DNA of 64,000 bases. Source: Ignisphaera aggregans DSM 17230. Lineage in GTDB: Archaea; Thermoproteota; Thermoprotei_A; Sulfolobales; Ignisphaeraceae. Location: assembly GCA_000145985.1 (NCBI GenBank), contig CP002098.1, positions 1,060,182 through 1,124,181 of the forward strand, read 5' to 3'. Under the pieces are notes generated by a model. It ran no database searches, was not told where the DNA came from, and saw nothing but the letters and a program-made list of their open reading frames with translations. Below, in pieces: positions 1 to 64,000 of this stretch (positions are counted from its first letter, which is position 1; the number at the start of each line of letters is the position of its first letter). The translations under genes and the position numbers were made by a program.

Positions 1-1277
1 GCTAAAGACCTAAATCTTTCATACAAATTCTTAAGCTTTGTAATAATACTATTGTACTCCTCTAAAGATTTTTCAAGAAATTCTATACGAAGATCTATAT
101 CTCTTGACAATTTTTCCCTAAGGTCTAAGGAGAGCTCTCTTCCACATAGAGGACATACAGTGCTCTCCCTAATAATATTAATTGAATCCCTATTAAGTTT
201 AAGCTCTGCTTCTTTAACCATCTTTTCCTTTAATAGCCTTTCAACATGGTGATCTATTACCTCAAGAATTCTATCTATATTTTCCCCATCTATATTCTCT
301 CTAACAATATTTGATAACTCAGATTTTAGTTTATCTATCTCACTATTTATCTTCGTTAATTTCTCTCTGAGTTTCTCCCTCTCCTGTTTATCTTCAGCTA
401 TAGCTCTATAAATAGATATTACTTCATCCCTTTTTATACCTAGAATAGTCCTACAATAATCTTCATATTTCTCTAATTCTTTTATCTCTTTATATATTGC
501 TACAATATTCTTCAGTTTATCATATCTATATCCTAAATCTCTTAGTTTTTCAAGATATGATAATCTTTCTCTAAGACTATTTATCTCTAGGTTAAGTCTA
601 TCTAACCTCTCCCTCTTTTCACTAACTTCTTTCTCCAATCTAGATAGCTCATTAGTAATATCGTTAATCATCCTTCTTATTTCATCAAACCTTATCCTAG
701 CTCTCTCAGCTCCATCTAAAGCCTGTTTGAGAAGATCTTTAGCTTTCTCAAGTTCCTCTAAACCTAGTAGCCTAAGGATAAGCTCTTTTCTTCTAGATGG
801 CTGTTCCTCTATAAGTCTAGAAAGCTCATTCTGTCTTGAAACAACAGTTAATCTAATTGCATCACTTGATGGTATCCCTAAAATACTTCTAATAACATCT
901 AGAACATTATCTACACCTACAGCTATAACCCTCTCATTACCATTTTCATCAACTTCAGAAATCTTTGCAGTTTCTGGTCTAGATACACTAATGATACGTT
1001 GAATTCTATATATTTTTCCAGATACACTAAGCTCTAGTTCTATTGAGCCCTCACTTGTACCTATCCTTAGAATCCCCTTCTTTCCCTCGCCCCTAAAGCT
1101 CCTGCCACTCTTTGGTGAAACAAACATGGCATATACTATGGAATCCACAATAGAGCTTTTACCTGCACCGTTAGGACCTACCAATGCTATTAAACCCATT
1201 GGAAAAACTATATCTGTATTCTCATGAGATAGTATATTCCTTAATCTAACCCTTCTCACAATAACAGTACTACTCAT
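1..1277 (-). CDS. rad50: Rad50 DNA double-strand break repair ATPase (partial, C-terminal part beyond window)
   Basis: ABC-type ATPase of the Mre11-Rad50 complex that tethers and processes DNA ends. The reading frame starts at an ATG at 1277, four bases after the mre11 stop, and runs open to base 1, giving about 425 residues. Near the N-terminus is a Walker A (GPNGAGKSS). A long charged coiled coil follows, rich in Glu, Lys, Arg and Leu. The zinc hook CPLC is encoded around 148-159, in the context STVCPLCGRELS. Only the N-terminal ATPase half, first coiled-coil arm, hook and start of the return arm are in the window; the signature motif and Walker B lie outside. It is the third gene of a herA-mre11-rad50 operon, so co-transcription is likely. 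Confidence 0.95.
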   Translation of the reverse strand, partial: MSSTVIVRRVRLRNILSHENTDIVFPMGLIALVGPNGAGKSSIVDSIVYAMFVSPKSGRSFRGEGKKGILRIGTSEGSIELELSVSGKIYRIQRIISVSRPETAKISEVDENGNERVIAVGVDNVLDVIRSILGIPSSDAIRLTVVSRQNELSRLIEEQPSRRKELILRLLGLEELEKAKDLLKQALDGAERARIRFDEIRRMINDITNELSRLEKEVSEKRERLDRLNLEINSLRERLSYLEKLRDLGYRYDKLKNIVAIYKEIKELEKYEDYCRTILGIKRDEVISIYRAIAEDKQEREKLREKLTKINSEIDKLKSELSNIVRENIDGENIDRILEVIDHHVERLLKEKMVKEAELKLNRDSINIIRESTVCPLCGRELSLDLREKLSRDIDLRIEFLEKSLEEYNSIITKLKNLYERFRSL

Positions 1278-1281
1278 ATTC

Positions 1282-2538
1282 TCATCCAATATAGCTTAAT
1301 ATCCCCCTCTTTCCAGCAGTACTTCTTACCTCACTACTTCTATTACTATCCTTCTTAAGATCTGTATCTACATTTAAAGCAAAACTTTCAATAGACCTTG
1401 TATAAAGCTTCTCAAGCTTTTTTGCTACCTCTGGATTCTCTCTAAGATATGAGACTAGTAGTGCCATGGTATTTCTATCTGGATTCTTAATGAAGTTGGA
1501 TAATAGTTCTACTAATTTATCATCCTGAATAATCTTTTTCAATACTATATCAATACTAACCATATCATATTGATTCTCTAGGCTTGGTATATGCATCTCA
1601 ATCTCCTTATCCTCTCCTTCAGCTCTTATCCTATAGTACTCTATAACTCTCTTCAACTTTAGTCCATCAAGTATCTTAGCTATCAACTCTACCTTGACAT
1701 TATATGCATTGACTATTACTATTGGAGGCTTCTTATTTGATTTCAATGATAACTCTTTTATTGATTGTTGAAGTCTTTCTGAAAATGTATTTAAATCTCT
1801 ACATTCAATGATTATCCATGGCCTTACGCTCTGAATCTTTATGAAGTTGATATCAACGTTTCTATTATCTATATCTGCTATAGCTACATACTTATCACAA
1901 CATTCATTGACCTTGAATATCTCTGTAGCACCTGGATATACAATTGGTGTTCCTGAGGAATGTCTATATACACTCTTTATATGGTAATCACCTAGAGCTA
2001 TATAGCTAAAACCATCTGGAAAGTCATTTATACTGATATCTGCTTCCTCACTAGGTATACCTATTTCCTTTAGTAGTAGATGGGCAACTAAAATTGATGG
2101 TTTCTTTAGGGGTTTAACTCTAGATATACTACTCCTTGAGCTATAAGGTACCCCTACTATCTCTAGCTCACTACCATCTATATTTATAGATGTATGTATA
2201 GGTTTATCAACTGCTAGTATATCTATAGTTCCTACATCACTTAGTAGAAAGAGGGGTGTTGAAGCATATCTCTTCGGTATATCGTGTTGCCCTGCTATAA
2301 CAATAACCTTTATTCCATGATCCTTAAGCTTCTTAAGATTTCTATATGCAACTATATATGCTTCTGGAGGAGGATTAGGGCTGTCGAAGAAATCTCCTGA
2401 GTGGATATATAGCTGGACTCTCTCCTCTATTGCTATATCTATAGATTCTTTAAAAGCTTCATAAACATCTCTCGCTCTAGATAGTAAACCATTTGGCATA
2501 GCACCAAGATGTGTATCACTTACATGGAGTATCCTCAT
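1282..2538 (-). CDS. mre11: Mre11 DNA repair exonuclease/endonuclease
   Basis: Calcineurin-like phosphoesterase that trims DNA ends with Rad50. Length is 418 residues, normal for archaeal Mre11. Phosphoesterase motifs are visible in order: DTHLG at residues 8-12, GDFFD at 48-52, GQHD at 83-86, a His in LVAHLLL near 153, and GDYH at 183-186 followed by YPGATE. Two positions differ from the textbook consensus: GQHD replaces GNHD and GDYH replaces GHxH, so two usual metal-ligand positions are changed. The C-terminal part is charged and probably forms the capping and Rad50-binding region. It lies 58 bases after herA and 4 bases before rad50. Confidence 0.93.
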   Translation of the reverse strand: MRILHVSDTHLGAMPNGLLSRARDVYEAFKESIDIAIEERVQLYIHSGDFFDSPNPPPEAYIVAYRNLKKLKDHGIKVIVIAGQHDIPKRYASTPLFLLSDVGTIDILAVDKPIHTSINIDGSELEIVGVPYSSRSSISRVKPLKKPSILVAHLLLKEIGIPSEEADISINDFPDGFSYIALGDYHIKSVYRHSSGTPIVYPGATEIFKVNECCDKYVAIADIDNRNVDINFIKIQSVRPWIIIECRDLNTFSERLQQSIKELSLKSNKKPPIVIVNAYNVKVELIAKILDGLKLKRVIEYYRIRAEGEDKEIEMHIPSLENQYDMVSIDIVLKKIIQDDKLVELLSNFIKNPDRNTMALLVSYLRENPEVAKKLEKLYTRSIESFALNVDTDLKKDSNRSSEVRSTAGKRGILSYIG

Positions 2539-2596
2539 TTTTATCTACACATAGTATTAGTTTTTGAGGAAATATAAGGGCGTTGCCAATTGACAG

Positions 2597-4282
2597 CTAG
2601 AGAAGATCCTTTAGCTCATCCATAGATAGCATTGCTAATCTTCCCCCTATCTCTGGTGCTTGTATTCTATTTCTTAGAGATCTCCAGAGCTGGGATATCT
2701 CTAGCGATGTACCTATCCTCTTACCCTCATGTCTATCTATCTTTACATATACAGGAAATCTACCGATCCATTCACCCATAACCAATGCCTCACCTACATC
2801 CATTGATGCTAGAGATCTAGCTAGATCCTCTGTAAGCATATCTGATATATTCATCACCATATTCTGATCCTGCTCCTGTACAAGTTTCATAAATACAAAG
2901 TTTTGTACTTGGCTAAGGGTATTTGGATCTATATTCCTAGGTCTTTGAGATACTATAGCTAGTGATAACCCAAATTTTCTTCCCTCTCTAGCAACTCTCT
3001 CTATAGATGCTCTAGATACTGTTGTTCTATTAGCTGATAGAAATAGATGTGCCTCCTCTATAAAGAATAGAACTGGGAATGGAGAGCCTTGTAATAGATG
3101 TTGCTTAGTATACCAAAGAATTTCATCAAGTATTATCTTCAATACATAGTCTCTCTGTTCATCATTCAGCATAGATGAATTGATGATAAGTATTCTCGAT
3201 GGTCTAAGTAGATCTGTTATCCTAGGCATTTTAAAGCTAAGTGATGTATATTCAAAGAACTCATCAACCTTTGCACATGCCTTCTCTGCTGACTCTCTAA
3301 ACAACTTGTTGTTAGCACTCTTATTCCTTATGAAGCTCTTGATATATTCTCTATATAGATAGAGAAGCTTTGATTCTATATCGCCCTCTTCATCCTCAAG
3401 ATCTCCTATCTGTTCATTAGATATAGATCTCTTCTTCCTTAGATACTCTATAGCTTCTTCAGTAACGCCATGAGTCTCAATAGCTTCTTGAAATAGTTTT
3501 GAGACTTCTCGTAGAGCTTTAGAGACTAGGGCTCTCTGTATAGATGCTGCTGCCTCTGGTATAATCATTCTAGCGAGTATAGAGGGGTTTATCTTAAGTG
3601 GATTTAGCTTATAATCTATAACCTTTATTTCAACACCTTCACTATATGGCTGAAGTGATGTATATTCTCCATGGACATCGTATATAGCTATTACCCCACC
3701 TATAGAAGCTATTCTATCAGATAGAATAGCAACTGTATTACTTTTACCAGAACCTGTTGTACCTGTAATAAATAGATGTTTTGTTAGAGCATTTACGTCA
3801 ATACTTATGGATACATCTGGTCTACCAATAAGATATCCTATCCTTATAGATGTCTCAGAACTCCTACCGCCAAATATCTTTGAAAGTATTTGTGTAGGTG
3901 CTAGATAAACCTGTGTATCTGGCTGTGGTGGAACTGATGGAACTCTTATATCATTGCCAATAACATCAACAAACATTCTCGCCATAGATGGTGCATATCT
4001 AAGCATATCATCTTCAATACCTATAGCTATAGACGGTTGTGCCATGAAACTTGGGGTTACAGGTATAATTCTCTTATATGAGGTAGAGCTAACAACACCT
4101 ACAAGACAGTGGAACCGTTTCTCACCTGTCGATATATCGATAGAATTAAACGGTATTGAAATATATGTCCCTATTGGAATAGGAAGAGTTGAAACTATCT
4201 CAACAAGATTTGGTCTAGACTCAGATCCAACCTTACCAACAACAATATCTGATCTACATATATCTAGAGACACTATAGACAC
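2597..4282 (-). CDS. herA: HerA DNA translocase/helicase of the end-resection complex
   Basis: Hexameric FtsK/HerA-type ATPase that works with NurA and Mre11-Rad50 in DNA end resection. The 561 residues comprise an N-terminal beta-barrel (HAS-barrel-like) region, a Walker A GTTGSGKS at 174-181 and a Walker B with FFIEEAHLF near residue 405. It ends in a conserved C-terminal region that typically closes over the neighbouring subunit. It is the first gene of the operon, with a TATA element 30-40 bases upstream of the ATG. The nurA nuclease gene often found with these three is not in the window; it could lie beyond rad50. Confidence 0.94.
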   Translation of the reverse strand: MSIVSLDICRSDIVVGKVGSESRPNLVEIVSTLPIPIGTYISIPFNSIDISTGEKRFHCLVGVVSSTSYKRIIPVTPSFMAQPSIAIGIEDDMLRYAPSMARMFVDVIGNDIRVPSVPPQPDTQVYLAPTQILSKIFGGRSSETSIRIGYLIGRPDVSISIDVNALTKHLFITGTTGSGKSNTVAILSDRIASIGGVIAIYDVHGEYTSLQPYSEGVEIKVIDYKLNPLKINPSILARMIIPEAAASIQRALVSKALREVSKLFQEAIETHGVTEEAIEYLRKKRSISNEQIGDLEDEEGDIESKLLYLYREYIKSFIRNKSANNKLFRESAEKACAKVDEFFEYTSLSFKMPRITDLLRPSRILIINSSMLNDEQRDYVLKIILDEILWYTKQHLLQGSPFPVLFFIEEAHLFLSANRTTVSRASIERVAREGRKFGLSLAIVSQRPRNIDPNTLSQVQNFVFMKLVQEQDQNMVMNISDMLTEDLARSLASMDVGEALVMGEWIGRFPVYVKIDRHEGKRIGTSLEISQLWRSLRNRIQAPEIGGRLAMLSMDELKDLL

Positions 4283-4311
4283 CTAGATATAAGATCACAA
4301 TACCTTATGAA

Positions 4312-4322
4312 CCTTATAAAGA
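4312..4322 (-). promoter_or_regulatory. TATA box for the herA-mre11-rad50 operon
   Basis: On the minus strand the sequence CTTTATAAGGT lies 30-40 bases before the herA ATG at 4282. That spacing predicts a very short or absent 5' leader. The call rests on sequence and spacing only. Confidence 0.55.
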
Positions 4323-4346
4323 CTTCCTACATAGATAGATATTGAG

Positions 4347-4395
4347 ATGATGAGTTCAAGACGATATGATTAATGATTAAAACTCCCCGGACTGA
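4347..4395 (+). ncRNA. Box C/D guide sRNA candidate (internal boxes degenerate)
   Basis: A 49-base unit begins with a perfect C box (ATGATGA, 4347-4353) and ends with a D box (CTGA, 4392-4395). The internal D' and C' boxes are poor: only ATGATT-like copies around 4373-4385 can stand for C'. The segment before the D box (aaaactccccgga) would be the guide. From memory, its last eight bases are complementary to the conserved 23S rRNA stretch CUCCGGGGAUAA, but pairing beyond eight bases is not supported. It lies between the divergent herA promoter and the 3' end of the lysO-like pair. Confidence 0.55.
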
Positions 4396-4409
4396 TCAAA
4401 ATAATTTTG

Positions 4410-5006
4410 TTAATGTACTATGATAGGTAGTATGATGGGTATGAGAAGGGTTATTATAACTCCATGGATAAAGGCTATAAGTGCTACTTCACCTCCACTA
4501 AAGCGTGTTATTATTGGTAGAGTTGTATCAGCTGTTGTTGCACCTCCAATACATATAGCTTCTAGCGACATTCGCTTTGAAAGAACTGGATATACTATAA
4601 ACATTATGATTTCCCTCAATATATTTACAGCAAATCCTAGAAGACCAAAATATCTATCTATAGTTAGAAGATATGCTCCTGTAAAGGTATACCAACCCAT
4701 ACCTAGAGAGACAGCTATATACATCCTCATATACTCTAAAGAATTCAGTATTATACTTGTAGCAACCCCTCCAAGTATAGAGCTGAGAATAGTAATTGTG
4801 ATAAGTATTAGGGAGATGTATAAAGATTTAAATATTATCCCTATATGTGGAATTCCATTAACAATATAGATACCTATTAGTATTAACAATATATAGAGCA
4901 AGATCTTTACCAAAATATCTACAGCTAATATATTCTCAATATCAATTGCAAATCCTAGAAGTATTCCACATATAAAAATTATAATTATGTATAGTACCTG
5001 TTTCAT
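4410..5006 (-). CDS. LysO-like lysine exporter, C-terminal half (membrane)
   Basis: Integral membrane protein of 198 residues with about six hydrophobic segments. It matches the C-terminal half of LysO/YbjE (DUF340), which exports lysine in bacteria. Family hallmarks are visible: GMGWYTFTGAYL near residue 98, NILREI near 129, and GGATTADTTLPII followed by FIHG near the end. Its ATG overlaps the stop of the preceding 100-residue gene by four bases. The two proteins total 298 residues, close to the single E. coli LysO chain of 299. Substrate is inferred from family only. Confidence 0.75.
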   Translation of the reverse strand: MKQVLYIIIIFICGILLGFAIDIENILAVDILVKILLYILLILIGIYIVNGIPHIGIIFKSLYISLILITITILSSILGGVATSIILNSLEYMRMYIAVSLGMGWYTFTGAYLLTIDRYFGLLGFAVNILREIIMFIVYPVLSKRMSLEAICIGGATTADTTLPIITRFSGGEVALIAFIHGVIITLLIPIILPIIVH

Positions 5007-5305
5007 TTCATAACCCTTCTAAGAACTATAACCCCTATCAATATAGTGAAACATAGTGTTAATCCTAGTAACATAGCGATGTCTCTTACAATATAAACAA
5101 CAATATTCCCATTGTACATAACCTCGCCTCTAACCACAGATCCAGAACTTATACCTATAAGAAATACAAGTATGTATATAGCACAGCTAAAGAATCTTTC
5201 TATGGTTTTACTAATTTTGTCTAGATAAACCCTATTAACTCTAATAACAATACCTATAGCTATGCCTAGCACTATAGCTAGATATATCATATCCAAGATA
5301 AACAC
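5003..5305 (-). CDS. LysO-like lysine exporter, N-terminal half (membrane)
   Basis: Small membrane protein of 100 residues with three hydrophobic helices, including LAIVLGIAIGIVI and a segment containing FLIGISSGS. It corresponds to the N-terminal domain of LysO/DUF340 proteins. It is translationally coupled (ATGA overlap at 5003-5006) to the gene for the C-terminal half. The two halves are in different frames, and each has its own start and stop. This looks like a natural split into two subunits rather than a recent frameshift, although a frameshift cannot be excluded without homologues. Confidence 0.7.
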   Translation of the reverse strand: MFILDMIYLAIVLGIAIGIVIRVNRVYLDKISKTIERFFSCAIYILVFLIGISSGSVVRGEVMYNGNIVVYIVRDIAMLLGLTLCFTILIGVIVLRRVMK

Positions 5306-5472
5306 CTAATTCAATATTATATCTACACGATTTAAACACTATCTGTGATTAGATATACCTAAAAATATTTTGATGACAATTCCAGCTATAGAGAAGATCG
5401 AGAGATTAAAGTATATAAAACCACCAAGAAACAGACCAACTTGGTAATAAACCTAAAAATATTTATTTGGAT

Positions 5473-5521
5473 ATGATGATGGCTGTGAACACTGAATCAT
5501 GATGAGGTGTTTCAAGACTGA
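5473..5521 (+). ncRNA. Box C/D guide sRNA with four consensus boxes
   Basis: A 49-base unit has C box ATGATGA (5473-5479), D' CTGA (5492-5495), C' ATGATGA (5499-5505) and D CTGA (5518-5521). All four match consensus, with 12-base guides before D' and D, the usual archaeal geometry. The D guide (ggtgtttcaaga) is complementary over 11 bases to UCUUGAAACAC, which I recall as a conserved large-subunit rRNA segment. The D+5 rule would then place 2'-O-methylation on the G of UCUUG. An AT-rich TATA-like stretch (ctaaaaatatttattt) lies just upstream at about 5450-5468. Confidence 0.85.
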
Positions 5522-5596
5522 CTCATTAATTTGAACATATCATATTATTCTATAATGGAACAGTAAATAAAATACTGTGATTGTGTAGATATATCC

Positions 5597-6874
5597 TCAG
5601 TATCTACCATATTTCTCTATAGCGTTTAGATATGCTCTAAGATTTGCTATTGGTGTTTCTCTTGGTAGTTCTGCTACTCCTGGAGCTATTATGAATCCTC
5701 CCTCAGGTTTTATCTGATTTAAGAGGTTCTTAACATATTCATCAATTTTCTCTGGAGTTCCACCAATCAATAGATTTGCTGGTACACCTCCCATTACAGT
5801 AGTATGACCTTTTAGCTTTTCCCAAACCTTCATAAAGTCCCTCGGTCTTTCAAACCATGCTATTCCCCAGCCCTTTGAAAGTTCTAATATTGTATCTACA
5901 TGTGGTAGATGATCCCCTTCAAAGAATATAAATCCCTTATATCCCTTACCTAAGAGAATATTTATAACCTTCTTAAGACCAGGTCAATAGAACTCGTTAT
6001 ACATCTTTGGAGGTAACATCTCATTTAAATGTAGTGGTATAAAGAATAGTGTTGTAGGTGATAGTGGTGGTATAGCTGTTGCAACCTTTATAATAGGATC
6101 TATAAGTACTTCACATGCAGCCTTAAAATCATCGGGATATCTCCTCATATCTAACATAGCCCCTGTTGGATGTCTAAGGAAGTCTCCTATAATATCAGCA
6201 GGTGTATATGCATTAGTCATTGGAAGAGATACGTATCCTAGCTTCCCAAGTTCACTAAATAGTGCCATCTAGAAAGAGGATATCTTCTGTAATGTTAGCC
6301 CAATTCTAATGAGAGCTCCATTCCACTGTGAGGAACCAGGTTTCCCAAGACCTGGACATGCCCTCGGTAGAACTACTTGGTGAATAAATTCTATGGGATT
6401 CTCAATAAGCTGTTTATACTCCTTAGGCTCCATATATTCTCCTCCAAGAAACTGTGGATGGTGATGCACATCGAGTTCTCTACCAGGCCATCTAGACCAT
6501 TTATCCTTCAAAATATCGTGTACAGGTCCTATGAGAAATCTTATAACATTGGAATAGTCAGGAAAGTCTGCAAATGCTAGAGCGAGGATAAATCCTTCTA
6601 ATCCATAGGGAGCTAATATAAATGGAAAGTCCTGTGGAAAATCTTTTGCAAATCTTAGAACAGCCTGTCTACCCTTCTCCAAATCATATGATAAATCATA
6701 CCATGTAATACCACCATAATATGGAAGTATATCTCCTCCAAGACCACCAACAGGTACTCTATCAGGCACCTTTAGCTCTAAAACCCTCAATATTCTATCA
6801 ACTCTCTCCTTGGCAACAGCTTCAGGTTCATTAACCTGTCTCTCAATCAAAATATCTATAGGTTCCTTAGACAT
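5597..6874 (-). pseudogene. UroD-family corrinoid methyltransferase, interrupted by in-frame TAG and TGA
   Basis: A single reading frame of 426 codons encodes a uroporphyrinogen-decarboxylase-family methyltransferase (MtaA/CmuA-like), the class that moves methyl groups to or from corrinoid proteins. It begins MSKEPIDIL and ends with GTPEKIDEYVKN and AIEKYGRY. Two in-frame stops break it with no frame change. TAG lies at 6269-6271, between QKISSF and MALFSELGKLGY. TGA lies at 5984-5986, between YNEFY and PGLKKV, where relatives have Trp (FYWP). The first stop may also replace Trp, but that is less certain. It sits four bases downstream of a corrinoid protein that is itself frameshifted, so I read the operon as inactivated. 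Confidence 0.8.
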
Positions 6875-6878
6875 ATCC

Positions 6879-7537
6879 TCACCTCTTCCCCTTTTTCTCT
6901 TCCATCCATTTTAACATTATTCTTATTCCTGTTGCTGCATCTCTTGCCCATGCATCTGCTCCTGTATACTCTTTTGCATATTCATCTACTCTTCCACCAC
7001 CTATAATAATCTTTACCTTATCCCTCAGCCCAGCTTCCTTAATAGCATCTATAGTCTTTTTCATTGATTCTATTGCTACTGTTAGTAATCCACTCATACC
7101 AACTATGTCCGGGTTGTACTGTTTTATTGCTTCTACAAATTTCTGTGGTGGTACATCTACACCCAGGTCAATCACTTCAAAACCTGCTGCCTCCGCCATA
7201 GTTACAACAATGTTCTTCCCTATATCGTGGATATCTCCATATACAGTACCTATAACAACCCTTCCAATAACCTCTCTCTTCAAACCCCTTCTAGCAATTT
7301 CACTTCTAACAATCTCTGAAACACTCTTCAGAATCTCACCAGCAAATACAAGATCAGCAACAAAAATTCTCCCCTCTCATACTTCTCACCAATAACATCA
7401 GCAGCAACTCTAAGCCAATCAAGAATCTCCAAAGGATCAACAGATTCAACAGCCCTTCTAGCCAACTCAATAGCTCTAGACTCATCAAGATTAACTAAAG
7501 CATATATAAACTCATCCCTTAAAGACATACAATTCAC
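6879..7537 (-). pseudogene. Corrinoid (B12-binding) protein of a methyltransferase system, frameshifted
   Basis: An MtaC/MtbC-like cobalamin carrier. The N-terminal helical cap (MSLRDEFIYALVNL... onward) occupies the first frame from 7537. The B12-binding Rossmann domain follows in another frame, with the cobalt-ligand motif DIHDIG inside GTVYGDIHDIGKN and the downstream IIGGG motif. The frames are joined by a one-base loss in a T run (the A5 at 7362-7366 on the plus strand). Restoring one base gives the family-like continuation EFFVADLVFAGEILKS. The second part could be made alone from an internal start near 7283, but it would lack the cap. It is the upstream partner of the broken UroD-family methyltransferase. 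Confidence 0.8.
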
Positions 7538-8121
7538 TTGTAAAAATTATAATGCTAACACTCATATGTAAAGCTTTCTATTATATGGCTAGCCTAGCCA
7601 CATATAGCGTCCTTTGTATTGTATCTCATTATCATAAATTAGATTTAGCTATGTTATTAGAAAAGTACTAACTAAGTACAGGAGATTTTTCATAGGTTAT
7701 CGAATCATTATCTTTATACCATCGATAATAGCAGAGGTGTAGTATAGCGAGATAATACTAGCTATTATCATAATAGTTAATAGAGGTGTAAATAACTTAG
7801 GATTCATTACATATATACTTAATTAGATCAATATATTTAATGTTTTAATCATCTTAGATTTAACGGGAAACAGGCTTGTAGAAATTAATATCAATGAAAA
7901 CCTAGGTCTATAACATCGATGGAATTATAGTTATTGAAGAGAATTTTCATACATATCTAAATAATTAACAAAGGATTCTCAGCTTACCACCCCCAATATA
8001 TAGTTTATATACATAATAGTACTTGAACTATATATTATGATTGTATAGATCTTGTTAATTAATATTTAAATTAGAGGAATTTAGAGATTAAAAATTATAG
8101 TTAAACATCATAGGGATCTCC
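7538..8121. other. Intergenic region between divergent corrinoid operon and surface protease
   Basis: This AT-rich region of 584 bases separates two divergent transcripts. It holds a perfect 13-base palindrome (GGCTAGCCTAGCC, 7587-7599) about 50 bases upstream of the corrinoid gene. A TATA-like run (attaatatttaaatta) near 8058-8073 lies about 50 bases before the protease start. I see no reading frame of interest, no tRNA and no C/D box pair. Confidence 0.5.
7587..7599. promoter_or_regulatory. Perfect palindrome upstream of the corrinoid operon, possible operator
   Basis: GGCTAG-C-CTAGCC is an exact inverted repeat 50-62 bases upstream of the corrinoid protein start at 7537. The position suits a transcription-factor site near the promoter. 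No regulator is identified. Confidence 0.35.
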
Positions 8122-9933
8122 ATGAGATATTCCCCAATAGCTGTATTAATGATTATCACATTAATATTTTTATCGTTAATTCTAACAACTTTAGTAGTCC
8201 ATACAGAAGCTAAATCTGTTTTCAATATACGTACTGCAATAGTTCTTGCTGGTGTAGATGAGGAGCCTCTAATTAAACCATTCTATACTACTACATTAGG
8301 GAATATCACATTACAGATATCAGTATCGATTCTACATATCAATATTTCTAGTATTTATAAAGCTCTTAAGATGGTTGCCCGGATAAATAATGATGTTCCT
8401 GATTTTGTACATGAGTATCTAAGTAATATACACCCTGATTGGCATATAGAGTCTGTAGAGTGGGTTCGTGCAGATGAAGCTGAGGTAGCATTATATATAG
8501 AGCTTATGAATATCACTAAGAGCTATGATTATGTATTATTATTGTTCTATGCTCCCCCACAAAAGAATTCCATAAGGATATACTATATATCGCGTTATTT
8601 ACCAGAGTTAGAGAGGAGTATAGGATTTATAGGACTTACAGGTTTTGGTGGAAATACTAAGCTTTATTTTATAGATCTCTCAGCTATTCCAAGTAGGCAT
8701 CCAACACGTGAAGAGCCTATCTATATGATTGGAACTCATTTTAACTATACAAATAATCCCCCTCTATGGGATATAAATAGCTCTAAAATGCGTATAGATT
8801 TGATAACACGATATGTAGAGAACTATTTAAATCTATTAGTAGCAAGATTTGCTGCTTCCACAGTACCTTGGAGACCTTGGCACATTGTTAACATTACTAT
8901 TGTAGATTTCTCTAATGGTAATGGTGCTGAAAGAGTTCTTAAAATGCTTAGTCCTAGCACTATAACATATTACTTAAGTTCTATTAGTCCTTTAATCTCA
9001 TGGCATGTAGAGATCCATGTGGTGGAAGGAAATACAACCCCATTTAGATTAGCTCTAGAGAATGCTCTAAGATTTGGAGAGTTTCTTGCTCTTCAGTCTG
9101 AGGATCTTCAATCAATTCTTAGTCATAGCCCAGAGCTCGGAAGAGTAAGAGTAGAATCGACATATGTAGTAATCCCTGTGTATATATTTGTCCATAGTAT
9201 ACCCCTCCACATAACCTCTGGACGAGGAGCAATGAACTTTACCGGTGCAGCTTCTGACTTAGCAGTTGTTATAACAGTTCCTGGTTATGAAAATAGAATA
9301 GCTAAGATGGGACTTAATACAGCTATTGCACATGAGGTTGGGCATATGATTGGACTTGCCCATCCATTTATGGGTATAGATACTAAGAGAGGTCTTGTGA
9401 TAGACTGGAGTATGGATTTCCTAGTCACACCCATGAGCTATGCACCAACTATAGCTGGTTGGCTTGGAGGTCTTTTTTACTATGAGGCACAAGCACTATG
9501 TAGAGCACAGATAGCTCAAATATTAGAAACTGCAAAAAGACTTGGAATAATAATCTCAGATACTGATGTTGTTGGGATCTATAACGGTAAATGTATTGAT
9601 ATTGGCTTAGAAATTCAGAGAAAGATTCTATATAGAGTCTCTTATCCATATAGCTCAACTGTAACCATATCTCATACAATGCCCATAGCTATAAACTTCA
9701 CCATAACAAAAACTGTAGTAGAGCCAACAACTGAATATAGAACTGAGATACTTGAAAGAACTACAACAATCGAGAAAACTGTTACAACATCAGTACTATA
9801 CACAAAAACATTTACAACTGAAAGAACTGAGAGAATAACAACTATTGTACAAGATTGGATCACTACTACAGTAATCGCAATAGCATTACTATTAATAGGC
9901 TTTGCCACTGGCTATATAGCTAAAAAGAAATGA
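8122..9933 (+). CDS. Membrane-anchored extracellular metzincin-type metalloprotease
   Basis: A 603-residue secreted protein. An N-terminal signal/anchor helix spans residues 6-26. The large ectodomain has many N-glycosylation sequons. The zinc site is HEVGHMIGLAH at 404-414, the extended HExxHxxGxxH of metzincins, and TPMSYAP around 436-442 fits the Met-turn. A Thr-rich stalk (about 535-575) leads to a C-terminal transmembrane helix (about 580-599) ending in KKK. This is the usual architecture of archaeal S-layer-associated hydrolases: catalytic domain outside, Thr stalk, membrane anchor. No close family is recognised. It is monocistronic with a TATA-like element about 50 bases upstream. Confidence 0.8.
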   Translation: MRYSPIAVLMIITLIFLSLILTTLVVHTEAKSVFNIRTAIVLAGVDEEPLIKPFYTTTLGNITLQISVSILHINISSIYKALKMVARINNDVPDFVHEYLSNIHPDWHIESVEWVRADEAEVALYIELMNITKSYDYVLLLFYAPPQKNSIRIYYISRYLPELERSIGFIGLTGFGGNTKLYFIDLSAIPSRHPTREEPIYMIGTHFNYTNNPPLWDINSSKMRIDLITRYVENYLNLLVARFAASTVPWRPWHIVNITIVDFSNGNGAERVLKMLSPSTITYYLSSISPLISWHVEIHVVEGNTTPFRLALENALRFGEFLALQSEDLQSILSHSPELGRVRVESTYVVIPVYIFVHSIPLHITSGRGAMNFTGAASDLAVVITVPGYENRIAKMGLNTAIAHEVGHMIGLAHPFMGIDTKRGLVIDWSMDFLVTPMSYAPTIAGWLGGLFYYEAQALCRAQIAQILETAKRLGIIISDTDVVGIYNGKCIDIGLEIQRKILYRVSYPYSSTVTISHTMPIAINFTITKTVVEPTTEYRTEILERTTTIEKTVTTSVLYTKTFTTERTERITTIVQDWITTTVIAIALLLIGFATGYIAKKK

Positions 9934-10675
9934 ATAGATTTAAAAAATATATCTCCTAAGCATTATTTCTTCAAAACTTTGCTCCACATCAACTCATCCG
10001 GGATCATCAGATCTGAAAAGAAATCCTTAGCTTTGCTACAAAATACAAACAAGTTGTTAACATTGCTTTCTGAGGGATTTTATATATCACTAAGGGATTC
10101 TTAAGAGTTGAAATTTGATGATGATGTAGAATACAACAGATATTGAAGATAGACTGATAAAGTATCCATATTTGCATTGCTATAAAACTACTACACAACA
10201 TCTAGAAAATTCTCCAAACCCATAACACTAACCCCTTAGGATATAAACTACGAAGAACTTTAATAGCTTACTCATCACCAATATATGTATTCCCTCTCAT
10301 ATTCATTACGTATAGTATAAAACAAATAAAAGAATACAAACACTATGTCCATCATAAAACAATTATATGCATATTTTGTGGTGAGTCTGAGGAGATTTGA
10401 ACATATGACCATCGGCTTAGAGGGTTCGATCAAGCATATCACACATTTCAGTATCTGACAAAAGATAGTATTATATAATTGATTTTCCTCCTGCTTTATG
10501 AAATCTACTATAAGTATAGATGACCATTTTATAGAATACCTAGAGAAAATCTTTAAAAGGGTTTCATGGGTAAAGTTGCTGGTGTTCTTCTAAAAGTTTT
10601 AATTCTTAGATTATAATTTAGGGGTTAGAGTTAGTATTAATGTTAAATTTAATCTCTTTGCTAAGGTGTATTTAG
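9934..10675. other. Gene-poor left margin of the accessory island
   Basis: This AT-rich stretch of 742 bases has no convincing coding sequence. Its only recognisable content is a decayed tRNA 3' half at 10379-10424. A TATA-like run near 10549-10560 might serve the PaREP1 remnant downstream. A 64-codon frame at 10007-10201 on the minus strand has no protein-like features. Confidence 0.5.
10379..10424 (-). repeat. Decayed tRNA-Arg 3'-half copy, putative attachment-site scar
   Basis: On the minus strand this reads as anticodon loop, variable region, T-arm, acceptor strand and CCA of a tRNA. Compared without gaps with the intact tRNA-Arg(UCU) gene at 21978-22055, about 73% of positions over 52 bases agree, and most differences are transitions. 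Conserved blocks include TCTAAGCCG, GGTC and TTCAAAT/TTCGAAT, plus the CCA and the bases just after it. No 5' half of a tRNA is present. A same-orientation 3'-half copy is the standard product of integration into a tRNA gene. Confidence 0.6.
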
Positions 10676-11211
10676 GTGGGGAGTGGATTTCGACAAGAGG
10701 AATTCGAAATAATTTCCATAGCCATACCTAGAACTCTTATTGAGCAGTTGAAGGCTTTGCATATAGATATAGAGTCTGAGATTATTGATTTTCTTCTACA
10801 GAGATATAGACTAGACCCTAGTGAAGAAGTTGAGATTAGAATTAAGCTTGCAAGAATGTATCTTGAGGAGGGTAGAAGCATTGTAGAGAAGACCCTATTC
10901 AAGCAAGTGAAAAGTTGTATAAAGCTGCTGAGGAATGTGTTAAAGCTTTAGCCATATATCTCAAGATAGAGGTTTTGAAGAGTGTTGAAGAGAGAGGTAG
11001 GTGGACTGTTACAGATATTCTTAGAGCAGTTAACGAATTGACTAAAGCTATAGGTTCTTGGATTCTTGATGCATGGGATCATGCATGGGTTCTACATGTA
11101 TGGGGATTCCATGAAGCTAAGCTTGGAAGTATAGATGTAGAAGCCAGAATGCCTTATATCGAGAAACTCGTAAAATTCACAGAGGAGAGAATATCTAAAC
11201 AAAACATATAG
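10676..11211 (+). pseudogene. PaREP1-family protein, frameshifted
   Basis: PaREP1/PaREP8 proteins are a crenarchaeal multigene family of unknown function, mostly helical. The first part (GTG start at 10676) contains the N-terminal helices with ARMYLEEG. The second part, in another frame, continues KLYKAAEECVKALAIY, then a segment with AIGSWILDAWDHAW and LHVWGFHEAKL, which is characteristic. Adding one base near 10890 joins them as PIQASEKLYKAAEE. As it stands the gene is broken unless translated by frameshifting. It is the first recognisable gene inside the left border of the island. Confidence 0.75.
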
Positions 11212-11295
11212 AGCTTTGCAACACATTGAGAATTCTTAGCTAGATTCAAGAATTTGATAAACCTCCTCACCAATTTACAATAATATATCTGAGGA

Positions 11296-11664
11296 CCGCG
11301 GTGGATGGGGTACAATGGTTGTATTGCTCATACATACATAGTAGGTCGAGACACGTACTGGGAGAGAGTTCTAGGCGATGTTGTTGAGGCCATTAAAACT
11401 GAGCTTAATCACATGAAGCCCAGTACGCCAGTGAAGCACTAAATTTAGTTCCCCATAAATATCTTGTGAAGAAAGGCTATCCTGGCTACCTACATCTAAC
11501 TGGCCACCCAATAGGCGAATTCTACAAACCGGTTATAGCAGAGTTCATAGACTATAGTCTCGAGGAAGACAGGTGTTCGGGTAGAACTTCATGTATTGGT
11601 AACTATCCTGAGATATAAAGTTCTTACAGAGTATCGCAGGAAGATACTAAGCTACTACTTTTAA
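11296..11664 (+). pseudogene. Remnant of an M24-family peptidase (decayed paralogue of the gene at 14803-15966)
   Basis: This matches the C-terminal half of the intact M24 peptidase on the opposite strand at 14803-15966. Recognisable blocks are WMGYNGCIAHTYIVG, YWERVLGDVVEAI, GYPGYLHLTGHPIGEFYKPV and VRVELHVLV followed by VLTEYRRK. They fall in three frames, with stops and an internal deletion that removes the region of the first metal-binding Glu. The N-terminal half is missing. It is followed 54 bases later by an acetyltransferase remnant, the same order as in the intact copy. Confidence 0.85.
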
Positions 11665-11717
11665 TCAGCTCAAGCAGTATATGTTAATTAAAGTGCTGAG
11701 ATGTAAGGTGTTGTGTT

Positions 11718-12550
11718 GTGGGTAGGGTGCTTAAGCTGAAGGATACTGAGCTTATGGCTGGAGAATGGCCTTTGAATGCATTGGCAAGATTCTGTAGGGG
11801 GAACCCACTCTCAGTACACTGCTACGCTTTCTACTATCTCACGCATGAACCCTATAGAACAGAGATCGTGCTAGTAGCTTCAGGTAAATGCTGTTGAGTC
11901 GTACTCGCTTATACGGTATGACAGTAGATTCATGATGATGGATATCTATGAGATCCACATATGGAGTCCAGCTATGGAAGTCGTGACAGAGATAAGCACA
12001 CCCGATAGGAGAGTGGATATACAGCTATACAATAGTACTCCAAATGATATAGAGCTAGTGTTCAAACACTTCAAGAGCCCAGGTTTCAAAGAGTTTCAAG
12101 TCGGGGAATTCCATGATATGATATGATATGCATCCACGAGAGCTTTAAGCCGAGTTCTCTTGAGGGGCTGGCTGTGAAGCTGGGAGAAGAACATGCATCT
12201 CTGTATAGGGATTTGGACTAGAGAGAGTTATTGGAATAAGTGTTGAGGAGGCTCGGGAAATCCTCAAAACATATTTACACTATGGTGTGATAGTTGATGG
12301 TGTTCTTGTCTCCATAGTTGCGAGCTATATAACCCTTCCATGGGTATATATAATAGGTGGTGTGTTTACTAGAGAGAAGTATAGGGAGAGAGGCTATGCC
12401 AAGGCAGTAGTCTCAGCGATAACAAGGAAAGCATTATCTTCAGGAGCTGTAGTGGGTCTCCACGTGGAGGTGGGTAACGAGCCCACTAAAAGAGTTTATA
12501 AAACTCTTGGCTATCGGGTCGCTAGGACTAGAACGTGGATTTTTGCGTAA
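11718..12550 (+). pseudogene. GNAT-family acetyltransferase, multiply frameshifted
   Basis: An N-terminal block (VGRVLKLKDTEL, then NPLSVHCYAFYYL) starts at a GTG at 11718. A frameshift near 11885 leads into VESYSLIRYDSRFMMMDIYEI. A short gatat repeat near 12113-12128 goes with another frame loss, and further stops follow. The C-terminal GNAT core is still open at 12287-12550, with REKYRERGYAKAV (acetyl-CoA-binding R-x-x-G-x-A motif) and the family-typical VEVGNEPTKRVYKTLGYR. Substrate is unknown. A shorter remnant of a paralogue lies downstream of the intact M24 gene at 14588-14740. Confidence 0.8.
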
Positions 12551-12660
12551 TAGATGAGATATCTCATTTTGAGAGTATTGAGGATTTTTTGGTGTAGCTC
12601 AGAGATAAACAGTTAGTCTTATACTGCTGAGCTAACATATACTATTCTTAGGGATAGCTT

Positions 12661-12906
12661 GTGAGGACTATACTGAAGGTTGGTAAGAAGGGTGTTATAG
12701 TGCTCCCAAAAGCGTTTCGCGAGAAGATTGGTATTGAGGAGGGTGATGAAGTATTAGTAGAGGTTGTTAATGATACTATTGTTTTAAAGCCTTTAAAACC
12801 TCGTATAGTTGATATAGATCCGAATATGGTTAGCTCAATTCTTGCTGAAGAGAGAGGTGAGTGGGAGGAGAGGTTAGATAGAGCTGTCAAAGAGATTAGC
12901 TCTTGA
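12661..12906 (+). CDS. VapB-type antitoxin (SpoVT/AbrB domain)
   Basis: An 81-residue protein starting at GTG. Residues 1-45 form an AbrB-type swapped-hairpin DNA-binding domain with GKKGVIVLPKAFREKIG and GDEVLVEV. A charged C-terminal tail (about 55-81) would wrap the toxin. The stop overlaps the following PIN-domain gene by four bases, the usual VapBC arrangement. Such antitoxins normally autorepress their own promoter; no operator was defined here. Confidence 0.85.
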   Translation: MRTILKVGKKGVIVLPKAFREKIGIEEGDEVLVEVVNDTIVLKPLKPRIVDIDPNMVSSILAEERGEWEERLDRAVKEISS

Positions 12907-13352
12907 TACAAACATATCTAGTGAAGTATATCGTTGCAAAGTCTCTATATGGAGAGTTTATTGAAGATCTCTTTTCGAGATCCAGACGAGGTGAATTAGA
13001 GCTCTATGTATCTACAGTAACACTGGCTGAGATATTCTATGCTGCATCTAGGATCTATAGTGTAGCTGGTGTTGAAGATCCTAATAGAGAAGCAGAAAAC
13101 TTTGTTAAATGGATTACACTTAGGGCTAAACCTGTTAACATCGATTTTCAGCTAGCTAAAACAGCAGGAGAACTCAAGAAGAAACTTAGAATAGCACTAC
13201 CAGACTGCTTCGTCATTGCATTAGCCATAAATATAGGTGGCAACGCCCTATTTAAGAAAGTTGAACGTGAGATGCTGGGCATTGAAGACAGACTTAGAGG
13301 ACTTGGTGTGATATTCGCTGAAGACTATATAAAGAGTGGTCATACAGGGTAG
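12903..13352 (+). CDS. VapC-type PIN-domain toxin, probably frameshifted near its start
   Basis: PIN-domain RNase-like toxin of a VapBC pair. As called from the TTG at 12903 it gives 149 residues with LAEIFYAASRIY (second acidic position) and LPDCFVIALA (third). The expected N-terminal LDTN motif with the first catalytic Asp is absent from this frame. It is encoded in the adjacent frame at 12899-12916 as ALDTNI, directly followed by the toxin frame LVKYIVA. Removing one T at 12917 fuses them into ALDTNILVKYIV. The toxin is therefore probably inactive or dependent on frame repair. The upstream frame has only weak start candidates (for example CTG at 12884). Confidence 0.7.
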   Translation: MIQTYLVKYIVAKSLYGEFIEDLFSRSRRGELELYVSTVTLAEIFYAASRIYSVAGVEDPNREAENFVKWITLRAKPVNIDFQLAKTAGELKKKLRIALPDCFVIALAINIGGNALFKKVEREMLGIEDRLRGLGVIFAEDYIKSGHTG

Positions 13353-13387
13353 AGGCATTCACTCTGATTCTTCTCTCACTGCTCTGT

Positions 13388-14170
13388 TTATGATCCAGAG
13401 CTGGGTGAACTTCGAAGCAGACCATTTAATCTAAGGTATTCAATTAGTGACACAGTGTTGAACATTTTATTTTCAAAGTATTTGCTAACGGCGCCGGCGA
13501 ACCTAGATCTACTGGTTCTCACCACAGTGGATAGTCCTAGTTCACGTGATAAATAACCTTGGGGACACAGCGTATCTATCAACTCTTCCTCTTCCTCCTC
13601 AGACAACCCTATATTGTTCAATCTAAGTAGTCCGTGTATCAGCTCGTGGATCAGCACATCTAAGACATGTCTAATATCTAGATTCCTCCTAGTAAATACT
13701 ATTGTAACCACATACTCACCACAGAGGTCGTATAAAGCCATACTACCATAGCTCCCCCAACCAGGGTTATAAGCTAGTAGAACATAGATTTCTTTGAATT
13801 GTTTACCGTTGCCTAGAACCTTAGCTAGCAGATCATTTATTCTATCACTCATATCAATATATAGATTAGTCAATTCAACACTCTGTTTCTTCAAGAAATC
13901 CTCCAGTAACACCCATTTATAGACCTCTATACTGTCGAGTTCACCAATGATATCGTTGATGTCACTACTCCTGGATCTACCTATTACAGCTTCGAATAAA
14001 TCTCTCCACAGATTATTCTCATTGATAACAGAGCCTATGTATAGTAGTTTCGACATTGGGCCGTAGAATAGGGAGTACAGTGGATAGCTGCGGAAGAAGG
14101 GAGCATAGTATATATTGTAGAGTATCGCAGTCAAGTGAGCTATTTTAGAGACAATAACTCTAATACTCAC
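13388..14170 (-). CDS. Putative zincin-like metalloprotease, unknown family
   Basis: A 260-residue protein that I cannot assign to a named family. The clear feature is HELIHG in VLIHELIHGLL near residue 190, an HExxH zinc-binding helix, followed by an acidic stretch (LSEEEEEELIDTLC) that could supply a third ligand. There is no obvious signal peptide, though the first 45 residues are hydrophobic and aromatic. It is intact although its neighbours are broken. It converges with vapC. Peptidase activity is inferred only from the motif. Confidence 0.6.
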   Translation of the reverse strand: MSIRVIVSKIAHLTAILYNIYYAPFFRSYPLYSLFYGPMSKLLYIGSVINENNLWRDLFEAVIGRSRSSDINDIIGELDSIEVYKWVLLEDFLKKQSVELTNLYIDMSDRINDLLAKVLGNGKQFKEIYVLLAYNPGWGSYGSMALYDLCGEYVVTIVFTRRNLDIRHVLDVLIHELIHGLLRLNNIGLSEEEEEELIDTLCPQGYLSRELGLSTVVRTSRSRFAGAVSKYFENKMFNTVSLIEYLRLNGLLRSSPSSGS

Positions 14171-14240
14171 TAAACCACCTTAGAGTTAAAGCAATAGCTC
14201 AGCTTAATAACGTTGCGCTAAATACTACGATGCAAATGAT

Positions 14241-14483
14241 ATGTATTTTCAATACCTTCTTTATAGCTATTACATTATGAAGAATATCTTTAATGTAGTA
14301 ATACTGCCCTACAGCTACCTTGAGTACTACTATGACTATGTTCCATGCTATATACCTCTCAACATTAGTGAGAGTATGGAAAATGCGATTACAGCCTTGT
14401 CAAGTCCTGATTCGTCGGCTACTAAGGCATTTATTGAAAAACATGCACAGAGAAGACACCACTACTTTGTGAAGCATAGGTGA
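14241..14483 (+). CDS. Short reading frame of unknown significance
   Basis: An 80-codon frame. The first third is rich in Tyr, Phe and Ile. The C-terminal part, SMENAITALSS then AFIEKHAQRRHHYFVKHR, looks more protein-like and could be the tail of a degraded larger gene. No family is recognised. It sits in a region of remnants between the zincin gene and the acetyltransferase fragment. Confidence 0.25.
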   Translation: MYFQYLLYSYYIMKNIFNVVILPYSYLEYYYDYVPCYIPLNISESMENAITALSSPDSSATKAFIEKHAQRRHHYFVKHR

Positions 14484-14587
14484 TGGAAGTCTGTGTGCCT
14501 GATCGTAGCCGAAGGTTTACTCGGCTTACTGGCCTCAGCATCTCCATTCGCCAGGTTTAGACAAATTCAAATTAAGTATTTTAACAT

Positions 14588-14740
14588 CAAATCTCAGTTC
14601 TATCAGGCTCGTATGTAAGGTAGTAAAACGGTATAACAATGTGCTGATAAGGGATTCTCCTTATAAAGCCCTGTCAACACATCCATGGGCCACCACCTAG
14701 ATGCAAGCACCGTGTCCCTCAGCTTAAACACGGTACTCAT
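14588..14740 (-). pseudogene. N-terminal remnant of a GNAT-like acetyltransferase (second copy)
   Basis: The frame from the ATG at 14740 reads MSTVFKLRDTVLASRWWPMD, then NPLSAHCY. After one frame change it continues FYYLTYEPDRTEI and stops. This matches the N-terminus of the acetyltransferase remnant at 11718 (VLKLKDTEL, NPLSVHCYAFYYL, EPYRTEI). Only about 50 residues survive, with no GNAT core. It lies 62 bases beyond the stop of the intact M24 gene on the same strand, reproducing the M24-acetyltransferase order of the other copy in inverted orientation. Confidence 0.75.
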
Positions 14741-14802
14741 AATCCATACACTCCTTACTTTCCCTGTCCATTACATATTGATAGTGTTAGCCGAAAATCT
14801 TG

Positions 14803-15966
14803 CTAATTGAAAAGCCTCCTATGATACTCTGTGAGAATCTGATGTCCATGGCTGGTTATCAGTATGTGGGGCTCTACCCGTACACCGCCCTTCCCCGGTA
14901 GGTACACAGCTGGTTCGTATGCAAACACCATGCCTGGCTCCAGCTTATACTCTATGAAGCCTGCTATGACAGGTTTGTAGAACCCTCCTATAGGGTGCCC
15001 AGTTAGATGTGGGTAATCCAGGTAGCCGCGGCTTTGAAGGAATTTACGTGGGGCTTCATCTAAAATCCTTACGGGAATGCCAGGTTTCACGTATTCAAGC
15101 CCAGTCCTGATAGCTTCAACCACATCTTCGAGGACTCTCTGCCAATACTCGTTTTGGCCCACTATGAATGTGTAGGCTATACAGCCATCATAACCCATCC
15201 ACATTGGCCCCAGGTCAACAACCACAGGGTCTCCAGGACTAATCCTGCGAGCCGATGTCTTCGCATGGGGTGTTGCAGTTCTCGGACCTGAGACCACCAT
15301 TGTTGTAAACCACCTATCAACAATACCATTCTCATCAAGTACTTTATCAACTATTGCTGCAACCTCACATTCACGTATTCCAGGTCTTAAAACCTCCTCT
15401 ACAGCCTGTAGAGCTTTAGAAGCAGTATCAGATATCCACCTGATTATAGGTAGTTCTTCCTCGAAAGACTTATCGAAAACATCTACCAACACCTCAGTAG
15501 CATCAACAACCCCCACACCCTGCGAGCACAACCTCTTGATAAGGTCGGCGTATAGAAAGGATAGCCTATTACGCCCCCATGCCTTATTTATACCTACAAT
15601 AGGCTTCTCGGTCTCCCTATACTCTCTAAGCACATTCACTATCCTCCCAATCAGCTCTTCTAGAGTGAAATTCTCTACCAGCACTACATTCCAAGGACTC
15701 TCACTCACAGCTTCAGCCAATAGATTCATATCCAGCTCGTTCACATAACCTCCGTAGCAGTAATGTGTACACGTACTACATATCTTCATACCATTCCTGC
15801 TTACCGCTATAGCTATGGGGCCATACCTACATGGAGCAAAATTTGTATAGTATAGGTATGGAAAGTTGCTAAGGCTTGGTGCTCTGAAAAACTGATTTGT
15901 TGTAATAGCAAAATATCTACTAACATCATCATTACTACCCCTTCCCACAGATGCCACCATCGGCAT
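14803..15966 (-). CDS. M24-family metallopeptidase (Xaa-Pro aminopeptidase-like)
   Basis: A 387-residue pita-bread-fold peptidase with an N-terminal creatinase/prolidase-like domain (about 1-165) and a catalytic domain. All five metal ligands are present: Asp251 (VVVDLG), Asp260 (GYDGC), His324 (LTGHPIGG), Glu351 (FAYEPAV) and Glu365 (VRVEPHI). The ATG at 15966 gives a full-length protein. The same frame is open further upstream only to about 16060, where it meets a fragment of integrase sequence. It is intact while its paralogue at 11296-11664 is degraded. Base composition looks richer in G+C than core genes in the window. Confidence 0.85.
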   Translation of the reverse strand: MPMVASVGRGSNDDVSRYFAITTNQFFRAPSLSNFPYLYYTNFAPCRYGPIAIAVSRNGMKICSTCTHYCYGGYVNELDMNLLAEAVSESPWNVVLVENFTLEELIGRIVNVLREYRETEKPIVGINKAWGRNRLSFLYADLIKRLCSQGVGVVDATEVLVDVFDKSFEEELPIIRWISDTASKALQAVEEVLRPGIRECEVAAIVDKVLDENGIVDRWFTTMVVSGPRTATPHAKTSARRISPGDPVVVDLGPMWMGYDGCIAYTFIVGQNEYWQRVLEDVVEAIRTGLEYVKPGIPVRILDEAPRKFLQSRGYLDYPHLTGHPIGGFYKPVIAGFIEYKLEPGMVFAYEPAVYLPGKGGVRVEPHILITSHGHQILTEYHRRLFN

Positions 15967-16039
15967 ACCTCTAGATGCAATAGCTCTAATGAAGTTATCA
16001 GCACTTGGAACTTGAACATATCTACCATGACACAGTTTA

Positions 16040-16214
16040 CGTAGCGGGTCTTGTGATTATTTTTGAGAAATTCAAACATCTTTTTAACATCATCGAGATT
16101 TATTGGATATGGCCTTACATCGAGTTTATAGCTTCTTGAGAGCACTACCTACATTATCCAGCCGAGAACCTCTGAAGAGATCCTTCTCTTATGATATAGA
16201 TACTGAAAGACTCT
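16040..16214 (-). pseudogene. Fragment of an archaeal tyrosine integrase (middle region)
   Basis: The frame from 16214 reads RVFQYLYHKRRISSEVLGWIM, interrupted by a TAG, then VVLSRSYKLDVRPYPINLDD followed by VKKMFEFLKNN. This resembles the stretch just before the catalytic domain of crenarchaeal tyrosine recombinases, recalled from family sequences and not searched. The sequence then dissolves into the 5' end of the M24 gene. The catalytic Arg, His and Tyr regions are not present. It is on the same strand as the integrase N-terminal piece next to the tRNA at 21700-21901. Confidence 0.55.
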
Positions 16215-16682
16215 CAGGAAAGTAAAGCTATAGAGCCTCCAAATCCATAGACTTGCTACAACCTGTTATAGCCATAAGCTGAGAATGCTACGAAATCATC
16301 AGAGATTGTTTCTAGTGGTATCTTTCAGTCTTTTCTAATTGTTTCGATTACAAAAGTTAGAGCAACTTATAAAGGGAAACGACATATACTCAGGTATCGC
16401 AATATCGGGATGATTCTGATGAGCTTCACCTCTCCGCGGTGCTTCATCTCTTTCAACCTCTTCTTACCGATTCCCTGCCTCGTCTTGCTCTATCCGTCTC
16501 TACCCTACAGGATCAGCCCAGAAGAATACTCAAAGTAAGTGCTTATCTGTTGCGTCGCCGTGCTTCGAGATTTTCTCATTTATCGAGATTCTGCTGAAGA
16601 TCTCCGGAGCCGGTGAAGAGAGAGAAAATGGTGTTGAAGTGGTTGGGTCTGTTCTCCTCTTGGTGCTGGTCGGCAGAGGTGC
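16215..16682. other. Gap without recognisable genes
   Basis: About 470 bases separate the integrase fragment from the membrane protein gene. From roughly 16400 the composition shifts to higher G+C than the flanking DNA. A frame around 16260-16340 on the minus strand reads LETISDDFVAFSAYGYNRL and may be a gene remnant, but I cannot place it. No RNA gene or repeat seen. Confidence 0.4.
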
Positions 16683-17315
16683 TCAGACCATGGATACTTG
16701 GGGAGATGCAGACATCGATTGTGTGTGCCTTTCGATACTCCCTCCGAGTGCTATGTACATCAGTATCCATGCTATGGGTGTTAGTAGCTCCACGAAGATC
16801 CCTATGATGAAGAGTATTCCTGCTACTAGGTAGAGGGTGTTCTTCTCGGCGTCGTGAAGATTGAATGCCAGTATTATCACGCCGATCTTGCCGATCAGCA
16901 GAAGTATTGCCCCGATGATGAGCAGTACAACACCTATTACTATCAGTAAGAGGGGTATCCCTATGATGAGCAGTATCAACCCCCAGAAGTAGCCTATATC
17001 AATCAGCGTTGCAGCTGTTGAATACCTCTGATCTGCTTCTCTCAGCATCAGGGCTCCAGGCCTCAAGTAGGAGTAGAAAGCTATGAAGGTTATCACTGCG
17101 CCGACAAGCATTGCGATGGCAGCCGCAAATGATCCGACGAAGAGATGACTCATAAGGTCTGCAAAGCCCAGCCTAAGCATTGACAGTGCACCGGTGAGGG
17201 CTCCGAGACTCATCATGAAGCCAGCTATTATCAACAGGAGCGATGCTGAACGTATTCTCTGTAATGCTTCACCCATTCTCTGTATCTGCGGAGACGATGC
17301 ACCCATTCGATTCAC
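16683..17315 (-). CDS. DUF973-like multispanning membrane protein
   Basis: A 210-residue protein starting at GTG, with about six hydrophobic helices. Segments such as LLLIIAGFMMSLGALTGALS, FIAFYSYLRPG and YFWGLILLIIGIPLLLI are typical of crenarchaeal DUF973 proteins, whose function is unknown. A C-terminal polar tail follows the last helix. A TATA-like element (ACATTTAAAAAC) lies on the minus strand near 17347-17360. The gene is intact and its codon use and composition are GC-richer than core genes. It lies in the same island as the bacteriocin-like cassette, but no functional link can be shown. Confidence 0.6.
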   Translation of the reverse strand: MNRMGASSPQIQRMGEALQRIRSASLLLIIAGFMMSLGALTGALSMLRLGFADLMSHLFVGSFAAAIAMLVGAVITFIAFYSYLRPGALMLREADQRYSTAATLIDIGYFWGLILLIIGIPLLLIVIGVVLLIIGAILLLIGKIGVIILAFNLHDAEKNTLYLVAGILFIIGIFVELLTPIAWILMYIALGGSIERHTQSMSASPQVSMV

Positions 17316-17531
17316 CAGGTCAGCCGCTGTACTGAGGACGCGAAGTTTTTAAATGTTTTAATGCACAGAGTTCGCTCCGCCATTCAAGAAGACTGTTTCC
17401 GAAGCGTCGTAAAGTTTAATGCTCTGAACAGCTCTCGTTATCTCATGTTACTTGTATTATTAACATTATTAAGGTAGTGTAATATTTAAAGAAATAATTA
17501 TCTATTTTAAGAAATTCATGCTGTCTTTCTA

Positions 17532-18042
17532 TCAAAAGATTCTAAACACACTATTTAGAGCAAACATTATTCCTAATGCATAGAAAAGATCCATCCATAT
17601 CACTTTAGCTAGGGATAATCCATATATAATCGCTGCTATTGGGAATCCTAGCAGAGCCTCCTTCTCATATCTCCACCTATTCTTCGAATAACCCCATAAA
17701 GCCTTAGCGTCACCTGTACTCGGAATTGCATGCCAAACAATATTGCTAACCAACCAAAGAAGTAAGCTGAAAAGCTTGTGGATGGAATAAACACTAGTGG
17801 AAGCAGCGCCACTATCCCAGCCAAAGTATTGACTACCAAAGGAGCCATTGTGACTGCTAGGACTTGCCCAAGGTGTGAGGAGGTTCGTGCAATACATAAC
17901 CAGCTGGATTACCTATTCTAAAATAGACAACTTCATAGAGCTGCAGACCCACAGCCATAGCAACATGTTTATGTGCATACTCATGTAGAATAACCCCGGG
18001 AGAAGTTACTAAGGTTATCAACCATCCAGGTATTATAATCAT
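17532..18042 (-). pseudogene. Membrane zinc metalloprotease (M50-like), frameshifted
   Basis: Three frame segments join into one protein of about 170 residues. First is MIIIPGWLITL with the zinc motif HEYAH in GVILHEYAHKH (from 18042). Next is TMAPLVVNTLAGIVALLP, then VSNIVWHAIPSTGDAKALW and a final membrane segment ending at 17532. One-base changes near 17872 and 17770 explain the frame switches. Membrane helices around an HExxH site suggest a site-2-protease-like enzyme. A TATA-like TTATATAAATAT lies on the minus strand near 18104-18117. I read it as broken, although the HExxH part begins intact. Confidence 0.6.
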
Positions 18043-18191
18043 CCCTTAAACACCCGATGCCATATCCATATTCACGGCACACTATTTTTGTTTAGCTTGT
18101 TTGATATATTTATATAATTCCCAGAGTAGCAGGATAGGCCAGCTATTATCACCGCTATATCCTCCATGCATCTCCCCTTTAGAGGCTTGCT

Positions 18192-18973
18192 CTATTGCCT
18201 ACCCCTCCGGATAAGTGTCAAAATCGACAATACCAAAATCACTCCTAGTCCAAATCCAATGCTGAGTAGAGAACGTCTGAAAGTAAAGCAGCAAGTGTTA
18301 CCGTCTCCGTCTTCATTACCGTCTCTATCTCTCTCACGGTTTGATATGTCGTAGTGGTCGTAGTTAATGTTTCAACTTTAGTTAAGGTGATTGTGTTGGT
18401 AATAGTTATAGTGATGGGTGATGTTACTGTATCCGTAGCCGTTAACGTTTTTGTAGCTGTTTGTGTTAACGTATGCGTAACAGTTGTAGTCATCAAAGTT
18501 GGTATAGCTAGAGAATAAATCACACCTCTAATGCTTCCATTATAGATGTTGTTTCCAACAACATATATGTTATATCCATCAAACGCAACTTTACCGGTAC
18601 CAAACCCCGAAATTCCAAGAATGTTTCCACTTAGGAGCTGCTTATTAAGAATCTTCAAGTTCTTATCTAAAACATAGAGCCAATGATTATCATTCTTCGA
18701 TGAGAAAGCATATACAGCATTACTCGTACAAACAATCTTCATGACATTGCTAACATCCTTGTTGACATCAACAACAGTGCCACTACTATCGAATTTAGCT
18801 ATACCGTAATCACCTCCGATATACCCATATCCACTATCATCAAAGCGTATAGCATTTGCTGTGCCGATATATCTGCTATCACTCTCCGAATAGTCCACTC
18901 TTCTAATCTCATTCAATTGCTTATCCAGAACAACCACAAAAATGTGTATTGTGCTGCTATCATCCCAGTTCAT
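18192..18973 (-). pseudogene. Cell-surface protein with Thr-rich stalk, truncated and frameshifted
   Basis: The main frame (18245-18973) encodes short repeats that look like beta-propeller blades (YGYIGGDYGIAKFDSSG, AVYAFSSKNDNHWLYVLDKN), then a Thr-rich stalk (ATKTLTATDTVTSPITITIT and similar). It ends abruptly at 18245. A different frame just beyond encodes the expected C-terminal anchor, LLSIGFGLGVILVLSILTLI followed by RRGRQ and a stop at 18192, so a frameshift near 18290 has detached the membrane anchor. No signal peptide is seen at the start, so the N-terminus is probably missing too. It was once an externally displayed protein. Confidence 0.6.
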
Positions 18974-19303
18974 CTTTTAATTTCTTTAAACACCGCTTCA
19001 CCTCACTTTTGGCCATACTCTTCAAATCGGTCAAGTACTTACGAATGCTAGCAAGACAGTGGCTACAGCGCCGAGTATTTGAGACAAGGACGTCACTACA
19101 TGCAGAGTTTCTTTTGGTATATGCAGAGCAAATACCTCGATTGGGATCGCGACAAGCCATGTCAAACTTAGCAATAGCATTAGGATAAGGTACCTCAAAT
19201 CTTTGGCTATGTGCAATACTATCACCGCCTCATCTTCCTTGCCGCTTCTCGCCCATCTTCCTGAGGTACCTAATACATAGTGGTTCTGGAAATCTCTCTT
19301 CAC
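18960..19303 (-). pseudogene. Small membrane protein, frameshifted near the C-terminus
   Basis: From the GTG at 19303 the frame encodes a charged N-terminus, two hydrophobic helices (LRYLILMLLLSLTWLVAIPI and LSQILGAVATVLLAFVS), then a stop at 19031. A one-base shift near 19046 joins it to YLTDLKSMAKSEVKRCLKK, a basic amphipathic tail ending at 18960. The frame is also open upstream to about 19440 without a standard start (reading EASERTATNLLGDLLNKVGD), so the true N-terminus may be longer or truncated. No family is recognised. Confidence 0.45.
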
Positions 19304-19478
19304 ATCTCCAACTTTGTTTAGAAGATCTCCGAGGAGATTTGTAGCGGTTCTTTCACTTGCCTCTCTAACTACGCGTACAGTGTCTCTACATCTAGGGATG
19401 TCGGCCTCAGTACCCCCAACTAGTAATGGTTTTCGCTTTTAAGTTTTAATGTAGAACATAAACATCAAGGAAAAATAG

Positions 19479-19492
19479 TAAAAGATAAATAG
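19479..19492 (+). promoter_or_regulatory. TATA-like element upstream of the bacteriocin-like precursor
   Basis: The AT-rich run taaaagataaatag lies 45-58 bases before the ATG at 19537. A GGTGATG ribosome-binding site (19529-19535) sits immediately before the start. Together they support expression from this point and the chosen start. Confidence 0.4.
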
Positions 19493-19536
19493 ATAAATAC
19501 TGGGGGCGATGAGAGCAAACTGGAACCGGTGATGGT

Positions 19537-20553
19537 ATGCAGGTTAGAAGGGTATCGATGATCCTAGTGCTGGTATTGGTGATGCTTAGCAATGTGTTGG
19601 TGCCAGCGATCACGCCGGCAATCGCATCGACGGGGACGACAGATGCAGTTCTTCTGAAAAGGGTCGTTGTGGTGTCTATAGACGAAAAGGGAAAACTGCT
19701 GTTGAACATAACTTGGATAAACCAGACGATAGAATTTGGAAATGGAACATGTGGCGGCAACTATTCATGTGCGTGCATCAGCGGCGGTACGTGTCCTGCA
19801 ATACCTTACAGTGTTGATATCAACGTGATTTACAACGTGAGCGAGAAGGAGGAGAGTTTAGAGCTGTTAAAAGCCGTGGTTTACAATGAGAGCTTCAGCT
19901 ACAGCTTCTATGTGCTGGTCTACAGAGCTGAACGCAACCAGTACAACGTGAGCGTTGTAACGGAGATTATGCCTATAAACGTCACGTACCTCTTCATAAC
20001 CGCAGTCAACATCGCTCCGAGGGACGACAAGGCCCAGCCCGTAGCAGACGCGGTGTTCCTCGTCAACAAGACGACTCTCGCAGACCACTACAGGCTTCTC
20101 GGCGACGTGCTGAACGAGATAAGGAAGAATGATACCACTAGCTTGATATGGAACAAAGTGAAGATCGAGCTAAACAATCTGGCGAAGAGAGTCGAAAAAG
20201 ATCTGGCCGACTACAACGTTGTGGGCATAGGAATCGCTACAGCTATGAATGGAGTTACAGTTTGCGCGTTCCCATTGGGGGTGCTTATTACTTTTGAGTG
20301 CTTGGATCCCCGAGCCCCGATCAATGTAGTCGTAGCAGTTTGCTGTGGTTCTTTGTATTCGATAGTAGTAACGTGTGCATTTACATGCATAGGATCTCTG
20401 GGGATCGGATGTATAGGTTGCATAGTCGGCGGTGCTTTAGCTGCATGGGCGGCGATGGGTGGCTGCTATGGATACTGTCCAGCAATGGAGGTTTGCTTGA
20501 AAGTACCGTGGATATTTGGGTGGATAACTGTAGTATGCGCCAGGCTCCGGTAA
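19537..20553 (+). CDS. Secreted cysteine-rich precursor, putative halocin C8-like bacteriocin (archaeocin)
   Basis: A 338-residue protein with a Sec-type signal peptide (about residues 1-31, ending AITPAIAS). The extracellular middle (about 32-240) has many N-glycosylation sequons and four Cys at 72-86. The hydrophobic C-terminal part (about 243-338) has 12 Cys, including the adjacent pair 269-270, then Cys 280, 284, 292, 295, 310, 314, 320 and 334, among Gly, Ala, Val and Ile. A long N-terminal region plus a compact Cys-rich tail is the layout of halocin C8 precursors, where the N-part gives immunity and the tail is the toxin. A small membrane protein follows 39 bases later, and a second, partly degraded cassette follows that. 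DNA is GC-richer than core genes. Bacteriocin function is inferred. Confidence 0.6.
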   Translation: MQVRRVSMILVLVLVMLSNVLVPAITPAIASTGTTDAVLLKRVVVVSIDEKGKLLLNITWINQTIEFGNGTCGGNYSCACISGGTCPAIPYSVDINVIYNVSEKEESLELLKAVVYNESFSYSFYVLVYRAERNQYNVSVVTEIMPINVTYLFITAVNIAPRDDKAQPVADAVFLVNKTTLADHYRLLGDVLNEIRKNDTTSLIWNKVKIELNNLAKRVEKDLADYNVVGIGIATAMNGVTVCAFPLGVLITFECLDPRAPINVVVAVCCGSLYSIVVTCAFTCIGSLGIGCIGCIVGGALAAWAAMGGCYGYCPAMEVCLKVPWIFGWITVVCARLR

Positions 20554-20592
20554 AAATTTTAAATCTAGTTTTGGTAGTAAGGGTGGGATAGT

Positions 20593-20937
20593 ATGAATCT
20601 GCTCGGGAGCCTGCTTGCGCAGAGCCAGATCGTGGCAATTTCGGCTCTGTCATACGGTATCGTCTATCTCTCACTCCTAATTGTGTATAGATCCCGGTAT
20701 AAATCTCCCAGACAAAAAGTGGCCTGGGCTATGCAGATTGAACTTGCAGCTTATCTTATAGTGATGGGCGTTTTGCACTGGCTCAACATGTACGGAGTCG
20801 AAACGGGGATTGCGTGGGGTCTGGCTGCATGGTTTTTCCTATTCGCTGCGCTGGCAACCATCATCCTCTACCTGATTAATAAATTGGGATCCTCCAGCCG
20901 TGCATTGAGCCCCAGTCAAGCTCGAACAATCGAATAG
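20593..20937 (+). CDS. Three-helix membrane protein, putative immunity/export partner of the bacteriocin-like precursor
   Basis: A 114-residue protein with three predicted membrane helices (about residues 12-32, 43-64 and 73-95) and a polar C-terminal tail. A TATA-like aaaaattttaaat at about 20554-20566 and a GGGTGGG ribosome site precede the ATG. It is clearly homologous to the 94-residue protein at 21367: both start M-x-LLG, share LIVYRSR or MIVYRSR, then a Trp-containing second helix with GVL-x-WL and a Tyr-Gly motif (MYGVET, LYGIDT). Its place directly after the secreted Cys-rich gene suggests immunity or export. No known family is recognised. Confidence 0.6.
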   Translation: MNLLGSLLAQSQIVAISALSYGIVYLSLLIVYRSRYKSPRQKVAWAMQIELAAYLIVMGVLHWLNMYGVETGIAWGLAAWFFLFAALATIILYLINKLGSSSRALSPSQARTIE

Positions 20938-21147
20938 AGGAAGCGGCTTCGAAACACGTCTAGAAGCCCCAATTTCTATTTTTACCGATATCAACCGGCT
21001 CACCTCACCAGACGTAGTCAACGCCAAGAGGGCGCTTCAGACTTCGGTTTATTCGAGGGCTCTAGCCCTATCTTCTGCGTATAGTGGCTAGTTGCTGTCC
21101 TCACTAGTGTGCCGCGACGCTACGCGCAACCCCGGTACAGTACAGGC

Positions 21148-21306
21148 GCAGAAATAGAATGTATATCTCGCATAATTTTCGGCGCTTACGGTTTATGGGG
21201 TGCGCTAAATAGTTGCTACCATGACTGTCCAGTAATGGATATTTGTTTAGAGGTAGACTTGATATTTTGGCGGATAACTGTTGCGTGCGCCAGGCTCTGG
21301 GGGTAA
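21148..21306 (+). pseudogene. Truncated second copy of the bacteriocin-like precursor (C-terminal end only)
   Basis: The last 52 codons match the C-terminus of the 338-residue precursor. NSCYHDCPVMDICLEV aligns with GGCYGYCPAMEVCLKV, and WRITVACARLWG aligns with GWITVVCARLR. The Cys spacing of the final four cysteines is kept. The signal peptide and N-terminal region are missing, and upstream DNA has no matching frame. The relation to the following membrane-protein gene is the same as in the first cassette. Confidence 0.75.
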
Positions 21307-21366
21307 AAATTTAAAAATTTTTAATCTAAATTTTTAAAGGGTTAATAAAGGTAGAGGTGGAATAAT

Positions 21367-21651
21367 ATGGATCTGCTTGGGCTAATCATGGCGGTTTTGC
21401 CTCTGTCGATAGGTGTTACCGTTCTTCCACTTATGATTGTGTACAGATCCCGAATTCCGAAGATGGCTTGGATCATAAATATCGAAGCCGCAATTAATGG
21501 TATTGTGGTTGGTGTTTTACAGTGGCTCCACCTGTACGGGATCGACACAACAGTTGCACGTGCTCTGGCTGCAGGGCTCTTCAGTTTCGCCATTATTGCA
21601 ACCTCCGCCCTCTTCCTGGTTAAGGAATTGAGGAGGCCAAGGCGTAGCTGA
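21367..21651 (+). CDS. Second copy of the three-helix membrane protein (putative immunity partner)
   Basis: A 94-residue paralogue of the protein at 20593-20937, intact, with the same three-helix layout (MDLLGLIMAV, MIVYRSR, GVLQWLHLYGID). It is shorter, having lost a loop after the first helix and the polar C-terminal tail. The upstream region repeats the AT-rich promoter-like sequence seen before the first copy (aaaatttaaaaatttttaat, about 21307-21327) and has an AGAGGTGG ribosome site. Survival of this gene beside a truncated precursor would fit an orphan immunity gene. Confidence 0.6.
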   Translation: MDLLGLIMAVLPLSIGVTVLPLMIVYRSRIPKMAWIINIEAAINGIVVGVLQWLHLYGIDTTVARALAAGLFSFAIIATSALFLVKELRRPRRS

Positions 21652-21699
21652 AGAAACTCAAACCCAGCAGGGTTTCCCCATACTGTATCTCTCTTGAGG

Positions 21700-21901
21700 T
21701 TACTTCTCGCCTCTTAAATTCTTTAGGTATCTGTAGAGGTAGTTCTAGAGCTTCGCAAGCATTAGAGAATCCCAGCTTGTTCTTAACAGCTTCTAGGATG
21801 ACCCTCTTAGTCTCTTCGCGGAGAGCCTCGATATTTACAGACTCATACCAATAATCCTTCGAATAGACTATCGAAATACCATCAGCTTTGAATTCAGACA
21901 C
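21700..21901 (-). pseudogene. N-terminal fragment of an archaeal tyrosine integrase beside tRNA-Arg
   Basis: The frame from the GTG at 21901 reads SEFKADGISIVYSKDYWYES, then LREETKRVILEAVKNKLGF and SNACEAL. A frameshift near 21745 then gives NYLYRYLKNLRGEK and a stop at 21700. This resembles the N-terminal helix-turn-helix region of crenarchaeal tyrosine integrases (memory of the family, not searched). It reads away from the tRNA 3' end, 77 bases from it, which is where an integrase gene lies in elements inserted at a tRNA. The rest of the gene is gone from here; another piece lies at 16040-16214. Confidence 0.55.
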
Positions 21902-21977
21902 GAGTTCCCAGTCTCACAAAACCCTGAAAAATTATTCAATTAGAGAACTTAAGTATTTATGAGAGAATCCAATTCTG

Positions 21978-22055
21978 TGGCGGGCCCGCGGGGATTCGAA
22001 CCCCGGACCACCGGCTTAGAAGGCCGGCGCTCTGTCCTGGCTGAGCTACGGGCCC
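21978..22055 (-). tRNA. tRNA-Arg (anticodon UCU)
   Basis: A complete cloverleaf: acceptor strands GGGCCCG and CGGGCCC, D-arm GCTC/GAGC, and anticodon stem CCGGC/GCCGG with loop CTTCTAA (anticodon TCT, read as UCU, decoding AGA). The T-arm is CGGGG-TTCGAAT-CCCCG, followed by discriminator G and an encoded CCA at 21978-21980. No intron. It lies 35 bases downstream of alaS on the same strand. Its 3' end marks the right border of the accessory island. Confidence 0.97.
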
Positions 22056-22090
22056 TTTCTATTTGTGGTGTTGTTGGTGGGTTTTTAATT

Positions 22091-24838
22091 TTATTTGTTT
22101 TCAATAATGTTTTTAATAGCTATTCTTATTATTTTTTCTACTTCTTCTGCTGGTGCTTCTACTGTTCCTGTTACATGATCTTTTTTGCCTCCTGCTTTTG
22201 TCTGTATATATCTTGTTAATTCATTTACAATCTGTTTAGCATCTATTTTCTGGCTAGCGATTCTTCCTAGTGATATCTCTATATATGTTTTTCCTTGCTC
22301 TTCTAGTAGTGCTGTTGCTATTAGTCTTGGTTCTTGTGTTGTTGATTTTATTAGGAATTCCTTTATCAGCTCTCTATCATTTATAGATATTCTCGCTATA
22401 TAGAGCTTTATATCGTTATATACATCTTGTGTCTCTATAGCTCTCTTAACTAATTGATCAATGTATTCATTTCTATACATTTTAATAAGCATTCTATAGT
22501 TATTCATCTCTTTTACCAATGTCTCAATCCTCTTATCAATATCATCTACACTAGAACCCACGGATTTTGCCATAGACTTTAGCTTATCCTCAAAAGATCT
22601 TGCATAATCTGCCAGAGCTGTAGCAACAACATATTCAAATCTTATAACACCATCTGCTATTCTATCAATATTAATAATCTTTATACCTCCAACCTCACTA
22701 GTATTTCTAACATGTGTACCAAAACATGCTTGTGCATCCCATCCAGGTATCTCAACAACTCTTATAGTTGGCTCCATAGGAACACCGCCCTGATACAGTG
22801 TAAATCCATATATCTTTTCAGCCTCATTCCTAGGTAGATAATGAATCTTAACATCTATAGCCTCATCAACAACTCTATTAGCTAAATACTCAATTCTTCT
22901 AATCTCATCCTCAGAAGGCATCTTATAGTGAGTAACATCGAGTCTAGCTTTAAACTCTGTCTTCTCAGCACCAGCCTGCCACACATGATCTCCAAGAACT
23001 CTTCTAAGAGCACCTAGAAGTATATGTGTAGCTGTATGATGCCTCATCCTCCTATACCTAATACCCCAATCAACCTCACCATCAACTTCCATACCACTTG
23101 AAATACCCTCTACACTATCAACAACATGGACAACGACATTCCCAATCTTCTTAGTTGAAACAACATTTATGGTCTTACCATTAACTCTAAGTATACCCCT
23201 ATCACCTAGCTGACCACCACCCTCAGGATAGAATGCAGTTGCATCTAAAACAATATATCTATCACCTATAACACCAAGTACCTTAGCCCTAAATACCCTT
23301 CTATATGGATCTTCATGAAATATCCTTCTAGTCTCAGGAAAACTAGATACCCTCTCTACAACATCCCTAGGCAACTCCTCTTTCTCATACTCCCTAACAG
23401 TCTTTGGTCTACTATGTCTAGATGCTACAATAGAATAGAAATTACTAGGAACATTAATCCTATACGAAAATCTTTTATCGAGTTCCTCAGCCAAAAGATC
23501 TGGAGGAATACCCTGGGAATCATATAGAGTTACAAGCTCATCCAGAGAAGGAGATTTATTGACATATCTTGGAGCAATTGTCGATAGCTTTGATATAACA
23601 CCCCTATATTTATCCTCCTCAAGCCTAACCATTTCTAGAATAGTATCTCTATATCTAATCATTCTCGGATACATATCTCCCCAATAACCTAACTGCATTG
23701 AGACAAGTTCAGATAGATCTATATCGACATTCAGTTTTGCTAACTTTCTTAAACTCCTCCTAATAACGAGTCTTGCTAGATAGCCTTCACCACTATTAGA
23801 AGGAACAATACCATCGGATAGCATTAGAGCTATAGTCTTTGTATGGTCTAGAATTGCATATAGATCAAATATATTCTTAAGCTGATCCTCAATCTCCTTA
23901 ACACTAACTCCCATAGACCTAGAGATATCTTCATATATTGCTAAAATTGATGAATAGTTAGATGGATCTATTCTTGCTGCTCTCCTAGCAACAGCATAGA
24001 GAATATCTCTATCAGGTTCAGATATATTGAGCTTCTTATGAAAATCTGTTAATAGAGATCCATATACAGCATGAAAAGCTGTTGGAGTTTTCTGTACAAA
24101 CCATGCAATTCTCTCAATACCATATCCAGTATCAACTATTTTCAATGGAATTTCTTCATATCCACCCTCACTAACTCTATACATCATAAACACTAGTGTA
24201 GCCAGCTCCAATCCACCTACAGCTACCTCGAAGCAGGGACCTGCATTCCCTCCCCCTTCCCACCAAGACTCCTTAAATGTTATTTCCTCCTCAGGAATAC
24301 CCAGCTCCTCAACAAAGAACTCCCTTGCATACTCAACAGTTTCATCAGTCCAATAAATATGTTTATCAGGATAGTTAAATGCATGATGGCCCCCCATAAT
24401 GAAATTTGTCATATGCCTTCCTAGAGTATAACCAACAGAATCTATATCTTCAAGTCTAATACATGGCTGTGCAATTACTAGGGGGTTGGCTGGTGGTGGT
24501 ACCAATCCTGAAGTGACATGGGGTTGGAAAACAACTATACTTGCTATAGTTAGATATAGATCTTCTCTCCATCTAGCTACAACAGGTCTTGGCTCAATTA
24601 TTTCATGTCCATGTCTCTCAAAAAATTTTAGGAATAGATCTCTAACCTCTCTATAGCTAAGACTTCTCTTTACAGGAATATCAAAGAATTCATAGTCTCT
24701 ACAAGGAGCATCTCCACAATCATCCCTATCTTTTATACTCCAGAAAAAAGCTTTACACTTTACACATTGTCTTCTTCCATAGCCTCTATTGAATAGCCTT
24801 ACTCTATATGTTGATTCTGAAATAGGTTTGCTCATCAT
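22091..24838 (-). CDS. alaS: Alanyl-tRNA synthetase
   Basis: Charges tRNA-Ala with alanine and edits mischarged Ser or Gly. The 915 residues are typical of archaeal AlaRS, which carries an N-terminal zinc-ribbon-like extension (CVKC at 21-24, further Cys near 40-46). The class II core follows, with RWREDLYLTIASI, GRHMTNFIMGGHHAF and DTGYGIERIAWF. The editing domain has HHTATH near residue 600 and CFGTH near 700. It ends in a coiled coil and DHVTGTVE-type C-terminal domain. It is intact and lies just outside the accessory island. Confidence 0.97.
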   Translation of the reverse strand: MMSKPISESTYRVRLFNRGYGRRQCVKCKAFFWSIKDRDDCGDAPCRDYEFFDIPVKRSLSYREVRDLFLKFFERHGHEIIEPRPVVARWREDLYLTIASIVVFQPHVTSGLVPPPANPLVIAQPCIRLEDIDSVGYTLGRHMTNFIMGGHHAFNYPDKHIYWTDETVEYAREFFVEELGIPEEEITFKESWWEGGGNAGPCFEVAVGGLELATLVFMMYRVSEGGYEEIPLKIVDTGYGIERIAWFVQKTPTAFHAVYGSLLTDFHKKLNISEPDRDILYAVARRAARIDPSNYSSILAIYEDISRSMGVSVKEIEDQLKNIFDLYAILDHTKTIALMLSDGIVPSNSGEGYLARLVIRRSLRKLAKLNVDIDLSELVSMQLGYWGDMYPRMIRYRDTILEMVRLEEDKYRGVISKLSTIAPRYVNKSPSLDELVTLYDSQGIPPDLLAEELDKRFSYRINVPSNFYSIVASRHSRPKTVREYEKEELPRDVVERVSSFPETRRIFHEDPYRRVFRAKVLGVIGDRYIVLDATAFYPEGGGQLGDRGILRVNGKTINVVSTKKIGNVVVHVVDSVEGISSGMEVDGEVDWGIRYRRMRHHTATHILLGALRRVLGDHVWQAGAEKTEFKARLDVTHYKMPSEDEIRRIEYLANRVVDEAIDVKIHYLPRNEAEKIYGFTLYQGGVPMEPTIRVVEIPGWDAQACFGTHVRNTSEVGGIKIINIDRIADGVIRFEYVVATALADYARSFEDKLKSMAKSVGSSVDDIDKRIETLVKEMNNYRMLIKMYRNEYIDQLVKRAIETQDVYNDIKLYIARISINDRELIKEFLIKSTTQEPRLIATALLEEQGKTYIEISLGRIASQKIDAKQIVNELTRYIQTKAGGKKDHVTGTVEAPAEEVEKIIRIAIKNIIENK

Positions 24839-24903
24839 AATACCTTAATAAATATTGTATTCATCTTATGAAAAGCTATAATTGTTGAAAATAGTGAATA
24901 GTT

Positions 24904-25233
24904 TTAGCCAAAGAGTGCTGAAAGACCTTCAGCAAGCTCTTCCTCAGACACACCCTCCTTCTTCTCCTCCTTCTCCTCAGCCTTAGCCTCCTCCTTAGCC
25001 GGAGCAGCTGGAGCTTGTGTACCTGTTGCTGGAACTGCTACAGGTGTTGTGGGTAGAGCAAATGCTGATTTCAATACATCATCTATATTTATCTCTTTAA
25101 CAGCTGCTACTAGGGCTTTAAGTCTTATATCATCTACGGCTATACCTGCAGCTTCTAATACCCTTCTAAGATTATCTTCAGATATATCTCTTTTAGCCGA
25201 ATGGAGTAGCAGTACTGCATATACATATTCCAT
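24904..25233 (-). CDS. rpl12: 50S ribosomal protein L12 (P1/P2-like stalk protein)
   Basis: A 109-residue acidic stalk protein that recruits translation factors to the ribosome. The N-terminal dimerisation domain is [18 protein letters not shown] through DDVLKSAF. An Ala/Pro-rich hinge and a Lys/Glu stretch follow. The conserved C-terminal tip reads GLSALFG. It stands alone here, without the usual L10 and L1 genes beside it. A TATA-like element (TAAAATTTATAAG on the minus strand, about 25283-25295) lies 50-60 bases upstream. Confidence 0.96.
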
Positions 25234-25282
25234 CTTTTTACCACCATATATTCTAGCTACAGAAGCTTTATTCAGACTCTCT

Positions 25283-25295
25283 CTTATAAATTTTA
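25283..25295 (-). promoter_or_regulatory. TATA-like element upstream of rpl12
   Basis: The minus-strand sequence around AATTTATAAG lies 50-62 bases before the rpl12 ATG. It overlaps the 3' flank of the preceding gene at 25308, so L12 can be transcribed separately. Confidence 0.45.
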
Positions 25296-25307
25296 GATAG
25301 TCCTTAG

Positions 25308-26339
25308 CTAAAAGCTTAGACTAACAGTCATAGGAGTAACAATCGATTCTATGCCCATATTCTCTCTCACATAGGAACTAAATCTATGAGCATACTCACT
25401 TCTATATCCATCAACAACTAGTAGCCTAGGTCTTGCATTATCTACATAGTATATAAGCTCATTAAAATCTGCATGACCACTTATACCCACAATCCATGTA
25501 TTACCAGAATCTCTACTCATAATAGTCTTAATATATCTACCTGTTAAGAATATATGCTTCAAACCATATACCCTCTTTAATGAGTTAAATCTAGATGTGT
25601 GATGTACCTCTATATACCATCCAGTCCTCTCAATCTCACTAGCCTCTGCACTCCCACTAAGAAATACATCATTTATCTCATAACCAAATCTAGAGAGAAC
25701 TCTATACAATTTCCAATGAGCCGGAGATAATATGAATGGGGCATCTATACCCTCCATCCTCAGTCTTACCATAACATCCTGAGCCTTTCCATAATAGGCA
25801 TATAGAGCTATAGGACCCATACTCATAAGCTTTCTAACAAGCTTTACAAACTCACTCCATATAACATCCTCATCAGCTCTACTAAACCTAGGATCGCCAT
25901 ATGTCGCATCTATAACTAGAACATCAACATCAGCTATAATCTCTGTCCCTCTCCCGGGAGACTTAAAATCACTTGTATATGCCACAACAATATCCTTATC
26001 CTCATATAGAACTTGAGTAGTACCTGGAATATGTTCAGCTTTTACAAATCTCAACTTTGATCCATCATAGAAATCTATAACCTCATCATAGTTTAGCTTA
26101 AAGCTCTTAGACTTAGGAATATTATAGCCTAGGGCTAGAAGCATCTCTAGTGTTATAGGTGATGCTATTATATATCTCGATGCTGTTATACTTCTATCGA
26201 TATGTATAGTATGATCAGCATGAATATGTGTTACCACTCTATAGAGACATCCATTATGGTGGCCATCAATACATATATTGTTTGGAAATACTATAGCACC
26301 ATAGATATCTACATAGGCTGGCAAACTCAATGATCTCAC
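25308..26339 (-). CDS. Metallo-beta-lactamase-fold nuclease (mRNA 3'-end-processing-factor-like)
   Basis: A 343-residue MBL-fold hydrolase with the signature THIHADH at residues 37-43. An Asp in SDFKSPGRG and later His motifs (ISGHAD, EYAHRF) are typical of the beta-CASP/exonuclease branch that includes RNA-processing nucleases. This archaeal group lacks KH domains and is annotated as a predicted exonuclease of the beta-lactamase fold. The exact substrate is unknown. It is convergent with nothing and its promoter faces the divergent taw1 gene across a 126-base gap. Confidence 0.8.
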
Positions 26340-26465
26340 TCAGATAGTCACTACATATTATCTAGATAACAGATAATTAGAGCTTTATATGCTGTCTTCA
26401 AAATATAAAATTTAATAGGATTCTAGGTATATAGAACTTGAGATATAGAGCTTTGTATTAAAGCT

Positions 26466-27542
26466 ATGTATAGTGATCACATAATGTTTAGATTAATGAA
26501 AAACGATATAGATCCCATTACACAGGCTCTAGATATACTTAGAAAGCAGAAGTATCATTTAATTGGAAATCATAGTGCTGTAAAGAAGTGTTATTGGGTT
26601 CATAAGGCTATTACCGAAGGTATGTTTTGCTATAAAGCTAAGTTCTATGGAATAGAATCCCATAGATGTATACAGTTCTCACCATCAGTCCTATGGTGTT
26701 GGAACTACTGCCTCCACTGCTGGCGCTATAGATCATCGGATTCTGGTGAAAACATATGGCATGTATTTCCCAGTCATGTAGATGATCCAAGATTTTTAGT
26801 TGATATGGCTATAAAAGAGCATAGAAGAACTGTTAGTGGCTATAAACGTTATCCAAATGTTGATAAGAGGATATATGAAGAAGCTCTTAATCCAAAACAT
26901 GTTGCTATAAGCCTTACTGGAGAACCAACACTTTATCCTAGGATTGATGATCTTATAGAAGAATTCCATAAGAAGGGGATGACAACATTTCTTGTAACAA
27001 GAGGTGTAAGACCAGAGATCTTAGCTAATTTAAGAGTTGAACCGACACAACTATATGTCTCACTAGAAGCATTTGATGAGGAAAGCTATAGATATTTCAA
27101 TAACCCTATATCACCACAGCTATGGAGGAAAACTCTAGAGACTCTAGAGATACTCCCAAGCTTCACAAGCCCAACAGTAATAAGGATAACACTCATAAGA
27201 AGTTTTAATATGCATAACAAGGCTATAGACGCTTGGTCAAAAATTATAGAGAGGTCACAACCAACATTCATAGAGGTAAAAGCATATATGCATATAGGAG
27301 CTTCTATAACAAGACTAAGTAGAGATGATATGCCTAATCACTACGAGGTTAAGAGAGTTGCAGAGGAATTATCAAAAAGAATAGGATATAATATAGTTTC
27401 CGAGAGTATACCCAGTAGAGTAGTTCTATTATCAAAATTAGATAGACCTATAATAAGATATGGTAACCCTCCAATCAGCTGGAGCGATATAGATAAAGGA
27501 GATGAAAACTCAGGAGAATATGGAGAATTGTCACCACCGTAA
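26466..27542 (+). CDS. taw1: Taw1/Tyw1: 4-demethylwyosine synthase (radical SAM)
   Basis: Makes the tricyclic imG-14 base from N1-methylguanosine-37 of tRNA-Phe, using pyruvate and SAM. Of 358 residues, the first-cluster cysteines lie at 42, 55 and 68, and the radical SAM CX3CX2C is at 78-85 (CWNYCLHC). The family motifs SLTGEPTLYP and FLVTRG follow. Length and both iron-sulfur signatures agree with the archaeal family. A TATA-like run (aaaatttaat) lies about 60 bases upstream. Confidence 0.93.
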   Translation: MYSDHIMFRLMKNDIDPITQALDILRKQKYHLIGNHSAVKKCYWVHKAITEGMFCYKAKFYGIESHRCIQFSPSVLWCWNYCLHCWRYRSSDSGENIWHVFPSHVDDPRFLVDMAIKEHRRTVSGYKRYPNVDKRIYEEALNPKHVAISLTGEPTLYPRIDDLIEEFHKKGMTTFLVTRGVRPEILANLRVEPTQLYVSLEAFDEESYRYFNNPISPQLWRKTLETLEILPSFTSPTVIRITLIRSFNMHNKAIDAWSKIIERSQPTFIEVKAYMHIGASITRLSRDDMPNHYEVKRVAEELSKRIGYNIVSESIPSRVVLLSKLDRPIIRYGNPPISWSDIDKGDENSGEYGELSPP

Positions 27543-27676
27543 ACTGCAATATAGTTATATAGAGATCGTTAAATAAATACCTAGATATTATGGATGTAAA
27601 CTATAACATAATAGTCATAACTAAAGTTAATATACTTAAGATGAGAATAGTATAGTACAAGTAGGTGTGACTTAAG

Positions 27677-28681
27677 TTGAAAAATAAAGCTTTAATGATA
27701 TTTCATGGCGATTGTGATGGGGTAATATCTGCAGGTCTCTATATTAGGCATTTTCTATTAGATTATTATCCATCTAATTTAGTTATGAGATATTCTCATC
27801 CATGGAGACTTCATATTGATCTCAAGAAATTTCTTAGCCTAATAAAAAAAGATGATATTGATACAATAGTTTTATTGGATTTAGCGATAAATAATGATGT
27901 AATTAAGATCTTAAGTGATTATCTAAGAAATAGTAGAGCTAGGGTAATTATTGTTGATCATCATCTATCATCACAACACATTCTTGAGACAATAAAAAAC
28001 TCTGAAAATATTAAGGTATACTGGGGTAATCTTCAGTCAACACCACAAGTTTTATCCTCCTACCTAATAAAAAATCTAAATAGTTATGAACAGTCCCTTG
28101 TAAGTATTGCAAATATATGTGAAGGAGGGGGCAGTGATAATATTATTAATAAGAACATAGCTGATAAAGTTAAATTGGTGTTAGCTGTTGAACCAACAAA
28201 TGAAAAACTTATCTTAGAAACTGTTATATCTATTGTAAAAGGTGAAGAGTTTTGGAATTCAAAAACATTTGATGAAAAATTTAATAGAGCTAAATGGCTT
28301 TTAAATCTATTGATTAAAAGGATTGAGGAGAGATCAAAAGAGGTCTGTGGATGGAGATATGCAGTATTTACCTCAGCTGAGTCATTGATATTTGCAGGTC
28401 TCTTTGGTATAGCTTCTTCTGAATACATTAAGAAGTGTAAAGCTCCTTTAGTTCTATTGAGAGAAGAAGAGGATAAAATTGTTCTTACTATACGATCAGC
28501 GGAGGGAAAAGCACTTGAATTCTGTAGAACTATCTATACAGAGTTTAATAATGTGATGGATATTAGTTATGGAGGACATAAAGAAGCTGCTTCAGCTACC
28601 ATTAGAAATTATGGCTCACTGAAACAATTTGAAGAGATATTCATTAAATTTCTACAGAAGAACTTATGTGATAAGACATGA
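27677..28681 (+). CDS. DHH-family phosphoesterase (RecJ-like archaeal)
   Basis: A 334-residue DHH/DHHA1 protein starting at TTG. Motif I is HGDCDG (10-15), motif II LLDLA (67-71), motif III DHH (94-96). The C-terminal DHHA1-like region has GGHKEAAS near residue 300. Relatives are archaeal nanoRNase or RecJ-like (GAN/HAN-type) nucleases; which one cannot be decided from the sequence. The stop overlaps the nucS start by four bases (ATGA), so the two are translationally coupled, suggesting a joint role in DNA maintenance. Confidence 0.85.
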   Translation: MKNKALMIFHGDCDGVISAGLYIRHFLLDYYPSNLVMRYSHPWRLHIDLKKFLSLIKKDDIDTIVLLDLAINNDVIKILSDYLRNSRARVIIVDHHLSSQHILETIKNSENIKVYWGNLQSTPQVLSSYLIKNLNSYEQSLVSIANICEGGGSDNIINKNIADKVKLVLAVEPTNEKLILETVISIVKGEEFWNSKTFDEKFNRAKWLLNLLIKRIEERSKEVCGWRYAVFTSAESLIFAGLFGIASSEYIKKCKAPLVLLREEEDKIVLTIRSAEGKALEFCRTIYTEFNNVMDISYGGHKEAASATIRNYGSLKQFEEIFIKFLQKNLCDKT

Positions 28682-29427
28682 TATGTAGAGATGTTGCAAC
28701 ATCTAATTGCGAAGATATTAAGTCTACGCTTGAATCAGCAAAAAAGAGAAATGTCATTTTAATTGTTGGGAGAACCACCATAGAATATATTGGTAGAGCT
28801 GCTTCAGAATCTATCTTAGCTGATAGACTAGTAATTATAAAGCCTGATGGTTCTCTTCTAATTCATGAAGCAACAAAGGTAGAACCATTTAATTGGCAAC
28901 CACCTAGGAGTATTATCAATTTTGAATGTATAAATGATAAACTTAGGCTAAAGTCTATTAGACTTAATCCTCATGAAGAAGTTTTAGTAGATTTTGATTA
29001 TATAGACTTTATAAAGATATGCAATATTAGTACAACGAAACTTAGAATTATTGGTAGAGAATCTGATGTAGTATCAATGATAATGAACAATGTTGCTCTC
29101 ATAGATAAGGATTCCTCGATCATAGGTATAGATATTCCAACACCTTATGGAAAAATAGATATATTGCTGAAACGAAGTGATGGAACATTTATTGTAGTTG
29201 AGGTTAAGAATGAAAAAGCTGGTGTACCAGCTGTAATACAATTGAAACGCTATGTAGAGTTTTACAAATCCAAAGGATACAATGTTATTGGAATTCTAAT
29301 AGCAAATGATATAACAGATGATGCATATAGCATTCTCATGAAAGAAGGATTCAAATTTGTGAATCTATCCAGCATTATAACAAAGCCTAGAGATATGGGA
29401 AAACTAGATAAATTTCTTAAAACTTAA
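28678..29427 (+). CDS. nucS: Endonuclease NucS/EndoMS (mismatch-specific)
   Basis: A 249-residue enzyme that cuts both strands at mismatches and works with PCNA. The N-terminal dimerisation domain carries GRAASESILADRL and KPDGSLLIHEATK, followed by NWQPP, a strong family marker. The C-terminal RecB-like nuclease domain has GKIDILL with the catalytic Asp and VVEVKNEKAG with the E-x-K pair. A short basic tail ends in LDKFLKT. It overlaps the preceding DHH gene by four bases. Confidence 0.93.
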   Translation: MICRDVATSNCEDIKSTLESAKKRNVILIVGRTTIEYIGRAASESILADRLVIIKPDGSLLIHEATKVEPFNWQPPRSIINFECINDKLRLKSIRLNPHEEVLVDFDYIDFIKICNISTTKLRIIGRESDVVSMIMNNVALIDKDSSIIGIDIPTPYGKIDILLKRSDGTFIVVEVKNEKAGVPAVIQLKRYVEFYKSKGYNVIGILIANDITDDAYSILMKEGFKFVNLSSIITKPRDMGKLDKFLKT

Positions 29428-29458
29428 GACCTAGTATGAGCTCTAGGGTGTGTAGACT

Positions 29459-29863
29459 ATGAGTAGTGATGCAAATAGTGTTATCCCTCCAGCAATGAGA
29501 AACCTCTTAAAGATTAGAGATTATCGTGAACAACATAGAGAGAAGTGTATTAGTATCACACTAGATGTAGATCCAGATGTCATTGATGTTAGAGGCAATA
29601 TACATGGCAGTTTTATTGTTTTAGCAACCATAGTAGCAGCTGAAAATGCCGCAAAGATGTCTATCCATGAGGATGAATTTCTCGTAGCTGTAAATCATAG
29701 TGTGAATTTCTTAAAGCAACCGGAAACATTAAGCGAAATAGAAATTAGTTCATGTGTATCTAATAGAACAGATAGACTAATATATGTTACAACTACTATG
29801 AGTTCATTAGATACAGATATAGCAAATTCCATAACCATATTCATAGCAGAAAAATTTAGTTAA
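29459..29863 (+). CDS. Putative hotdog-fold (PaaI-like) thioesterase
   Basis: A 134-residue protein with the pattern of small hotdog-fold thioesterases: PPAMRNLL at the start, then GSFIVLATIVAAENAAKM resembling the central helix, then VAVNHSVNFLKQP on the following strands. The substrate is unknown and no catalytic acidic residue is obvious at the usual place, so it could be a non-enzymatic relative. It lies 31 bases after nucS and 30 bases before a phosphoesterase, probably in the same transcript. Confidence 0.55.
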   Translation: MSSDANSVIPPAMRNLLKIRDYREQHREKCISITLDVDPDVIDVRGNIHGSFIVLATIVAAENAAKMSIHEDEFLVAVNHSVNFLKQPETLSEIEISSCVSNRTDRLIYVTTTMSSLDTDIANSITIFIAEKFS

Positions 29864-29893
29864 ACAAATAACTATCAAAAATAGTGAAGACCT

Positions 29894-30568
29894 ATGAAAA
29901 TAGTAGCGATAAGTGATATTCATGGACATTTAAATAATGTAGAACTTGTGTTAAAGAAAGAGAAAGATATCGATCTCCTAGTATTCGTAGGTGATATATC
30001 TCCCTATAGATATCCTAGTCTAACTAGAGTTCTCCTTAAAAATCTTGTCGATATAGCAAAGAATTATGTGAATAGCTATATTCTTGCTATACCAGGAAAT
30101 GTAGATTATCCAAAGGATTATGATCTAGATAATAGTGAGAAATATATTAATCTAGATAAGAAGGTCTTTAAGTATCAAAACATGGTTTTCATTGGATATG
30201 GTGGTTCGACACCAACACCATTTAATACTATTAATGAAATAGATGAAGATACTATTAATAGAGAGCTGAATGAGATAATTAGAAATAATAGAATTGATAA
30301 TAATAACATAGTTCTATTAACTCATTCTCCACCCCATGATACTAAATGTGATATTACTTACACAAATCAGCATGTCGGTTCAAAATCTATTAGAAGATTT
30401 ATCATAGAATACAATCCTATTCTTAATATATGTGGCCATATTCATGAATCTCGTTGTGTAGATAGAATAGGGAGAACAGTTATAGTTAATCCAGGACCCC
30501 TAAGTAAGGGTTTATATAGTGTTATTGAGCTTAGCAATTCTATAGATGTTTACCTTAATTCTATCTAG
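29894..30568 (+). CDS. Calcineurin-like metallophosphoesterase (YfcE/MJ0936-type)
   Basis: A 224-residue phosphoesterase with motifs in order: SDIHGH (7-12), VGDIS, GNVDYP, LTHSPPHD and CGHIHESR, then NPGPLSKG near the end. This set defines the small YfcE-like phosphodiesterases. Substrate unknown. It overlaps the convergent Cys-rich gene by eight bases. Probably last gene of the DHH-nucS-hotdog transcript. Confidence 0.85.
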   Translation: MKIVAISDIHGHLNNVELVLKKEKDIDLLVFVGDISPYRYPSLTRVLLKNLVDIAKNYVNSYILAIPGNVDYPKDYDLDNSEKYINLDKKVFKYQNMVFIGYGGSTPTPFNTINEIDEDTINRELNEIIRNNRIDNNNIVLLTHSPPHDTKCDITYTNQHVGSKSIRRFIIEYNPILNICGHIHESRCVDRIGRTVIVNPGPLSKGLYSVIELSNSIDVYLNSI

Positions 30569-30959
30569 TCCCCTCAATAAACTGGATAATCTTATCAATA
30601 TTTTCATATCCCATATCTCGAATCATCTCAATAAAATCTTCAACCTTATCAAGAGGAATAACAACCGCTGTATCTTCAGAAATCTCGATTAACACATCAT
30701 CAATTTTATAGAGAGTTATCATAGAGTCTTCTATAGGGATATAGATCTCTTTAACCTCATTGATATCTTCCATTACCTGTCCTAATATACATGCACAACA
30801 ATCCTTAAACACAGTTATATCTGTAGGTGTTGTTAATGGAAATTCATCTATACATTCATTTGGTGATGTACATTTACCACAATTTATATATATATCTTGG
30901 ATATTGTTAAATATTCTCCTAACAATTTCATGCCATGTAACCATAATCTCTACCAACAA
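30561..30959 (-). CDS. Conserved-looking hypothetical protein with a Cys-rich N-terminal domain
   Basis: I do not recognise the family. The frame opens at a TTG at 30959, but the ATG at 30944 (MVTWHEIVRR) is the better start. Around residues 27-58 are six Cys in the pattern CGKC, then NEC, then CCAC, which could hold a metal or an iron-sulfur cluster. The C-terminal part is acidic with IDDVLIEISED and VVIPLDKVEDF. It overlaps the convergent phosphoesterase gene by eight bases and lies upstream of nothing on its own strand. Confidence 0.6.
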   Translation of the reverse strand: MLVEIMVTWHEIVRRIFNNIQDIYINCGKCTSPNECIDEFPLTTPTDITVFKDCCACILGQVMEDINEVKEIYIPIEDSMITLYKIDDVLIEISEDTAVVIPLDKVEDFIEMIRDMGYENIDKIIQFIEGTR

Positions 30960-31007
30960 TATGTTTAGCTAGATATGCTAAATATTTTAATTATAAATCA
31001 ATGTTAT

Positions 31008-33503
31008 TTAGCTATTTTCCCTATATAGATCAAGACTTATTTTACCCATGTGTTTCTCTATATCCTCTCTGGATACTCCATAGAATTGCACAATTAGTTT
31101 TGTAATGATCGTTCTCATATTCTCAATTAGCCTCTGCTTCCTTGTTTTAAAGATCTCCTCTAGATATTCCCATGTCTGACCTTGTAGAGTTTTACTAATC
31201 ATTAATAGCTCTTCATCTCTATCTAAATTCCTACATTTTCTATCTAGATGCCAATAATGTTTAACTATGATATTAATTACATCACTACATGATTCATATG
31301 TCATATACCCCGCAATATAACTAAATACTCTGTCTATTTGTATTGGTGTAAGTGGCGGCACACTGTTACACGAATCTATATCTTTCAATGAATATTGTGT
31401 TGATAGAAGTATGTGTGCAACCTCTATTTCCAGATCTCTATATGTGTCATGAAGACTCTCTAAAAGTTTATTTCTAAACTCTTTATTTAAAATTTCCACA
31501 ATTTTATTCCAGGGATCTTTCAATGGTTTTAGTACTAGTACTGTATATTCTGCACTTACAGGATTTCTATCTGGCGAAATATGAAGCGGTATATATCCAT
31601 TCTTTACCCAGAATCTAAGTAGCTCTTCTGTAGCTCCAAATCCACTACCTATCCAGTCATATCCTCTTGAGATAGATTCTTCCTCAAGCATTTTAAGTAG
31701 ATAAGAACCTATTCCTCTACCTTGGAGAGCTGGATGAACAGCTACTCTAACTATCCTCCATCCCTTACCATTGCCAATATCTCTCAATCTACCATGTTTA
31801 AGAAGTCTGTCTGGTATAATATTTCCAGCTATTTTTCCTCCTCTCAATAAGGAGTTGATGTATTCATTAGATATAGGTCCTTCTTCAGCCAATTGTGCTG
31901 CAGCTACTATTTTTCCATTTGGAAGCATTAAAGCTCTAATAGAATGATGGGGTGCATCAGCCATCATCCCAAGGTCGTCTGGCTCATTCCTATAGTGTGC
32001 AAGTACATAGATACCAAAGATACTTCTCAACAACTTCTCATTTTCTAAAGTAAATAACTCTTCAGGGTTTGGTCTTAGATAAATGAATTCCTTCTTTTCA
32101 ATAAACTCAAAATCTTTTTCATCAATTTCATCAGGCTCTGCATCAAGTAGTAATACTCTAAATTGCCATTTCTCGACAGGGTCATTAACACCATATCTTA
32201 TTGGCTCATTCATTTCGTATATATATAGATTTGTCGTCTTATCTTCTCTAATTCTCTTTAAGAATCTTATCGAGAAACCTCTACCAGCACCTTCATATCC
32301 ATGAATTGTAGATGCAAATATCGTCCTTTTAAATTTATGCCAAATTTTGTGTAAAAGAGGTACAGGTATTCCAGCAGCTTCATCAACTATAGCTATATCT
32401 AGATCCTGCTTTATAAGAGCAATAGGCTCCCAATACTCTATACTAAATTTATTACCTCTTATCTCTAGAACCATGCCCTCTCTCTTAATGATATTATATT
32501 TAAATCCAATGGTATCTAGAGCTTTTATTGCTAAAGACATAAGGGACTGTACATTTAGAAGTGAAGGAGCTGTAACACCTATTCTAACCCTGTTTTTAAC
32601 CGTAATAAGCTTATCTATTAAACCTATAATACCTATTCCAATGGCACATGATTTTCCTCTACCCCTATCAGCTATCAATACAACTGTAGATCTCTTCATA
32701 GGTTTTTTAGGAAGATCTATAAGATTCTCCATAAGCTTTATTGCATTTACCTGATCCTGAGTTAGAGCAAGTTTATATAGATTCTCATTAAAGATGATAT
32801 TCTCTGGAAATACTATACTTCTAGCTATATGCCCCTCTTCATACTCTAAATCATCTTTTTTAATGATTTTATCATTATCAACATCATAGATGTATATCCC
32901 CTTACTATCCATTGTAATCATTTTAAACCATTTTACAAATATCTTCCTTGGCTCAGGATATTGGGGAACAGCTAATGATAGTTGAAATAAATTTGTTCTC
33001 TCATGCCACTCATCCCATTTTGGTGTTAATAGAATTACTATTCCTCCACCCTCAACAATACCTATAAGTCTACCTATATCATTTGGTTTTAAACTATTTA
33101 TAACATCCATTACCAGTACCTGATATGTGGTTCCAAGATATCTATCAGAAGCTTCGTAGATGGAAAACTCTATCTTTGCTTCAAAACCTTTCTTCTTCAG
33201 ATATTTCTTTAGTATACCTCCAACTATGCTTCTCCTCTCAATGGCATCACTGAATTCATCATGATATATGTAAAGGATTTTAGGTTTTTTATGTGGGAAT
33301 AATCTGATATAGCTTATTATTATATCAGTTAAAAGTATACTCATTTTTTCATTGTTATCTCCTGAAAGTATTATGAGTACTCTATGATTATGTAGAGCTT
33401 CCTTCTTAATCTTATCTATGACAATATCTCTAAAAATTTTGTATTCTTTAGAGATATAGCTGGATATTCTATTTCTACTTATCTTCTTTAGCTTTCTAGC
33501 CAC
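31008..33503 (-). CDS. tmcA: tRNA(Met) cytidine acetyltransferase TmcA
   Basis: Makes N4-acetylcytidine in tRNA, and in archaea also in other RNAs, using acetyl-CoA and ATP. The 831 residues hold an N-terminal DUF1726-like domain, a RecD-type helicase module with Walker A ADRGRGKS (278-285) and IVDEAAGIP (Walker B region), a GNAT domain with VHPALQGRGIGSYLL near residue 600, and a C-terminal RNA-binding tail. Length and domain order match archaeal TmcA/Nat10-like proteins. It lies 50 bases downstream of cdc48. Confidence 0.93.
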   Translation of the reverse strand: MARKLKKISRNRISSYISKEYKIFRDIVIDKIKKEALHNHRVLIILSGDNNEKMSILLTDIIISYIRLFPHKKPKILYIYHDEFSDAIERRSIVGGILKKYLKKKGFEAKIEFSIYEASDRYLGTTYQVLVMDVINSLKPNDIGRLIGIVEGGGIVILLTPKWDEWHERTNLFQLSLAVPQYPEPRKIFVKWFKMITMDSKGIYIYDVDNDKIIKKDDLEYEEGHIARSIVFPENIIFNENLYKLALTQDQVNAIKLMENLIDLPKKPMKRSTVVLIADRGRGKSCAIGIGIIGLIDKLITVKNRVRIGVTAPSLLNVQSLMSLAIKALDTIGFKYNIIKREGMVLEIRGNKFSIEYWEPIALIKQDLDIAIVDEAAGIPVPLLHKIWHKFKRTIFASTIHGYEGAGRGFSIRFLKRIREDKTTNLYIYEMNEPIRYGVNDPVEKWQFRVLLLDAEPDEIDEKDFEFIEKKEFIYLRPNPEELFTLENEKLLRSIFGIYVLAHYRNEPDDLGMMADAPHHSIRALMLPNGKIVAAAQLAEEGPISNEYINSLLRGGKIAGNIIPDRLLKHGRLRDIGNGKGWRIVRVAVHPALQGRGIGSYLLKMLEEESISRGYDWIGSGFGATEELLRFWVKNGYIPLHISPDRNPVSAEYTVLVLKPLKDPWNKIVEILNKEFRNKLLESLHDTYRDLEIEVAHILLSTQYSLKDIDSCNSVPPLTPIQIDRVFSYIAGYMTYESCSDVINIIVKHYWHLDRKCRNLDRDEELLMISKTLQGQTWEYLEEIFKTRKQRLIENMRTIITKLIVQFYGVSREDIEKHMGKISLDLYRENS

Positions 33504-33553
33504 TCCTAGCTACCTAGTATTTTTAGCTATTTTTAGCTAGATTTACTTAGTAG

Positions 33554-35767
33554 CTACATATAAAGCATTCTTCTACTAAGCTCCTCATGTACCTTCTCAT
33601 AGGCTTCTAGTCTCTCTCTAGTTAAGCTGGGCTTAACATATTCCATAGCCTTCTGGAAATACTTCATAGAGATAGGTCTTGGAACAAGACTTTCTCTAAG
33701 AGCTAGCATTACAGCTTCTCTTACCAATGCCTCTAAATCTGCTCCACTATAACCCTCGGTCATTTTTGCCAACTGTACTAAATCTACATCATCTGCCAAT
33801 GGTATCTTCCTTGTATGTATCTTCAGAATTTCATAACGTGCTCTTAGATCTGGTGGAGGAACAAATATTATTCTATCGAATCTACCAGGTCGGAGTAAAG
33901 CTGGATCAAGTAGATCAGGTCTATTTGTTGCACCAATAACCACAACCCCTCTTAGGGGCTCTATACCGTCCATCTCAGTTAGTAATTGATTCACAATTCT
34001 ATCTGTTACTCCAGATACATCATGTCCTCTTACAGGAGCTATAGCATCTATCTCGTCAAAGAATATTATTGCTGGTGCAGCTCTTCTTGCCCTCCTAAAT
34101 ATTTCTCTAACAGCTTTCTCAGATTCTCCAACCCATTTACTAAGTATTTCTGGACCTTTAACAGCTATGAAATTAGCTCCACTTTCTGTTGCTGCAGCTT
34201 TTGCTAGTAGTGTTTTTCCACAGCCAGGAGGACCATAGAGAAGAATACCCTTAGGAGGTCTTATACCCATCTGCTCAAATATTTGTGGAAATCTTAATGG
34301 CCATTCAACAGCTTCTCTCAATTGTTGCTTAACCAGATCTAGCCCTCCAATATCATCCCATCTAACCTCTGGAACCTCTATAAGAACCTCTCTCATAAGA
34401 GATGGTGCTACATTGCGCATAGCGATAAAGAAATCTGACATTGTAACCTTTAGCCTCTGCAATAGATCTGATGGAATTGGTTTATCGAGATCAATGGCAT
34501 GCTCCTTTAGAAATCTTCTTAGAGCACTCATTGCGGCTTCCTTAACCAATGCTGCTAAATCTGCACCAGTATATCCATAGGTTATCTCAGCAAGTTTATC
34601 AAGATCTACATCATCTGCTAATGGAACATTTCTTGTATGTACAGCTAGAATTTCTCTTCTAGCCTTCTTATCTGGCGGAGGAACCTCTATCTCCCTATCA
34701 AATCTACCAGGTCTTCTAAGTGCAGGGTCAACAGCATCAGGTCTATTTGTTGCACCAATAACTATAACTCTGCCCCTCTCCTCAAGACCGTCCATAAGAG
34801 TAAGTAATTGTGCTACAACTCTTTTCTCAACTTCGCCTACAACCTCCTCTCTCTTAGGCGCTAATGCATCTATTTCATCTATGAATATAATTGCTGGAGC
34901 ATTCTTTTTAGCTTCATCAAATATCTGTCTCAATCTCTGCTCAGATTCTCCATAGAATTTAGACATTATCTCTGGTCCATTAATAGGGATGAAATATGCT
35001 CCTGTCTCATTAGCAAGTGCTTTTGCTAGTAGTGTTTTTCCACAGCCAGGAGGACCATAGAGAAGAATACCCTTAGGAGGCTCTATACCAAGTCTCTCAA
35101 ATAATTCTGGATGCTTTAGTGGAAGCTCAACTATTTCTCTAATCTTCTCTTTAACCTCCTCTAGATCTCCTATATCCTCCCATGTAACACGTGGAACACC
35201 TGGAGGAGCGCCCCTGACAACCTCTGTCCTAATGCTTATCTCAGTATTTTCAGTAACATAAACAATCTGTGCAGGAACTGTAGAAATTACTCTTAGCCTC
35301 ACAGGATTGCCAAAGTATCCAAAGTATGAAACAACAACTATATCACCACGAATCAATGGCTTCTGTAGAAGCTCTCTCTTGATATATTGGGCAAGATTAC
35401 GAATATAATATTCTCTATGTCTAGGATCATAATCTGCACCCAGAAAGTCTGCATCCATAAACGCAAGAATAACCCTTTGTGCAGGAACAGCATTAGCACT
35501 TCTAACAGTAACAATATCACCAACACTAACATTTAGAACCTCTCTCATAAATCCATCAATTCTAACTATCTCATACCCCTCATCCTCTGGATATGCAGGC
35601 CATGCTTGTGCGACAGTTACACCCTTAGAACTTCTAATCTCTATATAATCTCCAACCTCTATACCAAGTTCCTTAAATACCTTTCTCGGTATTCTAGCTA
35701 TCTTCTTACCTACATCTCGCTGTCTTGCCGATTCTACTCTTAAAGTAACTTCTTTATTGCTTGCCAC
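33554..35767 (-). CDS. CDC48/VAT AAA+ unfoldase
   Basis: Double-ring AAA ATPase that unfolds proteins for the proteasome and other machines. The 737 residues have an N-terminal double-psi barrel and four-stranded barrel (about 1-185), the D1 ring with Walker A GPPGCGKT (238-245) and Walker B IIFIDEID (293-300), and the D2 ring with a second GPPGCGKT (512-519). Both rings keep the ATNRPD sensor and RRPGRFD arginine-finger regions. The C-terminus is short, ending RRMLYM. A TATA-like TTTAAACTTATAT lies about 50 bases upstream. Confidence 0.96.
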
Positions 35768-35920
35768 TAGTTTTCACCACTATAGGTATATCTTAACGAT
35801 TCTGAGAAATATAAGTTTAAATATGATAACAAGCGTATATGCTTCGCATCAAATAATATAATAGATAGTATAAAAATAATATTTAAGTTTTAAATAGAAT
35901 AGGAATTTAAAAATGTTGTC

Positions 35921-38782
35921 CTACTTCTTCTGACTCTTTAATGCAGCTTGTGCTGCTGCTAGTCTTGCTACAGGTACTCTGAAGGGTGAAGCACTTACAT
36001 AGTCTAAACCTACTTTGTGTAAGAACATTATTGATGCTGGATCTCCACCGTGTTCTCCACATATACCTATCTCTATCTTTGGATTGTTTTCTCTAGCCAT
36101 CTTTACTGCTAATTCAATTAACTTTCCAACACCCTTTATATCTAGTGTTTCGAATGGATTTGCTGGTAGTATCTTTTCTTGTAGATAGAATGGTAGGAAC
36201 TTGTTCTCAGCATCATCTCTACTAAAGCTAAATGTTGCTTGTGTTAGGTCGTTGGTACCAAAGCTTATGAAGTCTACCTCCTTAGCTATCTCATCCATTG
36301 TTAGACATGCTCTTACAGTCTCTACCATAGTTCCTATCTTAATATTTAGTTTAACACCATATCTCTTCTCAACATCTTGTAGAGCTGGTAGAATAGCTTT
36401 TTGCTTAACATATTTAATCTCATTTACATCAGATACTTGTGGAATCATTATCTCTACTATTGGGTTCTTACCCTCTTTGATAAGCTCTGCTGCTGCTTCT
36501 AATATTGCTGTTGATAGATAGTAGTAGAACTCAGGGTAGGTTACTCCTACTCTTACACCTCTATGACCAAGCATCGGATTTGCTTCCTGAAGTACACTAA
36601 CCCTCTTGTATAGCCATTCCTTCTCCTTTATCACATCTTCAGGCGCATTCTTCATTCTAAGCTCATATATCTCCCTAATTATCTCTTCAGGCTTTGGTAA
36701 GAACTCGTGTAGTGGTGGATCAATTAGTCTAACTATCACCGGCTTGTTATCCATTATTGCAAACATTTCCTTAAAGTCTTGTTTTATCATCTCTGCCAAT
36801 GGTTTTAAATACTTTATTCTCTCCTCACTATTCTCAGCTAGTATAACCTTTCTTAGAAGCTCTAATCTCTCGGGTTTTCTAAACATTCTCTCAATTCTTA
36901 ATAATCCTATACCCTCTGCACCAAACTTCAATGCCATTTCTGCATCTTGAGGTACATCAGCATTTGCTCTAACCCCAAGTTTTCTAATGCTATCAGCCCA
37001 GCTAAGAACTTCACCAAGCTCAGGTATTATTCCTGCTTCTATTGTTGGAACAATACCTAGATATACATTACCTGTATTTCCATCTATTGTAATCCAATCA
37101 CCTTCTCTTACCACAATATTTCCTACTCTAAAGTACTTCTCCTCTTCGTGAACCTCTATAGCTTCTGCACCAACTACAGCAGTTTTACCAATAGCTCTAG
37201 CAACAACTGCTGCATGACTTGTCATACCACCTCTGCTTGTCAGTATACCTACAGCTGCATAGAATCCATGGACATCGTCAGGCTTTGTCTCAACTCTAAC
37301 AAGTATTACCTTCTTACCCTCTTTAGCCCAGCGTACAGCATCATCTGGATGGAATACCGCTTGACCACTTACTGCTCCTGGAGATGCTGGTAATCCTTTT
37401 GCTATTGGTGTAGCCTTTGTCTTTGGATCTATCCTTGGATATAGAAGCTGTATAACATGTTCAGGCTGAACCTTTAGTATAGCCTCTTCCTTAGTTAATA
37501 TACCCTCTTTAACCATATCTACAGCTGTCTTCACCCTAGCTAGAGGAGTCATCTTAGCATCTCTACACTGTAGGAAGTATAGCTTACCTCTCTCAACAGT
37601 AAACTCTATATCCTGTACATCCTTATTAGCTCTCTCAAGTATTTTTGCAGCTCTCTCTAGCTCCTCATAGAGCTTTGGTGAAAGTTCTTTGAGTGCTGAG
37701 ACAGGTAGAGGTGTTCTTATACCAGCAACAACATCTTCTCCCTGAGCATTAGGAAGATACTCCCCATATAACACATTCTCTCCTGTAGCAACATCACGGC
37801 TAAATACGACACCAGTACCACTATCCCAGCCCATGTTACCAAATACCATTGTTACAATATTTACAGCTGTACAGTGAGCTATATCAGGTGTTACTTTATT
37901 CATTATTCTATAGAATATTGCTCTTGGATTCATCCAAGATCTAAATACAGCTTTTATTGCAAGCTCAAGCTGTTTCCATGGATCTTGTGGAAATTCTCCC
38001 CAATTCTTTCTTACAACCTCCTTATATCTCTCAACAAGTTCTTTAAGATACTCTACAGATCTTGTCCATAACCTAGGAGCTATATCTCTAGGTGGCTGAG
38101 CATCTAATCGGGGAGTATATGCTGGTATTCTTTCTCTAATTTTATTTACCTCATCAGCAAATTTCTCTTCCGCTTCCTTCCTATATCTTTCGTTAAGCTC
38201 CTCAAAAACATTGTTGAAAAGCTTTTCATCTATACCTAATACTATTTTACCAAACATGTTGATAAATCTTCTATATGCATCATATGCAAACCATTCATTT
38301 TCAGTAAGTTTAGCAAGACCAACAACTACTTGGTCATTTAACCCTAAATTCAATACTGTATCCATCATACCTGGCATTGATATAGGTGCTCCACTTCTTA
38401 CAGATACTAGCAATGGATTGTTAGGATCTCCAAACTTCTTACCAGTTTTCTTCTCTAATATTTTCATGTTTTCTACTACTTGTTCCCATAGCCCTTGTGG
38501 TAGCTGTAGAGAATCTATTATACTCCATACTTTTTCAATAAGTTTATCCCTAACTTCTGGTGGAGGATTCTTAGAAAGCTCAAATTCTATTTGATCGATC
38601 TCTGATTTTCTAGGTGCATAGAAATCTACACATGTGTCAGTAGTTATTATGAAGCCTGGAGGTACTGGTAGACCTAGCTTAGTCATTTGTACAAGGCTTA
38701 CTCCCTTTCCTCCAAATAACCTCTTGTTCTTCTCGTCGGCTTCCTCAAATTGATATACATATTTCTTAGTTGTAGCTACCAT
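35921..38782 (-). CDS. ppdK: Pyruvate, phosphate dikinase
   Basis: Interconverts pyruvate and phosphoenolpyruvate with ATP and phosphate, central to archaeal glycolysis and gluconeogenesis. The 953 residues have an N-terminal ATP-grasp domain (KNKRLFGGKGVSLVQM, then SVRSGAPISMPGMMDTVLNL), a swivelling domain with the phosphohistidine motif GGMTSHAAVVARA near residue 520, and a C-terminal PEP/pyruvate barrel. The barrel has MLGHRGVRVG, FGTNDLTQ and the catalytic Cys region GICGEHGGDP. It is about 70 residues longer than common bacterial PPDK because of inserts in the ATP-grasp part. Upstream TATA candidate: CTTTTAAATCC on the minus strand near 38822-38833. Confidence 0.95.
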   Translation of the reverse strand: MVATTKKYVYQFEEADEKNKRLFGGKGVSLVQMTKLGLPVPPGFIITTDTCVDFYAPRKSEIDQIEFELSKNPPPEVRDKLIEKVWSIIDSLQLPQGLWEQVVENMKILEKKTGKKFGDPNNPLLVSVRSGAPISMPGMMDTVLNLGLNDQVVVGLAKLTENEWFAYDAYRRFINMFGKIVLGIDEKLFNNVFEELNERYRKEAEEKFADEVNKIRERIPAYTPRLDAQPPRDIAPRLWTRSVEYLKELVERYKEVVRKNWGEFPQDPWKQLELAIKAVFRSWMNPRAIFYRIMNKVTPDIAHCTAVNIVTMVFGNMGWDSGTGVVFSRDVATGENVLYGEYLPNAQGEDVVAGIRTPLPVSALKELSPKLYEELERAAKILERANKDVQDIEFTVERGKLYFLQCRDAKMTPLARVKTAVDMVKEGILTKEEAILKVQPEHVIQLLYPRIDPKTKATPIAKGLPASPGAVSGQAVFHPDDAVRWAKEGKKVILVRVETKPDDVHGFYAAVGILTSRGGMTSHAAVVARAIGKTAVVGAEAIEVHEEEKYFRVGNIVVREGDWITIDGNTGNVYLGIVPTIEAGIIPELGEVLSWADSIRKLGVRANADVPQDAEMALKFGAEGIGLLRIERMFRKPERLELLRKVILAENSEERIKYLKPLAEMIKQDFKEMFAIMDNKPVIVRLIDPPLHEFLPKPEEIIREIYELRMKNAPEDVIKEKEWLYKRVSVLQEANPMLGHRGVRVGVTYPEFYYYLSTAILEAAAELIKEGKNPIVEIMIPQVSDVNEIKYVKQKAILPALQDVEKRYGVKLNIKIGTMVETVRACLTMDEIAKEVDFISFGTNDLTQATFSFSRDDAENKFLPFYLQEKILPANPFETLDIKGVGKLIELAVKMARENNPKIEIGICGEHGGDPASIMFLHKVGLDYVSASPFRVPVARLAAAQAALKSQKK

Positions 38783-38897
38783 ACCTTAATAACCTCAACA
38801 AATAGCCAATTTCTTGCGAGGATTTAAAAGCTCTTCTATAACATTAGCTTAAATAGTATCTTCATCAATTTATTCTCTTATGCTTTAGGGAGATGAT

Positions 38898-39623
38898 ATG
38901 GTTTTTATAGGTAAGAGGGCAAAGATTTTAACAAGATTTGTGGGAGATAATGTAGATATATATGGAGAAAGTTTTGTAGGTACCAATAGCTTTATAGATA
39001 GCTATACAACTATAGGTTTTCCAATTAGGGCAAAGCTTAAGTCTCTATCCAATACAGATATGAAGAACATTAATGAGATTCTTGATGAGATTAGTGAAGG
39101 ATCTTTTATAGGTAATAATGTGGTAATACGTAGAGGGTCTATAATCTATGAAAGAACAACGATAAAGGAGAATGTAGAATTTGGCCATAATGTCTTAGTT
39201 AGAGAGAATACTATTATTGGTGCTGGATGTAAAATTGGAAGTGGAACTATAATTGATGGTGAGGTACTTATAGGTGAAAATACAGTTGTACAATCCTTTG
39301 TCTATATACCTCCAAAAGTAAAGATAGGATCAAATGTATTTATAGCTCCTAGGGTAACGTTTACAAATGATAGATATCCTCCAAGTAAAAGACTTATTGA
39401 GACTATAATAGAGGATGATGTAGTAATAGGTGCAAATTCAACAATTATTGCAGGTATTACAATAGGGAAAGGCGCTATAATAGCTGCTGGCTCTGTTGTC
39501 ACAAAGAGTGTTAAACCTTATAGCGTTGTAATGGGTGTACCGGCGAAGGTTGTTATGGATAGAAATGAATATGAACAACGAAAGAGGTTATATGAAGAAT
39601 CAGAAATATTTCCAATTAGATAG
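38898..39623 (+). CDS. Hexapeptide-repeat acyl/acetyltransferase (left-handed beta-helix)
   Basis: A 241-residue protein built largely of hexapeptide repeats from about residue 15 to 210 (for example IGNNVVIRRGSIIY, IGAGCKIGSGTIIDGEVLIG and IGANSTIIAGITIGKGAIIA). It closes with the typical GVPAKVV motif at about 215-221. Trimeric acyltransferases of this type act on sugar nucleotides, often in glycan or S-layer synthesis. Substrate not predicted. A GGGAGATG ribosome site precedes the ATG, with a TATA-like cttaaatagta near 38848-38860. It is divergent from ppdK. Confidence 0.8.
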   Translation: MVFIGKRAKILTRFVGDNVDIYGESFVGTNSFIDSYTTIGFPIRAKLKSLSNTDMKNINEILDEISEGSFIGNNVVIRRGSIIYERTTIKENVEFGHNVLVRENTIIGAGCKIGSGTIIDGEVLIGENTVVQSFVYIPPKVKIGSNVFIAPRVTFTNDRYPPSKRLIETIIEDDVVIGANSTIIAGITIGKGAIIAAGSVVTKSVKPYSVVMGVPAKVVMDRNEYEQRKRLYEESEIFPIR

Positions 39624-39658
39624 AGAATGTCTTGATAGTTCCTACATAGTAACGACAT

Positions 39659-39672
39659 ACTTATAAATATTC
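39659..39672 (+). promoter_or_regulatory. TATA-like element upstream of polB1
   Basis: The sequence acttataaatattc lies 72-85 bases before the polymerase ATG at 39744, in the only non-coding gap upstream of it. It predicts a leader of roughly 45-60 bases. Confidence 0.4.
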
Positions 39673-39743
39673 TGAGAAGAATTAAATAATAAGTGATAGA
39701 TAGCTATACATAGACCTAAGTTCATACAATATGGTATCTACCC

Positions 39744-42551
39744 ATGGCTAGACAGAAATCAATTTATGAATTTCTAAAGAAGGAGACAGCAAAAAATAGT
39801 GATAGAAAACCTATTAGCAAGGATGGCAAGGAGCAAAATAATATAGAAATACATGGCTCATTCAGTAATGATGTGTCTGGAAATACATCTTCTACAGTAC
39901 AATCGATGAGTAGTTCTACTGGTACACAGGATGCAAATGCAATTAGTAAAACATTTGAAGCATCTATTACACGTCTAATTATCTCTAACACCGTTTCTCT
40001 ACAGAATCCAACTACAGTAAGAATATTTTCTGAGAGAATATTTGTTGATAAGATTGATTATGGTTATCTTCTCGAAACATACTATGATGGAGAGTTGGGC
40101 AAAGCTGTTCTAGTTTTCTTTGATCCGCATACTCAAAAACTTCTATTCTGGTATGATAAAACGGGTCATAAACCATATTTCTTAACAGATCTCCCACCAG
40201 AGAAAATCAATAAGATGCCTGAGATTGTACGTCATCAATCATTTGAAGGAGTTGAAATTATAGAGAAGTATGATCTGCTTTTCAATACAAAGCGTAGATT
40301 GACGAAGATTATAACTAAGGATCCGCTGGCTGTAAGAACCTTGAGAACAAAAACCCCAATTGCATGGGAAGCTGATATTAAGTATCATATTAACTATATA
40401 TATGATAGAAGGCTTATACCTGGTATGCCATATAGGGTTGTGAATAGCTCTATAGAGGAAATATCAGAATTAAGTGAAGAGACACTGAGAGAAACAATAT
40501 TAAATAATCTTGATGTAGCTAAACAGCTAAGCGATATTGATATAGCAATAATTTTTTCAAGAATATTTGAATCTAAATGGTTTTCACCAAAGAGAATCGC
40601 ATTAGATATAGAAGTATATACTCCATATGAAGGGAGAGTCCCATCACCAGAATCGGCTGAATATCCAATAATGGCAATAGCTCTAGCTTCTAATGATGGA
40701 ATAAGAAAAGTTTTTGTATTGCATAGAGAAAACATTGAGAACACTTCAGAATTGCCACAAGATGTAGATATAGAGATCTATGACTCTGAACATGCAATGA
40801 TAATTGATGCTCTACGTATCGTCTATCAATATCCAATAGTTCTTACATTTAATGGCGATAATTTTGATCTTCGATATCTCTATGTTCGTGCTCAAAAACT
40901 TGGAATACCAAAGGATTTTCTAGGTATAGAGATTAGGAGAGTAGTAAAAGGGAATAAGATTGAATATGAAGCAACATTGAGAACCTCTCTCCATGTAGAT
41001 CTATATAAGTTCTTCAGTAATAAGGCAATACAAGTCTATGCATTTGAAGGTAGATATAAGGAGGTGAATCTAGATAGCGTATCACAAGCACTTCTAAACA
41101 TTGGTAAGATTCAGCTAGATAGAGAACTTGGAAAGGTTGACTTAGGAACTCTTGTTCGTTACAATTTTAGAGATGCTCACCTTACATTAGAGTTAACATT
41201 ATTTTCTGATGAACTGGTATGGAAATTGATTATCTTGCTTATGCGTATAAGTAAGCTAGGACTAGAAAATCTTTGTAGGACTACAGTATCTGTTTGGATA
41301 AAAAATCTATTCTATTGGGAGCATAGAAGAAGAGGATATCTAATACCAAGAAAGGAAGATATTGTAAGATTGAAGGGAAAGAAAATAACAGAGGCAACAA
41401 TAAAAGGAAAGAAATATGCTGGAGCTATAGTTATAGATCCTCCACAAGGTCTATTCTTTAATGTTGTTGTCCTTGACTTTGCATCACTATATCCCTCTAT
41501 AATGAAACGATGGAACCTTAGCTATGAAACTGTAGACCCTGATGAAAATAGTTGTAACCATATAGAAAATATCCTTGATGAACGTGATAATGTTGTACAC
41601 AAAGTATGTCTAGATAGACCAGGTATTACATCAGAGATTGTAGGACTTATGAGGGATTTTAGAGTTAAGATATATAAGAAGAAGGCTAAAGATAAAAATA
41701 TAGATCCATCACTAAGAAATTGGTATGATGTTGTTCAAAGAGCTATGAAGGTCTATATAAATGCAGCATACGGTGTCTTTGGTGCTGATACATTCCCATT
41801 ATATGCACCATCTGTAGCAGAAAGTGTAACAGCATTAGGCCGTAGAGTCATCACCTCCACGATTAAAAAAGCTAGAGAGTTAAATCTACGTGTTTTATAT
41901 GGAGATACAGATTCGTTATTTGTATGGAACCCTGATCCAAAGAGCCTTGAGGAACTCAAAAAATGGGTTGAAAAAGAGTTTGGCCTAGAGCTTGAAACTG
42001 ATAAGACATACAAATTTGTAGCCTTTGCCTTAAAGAAGAATTATGTTGGTGTGTTACCAAATAATGAAGTAGATATAAAAGGAATGGTAGGAAAGAAGAG
42101 AAATACTCCAGAATTTATTAAGATGCTGTTTTCAGAGATTGTAAATCAAATTACGTCTATAGAGGATCCTGAAGAGGCATTTAAAGTTATAGATAGTGTG
42201 AGAAATAAACTGGAAGAGTATTATATAATGTTAAAATATAAATTGCTTACATTGGATGATGTTGCTTTTCATATGGCTTTAACAAAACCTCTTTCAGAAT
42301 ACAAAAAAACTACTCCACAACATGTAAAAGCTGGCCTAATGCTTCAAAGATATGGTGTAAATATAACTGCAGGTGATATCATAACTTTTGTAAAGGTTAA
42401 GAGTAAGGATGGTGTAAAACCTATTCAATTAGCAAAAATCTCAGAGATAGATGTTCAGAAATATATAGAGGCTATGCGATCAACACTTGAACAGTTATTC
42501 ACAGCACTAAACATATCTTGGGATGATGTAACGGGGAGTAGCAAACTTTAG
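39744..42551 (+). CDS. polB1: Family B DNA polymerase, PolB1 (Dpo1) type replicase
   Basis: A 935-residue replicative polymerase. The extreme N-terminus has a PIP-box-like QKSIYEFL (4-11) that would bind PCNA, followed by a Ser/Thr-rich low-complexity linker to about residue 85. Exonuclease motifs: ALDIEVYTP (Exo I), FNGDNFDLRY (Exo II), YNFRDAHLT (Exo III). Polymerase motifs: DFASLYPSIMKRWNLS, KVYINAAYGVFG, YGDTDSLF. The C-terminal region (NTPEF, TPQHVKAGLML, SKDGVKPIQLAKI) matches Sulfolobus Dpo1 closely. All catalytic residues are present. Confidence 0.94.
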   Translation: MARQKSIYEFLKKETAKNSDRKPISKDGKEQNNIEIHGSFSNDVSGNTSSTVQSMSSSTGTQDANAISKTFEASITRLIISNTVSLQNPTTVRIFSERIFVDKIDYGYLLETYYDGELGKAVLVFFDPHTQKLLFWYDKTGHKPYFLTDLPPEKINKMPEIVRHQSFEGVEIIEKYDLLFNTKRRLTKIITKDPLAVRTLRTKTPIAWEADIKYHINYIYDRRLIPGMPYRVVNSSIEEISELSEETLRETILNNLDVAKQLSDIDIAIIFSRIFESKWFSPKRIALDIEVYTPYEGRVPSPESAEYPIMAIALASNDGIRKVFVLHRENIENTSELPQDVDIEIYDSEHAMIIDALRIVYQYPIVLTFNGDNFDLRYLYVRAQKLGIPKDFLGIEIRRVVKGNKIEYEATLRTSLHVDLYKFFSNKAIQVYAFEGRYKEVNLDSVSQALLNIGKIQLDRELGKVDLGTLVRYNFRDAHLTLELTLFSDELVWKLIILLMRISKLGLENLCRTTVSVWIKNLFYWEHRRRGYLIPRKEDIVRLKGKKITEATIKGKKYAGAIVIDPPQGLFFNVVVLDFASLYPSIMKRWNLSYETVDPDENSCNHIENILDERDNVVHKVCLDRPGITSEIVGLMRDFRVKIYKKKAKDKNIDPSLRNWYDVVQRAMKVYINAAYGVFGADTFPLYAPSVAESVTALGRRVITSTIKKARELNLRVLYGDTDSLFVWNPDPKSLEELKKWVEKEFGLELETDKTYKFVAFALKKNYVGVLPNNEVDIKGMVGKKRNTPEFIKMLFSEIVNQITSIEDPEEAFKVIDSVRNKLEEYYIMLKYKLLTLDDVAFHMALTKPLSEYKKTTPQHVKAGLMLQRYGVNITAGDIITFVKVKSKDGVKPIQLAKISEIDVQKYIEAMRSTLEQLFTALNISWDDVTGSSKL

Positions 42552-42574
42552 ATAACACTGAGAATTATTGAGAA

Positions 42575-42632
42575 TCAGACGGGTCTTTCTCATCACATAA
42601 CGGTTATTCTCAGCGCTTTTAACCATCATCAT
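42575..42632 (-). ncRNA. Box C/D guide sRNA with four consensus boxes
   Basis: Read on the minus strand: C box ATGATGA (42632-42626), guide TGGTTAAAAGCG, D' CTGA (42613-42610), a 13-base spacer, C' GTGATGA (42596-42590), guide GAAAGACCCGT, D box CTGA (42578-42575). All boxes match consensus and guide lengths are 11-12 bases. I cannot name the targets with confidence; they would contain CGCTTTTAACCA and ACGGGTCTTTC. The RNA lies convergent to polB1, 24 bases beyond its stop. Confidence 0.85.
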
Positions 42633-42675
42633 ATAGTGTTGCACTTACTACATAATCTATAAAGTGCCTCACATC

Positions 42676-42686
42676 TTTAAAAATAT
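42676..42686 (+). promoter_or_regulatory. TATA-like element for the small membrane protein gene
   Basis: The sequence ctttaaaaata lies about 30-40 bases upstream of the GTG/TTG start codons. This fits a short leader that still includes the GAGGTGG ribosome site at 42707-42714. Confidence 0.4.
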
Positions 42687-42711
42687 GTAGTTTTATACTG
42701 ATTATTCAGAG

Positions 42712-42969
42712 GTGGTGATTTTGGGATTATCCGTACTAAGTGAAATAGCTACAGCATCCACAAACTTTATTTCAGGCCTTAGTGGAATATCTAGAGTGAT
42801 GGCATGGATAGGCATTGGATTAATAGCAATAGTGATTACATACTATCTATTCATCGGAATAGTGCGTTTGGCAAAAGCCTTTGTAAATATGAAGGTTAAG
42901 TATCTAGGCCTTGTATTACTATTATTTGGTTTAGTATTGTTGACAATAGCAATGATAATACCTAGCTAA
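42712..42969 (+). CDS. Small two-helix membrane protein, function unknown
   Basis: At most 85 residues, with two hydrophobic helices (MAWIGIGLIAIVITYYLFI and YLGLVLLLFGLVLLTIAMII) joined by a short basic loop. The frame opens at GTG 42712, but a GAGGTGG ribosome site overlaps that codon, so GTG 42715 or TTG 42721 are likelier starts. No family is recognised. It follows polB1 and the sRNA as a separate transcript. Confidence 0.55.
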   Translation: MVILGLSVLSEIATASTNFISGLSGISRVMAWIGIGLIAIVITYYLFIGIVRLAKAFVNMKVKYLGLVLLLFGLVLLTIAMIIPS

Positions 42970-43105
42970 TAGAAATACTATTCTTAAATGACAATAATAT
43001 TACATCAAGCTATTGCTATATTAATGATATCTAGCACTTTTTAAACCCTAGTAGTGGTAGATTATATGAGTGTTGTTTGACTAAAGATGTATAAATAGTA
43101 ACATA

Positions 43106-43552
43106 ATGTGGGAATGTGGTTTGAAGATCCTAATACTAAGGGCAGAATATGGTGAAATAAAAGAGAAGATGATCTCAGAGGGAGATCTCAATAAAATTTT
43201 AAAAGAGGTTATTATTAGAACTCTTGATCTATGGGATCCAAATAAGTCAGATCTAATTGTTGTAAGACATAGCCAAGAGATAACTATTAAGTTACCGATA
43301 AAAAAGGAGCAATACGATTTGTATTCTCAATTCAATCTTAGAAGAAAGGGAGATTATGCTTCCTTTGATGTTCCTTTATACTTGGTTAGTTTTGAAAATC
43401 AATGGATTGATAATAATATTGTTGATTCAAAAGTTTTCGTAGTATCTCCATATATAGATGACTATGTTTCAGAAAAAATAGAAGAATTAGCAATAAATAT
43501 AACATCACCTGAAAATGAAAAAGAAGGTGAAGAGGAAGAACTAGAAGAATAA
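43106..43552 (+). CDS. DUF2286-like crenarchaeal hypothetical protein
   Basis: A 148-residue soluble protein with an acidic C-terminus. It resembles the crenarchaeal DUF2286 family: KILILRAEYGEI near the start, ILKEVIIRTLDLWDPN, then LIVVRHSQEI, VSFENQWIDN and VVSPYIDDYV. Function unknown. An inner start at residue 6 or 7 is possible. It is convergent with the next gene, only 12 bases apart. Confidence 0.6.
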   Translation: MWECGLKILILRAEYGEIKEKMISEGDLNKILKEVIIRTLDLWDPNKSDLIVVRHSQEITIKLPIKKEQYDLYSQFNLRRKGDYASFDVPLYLVSFENQWIDNNIVDSKVFVVSPYIDDYVSEKIEELAINITSPENEKEGEEEELEE

Positions 43553-43564
43553 TGTATTCTTAAT

Positions 43565-43888
43565 CTATAATCCAAGTGCCTGTTTTGCTTCTTTCTTTGC
43601 TTTTTCAAGATCGAATTCCAATGTCTTTTCATTTATTGGCATTCTCGTTAATATAGGTTTTGGTCTTTCATCTATAACAGCAAATAGTTGTGGTAACCAT
43701 GCCATTCCAAAATCATCTTTCTCGCCATATTCATTGACAAATATGTAGTCCTCCTCTCTTATTTCTAATTCCACATTTAATTCTTTAGATAATTCTTTTG
43801 CAAGTAATTCAAAGTACTTATGTTGAGGTAGATGCTTTGCTGTAACCAATATGAGTTTTTTAATTGTTGACATTTTAGGCACCTGCAC
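43565..43888 (-). CDS. Small hypothetical protein
   Basis: A 107-residue protein; an ATG at 43873 (MSTIKKLILVT) is the likelier start, removing five residues. The N-terminal LILVTAKHLPQHKYFELLAK and an amphipathic C-terminal helix with EKAKKEAKQALGL look like a compact alpha/beta domain. I do not recognise a family. It lies 45 bases downstream of the OBG/DRG-type GTPase on the same strand and may be cotranscribed with it. Confidence 0.6.
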   Translation of the reverse strand: MQVPKMSTIKKLILVTAKHLPQHKYFELLAKELSKELNVELEIREEDYIFVNEYGEKDDFGMAWLPQLFAVIDERPKPILTRMPINEKTLEFDLEKAKKEAKQALGL

Positions 43889-43933
43889 CCTCTTTATATT
43901 TTAAAACGTTATAAGCTGTTATGCTGCTATTAT

Positions 43934-45094
43934 CTACTTCTTTATGTTTATTTCAACTATATCTCCATCTTCCACAACATGATCTCCTCCAACCCTTTGA
44001 CCAGGAAACTTAACAGAACTGCCCCATACTCTTGCATAGGAAAATTTCTCAAAAAGATCCTTGTGAATAGCCTTGGCTACGTCTAATACCGTAGCTCCCT
44101 TCTTTAGAACCAGCGGTTTTTCTGCTGGTTTCCCTGTTGGAGGTTTTGTATATATCCTCACAATATTTAGTATTCTAAATAGTTCTGATCCAATGATATT
44201 AAGTCCCTCTTTTGTTACCGTAGATACTCCAATAACAGGTATTTCTTTAGGTATATAGTTCATTAACTCCTTTAGCTCCTCTCTTGACTTCATTAGATCT
44301 ATCTTATTTACCAATACTAATGTTGGTTTATATATTATTGATTCAAATAACGATCTCTCAATATCATCGATATCTACCTCTCCATATATTTTTACAATGG
44401 CATTGTATATACGATAACTATTTAAGAGTTTTATAACATCATTCTCAGTACATTTTAAGACCCCATAACTAACAATTCTTATTCCACCACTATATCCACG
44501 CTCAATTACTGCGTAACCTCGAGGTCTCTCTATATATACCCCATGATCTTTTAAGAACATGGAAATATTATTGAACTCTTCTATTAAATTTTTTGAGGCA
44601 TCCAATACTATTATAATTCCATCGCTATTTTTTATAAGACCTATTACCTTATTATTCCATCCACCACCATGAGGAATTATTGATGGCGCTTCTACTAGCT
44701 GGAACTGTATATCTTCATAAGGCAGCATTCCCACTACAGGGTATTTAGTTGTATAAGGTATCTCAGAAATCTCAACATTAGCATTAGTTAAAGATTTTAG
44801 AATAGAGCTCTTTCCACTCTTTGTATACCCTACTAATACTACTTGAGCTGCTCCTTCCTTCTCTACAAAAAATGAATATGTTCCTCCTGATCCACCCTTT
44901 CTTTTCCTTTCCTCGATTTCCTCACGAAGCTCCGCCATTCTTTTTCGAGCCCATCTAACTAAGTTTTCTGTACCTTTATGTTTTGGTACATAGGAGAGAA
45001 ATTCCTCCAAAGCCTTCAATTTCTCCTCAGGAGTTTTTGCATCCATATACTTAGCAAATTTAGCCCTAGCTTCTGCAGGTAGGTTTGTAACCAT
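43934..45094 (-). CDS. DRG/OBG-family GTPase with TGS domain
   Basis: A 386-residue translation-associated GTPase. An N-terminal helical region (1-80) precedes G1 GYTKSGKSS (89-97) and the switch regions (IPYTTKYPVVGML, then VEAPSII in place of the usual DxPG). NKID is the G4 motif, followed by VIGVST. The C-terminal TGS domain contains KKGATVLDVAKAIHKD and ends DGDIVEINIKK. The unusual EAPS in place of the DLPG/DTPG type G3 motif deserves note: the Asp is Glu. Likely ribosome- or tRNA-linked by family. Confidence 0.88.
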   Translation of the reverse strand: MVTNLPAEARAKFAKYMDAKTPEEKLKALEEFLSYVPKHKGTENLVRWARKRMAELREEIEERKRKGGSGGTYSFFVEKEGAAQVVLVGYTKSGKSSILKSLTNANVEISEIPYTTKYPVVGMLPYEDIQFQLVEAPSIIPHGGGWNNKVIGLIKNSDGIIIVLDASKNLIEEFNNISMFLKDHGVYIERPRGYAVIERGYSGGIRIVSYGVLKCTENDVIKLLNSYRIYNAIVKIYGEVDIDDIERSLFESIIYKPTLVLVNKIDLMKSREELKELMNYIPKEIPVIGVSTVTKEGLNIIGSELFRILNIVRIYTKPPTGKPAEKPLVLKKGATVLDVAKAIHKDLFEKFSYARVWGSSVKFPGQRVGGDHVVEDGDIVEINIKK

Positions 45095-45235
45095 AGGTTC
45101 CTACACCTCCCTATTTACTCTATTTATATAATTGATTTTAACGACTATACCCAATACTATACAGTTGCATAACTACTTATTAGTTTTAGATATGATATCT
45201 ATAACTCAGCTTAGAAAATTAGATATTTGTGCTCT

Positions 45236-45287
45236 GTGATGATGCCGAGGCGCTACTGAGATTAATGATGTTAGAACCCGTGGCTGA
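45236..45287 (+). ncRNA. Box C/D guide sRNA
   Basis: C box GTGATGA (45236-45242), guide tgccgaggcgcta, D' CTGA (45256-45259), a five-base spacer, C' ATGATGT (45265-45271, one change from consensus), guide tagaacccgtgg, D box CTGA (45284-45287). The box spacing fits an archaeal dual guide RNA. Targets would contain TAGCGCCTCGGCA and CCACGGGTTCTA; I cannot place these. It lies in the gap between the GTPase and enolase genes, 12 bases beyond the enolase stop on the other strand. Confidence 0.82.
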
Positions 45288-45299
45288 TATCATAAAAAA

Positions 45300-46589
45300 T
45301 TAGAATCTATATATCTTGCCTGCATATATAGCTTCAGAACCAAGATAATTCTCTATTCTTAGAAGCTCATTATACTTTGCAGTCCTTTCACCCCTGGCAG
45401 GAGCACCTGTCTTTATAAAGGGTCCTGAAACCGCTACTGCAAGATGTGCAATAGTATTATCTTCACTTTCACCACTTCTATGACTAATAATAGTTATTAT
45501 AGATCTTGATTTAGCTAACTCTATAAAGTCCATTGTCTCACTAAGTGTTCCAACTTGGTTTGGCTTAACTATAACACCTGTTACAGCTCCCTTGCCTATA
45601 GCTTCATTTAATCTCACAATATTAGTCACTGTTAAATCATCACCAACAACAATTACTCTATCCTTTGTTTCTCTCCTTAACGCTGCATAAGATTCAAAGT
45701 CTTCTTCATGAAATGGATCTTCTATGCTTAATAATGAATATTCCTCTATAAGTTGCTTCCAATATTCAAGAAGTTCTTCCTTTGATAACTCCTTTCCATC
45801 TATCTTATAAACATTCTTTTCATCGATAAAGAATTGTGATGCTGCAGCATCTAATGATATCCTCACTTGATTCTCAACATCATATCCAGCTGCTTTTATA
45901 GCATTAATTAATGCTTCTATGGCTTCTCTAACCATAGTCATTGGCGGAGCAAATCCTCCCTCATCACCAACATTTATAGCTAGTGCACCATATTTTGCCT
46001 TGAGATATGTTTTTAGCTCTTTATATATCTCAACAGCGGCTCTCAATGCTTCAGAAAAGCTATCAAAACCTATTGGTACTATCATAAATTCTTGAACAGC
46101 TAATTCATTCCCTGCATGAGCTCCACCGTTAATGATGTTTAGCATAGGAATTGGAAGTATATGAGCTCTTGCACCACCTAAGTAGTTAAATAACGGAATC
46201 TTAGCAGTATCAGCTGCAGCTTTAGCTACTGCAAGACTTGTTGCTATAGCTGTATTAGCTCCTATTTGAGACTTATTTGGTGTTCCATCTATCTGGATTA
46301 TAATTCTATCTACATCTCTTTGTCTTCTAGAGTCAATTCCTTGTAAAGCTGGAGCTACATAATTTTTCACATTATTAACTGCCTTTGTAACCCCCTTCCC
46401 TTTAAACTTTCTCACATCAGAATCTCTAAGCTCCACAGCCTCATACTTCCCTCTAGAAGCACCAGCAGGTGCTATTGCTCTACCAATACCTCCACCAACA
46501 GTTTTAACTATAACCTCTATTGTTGGATCTCCTCGCGAATCTAATACTTGTAATGCATCTACATATTTTATTATATACTCATTATCCAT
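45300..46589 (-). CDS. eno: Enolase
   Basis: Converts 2-phosphoglycerate to phosphoenolpyruvate. With the ATG at 46589 (MDNEYIIKYVDALQVLDSRG) the protein has 429 residues, normal for the family. The frame is open nine codons further to 46616, but those residues are not family-like. Motifs: NPTIEV-like DPTIEV, APAGASRGKYEAVELRD, the metal site VGDEGGFAP, the SIEDPFHEED loop, DDLTVTN and SHRSGESED, then APARGERTAKYNELLRIE. Confidence 0.96.
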   Translation of the reverse strand: MDNEYIIKYVDALQVLDSRGDPTIEVIVKTVGGGIGRAIAPAGASRGKYEAVELRDSDVRKFKGKGVTKAVNNVKNYVAPALQGIDSRRQRDVDRIIIQIDGTPNKSQIGANTAIATSLAVAKAAADTAKIPLFNYLGGARAHILPIPMLNIINGGAHAGNELAVQEFMIVPIGFDSFSEALRAAVEIYKELKTYLKAKYGALAINVGDEGGFAPPMTMVREAIEALINAIKAAGYDVENQVRISLDAAASQFFIDEKNVYKIDGKELSKEELLEYWKQLIEEYSLLSIEDPFHEEDFESYAALRRETKDRVIVVGDDLTVTNIVRLNEAIGKGAVTGVIVKPNQVGTLSETMDFIELAKSRSIITIISHRSGESEDNTIAHLAVAVSGPFIKTGAPARGERTAKYNELLRIENYLGSEAIYAGKIYRF

Positions 46590-46706
46590 AAACTTACACC
46601 AAGATATAGAAATCATTTAGCCTTAAAAATGTTAATTACCAAGATATAAGCTTTAGTAAATAAACTTATATATGTAGAACTAACTAGTAGAAAATCGTGG
46701 CAAGAT

Positions 46707-47027
46707 ATGGCAAGAAAACAACAAGAATACAATATATGTCCAAGATGTGGCACAAAGGCTTCTCCAACAAGAACTTGGCAACTTATAGCACCACTACCAG
46801 ATAGTCAAGGAAGGATTACTATAACCATTATGGGAGCATATGAATGTCCAAACTGTGGATATAAATGGAGAGGTGTTGTCTCTAAAATGAAGGTAGGGAG
46901 TGATAGTATAGAGATAGAAAGTGGGAAAAAAGGTATAAAACTATCGAGTGATGAAAAAAGTACATCTTCTAGACAAGGAAATATCATTGAATTAGACTTA
47001 GATGAGGTCTTGGCTGAAGAAGAGTGA
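46707..47027 (+). CDS. Small zinc-ribbon protein, conserved-looking, function unknown
   Basis: A 106-residue protein with two CPxCG knuckles: CPRCG (12-16) and CPNCG about 38 residues later, forming a zinc ribbon with a beta insert (ITITIMGAYE). An acidic, Ser-rich tail ends ELDLDEVLAEEE. It may act in transcription or nucleic-acid binding, but that is only suggested by the fold. The stop overlaps the GTG start of signal peptidase (GTGA), so the two are coupled. Confidence 0.65.
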   Translation: MARKQQEYNICPRCGTKASPTRTWQLIAPLPDSQGRITITIMGAYECPNCGYKWRGVVSKMKVGSDSIEIESGKKGIKLSSDEKSTSSRQGNIIELDLDEVLAEEE

Positions 47028-47530
47028 GAACTAGTATAGGCAAGTATATAGTAAATATATTGTTACTGTTGCTCCTAGTGTTTTTACTCTATGTAAACAT
47101 ATCATACTATATCTTTGGCCAAGTAACTCTAGCAGTAGTTAATGGCAGAAGCATGTACCCATTATTACATAACGGAGATATTGTCATAATACTACCATTT
47201 AAGGACATAAAGCTAGGTGATGTAATAATATTCAAGAACGATGCAGATGAACTTGTAATACACAGGGTAATAGCTATATTAGAGTGTGACAATGGTTCTA
47301 AATTATATATCACTAAAGGTGATAACAATCCTCTTAATGATATTGATAGTGGAATTATATCGAAAAAGAGTGTATCATGTAATGTTATTAGAAGCTATAT
47401 ACTAAAAGGCTATGAACAATTCGTAAGAAGAACCTCTCGTGGAATACCATTAAATAGAATAGTTGGTAAGGTTCTTAGCATCGATGGTAATATAATAAAA
47501 ATTACAGGGTTACCTGTTCTAGGAAGTTAG
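47024..47530 (+). CDS. Signal peptidase I (archaeal, ER/Sec11-type)
   Basis: Cleaves signal peptides of exported proteins at the membrane. The 168 residues start at a GTG overlapping the zinc-ribbon gene stop. An N-terminal helix (about 8-30) is followed by the catalytic Ser43 in NGRSMYPLL and His80 in LVIHRV, the Ser-His pair of S26B peptidases, then KGDNNPLNDID. It would process the many secreted proteins of the organism, including the precursor at 19537. Confidence 0.9.
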   Translation: MRTSIGKYIVNILLLLLLVFLLYVNISYYIFGQVTLAVVNGRSMYPLLHNGDIVIILPFKDIKLGDVIIFKNDADELVIHRVIAILECDNGSKLYITKGDNNPLNDIDSGIISKKSVSCNVIRSYILKGYEQFVRRTSRGIPLNRIVGKVLSIDGNIIKITGLPVLGS

Positions 47531-47561
47531 TAAGTACATCATTATATAATAACTAATAGTG

Positions 47562-49595
47562 TTAAAATTCACCCTGTTTTATAAGATGCCTACAAACCTC
47601 TTTTACATAGCTACCTGTGCTTTTCAGTTTCAATAACTTCTCAAGATATTGAGTCCAGCTAAATCCAAATTTTCTCCAAGTTTCATATGCACTTCTAATA
47701 TTCTCTAGAGCAATATTATGAAAAATACATAGGTTATTTGCATATACACTTCTTTTACATATCATACACCTTCTACCATTATTATCAGACATCTCTATAT
47801 ACTTTGAAATCTCTGCTCTTAATGTTTGAATGTCAAGACTTTTTACCCTATTTATATATTTCAGGAGCATCTCTTTAGCTTCTTCAACAATATCGTCACA
47901 TTTTGCCTTCATATTCAATATCATGTTGAGTCTCTCTTCAAATTTTCTAGTTAGCTCAACACTGATCAGCTCCTCAACATAATCTTTAAGAAGAAATGAG
48001 ATGAGAATTCCTAGTTCACTTACACCAGATCCTCTTCCCCTCATATAAAGATAGCCTCTTTTAAATAATGTCTCTACAATCTCGGCACGGGTTGCCTCAG
48101 TACCTATACCTTTTTCCTCCATCCATTTAACTAAAGAGATTTTTGATGGAAGATGAGGAGGCTTTGTAAAATGAATTACTATTTTAGCTTCATGAATAGG
48201 TATTTGTAATCCCTTTCTTAACAATTTCAAGGAGATTTCTTCCCCATTGAAGTGTATGTATGGATAGTATTGTAACCATCCTCTACTCCTTACAATATTT
48301 GTTGAAAGATAGTAACGTCTTCCATGGACAATAAATTCTATTCTTACATACTGTACTACTGCTGGATTGGCAAAAGTAGCTAGATATCTACGAACAATTA
48401 AATCATATAGTTTTATATGATCCTTTGACAAGCCTTTTAATGTCCCTTCACCAGTAGGATATATTGCTGGATGTGCAGGATCTTCCTTTGGACCATTATT
48501 TGGTCTTAATATACCTCTTGTTTCTGCTAATAATGTTTTTACTAAGGTTCTATAGACAATATTTTGGGATAACTTTTCAAGTATTTCTCGATTATTTAGT
48601 GTAGGTGGAAGTTTCTGACTATTTGTCCTAGGATAGCTAATTAAAGCCTCTAGATATAGATCCTCTGCCAATTTCTGTGTTTTATATGGTGTAAAACCAT
48701 ATATTCTATGTGCTTCACTTTGTAGATCTGGTAGATTGAATGGATGAGGAGGTTCTATTCTTTCATCTCTTACAATAATATCTAAGACTGTTGCTCTAGG
48801 ATCTCGTTTTATATTTTCAAGATATTCTTTTGCATCAGATAATGAATTAAATGGCGAGTCAATGGGTATTAACTTGAAAATCTTATTATCTATAAAGATC
48901 TTGATAGAGGGATATGCATATGGTACTGGGACATGTGTTTTCCTTTGAAGATCAATATTAACTACATAAGAAAGTGTTGGTGACTGAACTCTACCAGCAC
49001 TAAGTATTCTTTTCTCATTAAATACACTTCTATATATACTCATTAACATTCTCGATACATTTATACCCCATAACCAATCTAAAATATGTCTACAGTATCC
49101 AGCTTCAATCATATTGTAATCAAGTGGTAAGAGATTATTAAATGCTCTTACTATTTCTGATGCAGTTAGACTTGAGAACTTAGCTCTCTTAGATCTCTTT
49201 ATATCCCCAATATTCTTAATTATCATATAACCTATTAAAGAGCCCTCAATATCATAGTCACAAGCATTAATGTATTCTTTTGCATTTTTTGCTAACATAG
49301 ATAGAACATTAAGATATTTTCTTGTAAAGATCGATTCAGGTTCCACAATATATTTAGGAACCCATTTATAGTCAAAAACGGGAAAACCTTTAGATTCTGT
49401 ATGGAGAGTATATAGATGCCCAGCTGCAGGAGCTATTACAAATCTCGAAGTACCTCTCATCACAAACCATACAGGTACTCCATTAATTCTATACTTCTTT
49501 GGATTACCCAAAGCATAAGCTATTTTCTCAGCAGATTTAGGTTTCTCTGCAATTACAAGGATATAGTCCTTAATGTTCAATATAGATTTATCCAC
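47562..49595 (-). CDS. DNA topoisomerase type IA (topoisomerase I/III)
   Basis: A 677-residue type IA topoisomerase that relaxes or decatenates DNA. The N-terminal Toprim domain has VIAEKPKSAEKIA, PAAGHLYTL and DYDIEGSLIG, where the usual DxDxEG is represented by CDYDIEG. Next come ILSAGRVQSPTLSYVV and the active-site Tyr in ALISYPRTNSQKLP. The C-terminal region has GIGTEATRAEIVETL and a Cys-bearing segment (CMICKRSVYANNLC) that may be a zinc finger. Convergent with the signal peptidase gene. Confidence 0.93.
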   Translation of the reverse strand: MDKSILNIKDYILVIAEKPKSAEKIAYALGNPKKYRINGVPVWFVMRGTSRFVIAPAAGHLYTLHTESKGFPVFDYKWVPKYIVEPESIFTRKYLNVLSMLAKNAKEYINACDYDIEGSLIGYMIIKNIGDIKRSKRAKFSSLTASEIVRAFNNLLPLDYNMIEAGYCRHILDWLWGINVSRMLMSIYRSVFNEKRILSAGRVQSPTLSYVVNIDLQRKTHVPVPYAYPSIKIFIDNKIFKLIPIDSPFNSLSDAKEYLENIKRDPRATVLDIIVRDERIEPPHPFNLPDLQSEAHRIYGFTPYKTQKLAEDLYLEALISYPRTNSQKLPPTLNNREILEKLSQNIVYRTLVKTLLAETRGILRPNNGPKEDPAHPAIYPTGEGTLKGLSKDHIKLYDLIVRRYLATFANPAVVQYVRIEFIVHGRRYYLSTNIVRSRGWLQYYPYIHFNGEEISLKLLRKGLQIPIHEAKIVIHFTKPPHLPSKISLVKWMEEKGIGTEATRAEIVETLFKRGYLYMRGRGSGVSELGILISFLLKDYVEELISVELTRKFEERLNMILNMKAKCDDIVEEAKEMLLKYINRVKSLDIQTLRAEISKYIEMSDNNGRRCMICKRSVYANNLCIFHNIALENIRSAYETWRKFGFSWTQYLEKLLKLKSTGSYVKEVCRHLIKQGEF

Positions 49596-49663
49596 AAGGT
49601 TTTACCCATTCTCCAAAAGCTTTTATTAGCTTTAGCAATAAAGCATAAAAGAGATAAATCTAA

Positions 49664-50017
49664 TTAAAGTAATGAATGTTCTTCGCCAAAATGTTTTATG
49701 ATGATATCATTAAGTTTCTCAACTTTTTTTCTTTCAATATCCGCTAAAATTTTTAGGGGTATAAGTTGATACTCACCATTAGGTTTCTCTCTCTTTATAA
49801 GAATAGGCAGTACACCTAATAGAAGCTCTCTTTCAGCTATTATTACAGGATCTTTATTCTGAAGAGATGAAATATCAATTAGAGGTGGTGCACCCATAGC
49901 TAATTGTAATGCTCTTGCAGCTACAATCCTTGCTTTTTCATATTTTGTTAATCTTTTAGGCCCTATAACTATTTCATCTATACTTCTAACTATGGCTTTT
50001 TCAATATCAATACTCAT
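49664..50017 (-). CDS. rpoK: RNA polymerase subunit Rpo6/RpoK
   Basis: Small subunit that stabilises the archaeal RNA polymerase clamp. A 117-residue protein with the family core IGPKRLTKYEKARIVAARAL, then LQLAMGAPPLID and IIAERELLLGVLPILIKR. It carries a C-terminal extension of about 25 residues (ERKKVEKLNDIIIKHFGEEH) compared with the usual length near 95. A TATA-like element lies 40-53 bases upstream. Confidence 0.95.
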   Translation of the reverse strand: MSIDIEKAIVRSIDEIVIGPKRLTKYEKARIVAARALQLAMGAPPLIDISSLQNKDPVIIAERELLLGVLPILIKREKPNGEYQLIPLKILADIERKKVEKLNDIIIKHFGEEHSLL

Positions 50018-50056
50018 GGATATTACCCTTAGCTATAAAGCTATTTAGGAATAGAT

Positions 50057-50070
50057 GTATATAAAAGCTT
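50057..50070 (-). promoter_or_regulatory. TATA-like element upstream of rpoK
   Basis: The minus-strand sequence AAGCTTTTATATAC lies 40-53 bases before the rpoK ATG at 50017, in the only gap upstream. Confidence 0.45.
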
Positions 50071-50157
50071 TATAGTTAACAAATTTACAATACTTATTGT
50101 GTAAACAAAAAAGAGGTACACAATTAATAAAATGATTATGCTAATGATGTATCTATA

Positions 50158-51861
50158 TTAGTCAAATTTTGGTGTCGACTTCTCTTCTTCTTCCTCCTTC
50201 TTCTCCTCCTTCTTTCCTTTTTCTTCCTTCTTTGGAGCTGCAGCTATAACATCATCTATCTTAAGTATTGTTGTTGCTGTCTCTGTAGCACTCTTAAGAA
50301 TTTGTTTCTTTACAGCTACTGGCTCTAGCACATTTATCTTAGTAATATCGTCTATTACTTTGCTGTTTACTACATCGATACCTGCAGCCTGTTTACCTTC
50401 TGCATGTAGTTTCCTTAACTCCATTATAGTTTCTAATACATCCATTCCTGCTGTTTGAGCTAGTACTTGAGGTATTTCTTCAATTGCATCAGCAAATGCC
50501 ATTACAGCTAACTGCTCTCTACCACCAACACTCTCAGCCCACTTCCTTAGCCTCATAGCCAATTCGATTTCTACAGCACCTCCTCCAGGTACAACCTTTG
50601 GATCTCTTAACAAGTTTCTTATAGTATGTAGACCATCATTAATGCTTCTCTCTACTTCATCCAATAGCATATCATTAGCTCCTCTAAGTAGTATTGTTGC
50701 TGCCTTTGGATTCTTGCATCTCTCTACAAATACCATCTTGTCATTACCAACTCTTCTCTCCTCAACAAGTTCACAGGATCCTAAGTCTCTCTCTGTGAGA
50801 TCCCTTACACTTGTAACAATTCTTCCTCCAGTAGCCTTCTCTAATTTCTCCATATCACTCCTCTTAACTCTTCTAACAGCCATAATACCCTTCTTAGCTA
50901 GATAATGCTGAGCAACATCATCAATACCCTTCTGACAAATAACAACATTAGCACCAACAGAACTAATCTTCTCAACCATATCCCTTAATATCTTTGCTTC
51001 TTCCTCTAGAAAACTTCTTATCTGTTCTGGCGATGTTATGTTGATCTTAGCAGTTATATCAGGTTTCTCAATCTCTAATGGAGTGTCAAGTAGTGCTATC
51101 TTAGCATTTTCAACTCTCCTAGGCATAGCAGGATGGACAACCTCTTTGTCAAGTACTATTCCTTGTATTAGCATACTATCTGCTAAACTTCCACCTCTCT
51201 TCTTTTCTATTTTAATCATATCAAGCTTAACATCGTATGTTCCATCAGGTCTTTTCTCAGCAGCTGTAAAAGCTGCTTCTAAGATCATGTCCATTAATCT
51301 ATCTAATACATCAGGCGTTGCAATATATTTACTGGCTAATGCTGTATGAAGTGCTTTCTTTAATTCTTGTTTAGCTATATTCCTATCCTCTTCCTTATCT
51401 AGATCACCTATCTTCAACTTTATTGCTATTTCATCTAGAATCTCAAGAGCCTTATTGAGAGCTGCCTTATATCCCTCTATAATTACTGTAGGATGTATAC
51501 CTTGATCTAATAGCTGCTCTGCTCTTTCTAGGAGAGCACCAGATAAAACCACAACAGATGTAGTACCATCACCTACTTCAGCATCTACAGCTTTTGCTGC
51601 TTCTACTAGCAATTTAGCAGCTGGATGCTGTACCTCCATCTCTTTTACTATTGCAGCACCATCATTAGTTACAGTTATATCACCAAAGCTATCTACAAGC
51701 ATTTTATCTAGTCCACGAGGACCTAGACTAGTCTTCAATATTTCAGATAGTACTCTTGCAGCCATTATATTTGCTCTAAGAGCTTCACGTCCATGAGTTC
51801 TCGAAGTACCTTCTTTTAGGATTAGTACAGGTACTCCATATAGTGCCATACCTTTCACCAA
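50158..51861 (-). CDS. Thermosome subunit (group II chaperonin)
   Basis: ATP-driven protein-folding chamber subunit, 567 residues. Family motifs: [38 protein letters not shown] (the nucleotide site), the apical region near [10 protein letters not shown], and [16 protein letters not shown]. The C-terminal tail is Lys/Glu-rich ([17 protein letters not shown]), ending TPKFD rather than a GGM repeat. A TATA element (CATATAAGCTTATA) lies only 23-36 bases before the ATG, so the mRNA is probably leaderless or nearly so. Confidence 0.96.
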
Positions 51862-51883
51862 TAAGGCGTATTTGTAGAGGTTC

Positions 51884-51897
51884 TATATAAGCTTATA
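51884..51897 (-). promoter_or_regulatory. TATA box of the thermosome gene
   Basis: The minus-strand run ATAAGCTTATATAG is centred about 30 bases before the start codon, the distance expected from TATA to transcription start. That predicts a leaderless transcript. Confidence 0.55.
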
Positions 51898-51911
51898 TGA
51901 ACATCAACTGA

Positions 51912-52802
51912 TTAAGTTCCATATTCTACAGCATCTATATAGCCTAAGATCCTACTACATATCTCACATAAATCACTATCAGAATAACTACCGCAATATT
52001 TACATCTAGTAGCTTTGGATCCAATAACATAGCTTTGAAGAAGCTCAACTGTTTTCGAACTAGAGTACATGAGCTCTGGAGACCTTATTAAGATGTCTTT
52101 TGCCTTTCTCCAAAACTCACGTTCCTTAACGAAACTATACAAGGCATCCTCTTTCTCTTCAGTTTTTAACGGAATCTTTTTATCGGTTAGCGATAGATAT
52201 ATTATGTCTATAGATGTGACATAGTAGAAGGGTCTTGATAAACTAATATTATCATCAACTATCCTTATAGGCATACCTTCGCTAAATATAGATTTGCTTA
52301 TCATTAATAATCCGTATAATAATAGGATTGAGAGTTCATCTCTAAATAATGGGACTAAAATACTCTCTATAAATCTTTCTCTTGCTATTTTAATAGCAAC
52401 TGCTTCATAAAATTTTATTAACTCTATTAATTGAATAGATTTAAATTCTTTATCTCCTACTCTAATGTTTATGAATGTAACTGATGGAAATGATTTGGAT
52501 AGAGTTTCACAATCGATAAAATCATATATACATAAAACATGTAGAGCGACATTAAAATCCTTAATAGCTGAAATAAGTATATATAATCCTTCAATAGAAC
52601 TTAAAATTCGTTCGGGTCTTAGAATATAGATTGCAAATCCATTCTTTCTAACCATCTTATAATAATGTATAGCTTTTCTCACTTGTTTTACAACACTATT
52701 ATAGAGACAATATCTACAGAGTTTTTCCCCTGATACTATCCTTTTATATACTGCCAATCTTTTCCTACATGATGAACAGTATACCTCATTACCAATCTTC
52801 AT
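51912..52802 (-). CDS. TtuA/NcsA-like protein with two zinc knuckle pairs but no PP-loop
   Basis: A 296-residue protein. The N-terminal knuckle has CSSC (9-12) and CRYC (29-32). The C-terminal knuckle has CKYCG (about 268) and CEIC. This framing, plus YCLYNSVVKQVRKAIHYYKM and the C-terminal SDSDLC, resembles tRNA thiolases of the TtuA/NcsA family. The ATP-binding SGGKDS loop expected after KMVRKNG is replaced by an FAIYILRPERILS-like stretch. If related, it has lost adenylation activity and may be a structural partner. It is the last of three closely spaced genes (5 and 13 bases apart). Confidence 0.55.
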   Translation of the reverse strand: MKIGNEVYCSSCRKRLAVYKRIVSGEKLCRYCLYNSVVKQVRKAIHYYKMVRKNGFAIYILRPERILSSIEGLYILISAIKDFNVALHVLCIYDFIDCETLSKSFPSVTFINIRVGDKEFKSIQLIELIKFYEAVAIKIARERFIESILVPLFRDELSILLLYGLLMISKSIFSEGMPIRIVDDNISLSRPFYYVTSIDIIYLSLTDKKIPLKTEEKEDALYSFVKEREFWRKAKDILIRSPELMYSSSKTVELLQSYVIGSKATRCKYCGSYSDSDLCEICSRILGYIDAVEYGT

Positions 52803-52806
52803 ATGT

Positions 52807-53187
52807 CTATCTAGACCTTATGAACTTTATTTGAATTGAATGCTTTTTCAACGTACTTCTTATTCCCTCCTTCAATGTCTCTATATCGTTATAAACGCTA
52901 TGGAATACTCCCTCCTGAGAAAATATACATGATCCATTGAGATACATCTTTATTATAACATCCTTTTTTGCAAGTGATATCTCATAATCCTCTAAATCAC
53001 TTAATGCCATATTAACATCAATGATGCCAAAGACTATTTTTGGCTTGACTAACTCTTCAAGGTATTGGAATAACTTTATTATATAATCCCAGTTCTTACT
53101 TGAACGATTACATATGGCTATAACTACAAGTCTATTCCTTGATATTGTCTCTCTATAACTCTCACTACTTTGAAGCTCTATAACCAT
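52807..53187 (-). CDS. Hypothetical protein, possibly thioredoxin-fold without CxxC
   Basis: A 126-residue protein. The pattern RNRLVVIAICNRSSKNWDYII, then IVFGIIDVNM, then a strand pair around VIIKMYLNGSCIF and a C-terminal helix is like thioredoxin-fold proteins. The CxxC redox site is absent. Assignment is by pattern only. It lies between the two zinc-knuckle genes and ends four bases before the TtuA-like start, so all three are probably one operon. Confidence 0.45.
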   Translation of the reverse strand: MVIELQSSESYRETISRNRLVVIAICNRSSKNWDYIIKLFQYLEELVKPKIVFGIIDVNMALSDLEDYEISLAKKDVIIKMYLNGSCIFSQEGVFHSVYNDIETLKEGIRSTLKKHSIQIKFIRSR

Positions 53188-53200
53188 ATTACTATCACAG

Positions 53201-54043
53201 CTATTGAGATATATATTTCCTTAATAACTCTTTTTCTTCATTAGATAATAAAACTTCTATATCTAGTACATCTCTATGTTCTGATGGTGCTTTGATTCCT
53301 AAACTATTAACATATACATATCCATAGCTTAGAGCCTTCTTAATACTTTCAATATCGCTACTCTTTGCAAACTCTTTTAAAAGTTCACCAAAATTTATAT
53401 ATTCCTTCAATTGCTTTTCAGATATATTAGAGCCACAAATAATACAATTCATATCAGGCATAAGGGAATTAAATCCACATACAGGACATACCACTGGTAG
53501 TATTGGGTGTTTCTTTGCAACCCACCACTTTCTCCAAATCTCTCTAAGCCTCTCAACTAGATCATTCCTACCCAATTTAATAGCTTCACTATAAAGTCTT
53601 GGCGCATAGCCTAGAACAGCATCACCAATATAATTTACAACAAATTCAAGCTGTTGAACAGATAACCTTTCTCTAAGCTCTAACAATGTTCTAGCTATTA
53701 CTGGATAAATATATTCAATATTACGTCTAAATCTCCTAGCTATTGTATCTATATCAAGCGTACTAGATTCTCCTCTAAGCATCTCTACAACTCTCGTTAG
53801 CAATACTACATATTCATCTTCGTTCAATTCTAGAAACTCTAAACCTAATAAACTAATCAATTCAGATAGATGCCTCGATACCCATTCCTCAGTATCAACA
53901 TATCTCTTCCTACTTTGTCTACCTCTTCTCGAGCTGATACTAACCTTTACAGAATCTTCAATTTGTTTCATCTCTTCAGATTCTTTTTTAGAACTTTCAT
54001 CAAGTCTCTTAGTCTTAGCTGTAGATGATTTCTTCCTTGGCAT
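53201..54043 (-). CDS. Hypothetical protein with a central zinc ribbon
   Basis: A 280-residue protein. Residues 1-45 are Lys/Ser/Glu-rich and probably disordered. Helical regions follow (SRHLSELISLLGLEFLEL and LRERLSVQQLEFVVNYI). A zinc ribbon reads VVCPVCGFNSL then CIICGSN near residues 185-205, and a helical C-terminus ends EELLRKYISQ-like. I do not recognise the family. It is first gene of the three-gene unit with the thioredoxin-like and TtuA-like genes. Confidence 0.55.
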   Translation of the reverse strand: MPRKKSSTAKTKRLDESSKKESEEMKQIEDSVKVSISSRRGRQSRKRYVDTEEWVSRHLSELISLLGLEFLELNEDEYVVLLTRVVEMLRGESSTLDIDTIARRFRRNIEYIYPVIARTLLELRERLSVQQLEFVVNYIGDAVLGYAPRLYSEAIKLGRNDLVERLREIWRKWWVAKKHPILPVVCPVCGFNSLMPDMNCIICGSNISEKQLKEYINFGELLKEFAKSSDIESIKKALSYGYVYVNSLGIKAPSEHRDVLDIEVLLSNEEKELLRKYISQ

Positions 54044-54480
54044 ACTAATAACTCCTCTTTTCTTGAGACTCCTTATTTAAAGTATTCCCCTAAAAAGATT
54101 AAGTTCTGATATGTTCAATACAATTCCATGTTCAATTAAAAATTATAACTATAATGAATTAATATATGAGTGACAAGAAGTTAAAAATATTCTAAGTAAC
54201 CATTGCTACTAGTAGTTTTTCCATTATTGAATGTTTCCAAGACCCAAGAGACTACAAAGCATAGTAACAGAGGTAGAGAACTATTGTAATGATGAATTTG
54301 AGAGAAATTGAGAGCTGTAATGAATGAAGCTATATAATTAAAAGTATTTGAGAATGCTTAGGAATGTGTGGTCTAGGAAATCAGTGTTACCCTTGTGCTA
54401 CTTATTTTGACTAGTAAAACATTCACAAGTCTCTCTAGCTAAATTTAATTTCTGGGAAAACTAATATATTATACGCAATA
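54044..54480. other. Intergenic region between divergent genes
   Basis: An AT-rich gap of 437 bases between the zinc-ribbon gene and nrdJ. TATA-like runs occur near 54083-54090 on one side and at 54436-54452 (agctaaatttaatttc) on the nrdJ side. I see no gene or repeat. One C-box-like ATGATGA near 54291 lacks a matching D box. Confidence 0.4.
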
Positions 54481-57123
54481 GTGAAAACCATGAGTAATAC
54501 TAGCATAGAGATAAATAGTGATCTAAGAAGTATTATCTCCACAGTCAAAGTTATTAAAAGAGATGGTTCTATAGAACCATTCAATTTAGAAAAGGTTTTT
54601 ATATCTATTTCAAAAGCATGTAAAAAACTATGTGATAGAAACGAAATACTTTCTATTATTGAGATACTAGTAGGTGAAATAAAAGAACGAAGTGAAATAT
54701 CTACATTAGAGATTTCTGACAGAATAGAACGTATAATGATATCTAAAGCTATTAGTAATCCTAAATGGTTTGAAGTTGTAAAGAGATATGAACTTGGAAA
54801 GATATATAAGGATGTATATGGTAAAAGAAGTGATGTAGAATTTGATCCCAAAGATCTAAAACTTACTTTCTCTGCTATAAAGATTCTCGGAAGTAGATAT
54901 CTAATCAAAGATCCTGAGACTGGTCGATTCATAGAAACTCCACAAATGCTATTTAGAAGGGTTTCAAGGGCTATTGCTACACAGGAATATAAATATTGTA
55001 TACAGCAGAATAATAATGAGGATTTATGTAAAGATCGTGTTAAATATTGGGAAGAGCTATTCTATGAACTTCTCAGTGATCAAAGGTTCTTACCCAATAG
55101 TCCAACACTAATGAATGCTGGAACAAAGCTTGGAATACTATCTGCATGTTTTGTTATACCGGTGAGAGACTCTATAGTTACACCAGATGGCGAGGGAATA
55201 TATGATGCTGTAAGAGCACAAGCAATAATATTTCAGCAAGGCGGAGGAACAGGATTTGATTTCTCAGAGCTAAGACCAGAGGGAGATATTGTTTCTACAA
55301 CCGGGGGTATTGCTAGTGGACCACTTTCGTTCATGCGAATGTTTGATGTCAATACTGAGGTGATAAAACAGGGTGGTAAAAGAAGAGGAGCTAATATGGG
55401 TGTTCTTCATGTTTGGCATGCAGATATAGAGAAATTTATTGATGCTAAAAGTGGACAGCTTAAAGATGTTAATCTTCAAAACTTTAATATATCTGTTGGT
55501 GCATATGACTATTTCATTGAGGCTGTAATGAATGGAGGTTCAATACCATTAATCAATCCTAGAAAAACAAATCTTAGACGTGATTTAGGAAATAACTCTA
55601 AATTCTATGCTATTACTAGAGCAAGACACTATCTATATGAGGACTGGGTACAGGAGGTAATAATAAATGAGCTTGAATCTAAGGGAGGTAGTATATGGCT
55701 TGACGAGACAATATTACTAACAATAGATGAAGCTATGATTATTGCACAAGAAGAAAAAGCTATAGTTGGTTATGTCAATGCTAAGAAACTATTTGAAAAA
55801 ATAGTTAGGAATGCATGGGACTCAGGAGATCCAGGACTACTCTTCATAGACACTATTAACAGAAGACACCCTGTCTGGTATCTCGGCAAAATCAATGCAA
55901 CAAATCCGTGCGGAGAACAACCTCTACTACCGTGGGAAAGCTGCAATCTGGGAAGTATCAATTTAGAGAAGTACGTTGAATACGATGAGTATGGGAAGCC
56001 CCGAATAGCTTGGCAGAGACTGGCAGAAGATATAAGAGTTATTGTGAGATTTATGGATAATATTATTGATGTTGCAAAATGGCCTCTCCCACAGCTAGAG
56101 GAAGCTGTTAAGAGAACTAGGAAGATAGGTATCGGTGTAATGGGCTGGCACCATATGTTAATAAAACTTGGTATTCCTTATGATAGTGCTGATGCTTTAT
56201 ACCTTGCATATTATCTAGCTGAATGGATAGAATATAACGCTGCACTTGCAAGTATAGAGCTAGCTAGAGAAAGAGGGGCGTTTCCTGCATATGATCCTGA
56301 TAAATATAGACCTACATGGCTTAGCGCCAAGCCGTTAGAAGAGCTCTTAGCAATAGCCTCTATAGATGCAAAACCATCTAAATTTATATTGGAATTATTG
56401 AGCAGTAGGCCACAGATAGATTGGAATACTGTTGAAGTTCTTAGAAGGAAGTATGGTATAAGAAATGCTGCATTAACATCGATAGCCCCTACAGGAACCA
56501 TAAGTATAATTGCTAATGCGAGCCCGAGTATAGAACCAATATTTGCTGTAGCATTTGAACGCCATGTAACTGTAGGTAAATTTATTGAAGTAGATCCTCT
56601 ATTCCTAGAATATCTACGAAAATACGAACTTGATTCACCAGAGCTTATAGAGGAAATAGCTAGGAGGGGAAGCATCTCTGATATCCCATATATGCCGAGA
56701 ACCATTAAATTATTATTTAAAGGAGCTCTTGATATTGATCCAAAGTGGCATGTACTCCATCAAGCAGTATGGCAACAATGGGTTTGTGCTGGTGTATCAA
56801 AAACTGTTAACCTAAGATTCGAGGCAACAGTAGATGATGTAAGAAATGTTTATCTTTTAGCGTGGATGCTTGGATGTAAGGGTATAACTGTATATAGAGA
56901 TAAATCGAAGGCCCAACAAGTTATATATGTAGGGGTAAAGATGTCTCAGCAACAAGTTCCTAAGGAGAGAACAGAGAAAATACAGTTAGAGGAAAAATCT
57001 CCTCAAGATGTAAGTACTCAACAGATCTCTAAACAGCAACTATTTACAGTGACAAGAGGTAAATCAATAACTGAAGCTATAGAAGAACTCGCTGTTCAGA
57101 GTTGCCCAACATGTGAATATTAA
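54481..57123 (+). CDS. nrdJ: Adenosylcobalamin-dependent (class II) ribonucleoside reductase
   Basis: Makes deoxyribonucleotides without oxygen, using B12. An 880-residue protein from the GTG at 54481; the ATG at 54490 (MSNTSIEIN) is an equally good start. An ATP-cone comes first ([20 protein letters not shown]), then the ten-stranded barrel with NSPTLMNAG, the first active Cys in [10 protein letters not shown], and [18 protein letters not shown] with the radical Cys and Glu. [18 protein letters not shown] follows. The C-terminal pair is in SCPTCEY. It shows that cobalamin is used here even though the corrinoid methyltransferase operon is broken. Confidence 0.95.
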
Positions 57124-57131
57124 ATATTGCA

Positions 57132-58106
57132 TCAATTCGTTTGAATATTCTTTACATAGAAATTCAATTTCTCAATAAGCTCTTCTATGCTTTGCTGCTT
57201 AAAAATATGAATATAGTTTATAAGCCATGAATATCCATTAGAGGGTAAAAGCATATCTGCATAGTACTTAATAATCCATGCATTAATTAGTGCTCTACCA
57301 TAAAATGTTTTAACCATATCCTCAACATTATCTATAAATGGAAAATTAGTAGCTCTTAGAGCATTAATTAGCAACTCCAATTCTTCTTTACTAAGATCTT
57401 TTCTACCAAACGATGCTTCACCATTACCTACATATCTTTCACCAAGACCAGGTATAATAACCTTACCATATGCAGCTTTTGTACGCCAAGACGAAGAATC
57501 CAAAGAATTTACACCTAAGATTTTAAGTGCTTGATACATTGAGGGGCTTCCTCCTATTCCTAATGCATGTATCCATCCATTGAAAACCTTTCTCAATAAT
57601 GTTAAGGCAAGAAACGGTGTTATTCTACTACCCCTACCAAATTTTGCTAATGATGGTGGTACCGCTCCTCCGAATGCTATAATCTTAATACCATATGACT
57701 TATAAATATCTAATGCTTCTAGAATAAGATCGGCTTTATAACAATGAATTACAGGAACTATAAGCTTATCATCCAGTTTTGTATATAGTTTCTCAAAATT
57801 AGTTATATTTTTCATAACAATATCTCTAGATTGTGTACATAGCTCTTGAGGTGGATGATCTAAAGATATATAGATATCTGCATCAAGTTCTCTATACCTA
57901 TCAATTATATCTGTTAATTCAATTCTAAGACCTTTAATCATAATTTGATATCCTCCAGAATCAACCCAAATTCTATGTGCTGGTGGTCTTCCCCATCTCC
58001 ATCTCAAATTGTTTATCATAATTTCAAGTTCCTTAATAAATTCCCATAACCTTATTTCTGTATCTGGAATACCAAAAACAATTATGGGCTCAATGGACAT
58101 TGGCAA
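57132..58106 (-). CDS. tRNA-guanine transglycosylase-like TIM-barrel protein
   Basis: A 324-residue protein with the active-site-like WVDSGGYQIM (48-57), SLDHPPQE, VPVIHCYK, AFGGAVPPSL and HALGIGGS, the order of motifs in the Tgt/TgtA superfamily. The zinc-binding Cys/His cluster of true transglycosylases is not seen, so substrate and activity are uncertain. Related archaeal proteins include paralogues without known function. It converges with nrdJ, eight bases apart. The ATG at 58106 could be replaced by the one two codons later. Confidence 0.65.
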   Translation of the reverse strand: MPMSIEPIIVFGIPDTEIRLWEFIKELEIMINNLRWRWGRPPAHRIWVDSGGYQIMIKGLRIELTDIIDRYRELDADIYISLDHPPQELCTQSRDIVMKNITNFEKLYTKLDDKLIVPVIHCYKADLILEALDIYKSYGIKIIAFGGAVPPSLAKFGRGSRITPFLALTLLRKVFNGWIHALGIGGSPSMYQALKILGVNSLDSSSWRTKAAYGKVIIPGLGERYVGNGEASFGRKDLSKEELELLINALRATNFPFIDNVEDMVKTFYGRALINAWIIKYYADMLLPSNGYSWLINYIHIFKQQSIEELIEKLNFYVKNIQTN

Positions 58107-58203
58107 ACCCTAAGAGCAACTATGACTGGCTATTCCTTTTTTAAGGCATCAAACAATATATAAACTATTAACCATGTTAATTAGTAGCAAAGAGGTTTAA
58201 TAC

Positions 58204-59196
58204 TTGAAGGAATACATATTTGGTAAAGCACAGCTGTTAAAGAGATTTCCAAAATCTGTTTTAGAATTCTTTGACGATGCTGGTGACATAGTTATTAATG
58301 GTAATAGAATTTTACTAAAGGTTGATGGATTTTCTTTTTCTAGATCAAAATATGAATGGTGTAGCTATAGTGACATTGGTTTTAAATCTATCTCTGCAGC
58401 TATAAGTGATGTTGTAGCAAAGGGATGTAGACCTTATGCCTATGCTATCTCAATAGGTTTGACACAAAATGATATAGCCAATATTGATGATATTATCGAT
58501 GGTATTAACGATGCTATTAAAGTGTATGGAGGATACATAGTCAATGTCGATACTAATGGTGGTAATGATTCATGGATAGATATTTTCATTATAGGAACTT
58601 GTAATGTCCTACCAGTACCTAGAAGGATTGACGCACTAAACTATCTAATTCTACCTAGGAGAATAGGTGATAGCGTAATAGCATATATGTATCAATACAA
58701 TCGTGAACTAGTATCCTCTATGTTCAACATAGTTGAGCCCTTGCTAAAGTGTAGCTGTAGACCATTAATAAACCTAGAGATTACTAGAGTTATTGAGAAA
58801 CATAGAGCATGTATTGTAGGCAGTATTGATATAAGCGATACTTTTGCAGAAACATTATATGATCTCTCTATGGTATCACAAAAGGGAATTAATATAAATA
58901 TTAGTCCGACAATGATAGCATCTATAAACCTATTAAATTTCTATAGAGATATTGTTAGGAAGAGAGAAGATATAGATCTAGAGGAGCTTGTATTAATGTC
59001 TAATGAGGAGTATATACCTATATTGGTGGTTAAGGATTATTGTATAGATGACTTACTTCGTGATTTAGAATGCATAGGCTTTCATCCAATGATAATTGGA
59101 TATAGCAAAGAATATGAAAGTGATATAACTTGGTTTGGAAAGAAAATTAGGAAGATTGTTTGGGATCATATAGCCACTAGAATTAGAGGTATATAG
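58204..59196 (+). CDS. PurM/ThiL-like ATP-binding protein
   Basis: A 330-residue protein starting at TTG, resembling the AIR synthase/ThiL/SelD superfamily. DDAGDI and LLKVDGF fit the metal and nucleotide strand. SDIGFKSISAAISDVVAKGCRPYAYAIS is strongly family-like (only part quoted: SDIGFKSISAAISD). The second half is divergent, without the Gly-rich nucleotide loop clearly visible. It may be a thiamine-monophosphate-kinase-like enzyme or another kinase of the fold. A TATA-like caatatataaac lies about 45 bases upstream. The tetraether synthase follows after 66 bases. Confidence 0.6.
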   Translation: MKEYIFGKAQLLKRFPKSVLEFFDDAGDIVINGNRILLKVDGFSFSRSKYEWCSYSDIGFKSISAAISDVVAKGCRPYAYAISIGLTQNDIANIDDIIDGINDAIKVYGGYIVNVDTNGGNDSWIDIFIIGTCNVLPVPRRIDALNYLILPRRIGDSVIAYMYQYNRELVSSMFNIVEPLLKCSCRPLINLEITRVIEKHRACIVGSIDISDTFAETLYDLSMVSQKGININISPTMIASINLLNFYRDIVRKREDIDLEELVLMSNEEYIPILVVKDYCIDDLLRDLECIGFHPMIIGYSKEYESDITWFGKKIRKIVWDHIATRIRGI

Positions 59197-59262
59197 TTTT
59201 TTACTACAGGTAGTGTTATATACCTCCTCATATGAGAAAATTAGATAGTAGGTGTTTTAGTA

Positions 59263-61017
59263 GTGAATGAAACAGTAAGAATTGTTGCACAGATGGATGA
59301 GAAAAAAGGGGTTGTATATGTTGGCAAGAGAATAATTAATATAGGAGGACCTGTTCCTAGTCTAAGAGATAACGAAAGACTTATTAGATATACATCATCT
59401 CTATGTCCACATTGTTTTCGTATTCTACCTGCTGTTATAGTGGAGCGTGAAAATAAGCTTTACATCAGAAGGATATGCCCTGAACATGGTGAAATAGAGG
59501 AGGTATATTTCGGAGATTCAGAACTATTTAGACGTTTTGAAAAATTTTATTTTGATGGAAATGGACCTGGGTATGTATATACTGCTGCTACAGCTCCATG
59601 CCCATTAAACTGTGGTCTATGTCCTCTTCACAAGACACATACAGCACTCCTAAATATTGTTGTTACAAATAGATGTGATTTAAGTTGCTGGTATTGTTTC
59701 TATTTTGCAGAGAGAGCTGGATATGTATATGAGCCAAGTATAGATGATATTGTAAACATGGTTGAGGCACTAAGGAAACAGCCTAATATTGTATTAACGG
59801 TACAGCTCACTGGAGGTGAACCTACTCTAAGGGAGGATTTAGTAGATATAGTAAGAAAGTTAAGAGAACTTGGTGTTAGACATATACAGCTAAATACTCA
59901 TGGTATTAAATTTGTCCAATTATATTTTGAGGATGTATCAAAAGCTATTGAATACGCTAAAGAGCTTAGAAGAGCTGGAGTAAATACGGTTTATCTAAGT
60001 TTTGATGGAGTATCACCTGAAACTAATCCTAAGAATCATTGGGAAGTCCCATTTATTCTTGAAGTCTTTAGAAAAGCTGAGATGACCAGTGTAGTATTTG
60101 TACCTACAGTTATTAGGACGGTAAATGACCATGAGTTGGGTGCTATACTTAAGATAGCTGCTAACAACATGGATGTTGTTAGAGGTGTAAATTTCCAACC
60201 TGTAAGTCTTGTAGGGATGATGAGAAAGCAAGATAGAAATAGATATAGAATTACTATTCCAGAAGTCATCAAGTTAATTGAGGATCAAACAAATGGCGAA
60301 ATAGATAAAGACAGTTGGTTCCCTGTACCTGCAGAAGTCCCAATAGCAAGATTTCTAGAGCTTTTAGAACCCTCGAAGAGAGCTGAATTTACTACGCATC
60401 CTGTCTGTGGAGCTGCTACATATGTATATGTAAAAAGAGATGGAAAAGAAATACATTTCTTACCCATAACTAGATTCATAGACGCCTATGGTCTTCTTAG
60501 CTATCTTGAGTCAAAATATGAGTCTCTTGTAAATAAGCCTAAAGCTTTAGGCAAATTATTAGCTGCGACTTCAATACTACAAATCATAAATAAGTTCGTT
60601 TTATGGGATAAGGTACCTGAGGACCTAAAAAGAGATTTAAGATCGATTTTATTCGATATATTCATGAAGAGAGACTATAGCTCCCTAGGTAGATTTCACT
60701 ATAAATTCCTATTCATAGGAATGATGCATTTCATGGATGAATGGAATTATGATGTAGAAAGAGTTATGAGATGTGCAATCCACTATGCACTACCTGATGG
60801 AAGAATAGTTCCATTCTGTGCATTTAACATAATAAATGATATATATAGAGATACTCCTCAAAAAACATATGGTATTCCACTAGATGAGTATCTCAAAAAA
60901 TATGGAGAAAAATATCTTGAGAATAAAAAATATGTTAGAAATAAGGAATTGATAGAGAAAATGACTAGAAGTGAGATATATAGACAATTCTATTCAATTA
61001 CAAATAAACAATTATAG
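59263..61017 (+). CDS. tes: Tetraether lipid synthase (radical SAM, Tes/MJ0619-like)
   Basis: Joins archaeol chains into macrocyclic tetraether (GDGT) membrane lipids by radical chemistry. The 584 residues have several iron-sulfur motifs: CPHC (48-51) with CPEHG near 72, CPLNCGLC (113-120), and the radical SAM CX3CX2C at 138-145 (CDLSCWYC). TGGEPTLRED, LNTHG, YLSFDGVSPE and a late C-terminal Cys region (IVPFCAFN) follow. Length and the multiple clusters fit the Tes family rather than generic radical SAM enzymes. Such lipids are expected in hyperthermophilic crenarchaea. Confidence 0.82.
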   Translation: MNETVRIVAQMDEKKGVVYVGKRIINIGGPVPSLRDNERLIRYTSSLCPHCFRILPAVIVERENKLYIRRICPEHGEIEEVYFGDSELFRRFEKFYFDGNGPGYVYTAATAPCPLNCGLCPLHKTHTALLNIVVTNRCDLSCWYCFYFAERAGYVYEPSIDDIVNMVEALRKQPNIVLTVQLTGGEPTLREDLVDIVRKLRELGVRHIQLNTHGIKFVQLYFEDVSKAIEYAKELRRAGVNTVYLSFDGVSPETNPKNHWEVPFILEVFRKAEMTSVVFVPTVIRTVNDHELGAILKIAANNMDVVRGVNFQPVSLVGMMRKQDRNRYRITIPEVIKLIEDQTNGEIDKDSWFPVPAEVPIARFLELLEPSKRAEFTTHPVCGAATYVYVKRDGKEIHFLPITRFIDAYGLLSYLESKYESLVNKPKALGKLLAATSILQIINKFVLWDKVPEDLKRDLRSILFDIFMKRDYSSLGRFHYKFLFIGMMHFMDEWNYDVERVMRCAIHYALPDGRIVPFCAFNIINDIYRDTPQKTYGIPLDEYLKKYGEKYLENKKYVRNKELIEKMTRSEIYRQFYSITNKQL

Positions 61018-61101
61018 TATAACCTAAATAGATTGTATTTTAGAATGTTTTCTATCTTGTAATGTAAAAATCTAATGCAATACTACACTTGTTATTCATT
61101 T

Positions 61102-62460
61102 CTAGCCTTGTTGATAACTATAATTTTTGTTAACTTTTTCTAAAAACATATCAACAATTTCTTTTATTGATGGTCCTTCGACTATCTTTAGCTCATAGAA
61201 TGTATGAACAACAGGTTTATTTATCTTAATTATTTGATCTAGATTTATAGGAGTTCCAAGGATAATTACATCACAATCAATACTATTTATAGTATCCTTT
61301 AAATCTTCTAACTGTTTATGAGTATAGCCTATACTTGGAAGCACTGGACCCATATTCTTGTATTCCTCATAAATCTTCTTTATAACGCCTTTAGCATAGG
61401 GTCTTGGATCTATAATCTCAGCACCATATTTTATGGCTGCTACATATCCTGCAGCATAGGGTAGTCCACCATGTGTAACTGTAGGAGCATCTTCTATAAC
61501 TAATGCTCTTCTGCCTTTAACGAGGTCTGGACGATCAACAAAAACCTCAAGATCTGCCCTAACAATTTCTGCCTTTCTATTCACTTTTTGTATATTATTA
61601 ATAATGCTTTCAACATGTTCTCTCTTTGCTTGAGAAACTTTTGTTATAATGACTATATCTGCTAGACGAATATTTACTTCACCTGGATATGTTCCAATCT
61701 CGTTACCAGGTCTAAGAGCATCTGTAGCTACAATCATAAACCATGGTCTATAGAAAGGAAGATCATTATTACCTCCATCCCATAAAATTATATCTCCCCT
61801 TTTCTCTGCTTCTAGAAGTATCTTACCATAGTCTATACCTGCCATTACCACTATTCCATTCCTAACATAATGTTCAAATTCTTCACGTTCCTCTAATGTT
61901 ACTCCATATCTATCGAGATCCTCCATAGTTCTATAGATTTCTACAACGTTTTTCTCAAGATCTTTATAGGCCATGGGATGTCTGACTACAACAAAATTAA
62001 TACCACGTCTCTTTAATTCAAGGCTTATAGCTCTGGAAATAGTGCTCTTTCCCGCACCTGTCTTTGTAGCTGTAACAGCTATAACAGGCTTAATAGTTTC
62101 TAACATAGTTTCATAGGGATTTAATAACTTAAAAGAAACTCCCTTTATAAGAATCTCTGAAATCTTTCTTCCAAGTTCCTCATATGTTAAATCACTATAG
62201 CTCAAAACAACCTCATCTACCTTATATTTACGTATAAGCTCTTCTAACATTTCTTCAGGATATATAGGTATTCCATTTGGATAATTTCTACCGGCTAACG
62301 ATGGAGGATACCTTCTATATTCTATTCCAGGTATTTGTGTAACTACAAATGCAACTACATGATATTCATCATTATCTCTAAATAATACATTAAAATTATG
62401 AAAATCTCTACCACCTGCACCTAGTAAAATTATCTTCTTAACCATAGTAGACATCACCAT
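61102..62460 (-). CDS. Cyclic 2,3-diphosphoglycerate synthetase-like P-loop protein
   Basis: A 452-residue protein with an N-terminal NAD-like GAGGRDFHNF motif (14-23), a Walker A TKTGAGKST (132-140), DGGNNDLPFY and RLADIVIITKVSQA. C-terminal residues include VIEDAPTVTHGG and ADLEVF. This layout is the archaeal cyclic-2,3-diphosphoglycerate-synthetase family, which also contains members of unknown activity in non-producers. The ATG at 62445 (MVKKIILLG) is probably the true start; the frame opens five codons earlier. Function by family only. Confidence 0.75.
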   Translation of the reverse strand: MVMSTMVKKIILLGAGGRDFHNFNVLFRDNDEYHVVAFVVTQIPGIEYRRYPPSLAGRNYPNGIPIYPEEMLEELIRKYKVDEVVLSYSDLTYEELGRKISEILIKGVSFKLLNPYETMLETIKPVIAVTATKTGAGKSTISRAISLELKRRGINFVVVRHPMAYKDLEKNVVEIYRTMEDLDRYGVTLEEREEFEHYVRNGIVVMAGIDYGKILLEAEKRGDIILWDGGNNDLPFYRPWFMIVATDALRPGNEIGTYPGEVNIRLADIVIITKVSQAKREHVESIINNIQKVNRKAEIVRADLEVFVDRPDLVKGRRALVIEDAPTVTHGGLPYAAGYVAAIKYGAEIIDPRPYAKGVIKKIYEEYKNMGPVLPSIGYTHKQLEDLKDTINSIDCDVIILGTPINLDQIIKINKPVVHTFYELKIVEGPSIKEIVDMFLEKVNKNYSYQQG

Positions 62461-62572
62461 ATATAAGCAAATTGCAAATTACATTAGTTAAGCTAAACCC
62501 TAATAAGACTTTCCTCAGACGCACACTTAAAAGTAAGTTTAGTTATTAAGGATTTTAGTGGTGTGTATACTA

Positions 62573-64000
62573 ATGAGCCATATCGTTGGACATGCAATGG
62601 TTTATACAATAACACCATTAAAAGCACCAAACTATAGAGTAATTCTTGTAGAGACAAAACCTGTAGTAGCTAATACATCTATAATCCCATTATTCAATAT
62701 AATTTCAAAGATATTTAGAGCTCCTTTAATAGCTAATGTCAAGCTGAAGGTTAAAGGAAAACCTATTGAGAAGATAGAAAGAGCTAAGCTTGCATATATA
62801 GTATCACTTCTATCAACTATAACCATACCTATCTACATAATGGAATTTGAACAGAACTCACAGGTTCTCATATCATATATAGAGATGAATAATGATGAAC
62901 CTTCAGTGATATCTACAGCATTAGTAACTAAAAAGAATCTAAAGAGGATATTGGATAGAGAGACACATTTTGTTATCATATTACGTGGATTATCTAAAGA
63001 ACTTACATCAGAGTTTATTAACAATATGTATAAGTATTCTTGGAAATTACTTAATAGTTTAGCAAATCTTCAGCTCGATATTAATGATAAAACTGAGAGC
63101 CCGAGAAAGAGATATACTGTTGCTGTGCTTCTGGAGGGGAAGAGCGAGGAAGATAGTATTGAAATTAATGTACCAGAAATGCATGATACTATAAAAATAA
63201 GAGTTCCTGTTAGAGAACCTCTATGGAGATTAGAGGATATACCACCAAAGCTTAGATACGATATTGAGACAATAATACTTAGACCTATTATCTCCAAAGC
63301 GCCATATGCACCAAAAGGTATTTTAATAATAGGTCCACCAGGTGTTGGAAAAAGTGTAACTGCGGAAACCATTGCTGGGGGTTTAGGATTAAAATTGGTT
63401 GAGATTAGACCTAGTATATATAGATCAATGTGGTATGGATTAACAGAAAAGATATTAGAACATTTATTGAAAGGTCTCAAGAATAGAAAGAACATTGCAA
63501 TACTTATGGACGATGTTGATTTTCTTGTTGGAAGACAGATATCTATACATGAAACACATATAAGTGAAATCACTATATTTCTGCGTTATCTTCAGGAACC
63601 TTCAAGACCTCTTCTAATTATGACTACAAATACCCCAGAATTGCTAGATCCAGCGTTAATGAGGCCAGGGAGAATAGATGTAATAGTAGTTATGGGGTAT
63701 CCAGACAAGGAGTTTAGAAGATATATAGCTCTAAAAAGTGCTGAGAGATATCGTATTAAATTAGATGAAAATATTCTAAACTCTATTGAGAGAATAACTA
63801 GATGGTTTACAAACGCTGAAATAGATGCTCTAATAAGACTTGCTGCAAGTAAAGGCGATGGCATCATAACTGAAGATGCTCTTCAATGGGCTCGACAGAG
63901 ATTTAATATAAATGAACAGATGAGGAGAAATATACAGGATCAATTAAGATGGTTTGCAGAGCAGATACAAGGTATAACGATAAAATATATACCCAATGAT
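62573..64000 (+). CDS. AAA+ ATPase with unusual N-terminal domain (partial at right edge)
   Basis: The frame runs from the ATG at 62573 to the window end, 476 codons without a stop. Residues 1-235 form an N-terminal domain that I do not recognise, probably beta-rich (IVGHAMVYTITPLKAPNY at the start). A single AAA module follows: Walker A GPPGVGKS near 254, Walker B AILMDDVDFLVG, TTNTPELLDPALMRPGRID with sensor 1 and arginine-finger region, then a helical lid with NAEIDALIRLA. It resembles CDC48-type modules but with its own N-domain, as in several crenarchaeal AAA proteins of unknown role. TATA-like cttaaaagtaag near 62527-62538. Confidence 0.8.
   Translation, partial: MSHIVGHAMVYTITPLKAPNYRVILVETKPVVANTSIIPLFNIISKIFRAPLIANVKLKVKGKPIEKIERAKLAYIVSLLSTITIPIYIMEFEQNSQVLISYIEMNNDEPSVISTALVTKKNLKRILDRETHFVIILRGLSKELTSEFINNMYKYSWKLLNSLANLQLDINDKTESPRKRYTVAVLLEGKSEEDSIEINVPEMHDTIKIRVPVREPLWRLEDIPPKLRYDIETIILRPIISKAPYAPKGILIIGPPGVGKSVTAETIAGGLGLKLVEIRPSIYRSMWYGLTEKILEHLLKGLKNRKNIAILMDDVDFLVGRQISIHETHISEITIFLRYLQEPSRPLLIMTTNTPELLDPALMRPGRIDVIVVMGYPDKEFRRYIALKSAERYRIKLDENILNSIERITRWFTNAEIDALIRLAASKGDGIITEDALQWARQRFNINEQMRRNIQDQLRWFAEQIQGITIKYIPND

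Follow-up and report, generated by a model that had tools for sequence, protein, structure and literature searches.

What are two adjacent genes of Ignisphaera aggregans for, of which the first encodes a cysteine-rich protein with a leader and the second a small membrane protein? The pair had been predicted, from the letters alone, to be a halocin C8-like bacteriocin and its partner, and we examined it in the stretch of DNA on which it was noticed (the window; 64,000 nucleotides, G000:C1:1060182-1124181, in a single-contig genome of 1,875,953 bp (PMC3035270)). The precursor gene (window positions 19537..20553, + strand) is an ORF of 338 aa with a Shine-Dalgarno-like GGTGAT just 5' of it. Its product comprises a signal-peptide-like leader (residues 1-30; 19537..19626, +), with a basic start and a hydrophobic segment at 8-26; a conserved N-domain (residues 44-242; 19666..20262, +), supported by alignments A1 and A2, by dN/dS and by its sequons; and a tail that we call type A (residues 243-338; 20263..20550, +), a candidate mature peptide recognized by its Cys positions, homologous tails and dN/dS. 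This tail is hydrophobic, with 12 Cys and three hydrophobic segments in 96 residues. After a gap of 40 bp follows the partner gene (20593..20937, +), an ORF for a 114-aa protein with three predicted transmembrane (TM) segments and a candidate immunity protein, preceded by the Shine-Dalgarno-like GGGTGGGAT; with such sequences before both genes and so short a gap, precursor and partner are likely cotranscribed. The predicted ORF pair (19537-20553 and 20593-20937), signal peptide and hydrophobic 12-Cys C-terminus are therefore borne out. The supposed glycosylation-rich middle does carry ten N-x-S/T sequons for N-glycosylation (residues 57-198), but it proves to be a conserved domain common to other archaea.

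Neither gene has a usable match in Pfam, NCBIfam or PHROGs. The PDB holds no convincing relative of the precursor, and a single-sequence AlphaFold2 model of the N-domain reached a pLDDT of only 38, too low for use. For the partner, no Pfam, NCBIfam or PDB relative emerged, as expected of a three-helix membrane protein without a recognized family, and a search of 214 genomes of the order found convincing relatives only at five I. aggregans cassette loci. The window itself holds both genes in duplicate: a second partner gene (21367..21651, +; three TM segments, 94 aa) is 47% identical to the first, and ahead of it, within an ORF at 21109-21306, a second precursor survives as a decayed tail (21151..21297, +; 51% identity to residues 289-337). 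The pair thus sits where it was placed, at 19537-20937, but the feature as a whole reaches to about 21651. Additional copies or remnants occur in the genome at 1,869 kb (55%; N-terminus frameshifted), 1,245 kb, 872 kb and 264 kb; these loci are mostly broken, and the only intact precursor copy found in I. aggregans is the window's. A 350-bp segment with the second partner gene is shared by the window and the 1,869-kb locus at 92% DNA identity. Two decayed cassettes each lie at the end of a CRISPR array (L029 4964-8276, ~1,243-1,246 kb; L031 3203-7115, ~869-873 kb), with one further degenerate repeat beyond each; none of the spacers of the two arrays matches the cassette loci.

The same gene pair recurs in many genomes and so is not a chance juxtaposition. 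Of 214 genomes of the order, 12 have an N-domain recognized by profiles built in this analysis; at the level of the class the count is 13 among 229 genomes, and for Thermoproteota as a whole 25 among 398 sampled, from at least ten taxonomic families of the phylum. Several more distant members begin with a rhodanese domain, followed by the same N-domain and a Cys-rich tail (L125, L128, L129, L130 and L133); that a Cys-rich peptide should be joined to an exported sulfurtransferase is odd. Other members (G004b, G005 and G096) have Cys-poor tails, and Cys-poor hydrophobic tails followed by small membrane genes are seen at L102 3498-4634, L103 5500-6804 and L100 5331-6194. Divergently adjoining the G160 precursor is a radical-SAM/SPASM-like ORF (L059 6438-7895), possibly a housekeeping gene or a modification enzyme. 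A tree of N-domains groups the genus-mate's copy with the more distant lineages and leaves the I. aggregans copy outside, at a support (88/81) that does not reach the starred threshold. Searches for relatives in phages and in viral contigs found none, nor did scans of genome contigs; all the relatives detected come from the numbered genomes of our set.

Does the precursor belong with halocin C8? It has the predicted layout of signal sequence, N-part and Cys-rich hydrophobic C-terminus; homology of the tail is another matter. The window protein has no match at E<=10 to TIGR04449 (halocin_C8_dom), so that the profile check proposed for the tail came out negative, and direct homology of the tail to halocin C8 was rejected after comparison with TIGR04449 members stayed at shuffle level, also between profiles. 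The best scores in the family, 15.9 bits for G018 and 14.7 bits for G002, are below the cut-off of 24 bits. The tail of G002, the genus-mate, is nonetheless 40% identical over 84 aa to a Sulfolobaceae protein that passes that cut-off and matches TIGR04449 members with an hhalign probability of 96% (z 17), and the end of the N-domain before it is 83% identical to its G004a counterpart; the tails of G018 and G425 are borderline (0/60 shuffles). The tail slot of the family can therefore hold a halocin-C8-type peptide although the window gene itself is not a TIGR04449 member, and through G002 the link between the family and halocin C8 is indirect but real. TIGR04449 proteins above the cut-off occur in four Sulfolobaceae genomes, with an adjoining membrane gene at the loci read, and also on haloarchaeal plasmids, where a query that we took to be the mature peptide of halocin C8 matched proteins annotated as halocin C8-like; G096 has both an N-domain member and, within 6 kb of it, a TIGR04449 gene. 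The expectation that such a cassette would be new or barely described in Desulfurococcales-like archaea needs qualifying, since the family is Thermoproteota-wide and Sulfolobaceae already have TIGR04449 proteins above the cut-off.

The case of G002 is one of several in which the two halves of the precursor have separate histories. Between G073 and G160 the N-domains are 20% and the tails 56% identical, and between G197 and G085 the values are 25% and 43%; conversely, G004a and G002 are 83% identical in their N-domains and 34% in their tails, the latter not above shuffles. Two genomes of family f22 have the tail type of the window, G250 (z 10.1) and G324 (z 12.8). Tails have thus been exchanged independently of the N-domain. 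Comparison of the window gene with its paralogue gives dN/dS of 0.26 for N-domain residues 157-242 and 0.71 for the tail, a contrast that, the paralogue being a pseudogene upstream, is only suggestive of a tail evolving faster than the N-domain.

Directly after every one of 15 precursors, on the same strand and at -72 to +130 bp, lies a small hydrophobic or TM ORF (in one case with just one TM segment), whereas only 11 of 138 control ORFs are followed by a small membrane ORF; the search for a membrane gene beside similar precursors that the original prediction had proposed thus turned up no homologue without its partner among these 15, and more members, from other orders, likewise have a small membrane gene downstream. 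Partners are mostly non-homologous between species, but those of G073 and G160, whose tails are of one type, are related. Across 22 loci, with N-domain similarity controlled, partner similarity follows tail similarity (partial Mantel r=0.27, p=0.001; r 0.24, p 0.004 without the paralogue), a covariation of partner type with tail type that is modest, as partners also track the N-domain (r 0.23). A conserved N-part with exchangeable tails and an adjacent partner covarying, if modestly, with the tail (partial r 0.27) are both marks of polymorphic toxin-immunity systems; together with the fast tail, tail swapping and partner covariation look, as far as sequences can tell, like the behaviour of such a system.

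These partners need not confer immunity. In SSV9 B310/C108 the gene ahead of the 3-TM gene encodes a secreted protein of demonstrated toxicity, which shows that such a pair can truly kill in hyperthermophilic archaea; in the SSV system, though, the small downstream gene has no detectable effect and B310 protects without its 3-TM neighbour (PMC8628083), and the partner in our family may correspondingly be something other than an immunity protein. A possible, if somewhat doubtful, alternative is that the precursor is indeed a secreted toxin but the partner an export, maturation or anchoring factor, with self-protection supplied by the N-domain, in the style of halocin C8, or by the whole precursor. 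That halocin C8 provides its own immunity factor, that B310 protects alone and that selection constrains the N-domain more strongly than it does the tail all fit this alternative; partners that differ so much between species and covary with tail type are better explained by immunity.

The DNA of the cassette also differs from its surroundings. Its GC content is 0.479, compared with 0.347 in the flanking window, and GC3 is 0.58 in the precursor gene and 0.23 in the adjoining alanyl-tRNA synthetase gene; the GC-rich stretch is shared by a gene for a DUF973 membrane protein (16683-17315, -; Pfam E 8e-12). The G073 cassette (L034 7788-10208) is part of an intact 11-kb element integrated at tRNA-Ser, bounded by the tRNA gene (18656-18742) and a 60-bp att repeat of it (7558-7617, 96.7%), with a 501-aa integrase that starts within the tRNA-Ser gene and matches Phage_integr_3, an archaeal-virus type. 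The window holds two relics of a similar integrase, an N-terminal one (21746..21910, -; tblastn, 40% to residues 52-98 of the G073 integrase) and a middle one (16050..16220, -; tblastn, 51% to residues 262-318), the former starting ~70 bp from the 3' end of a tRNA-Arg(TCT) gene (21978..22055, -; ARAGORN), the presumed integration target. No second att copy was recognized in the window. Its cassette appears to sit in the relic of a tRNA-Arg element similar to that of G073. The 1,869-kb copy has as its neighbour a 24.6-kb element at tRNA-Gly (1844.0-1868.7 kb), with a full-length integrase related to these relics; the copy is outside the element, ~280 bp past its distal att copy. The element (L121, L122), with its many ORFs, is plausibly an undescribed archaeal virus or plasmid. 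From these three loci, cassettes recur at the borders of integrative elements; as cargo of an element, the cassette is demonstrated for G073 only. The inference of transfer that had been drawn from GC-rich DNA is accordingly supported by composition, integrase relics and tRNA-integrated elements alike.

Such surroundings, in or next to integrated elements whose integrases are of the archaeal-virus type, also suit a protein of the elements themselves: an exclusion or surface protein, its tail a membrane anchor, that blocks infection or conjugation by related elements and kills nothing. Rapid tail evolution is found in exclusion systems too. We nevertheless consider this unlikely, because a plain anchor needs neither 10-16 Cys nor exchange for a TIGR04449-type domain, and a small TM gene stands at every locus. 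Least probable of all is an ordinary glycoprotein, S-layer-associated or otherwise on the surface, whose Cys-rich tail lies close to the membrane. It would fit the ten N-glycosylation sequons, the signal peptide and the N-terminal rhodanese domain of some members, yet a gene so patchy (25 of 398 genomes), pseudogenized, duplicated, foreign in composition and swapped in its tails is unlike housekeeping surface proteins.

We think it probable, instead, that the pair belongs to the archaeocins (archaeal bacteriocins), as a cassette with exchangeable tails that acts in the manner of halocin C8 and is carried by tRNA-integrating elements. Against this reading stand the window tail, which has no profile similarity to a characterized bacteriocin, and the Cys-poor members. 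From the observed gene content, modularity, covariation and mobility we infer a course of export, cleavage, toxicity and immunity. The precursor would be exported (its leader looks Sec-type) and the tail released at the junction with the N-domain, near the conserved D238 and C243; the tail would then oxidize to a disulfide-bonded, membrane-active peptide able to permeabilize the membranes of related archaea. The partner would shield the producer by binding or blocking the peptide in the membrane, while the N-domain, like the N-part of halocin C8, might serve as a carrier or an intramolecular silencer. It also counts against the archaeocin reading that, in an unsystematic look at ORFs beside the cassettes, neither an ABC transporter for export nor a protease nor a modification enzyme stood out.

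Rather more tentatively, and with less than even confidence, we suggest that these cassettes represent an undescribed, phylum-wide polymorphic archaeocin system of Thermoproteota, in which a conserved exported N-domain, sometimes fused to rhodanese, is combined with interchangeable Cys-rich membrane-active tails and cognate membrane immunity proteins and is partly dispersed in hyperthermophiles by tRNA-integrating elements. To our knowledge, there is hardly any documentation of antagonism beyond haloarchaea and Sulfolobus. In their abstract, Makarova et al. 2019 reportedly enlarge the halocin C8 family and predict additional conflict systems in archaea, and the cassette family may possibly already be among those predictions. 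If the suggestion is correct, cultured hyperthermophiles offer named, testable toxin-immunity pairs, integrative elements are a route by which such pairs spread, and the tails are a source of peptides, perhaps with six disulfides, stable near 100 degrees C. A halocin C8-type tail separable from its carrier would mean that a peptide module moves between unrelated precursors.

How does the family compare with systems already known? Like the window precursor, halocin C8 has a signal sequence, a larger N-part and a Cys-rich hydrophobic C-terminal domain, and a small membrane gene lies downstream at two of the haloarchaeal loci read; the N-domain, by contrast, is unrelated to those of halocin C8 and the Sulfolobaceae TIGR04449 proteins. 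The window leader is Sec-like, whereas that of HalC8 is Tat-type. Halocin C8 releases a peptide from its C-terminal part and an immunity protein from its N-terminal part (PMC8628083, PMC12893001). The SSV toxins of Fuselloviridae (SSV9 B310 with C108; SSV11 p29) resemble the cassette in pairing a secreted protein of ~300 aa, with a signal peptide, with a small 3-TM gene, and are akin to the family in their Sulfolobales setting, integrating viral carrier and allelic diversity (PMC8628083), but B310 lacks a Cys-rich tail. No homology to B310 was found, the A2 profile having no match in AY423772 at E<=10, a weak negative because the search had no positive control. Sulfolobicins SulA and SulB are likewise secreted antimicrobial proteins of crenarchaea (PMC8628083); unlike the window system they comprise two signal-peptide proteins, a distinction drawn from description, not sequence. 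With polymorphic toxin systems the family shares the conserved N-part, the exchangeable C-terminus, the adjacent partner and, in the window, decayed second copies, while its tails are short Cys-rich hydrophobic peptides and not enzymatic domains, and no contact-dependent delivery module was seen. Archaeocins and polymorphic toxins are thus kinds already known, of which this cassette family is a variant with an N-domain and a tail repertoire of its own.
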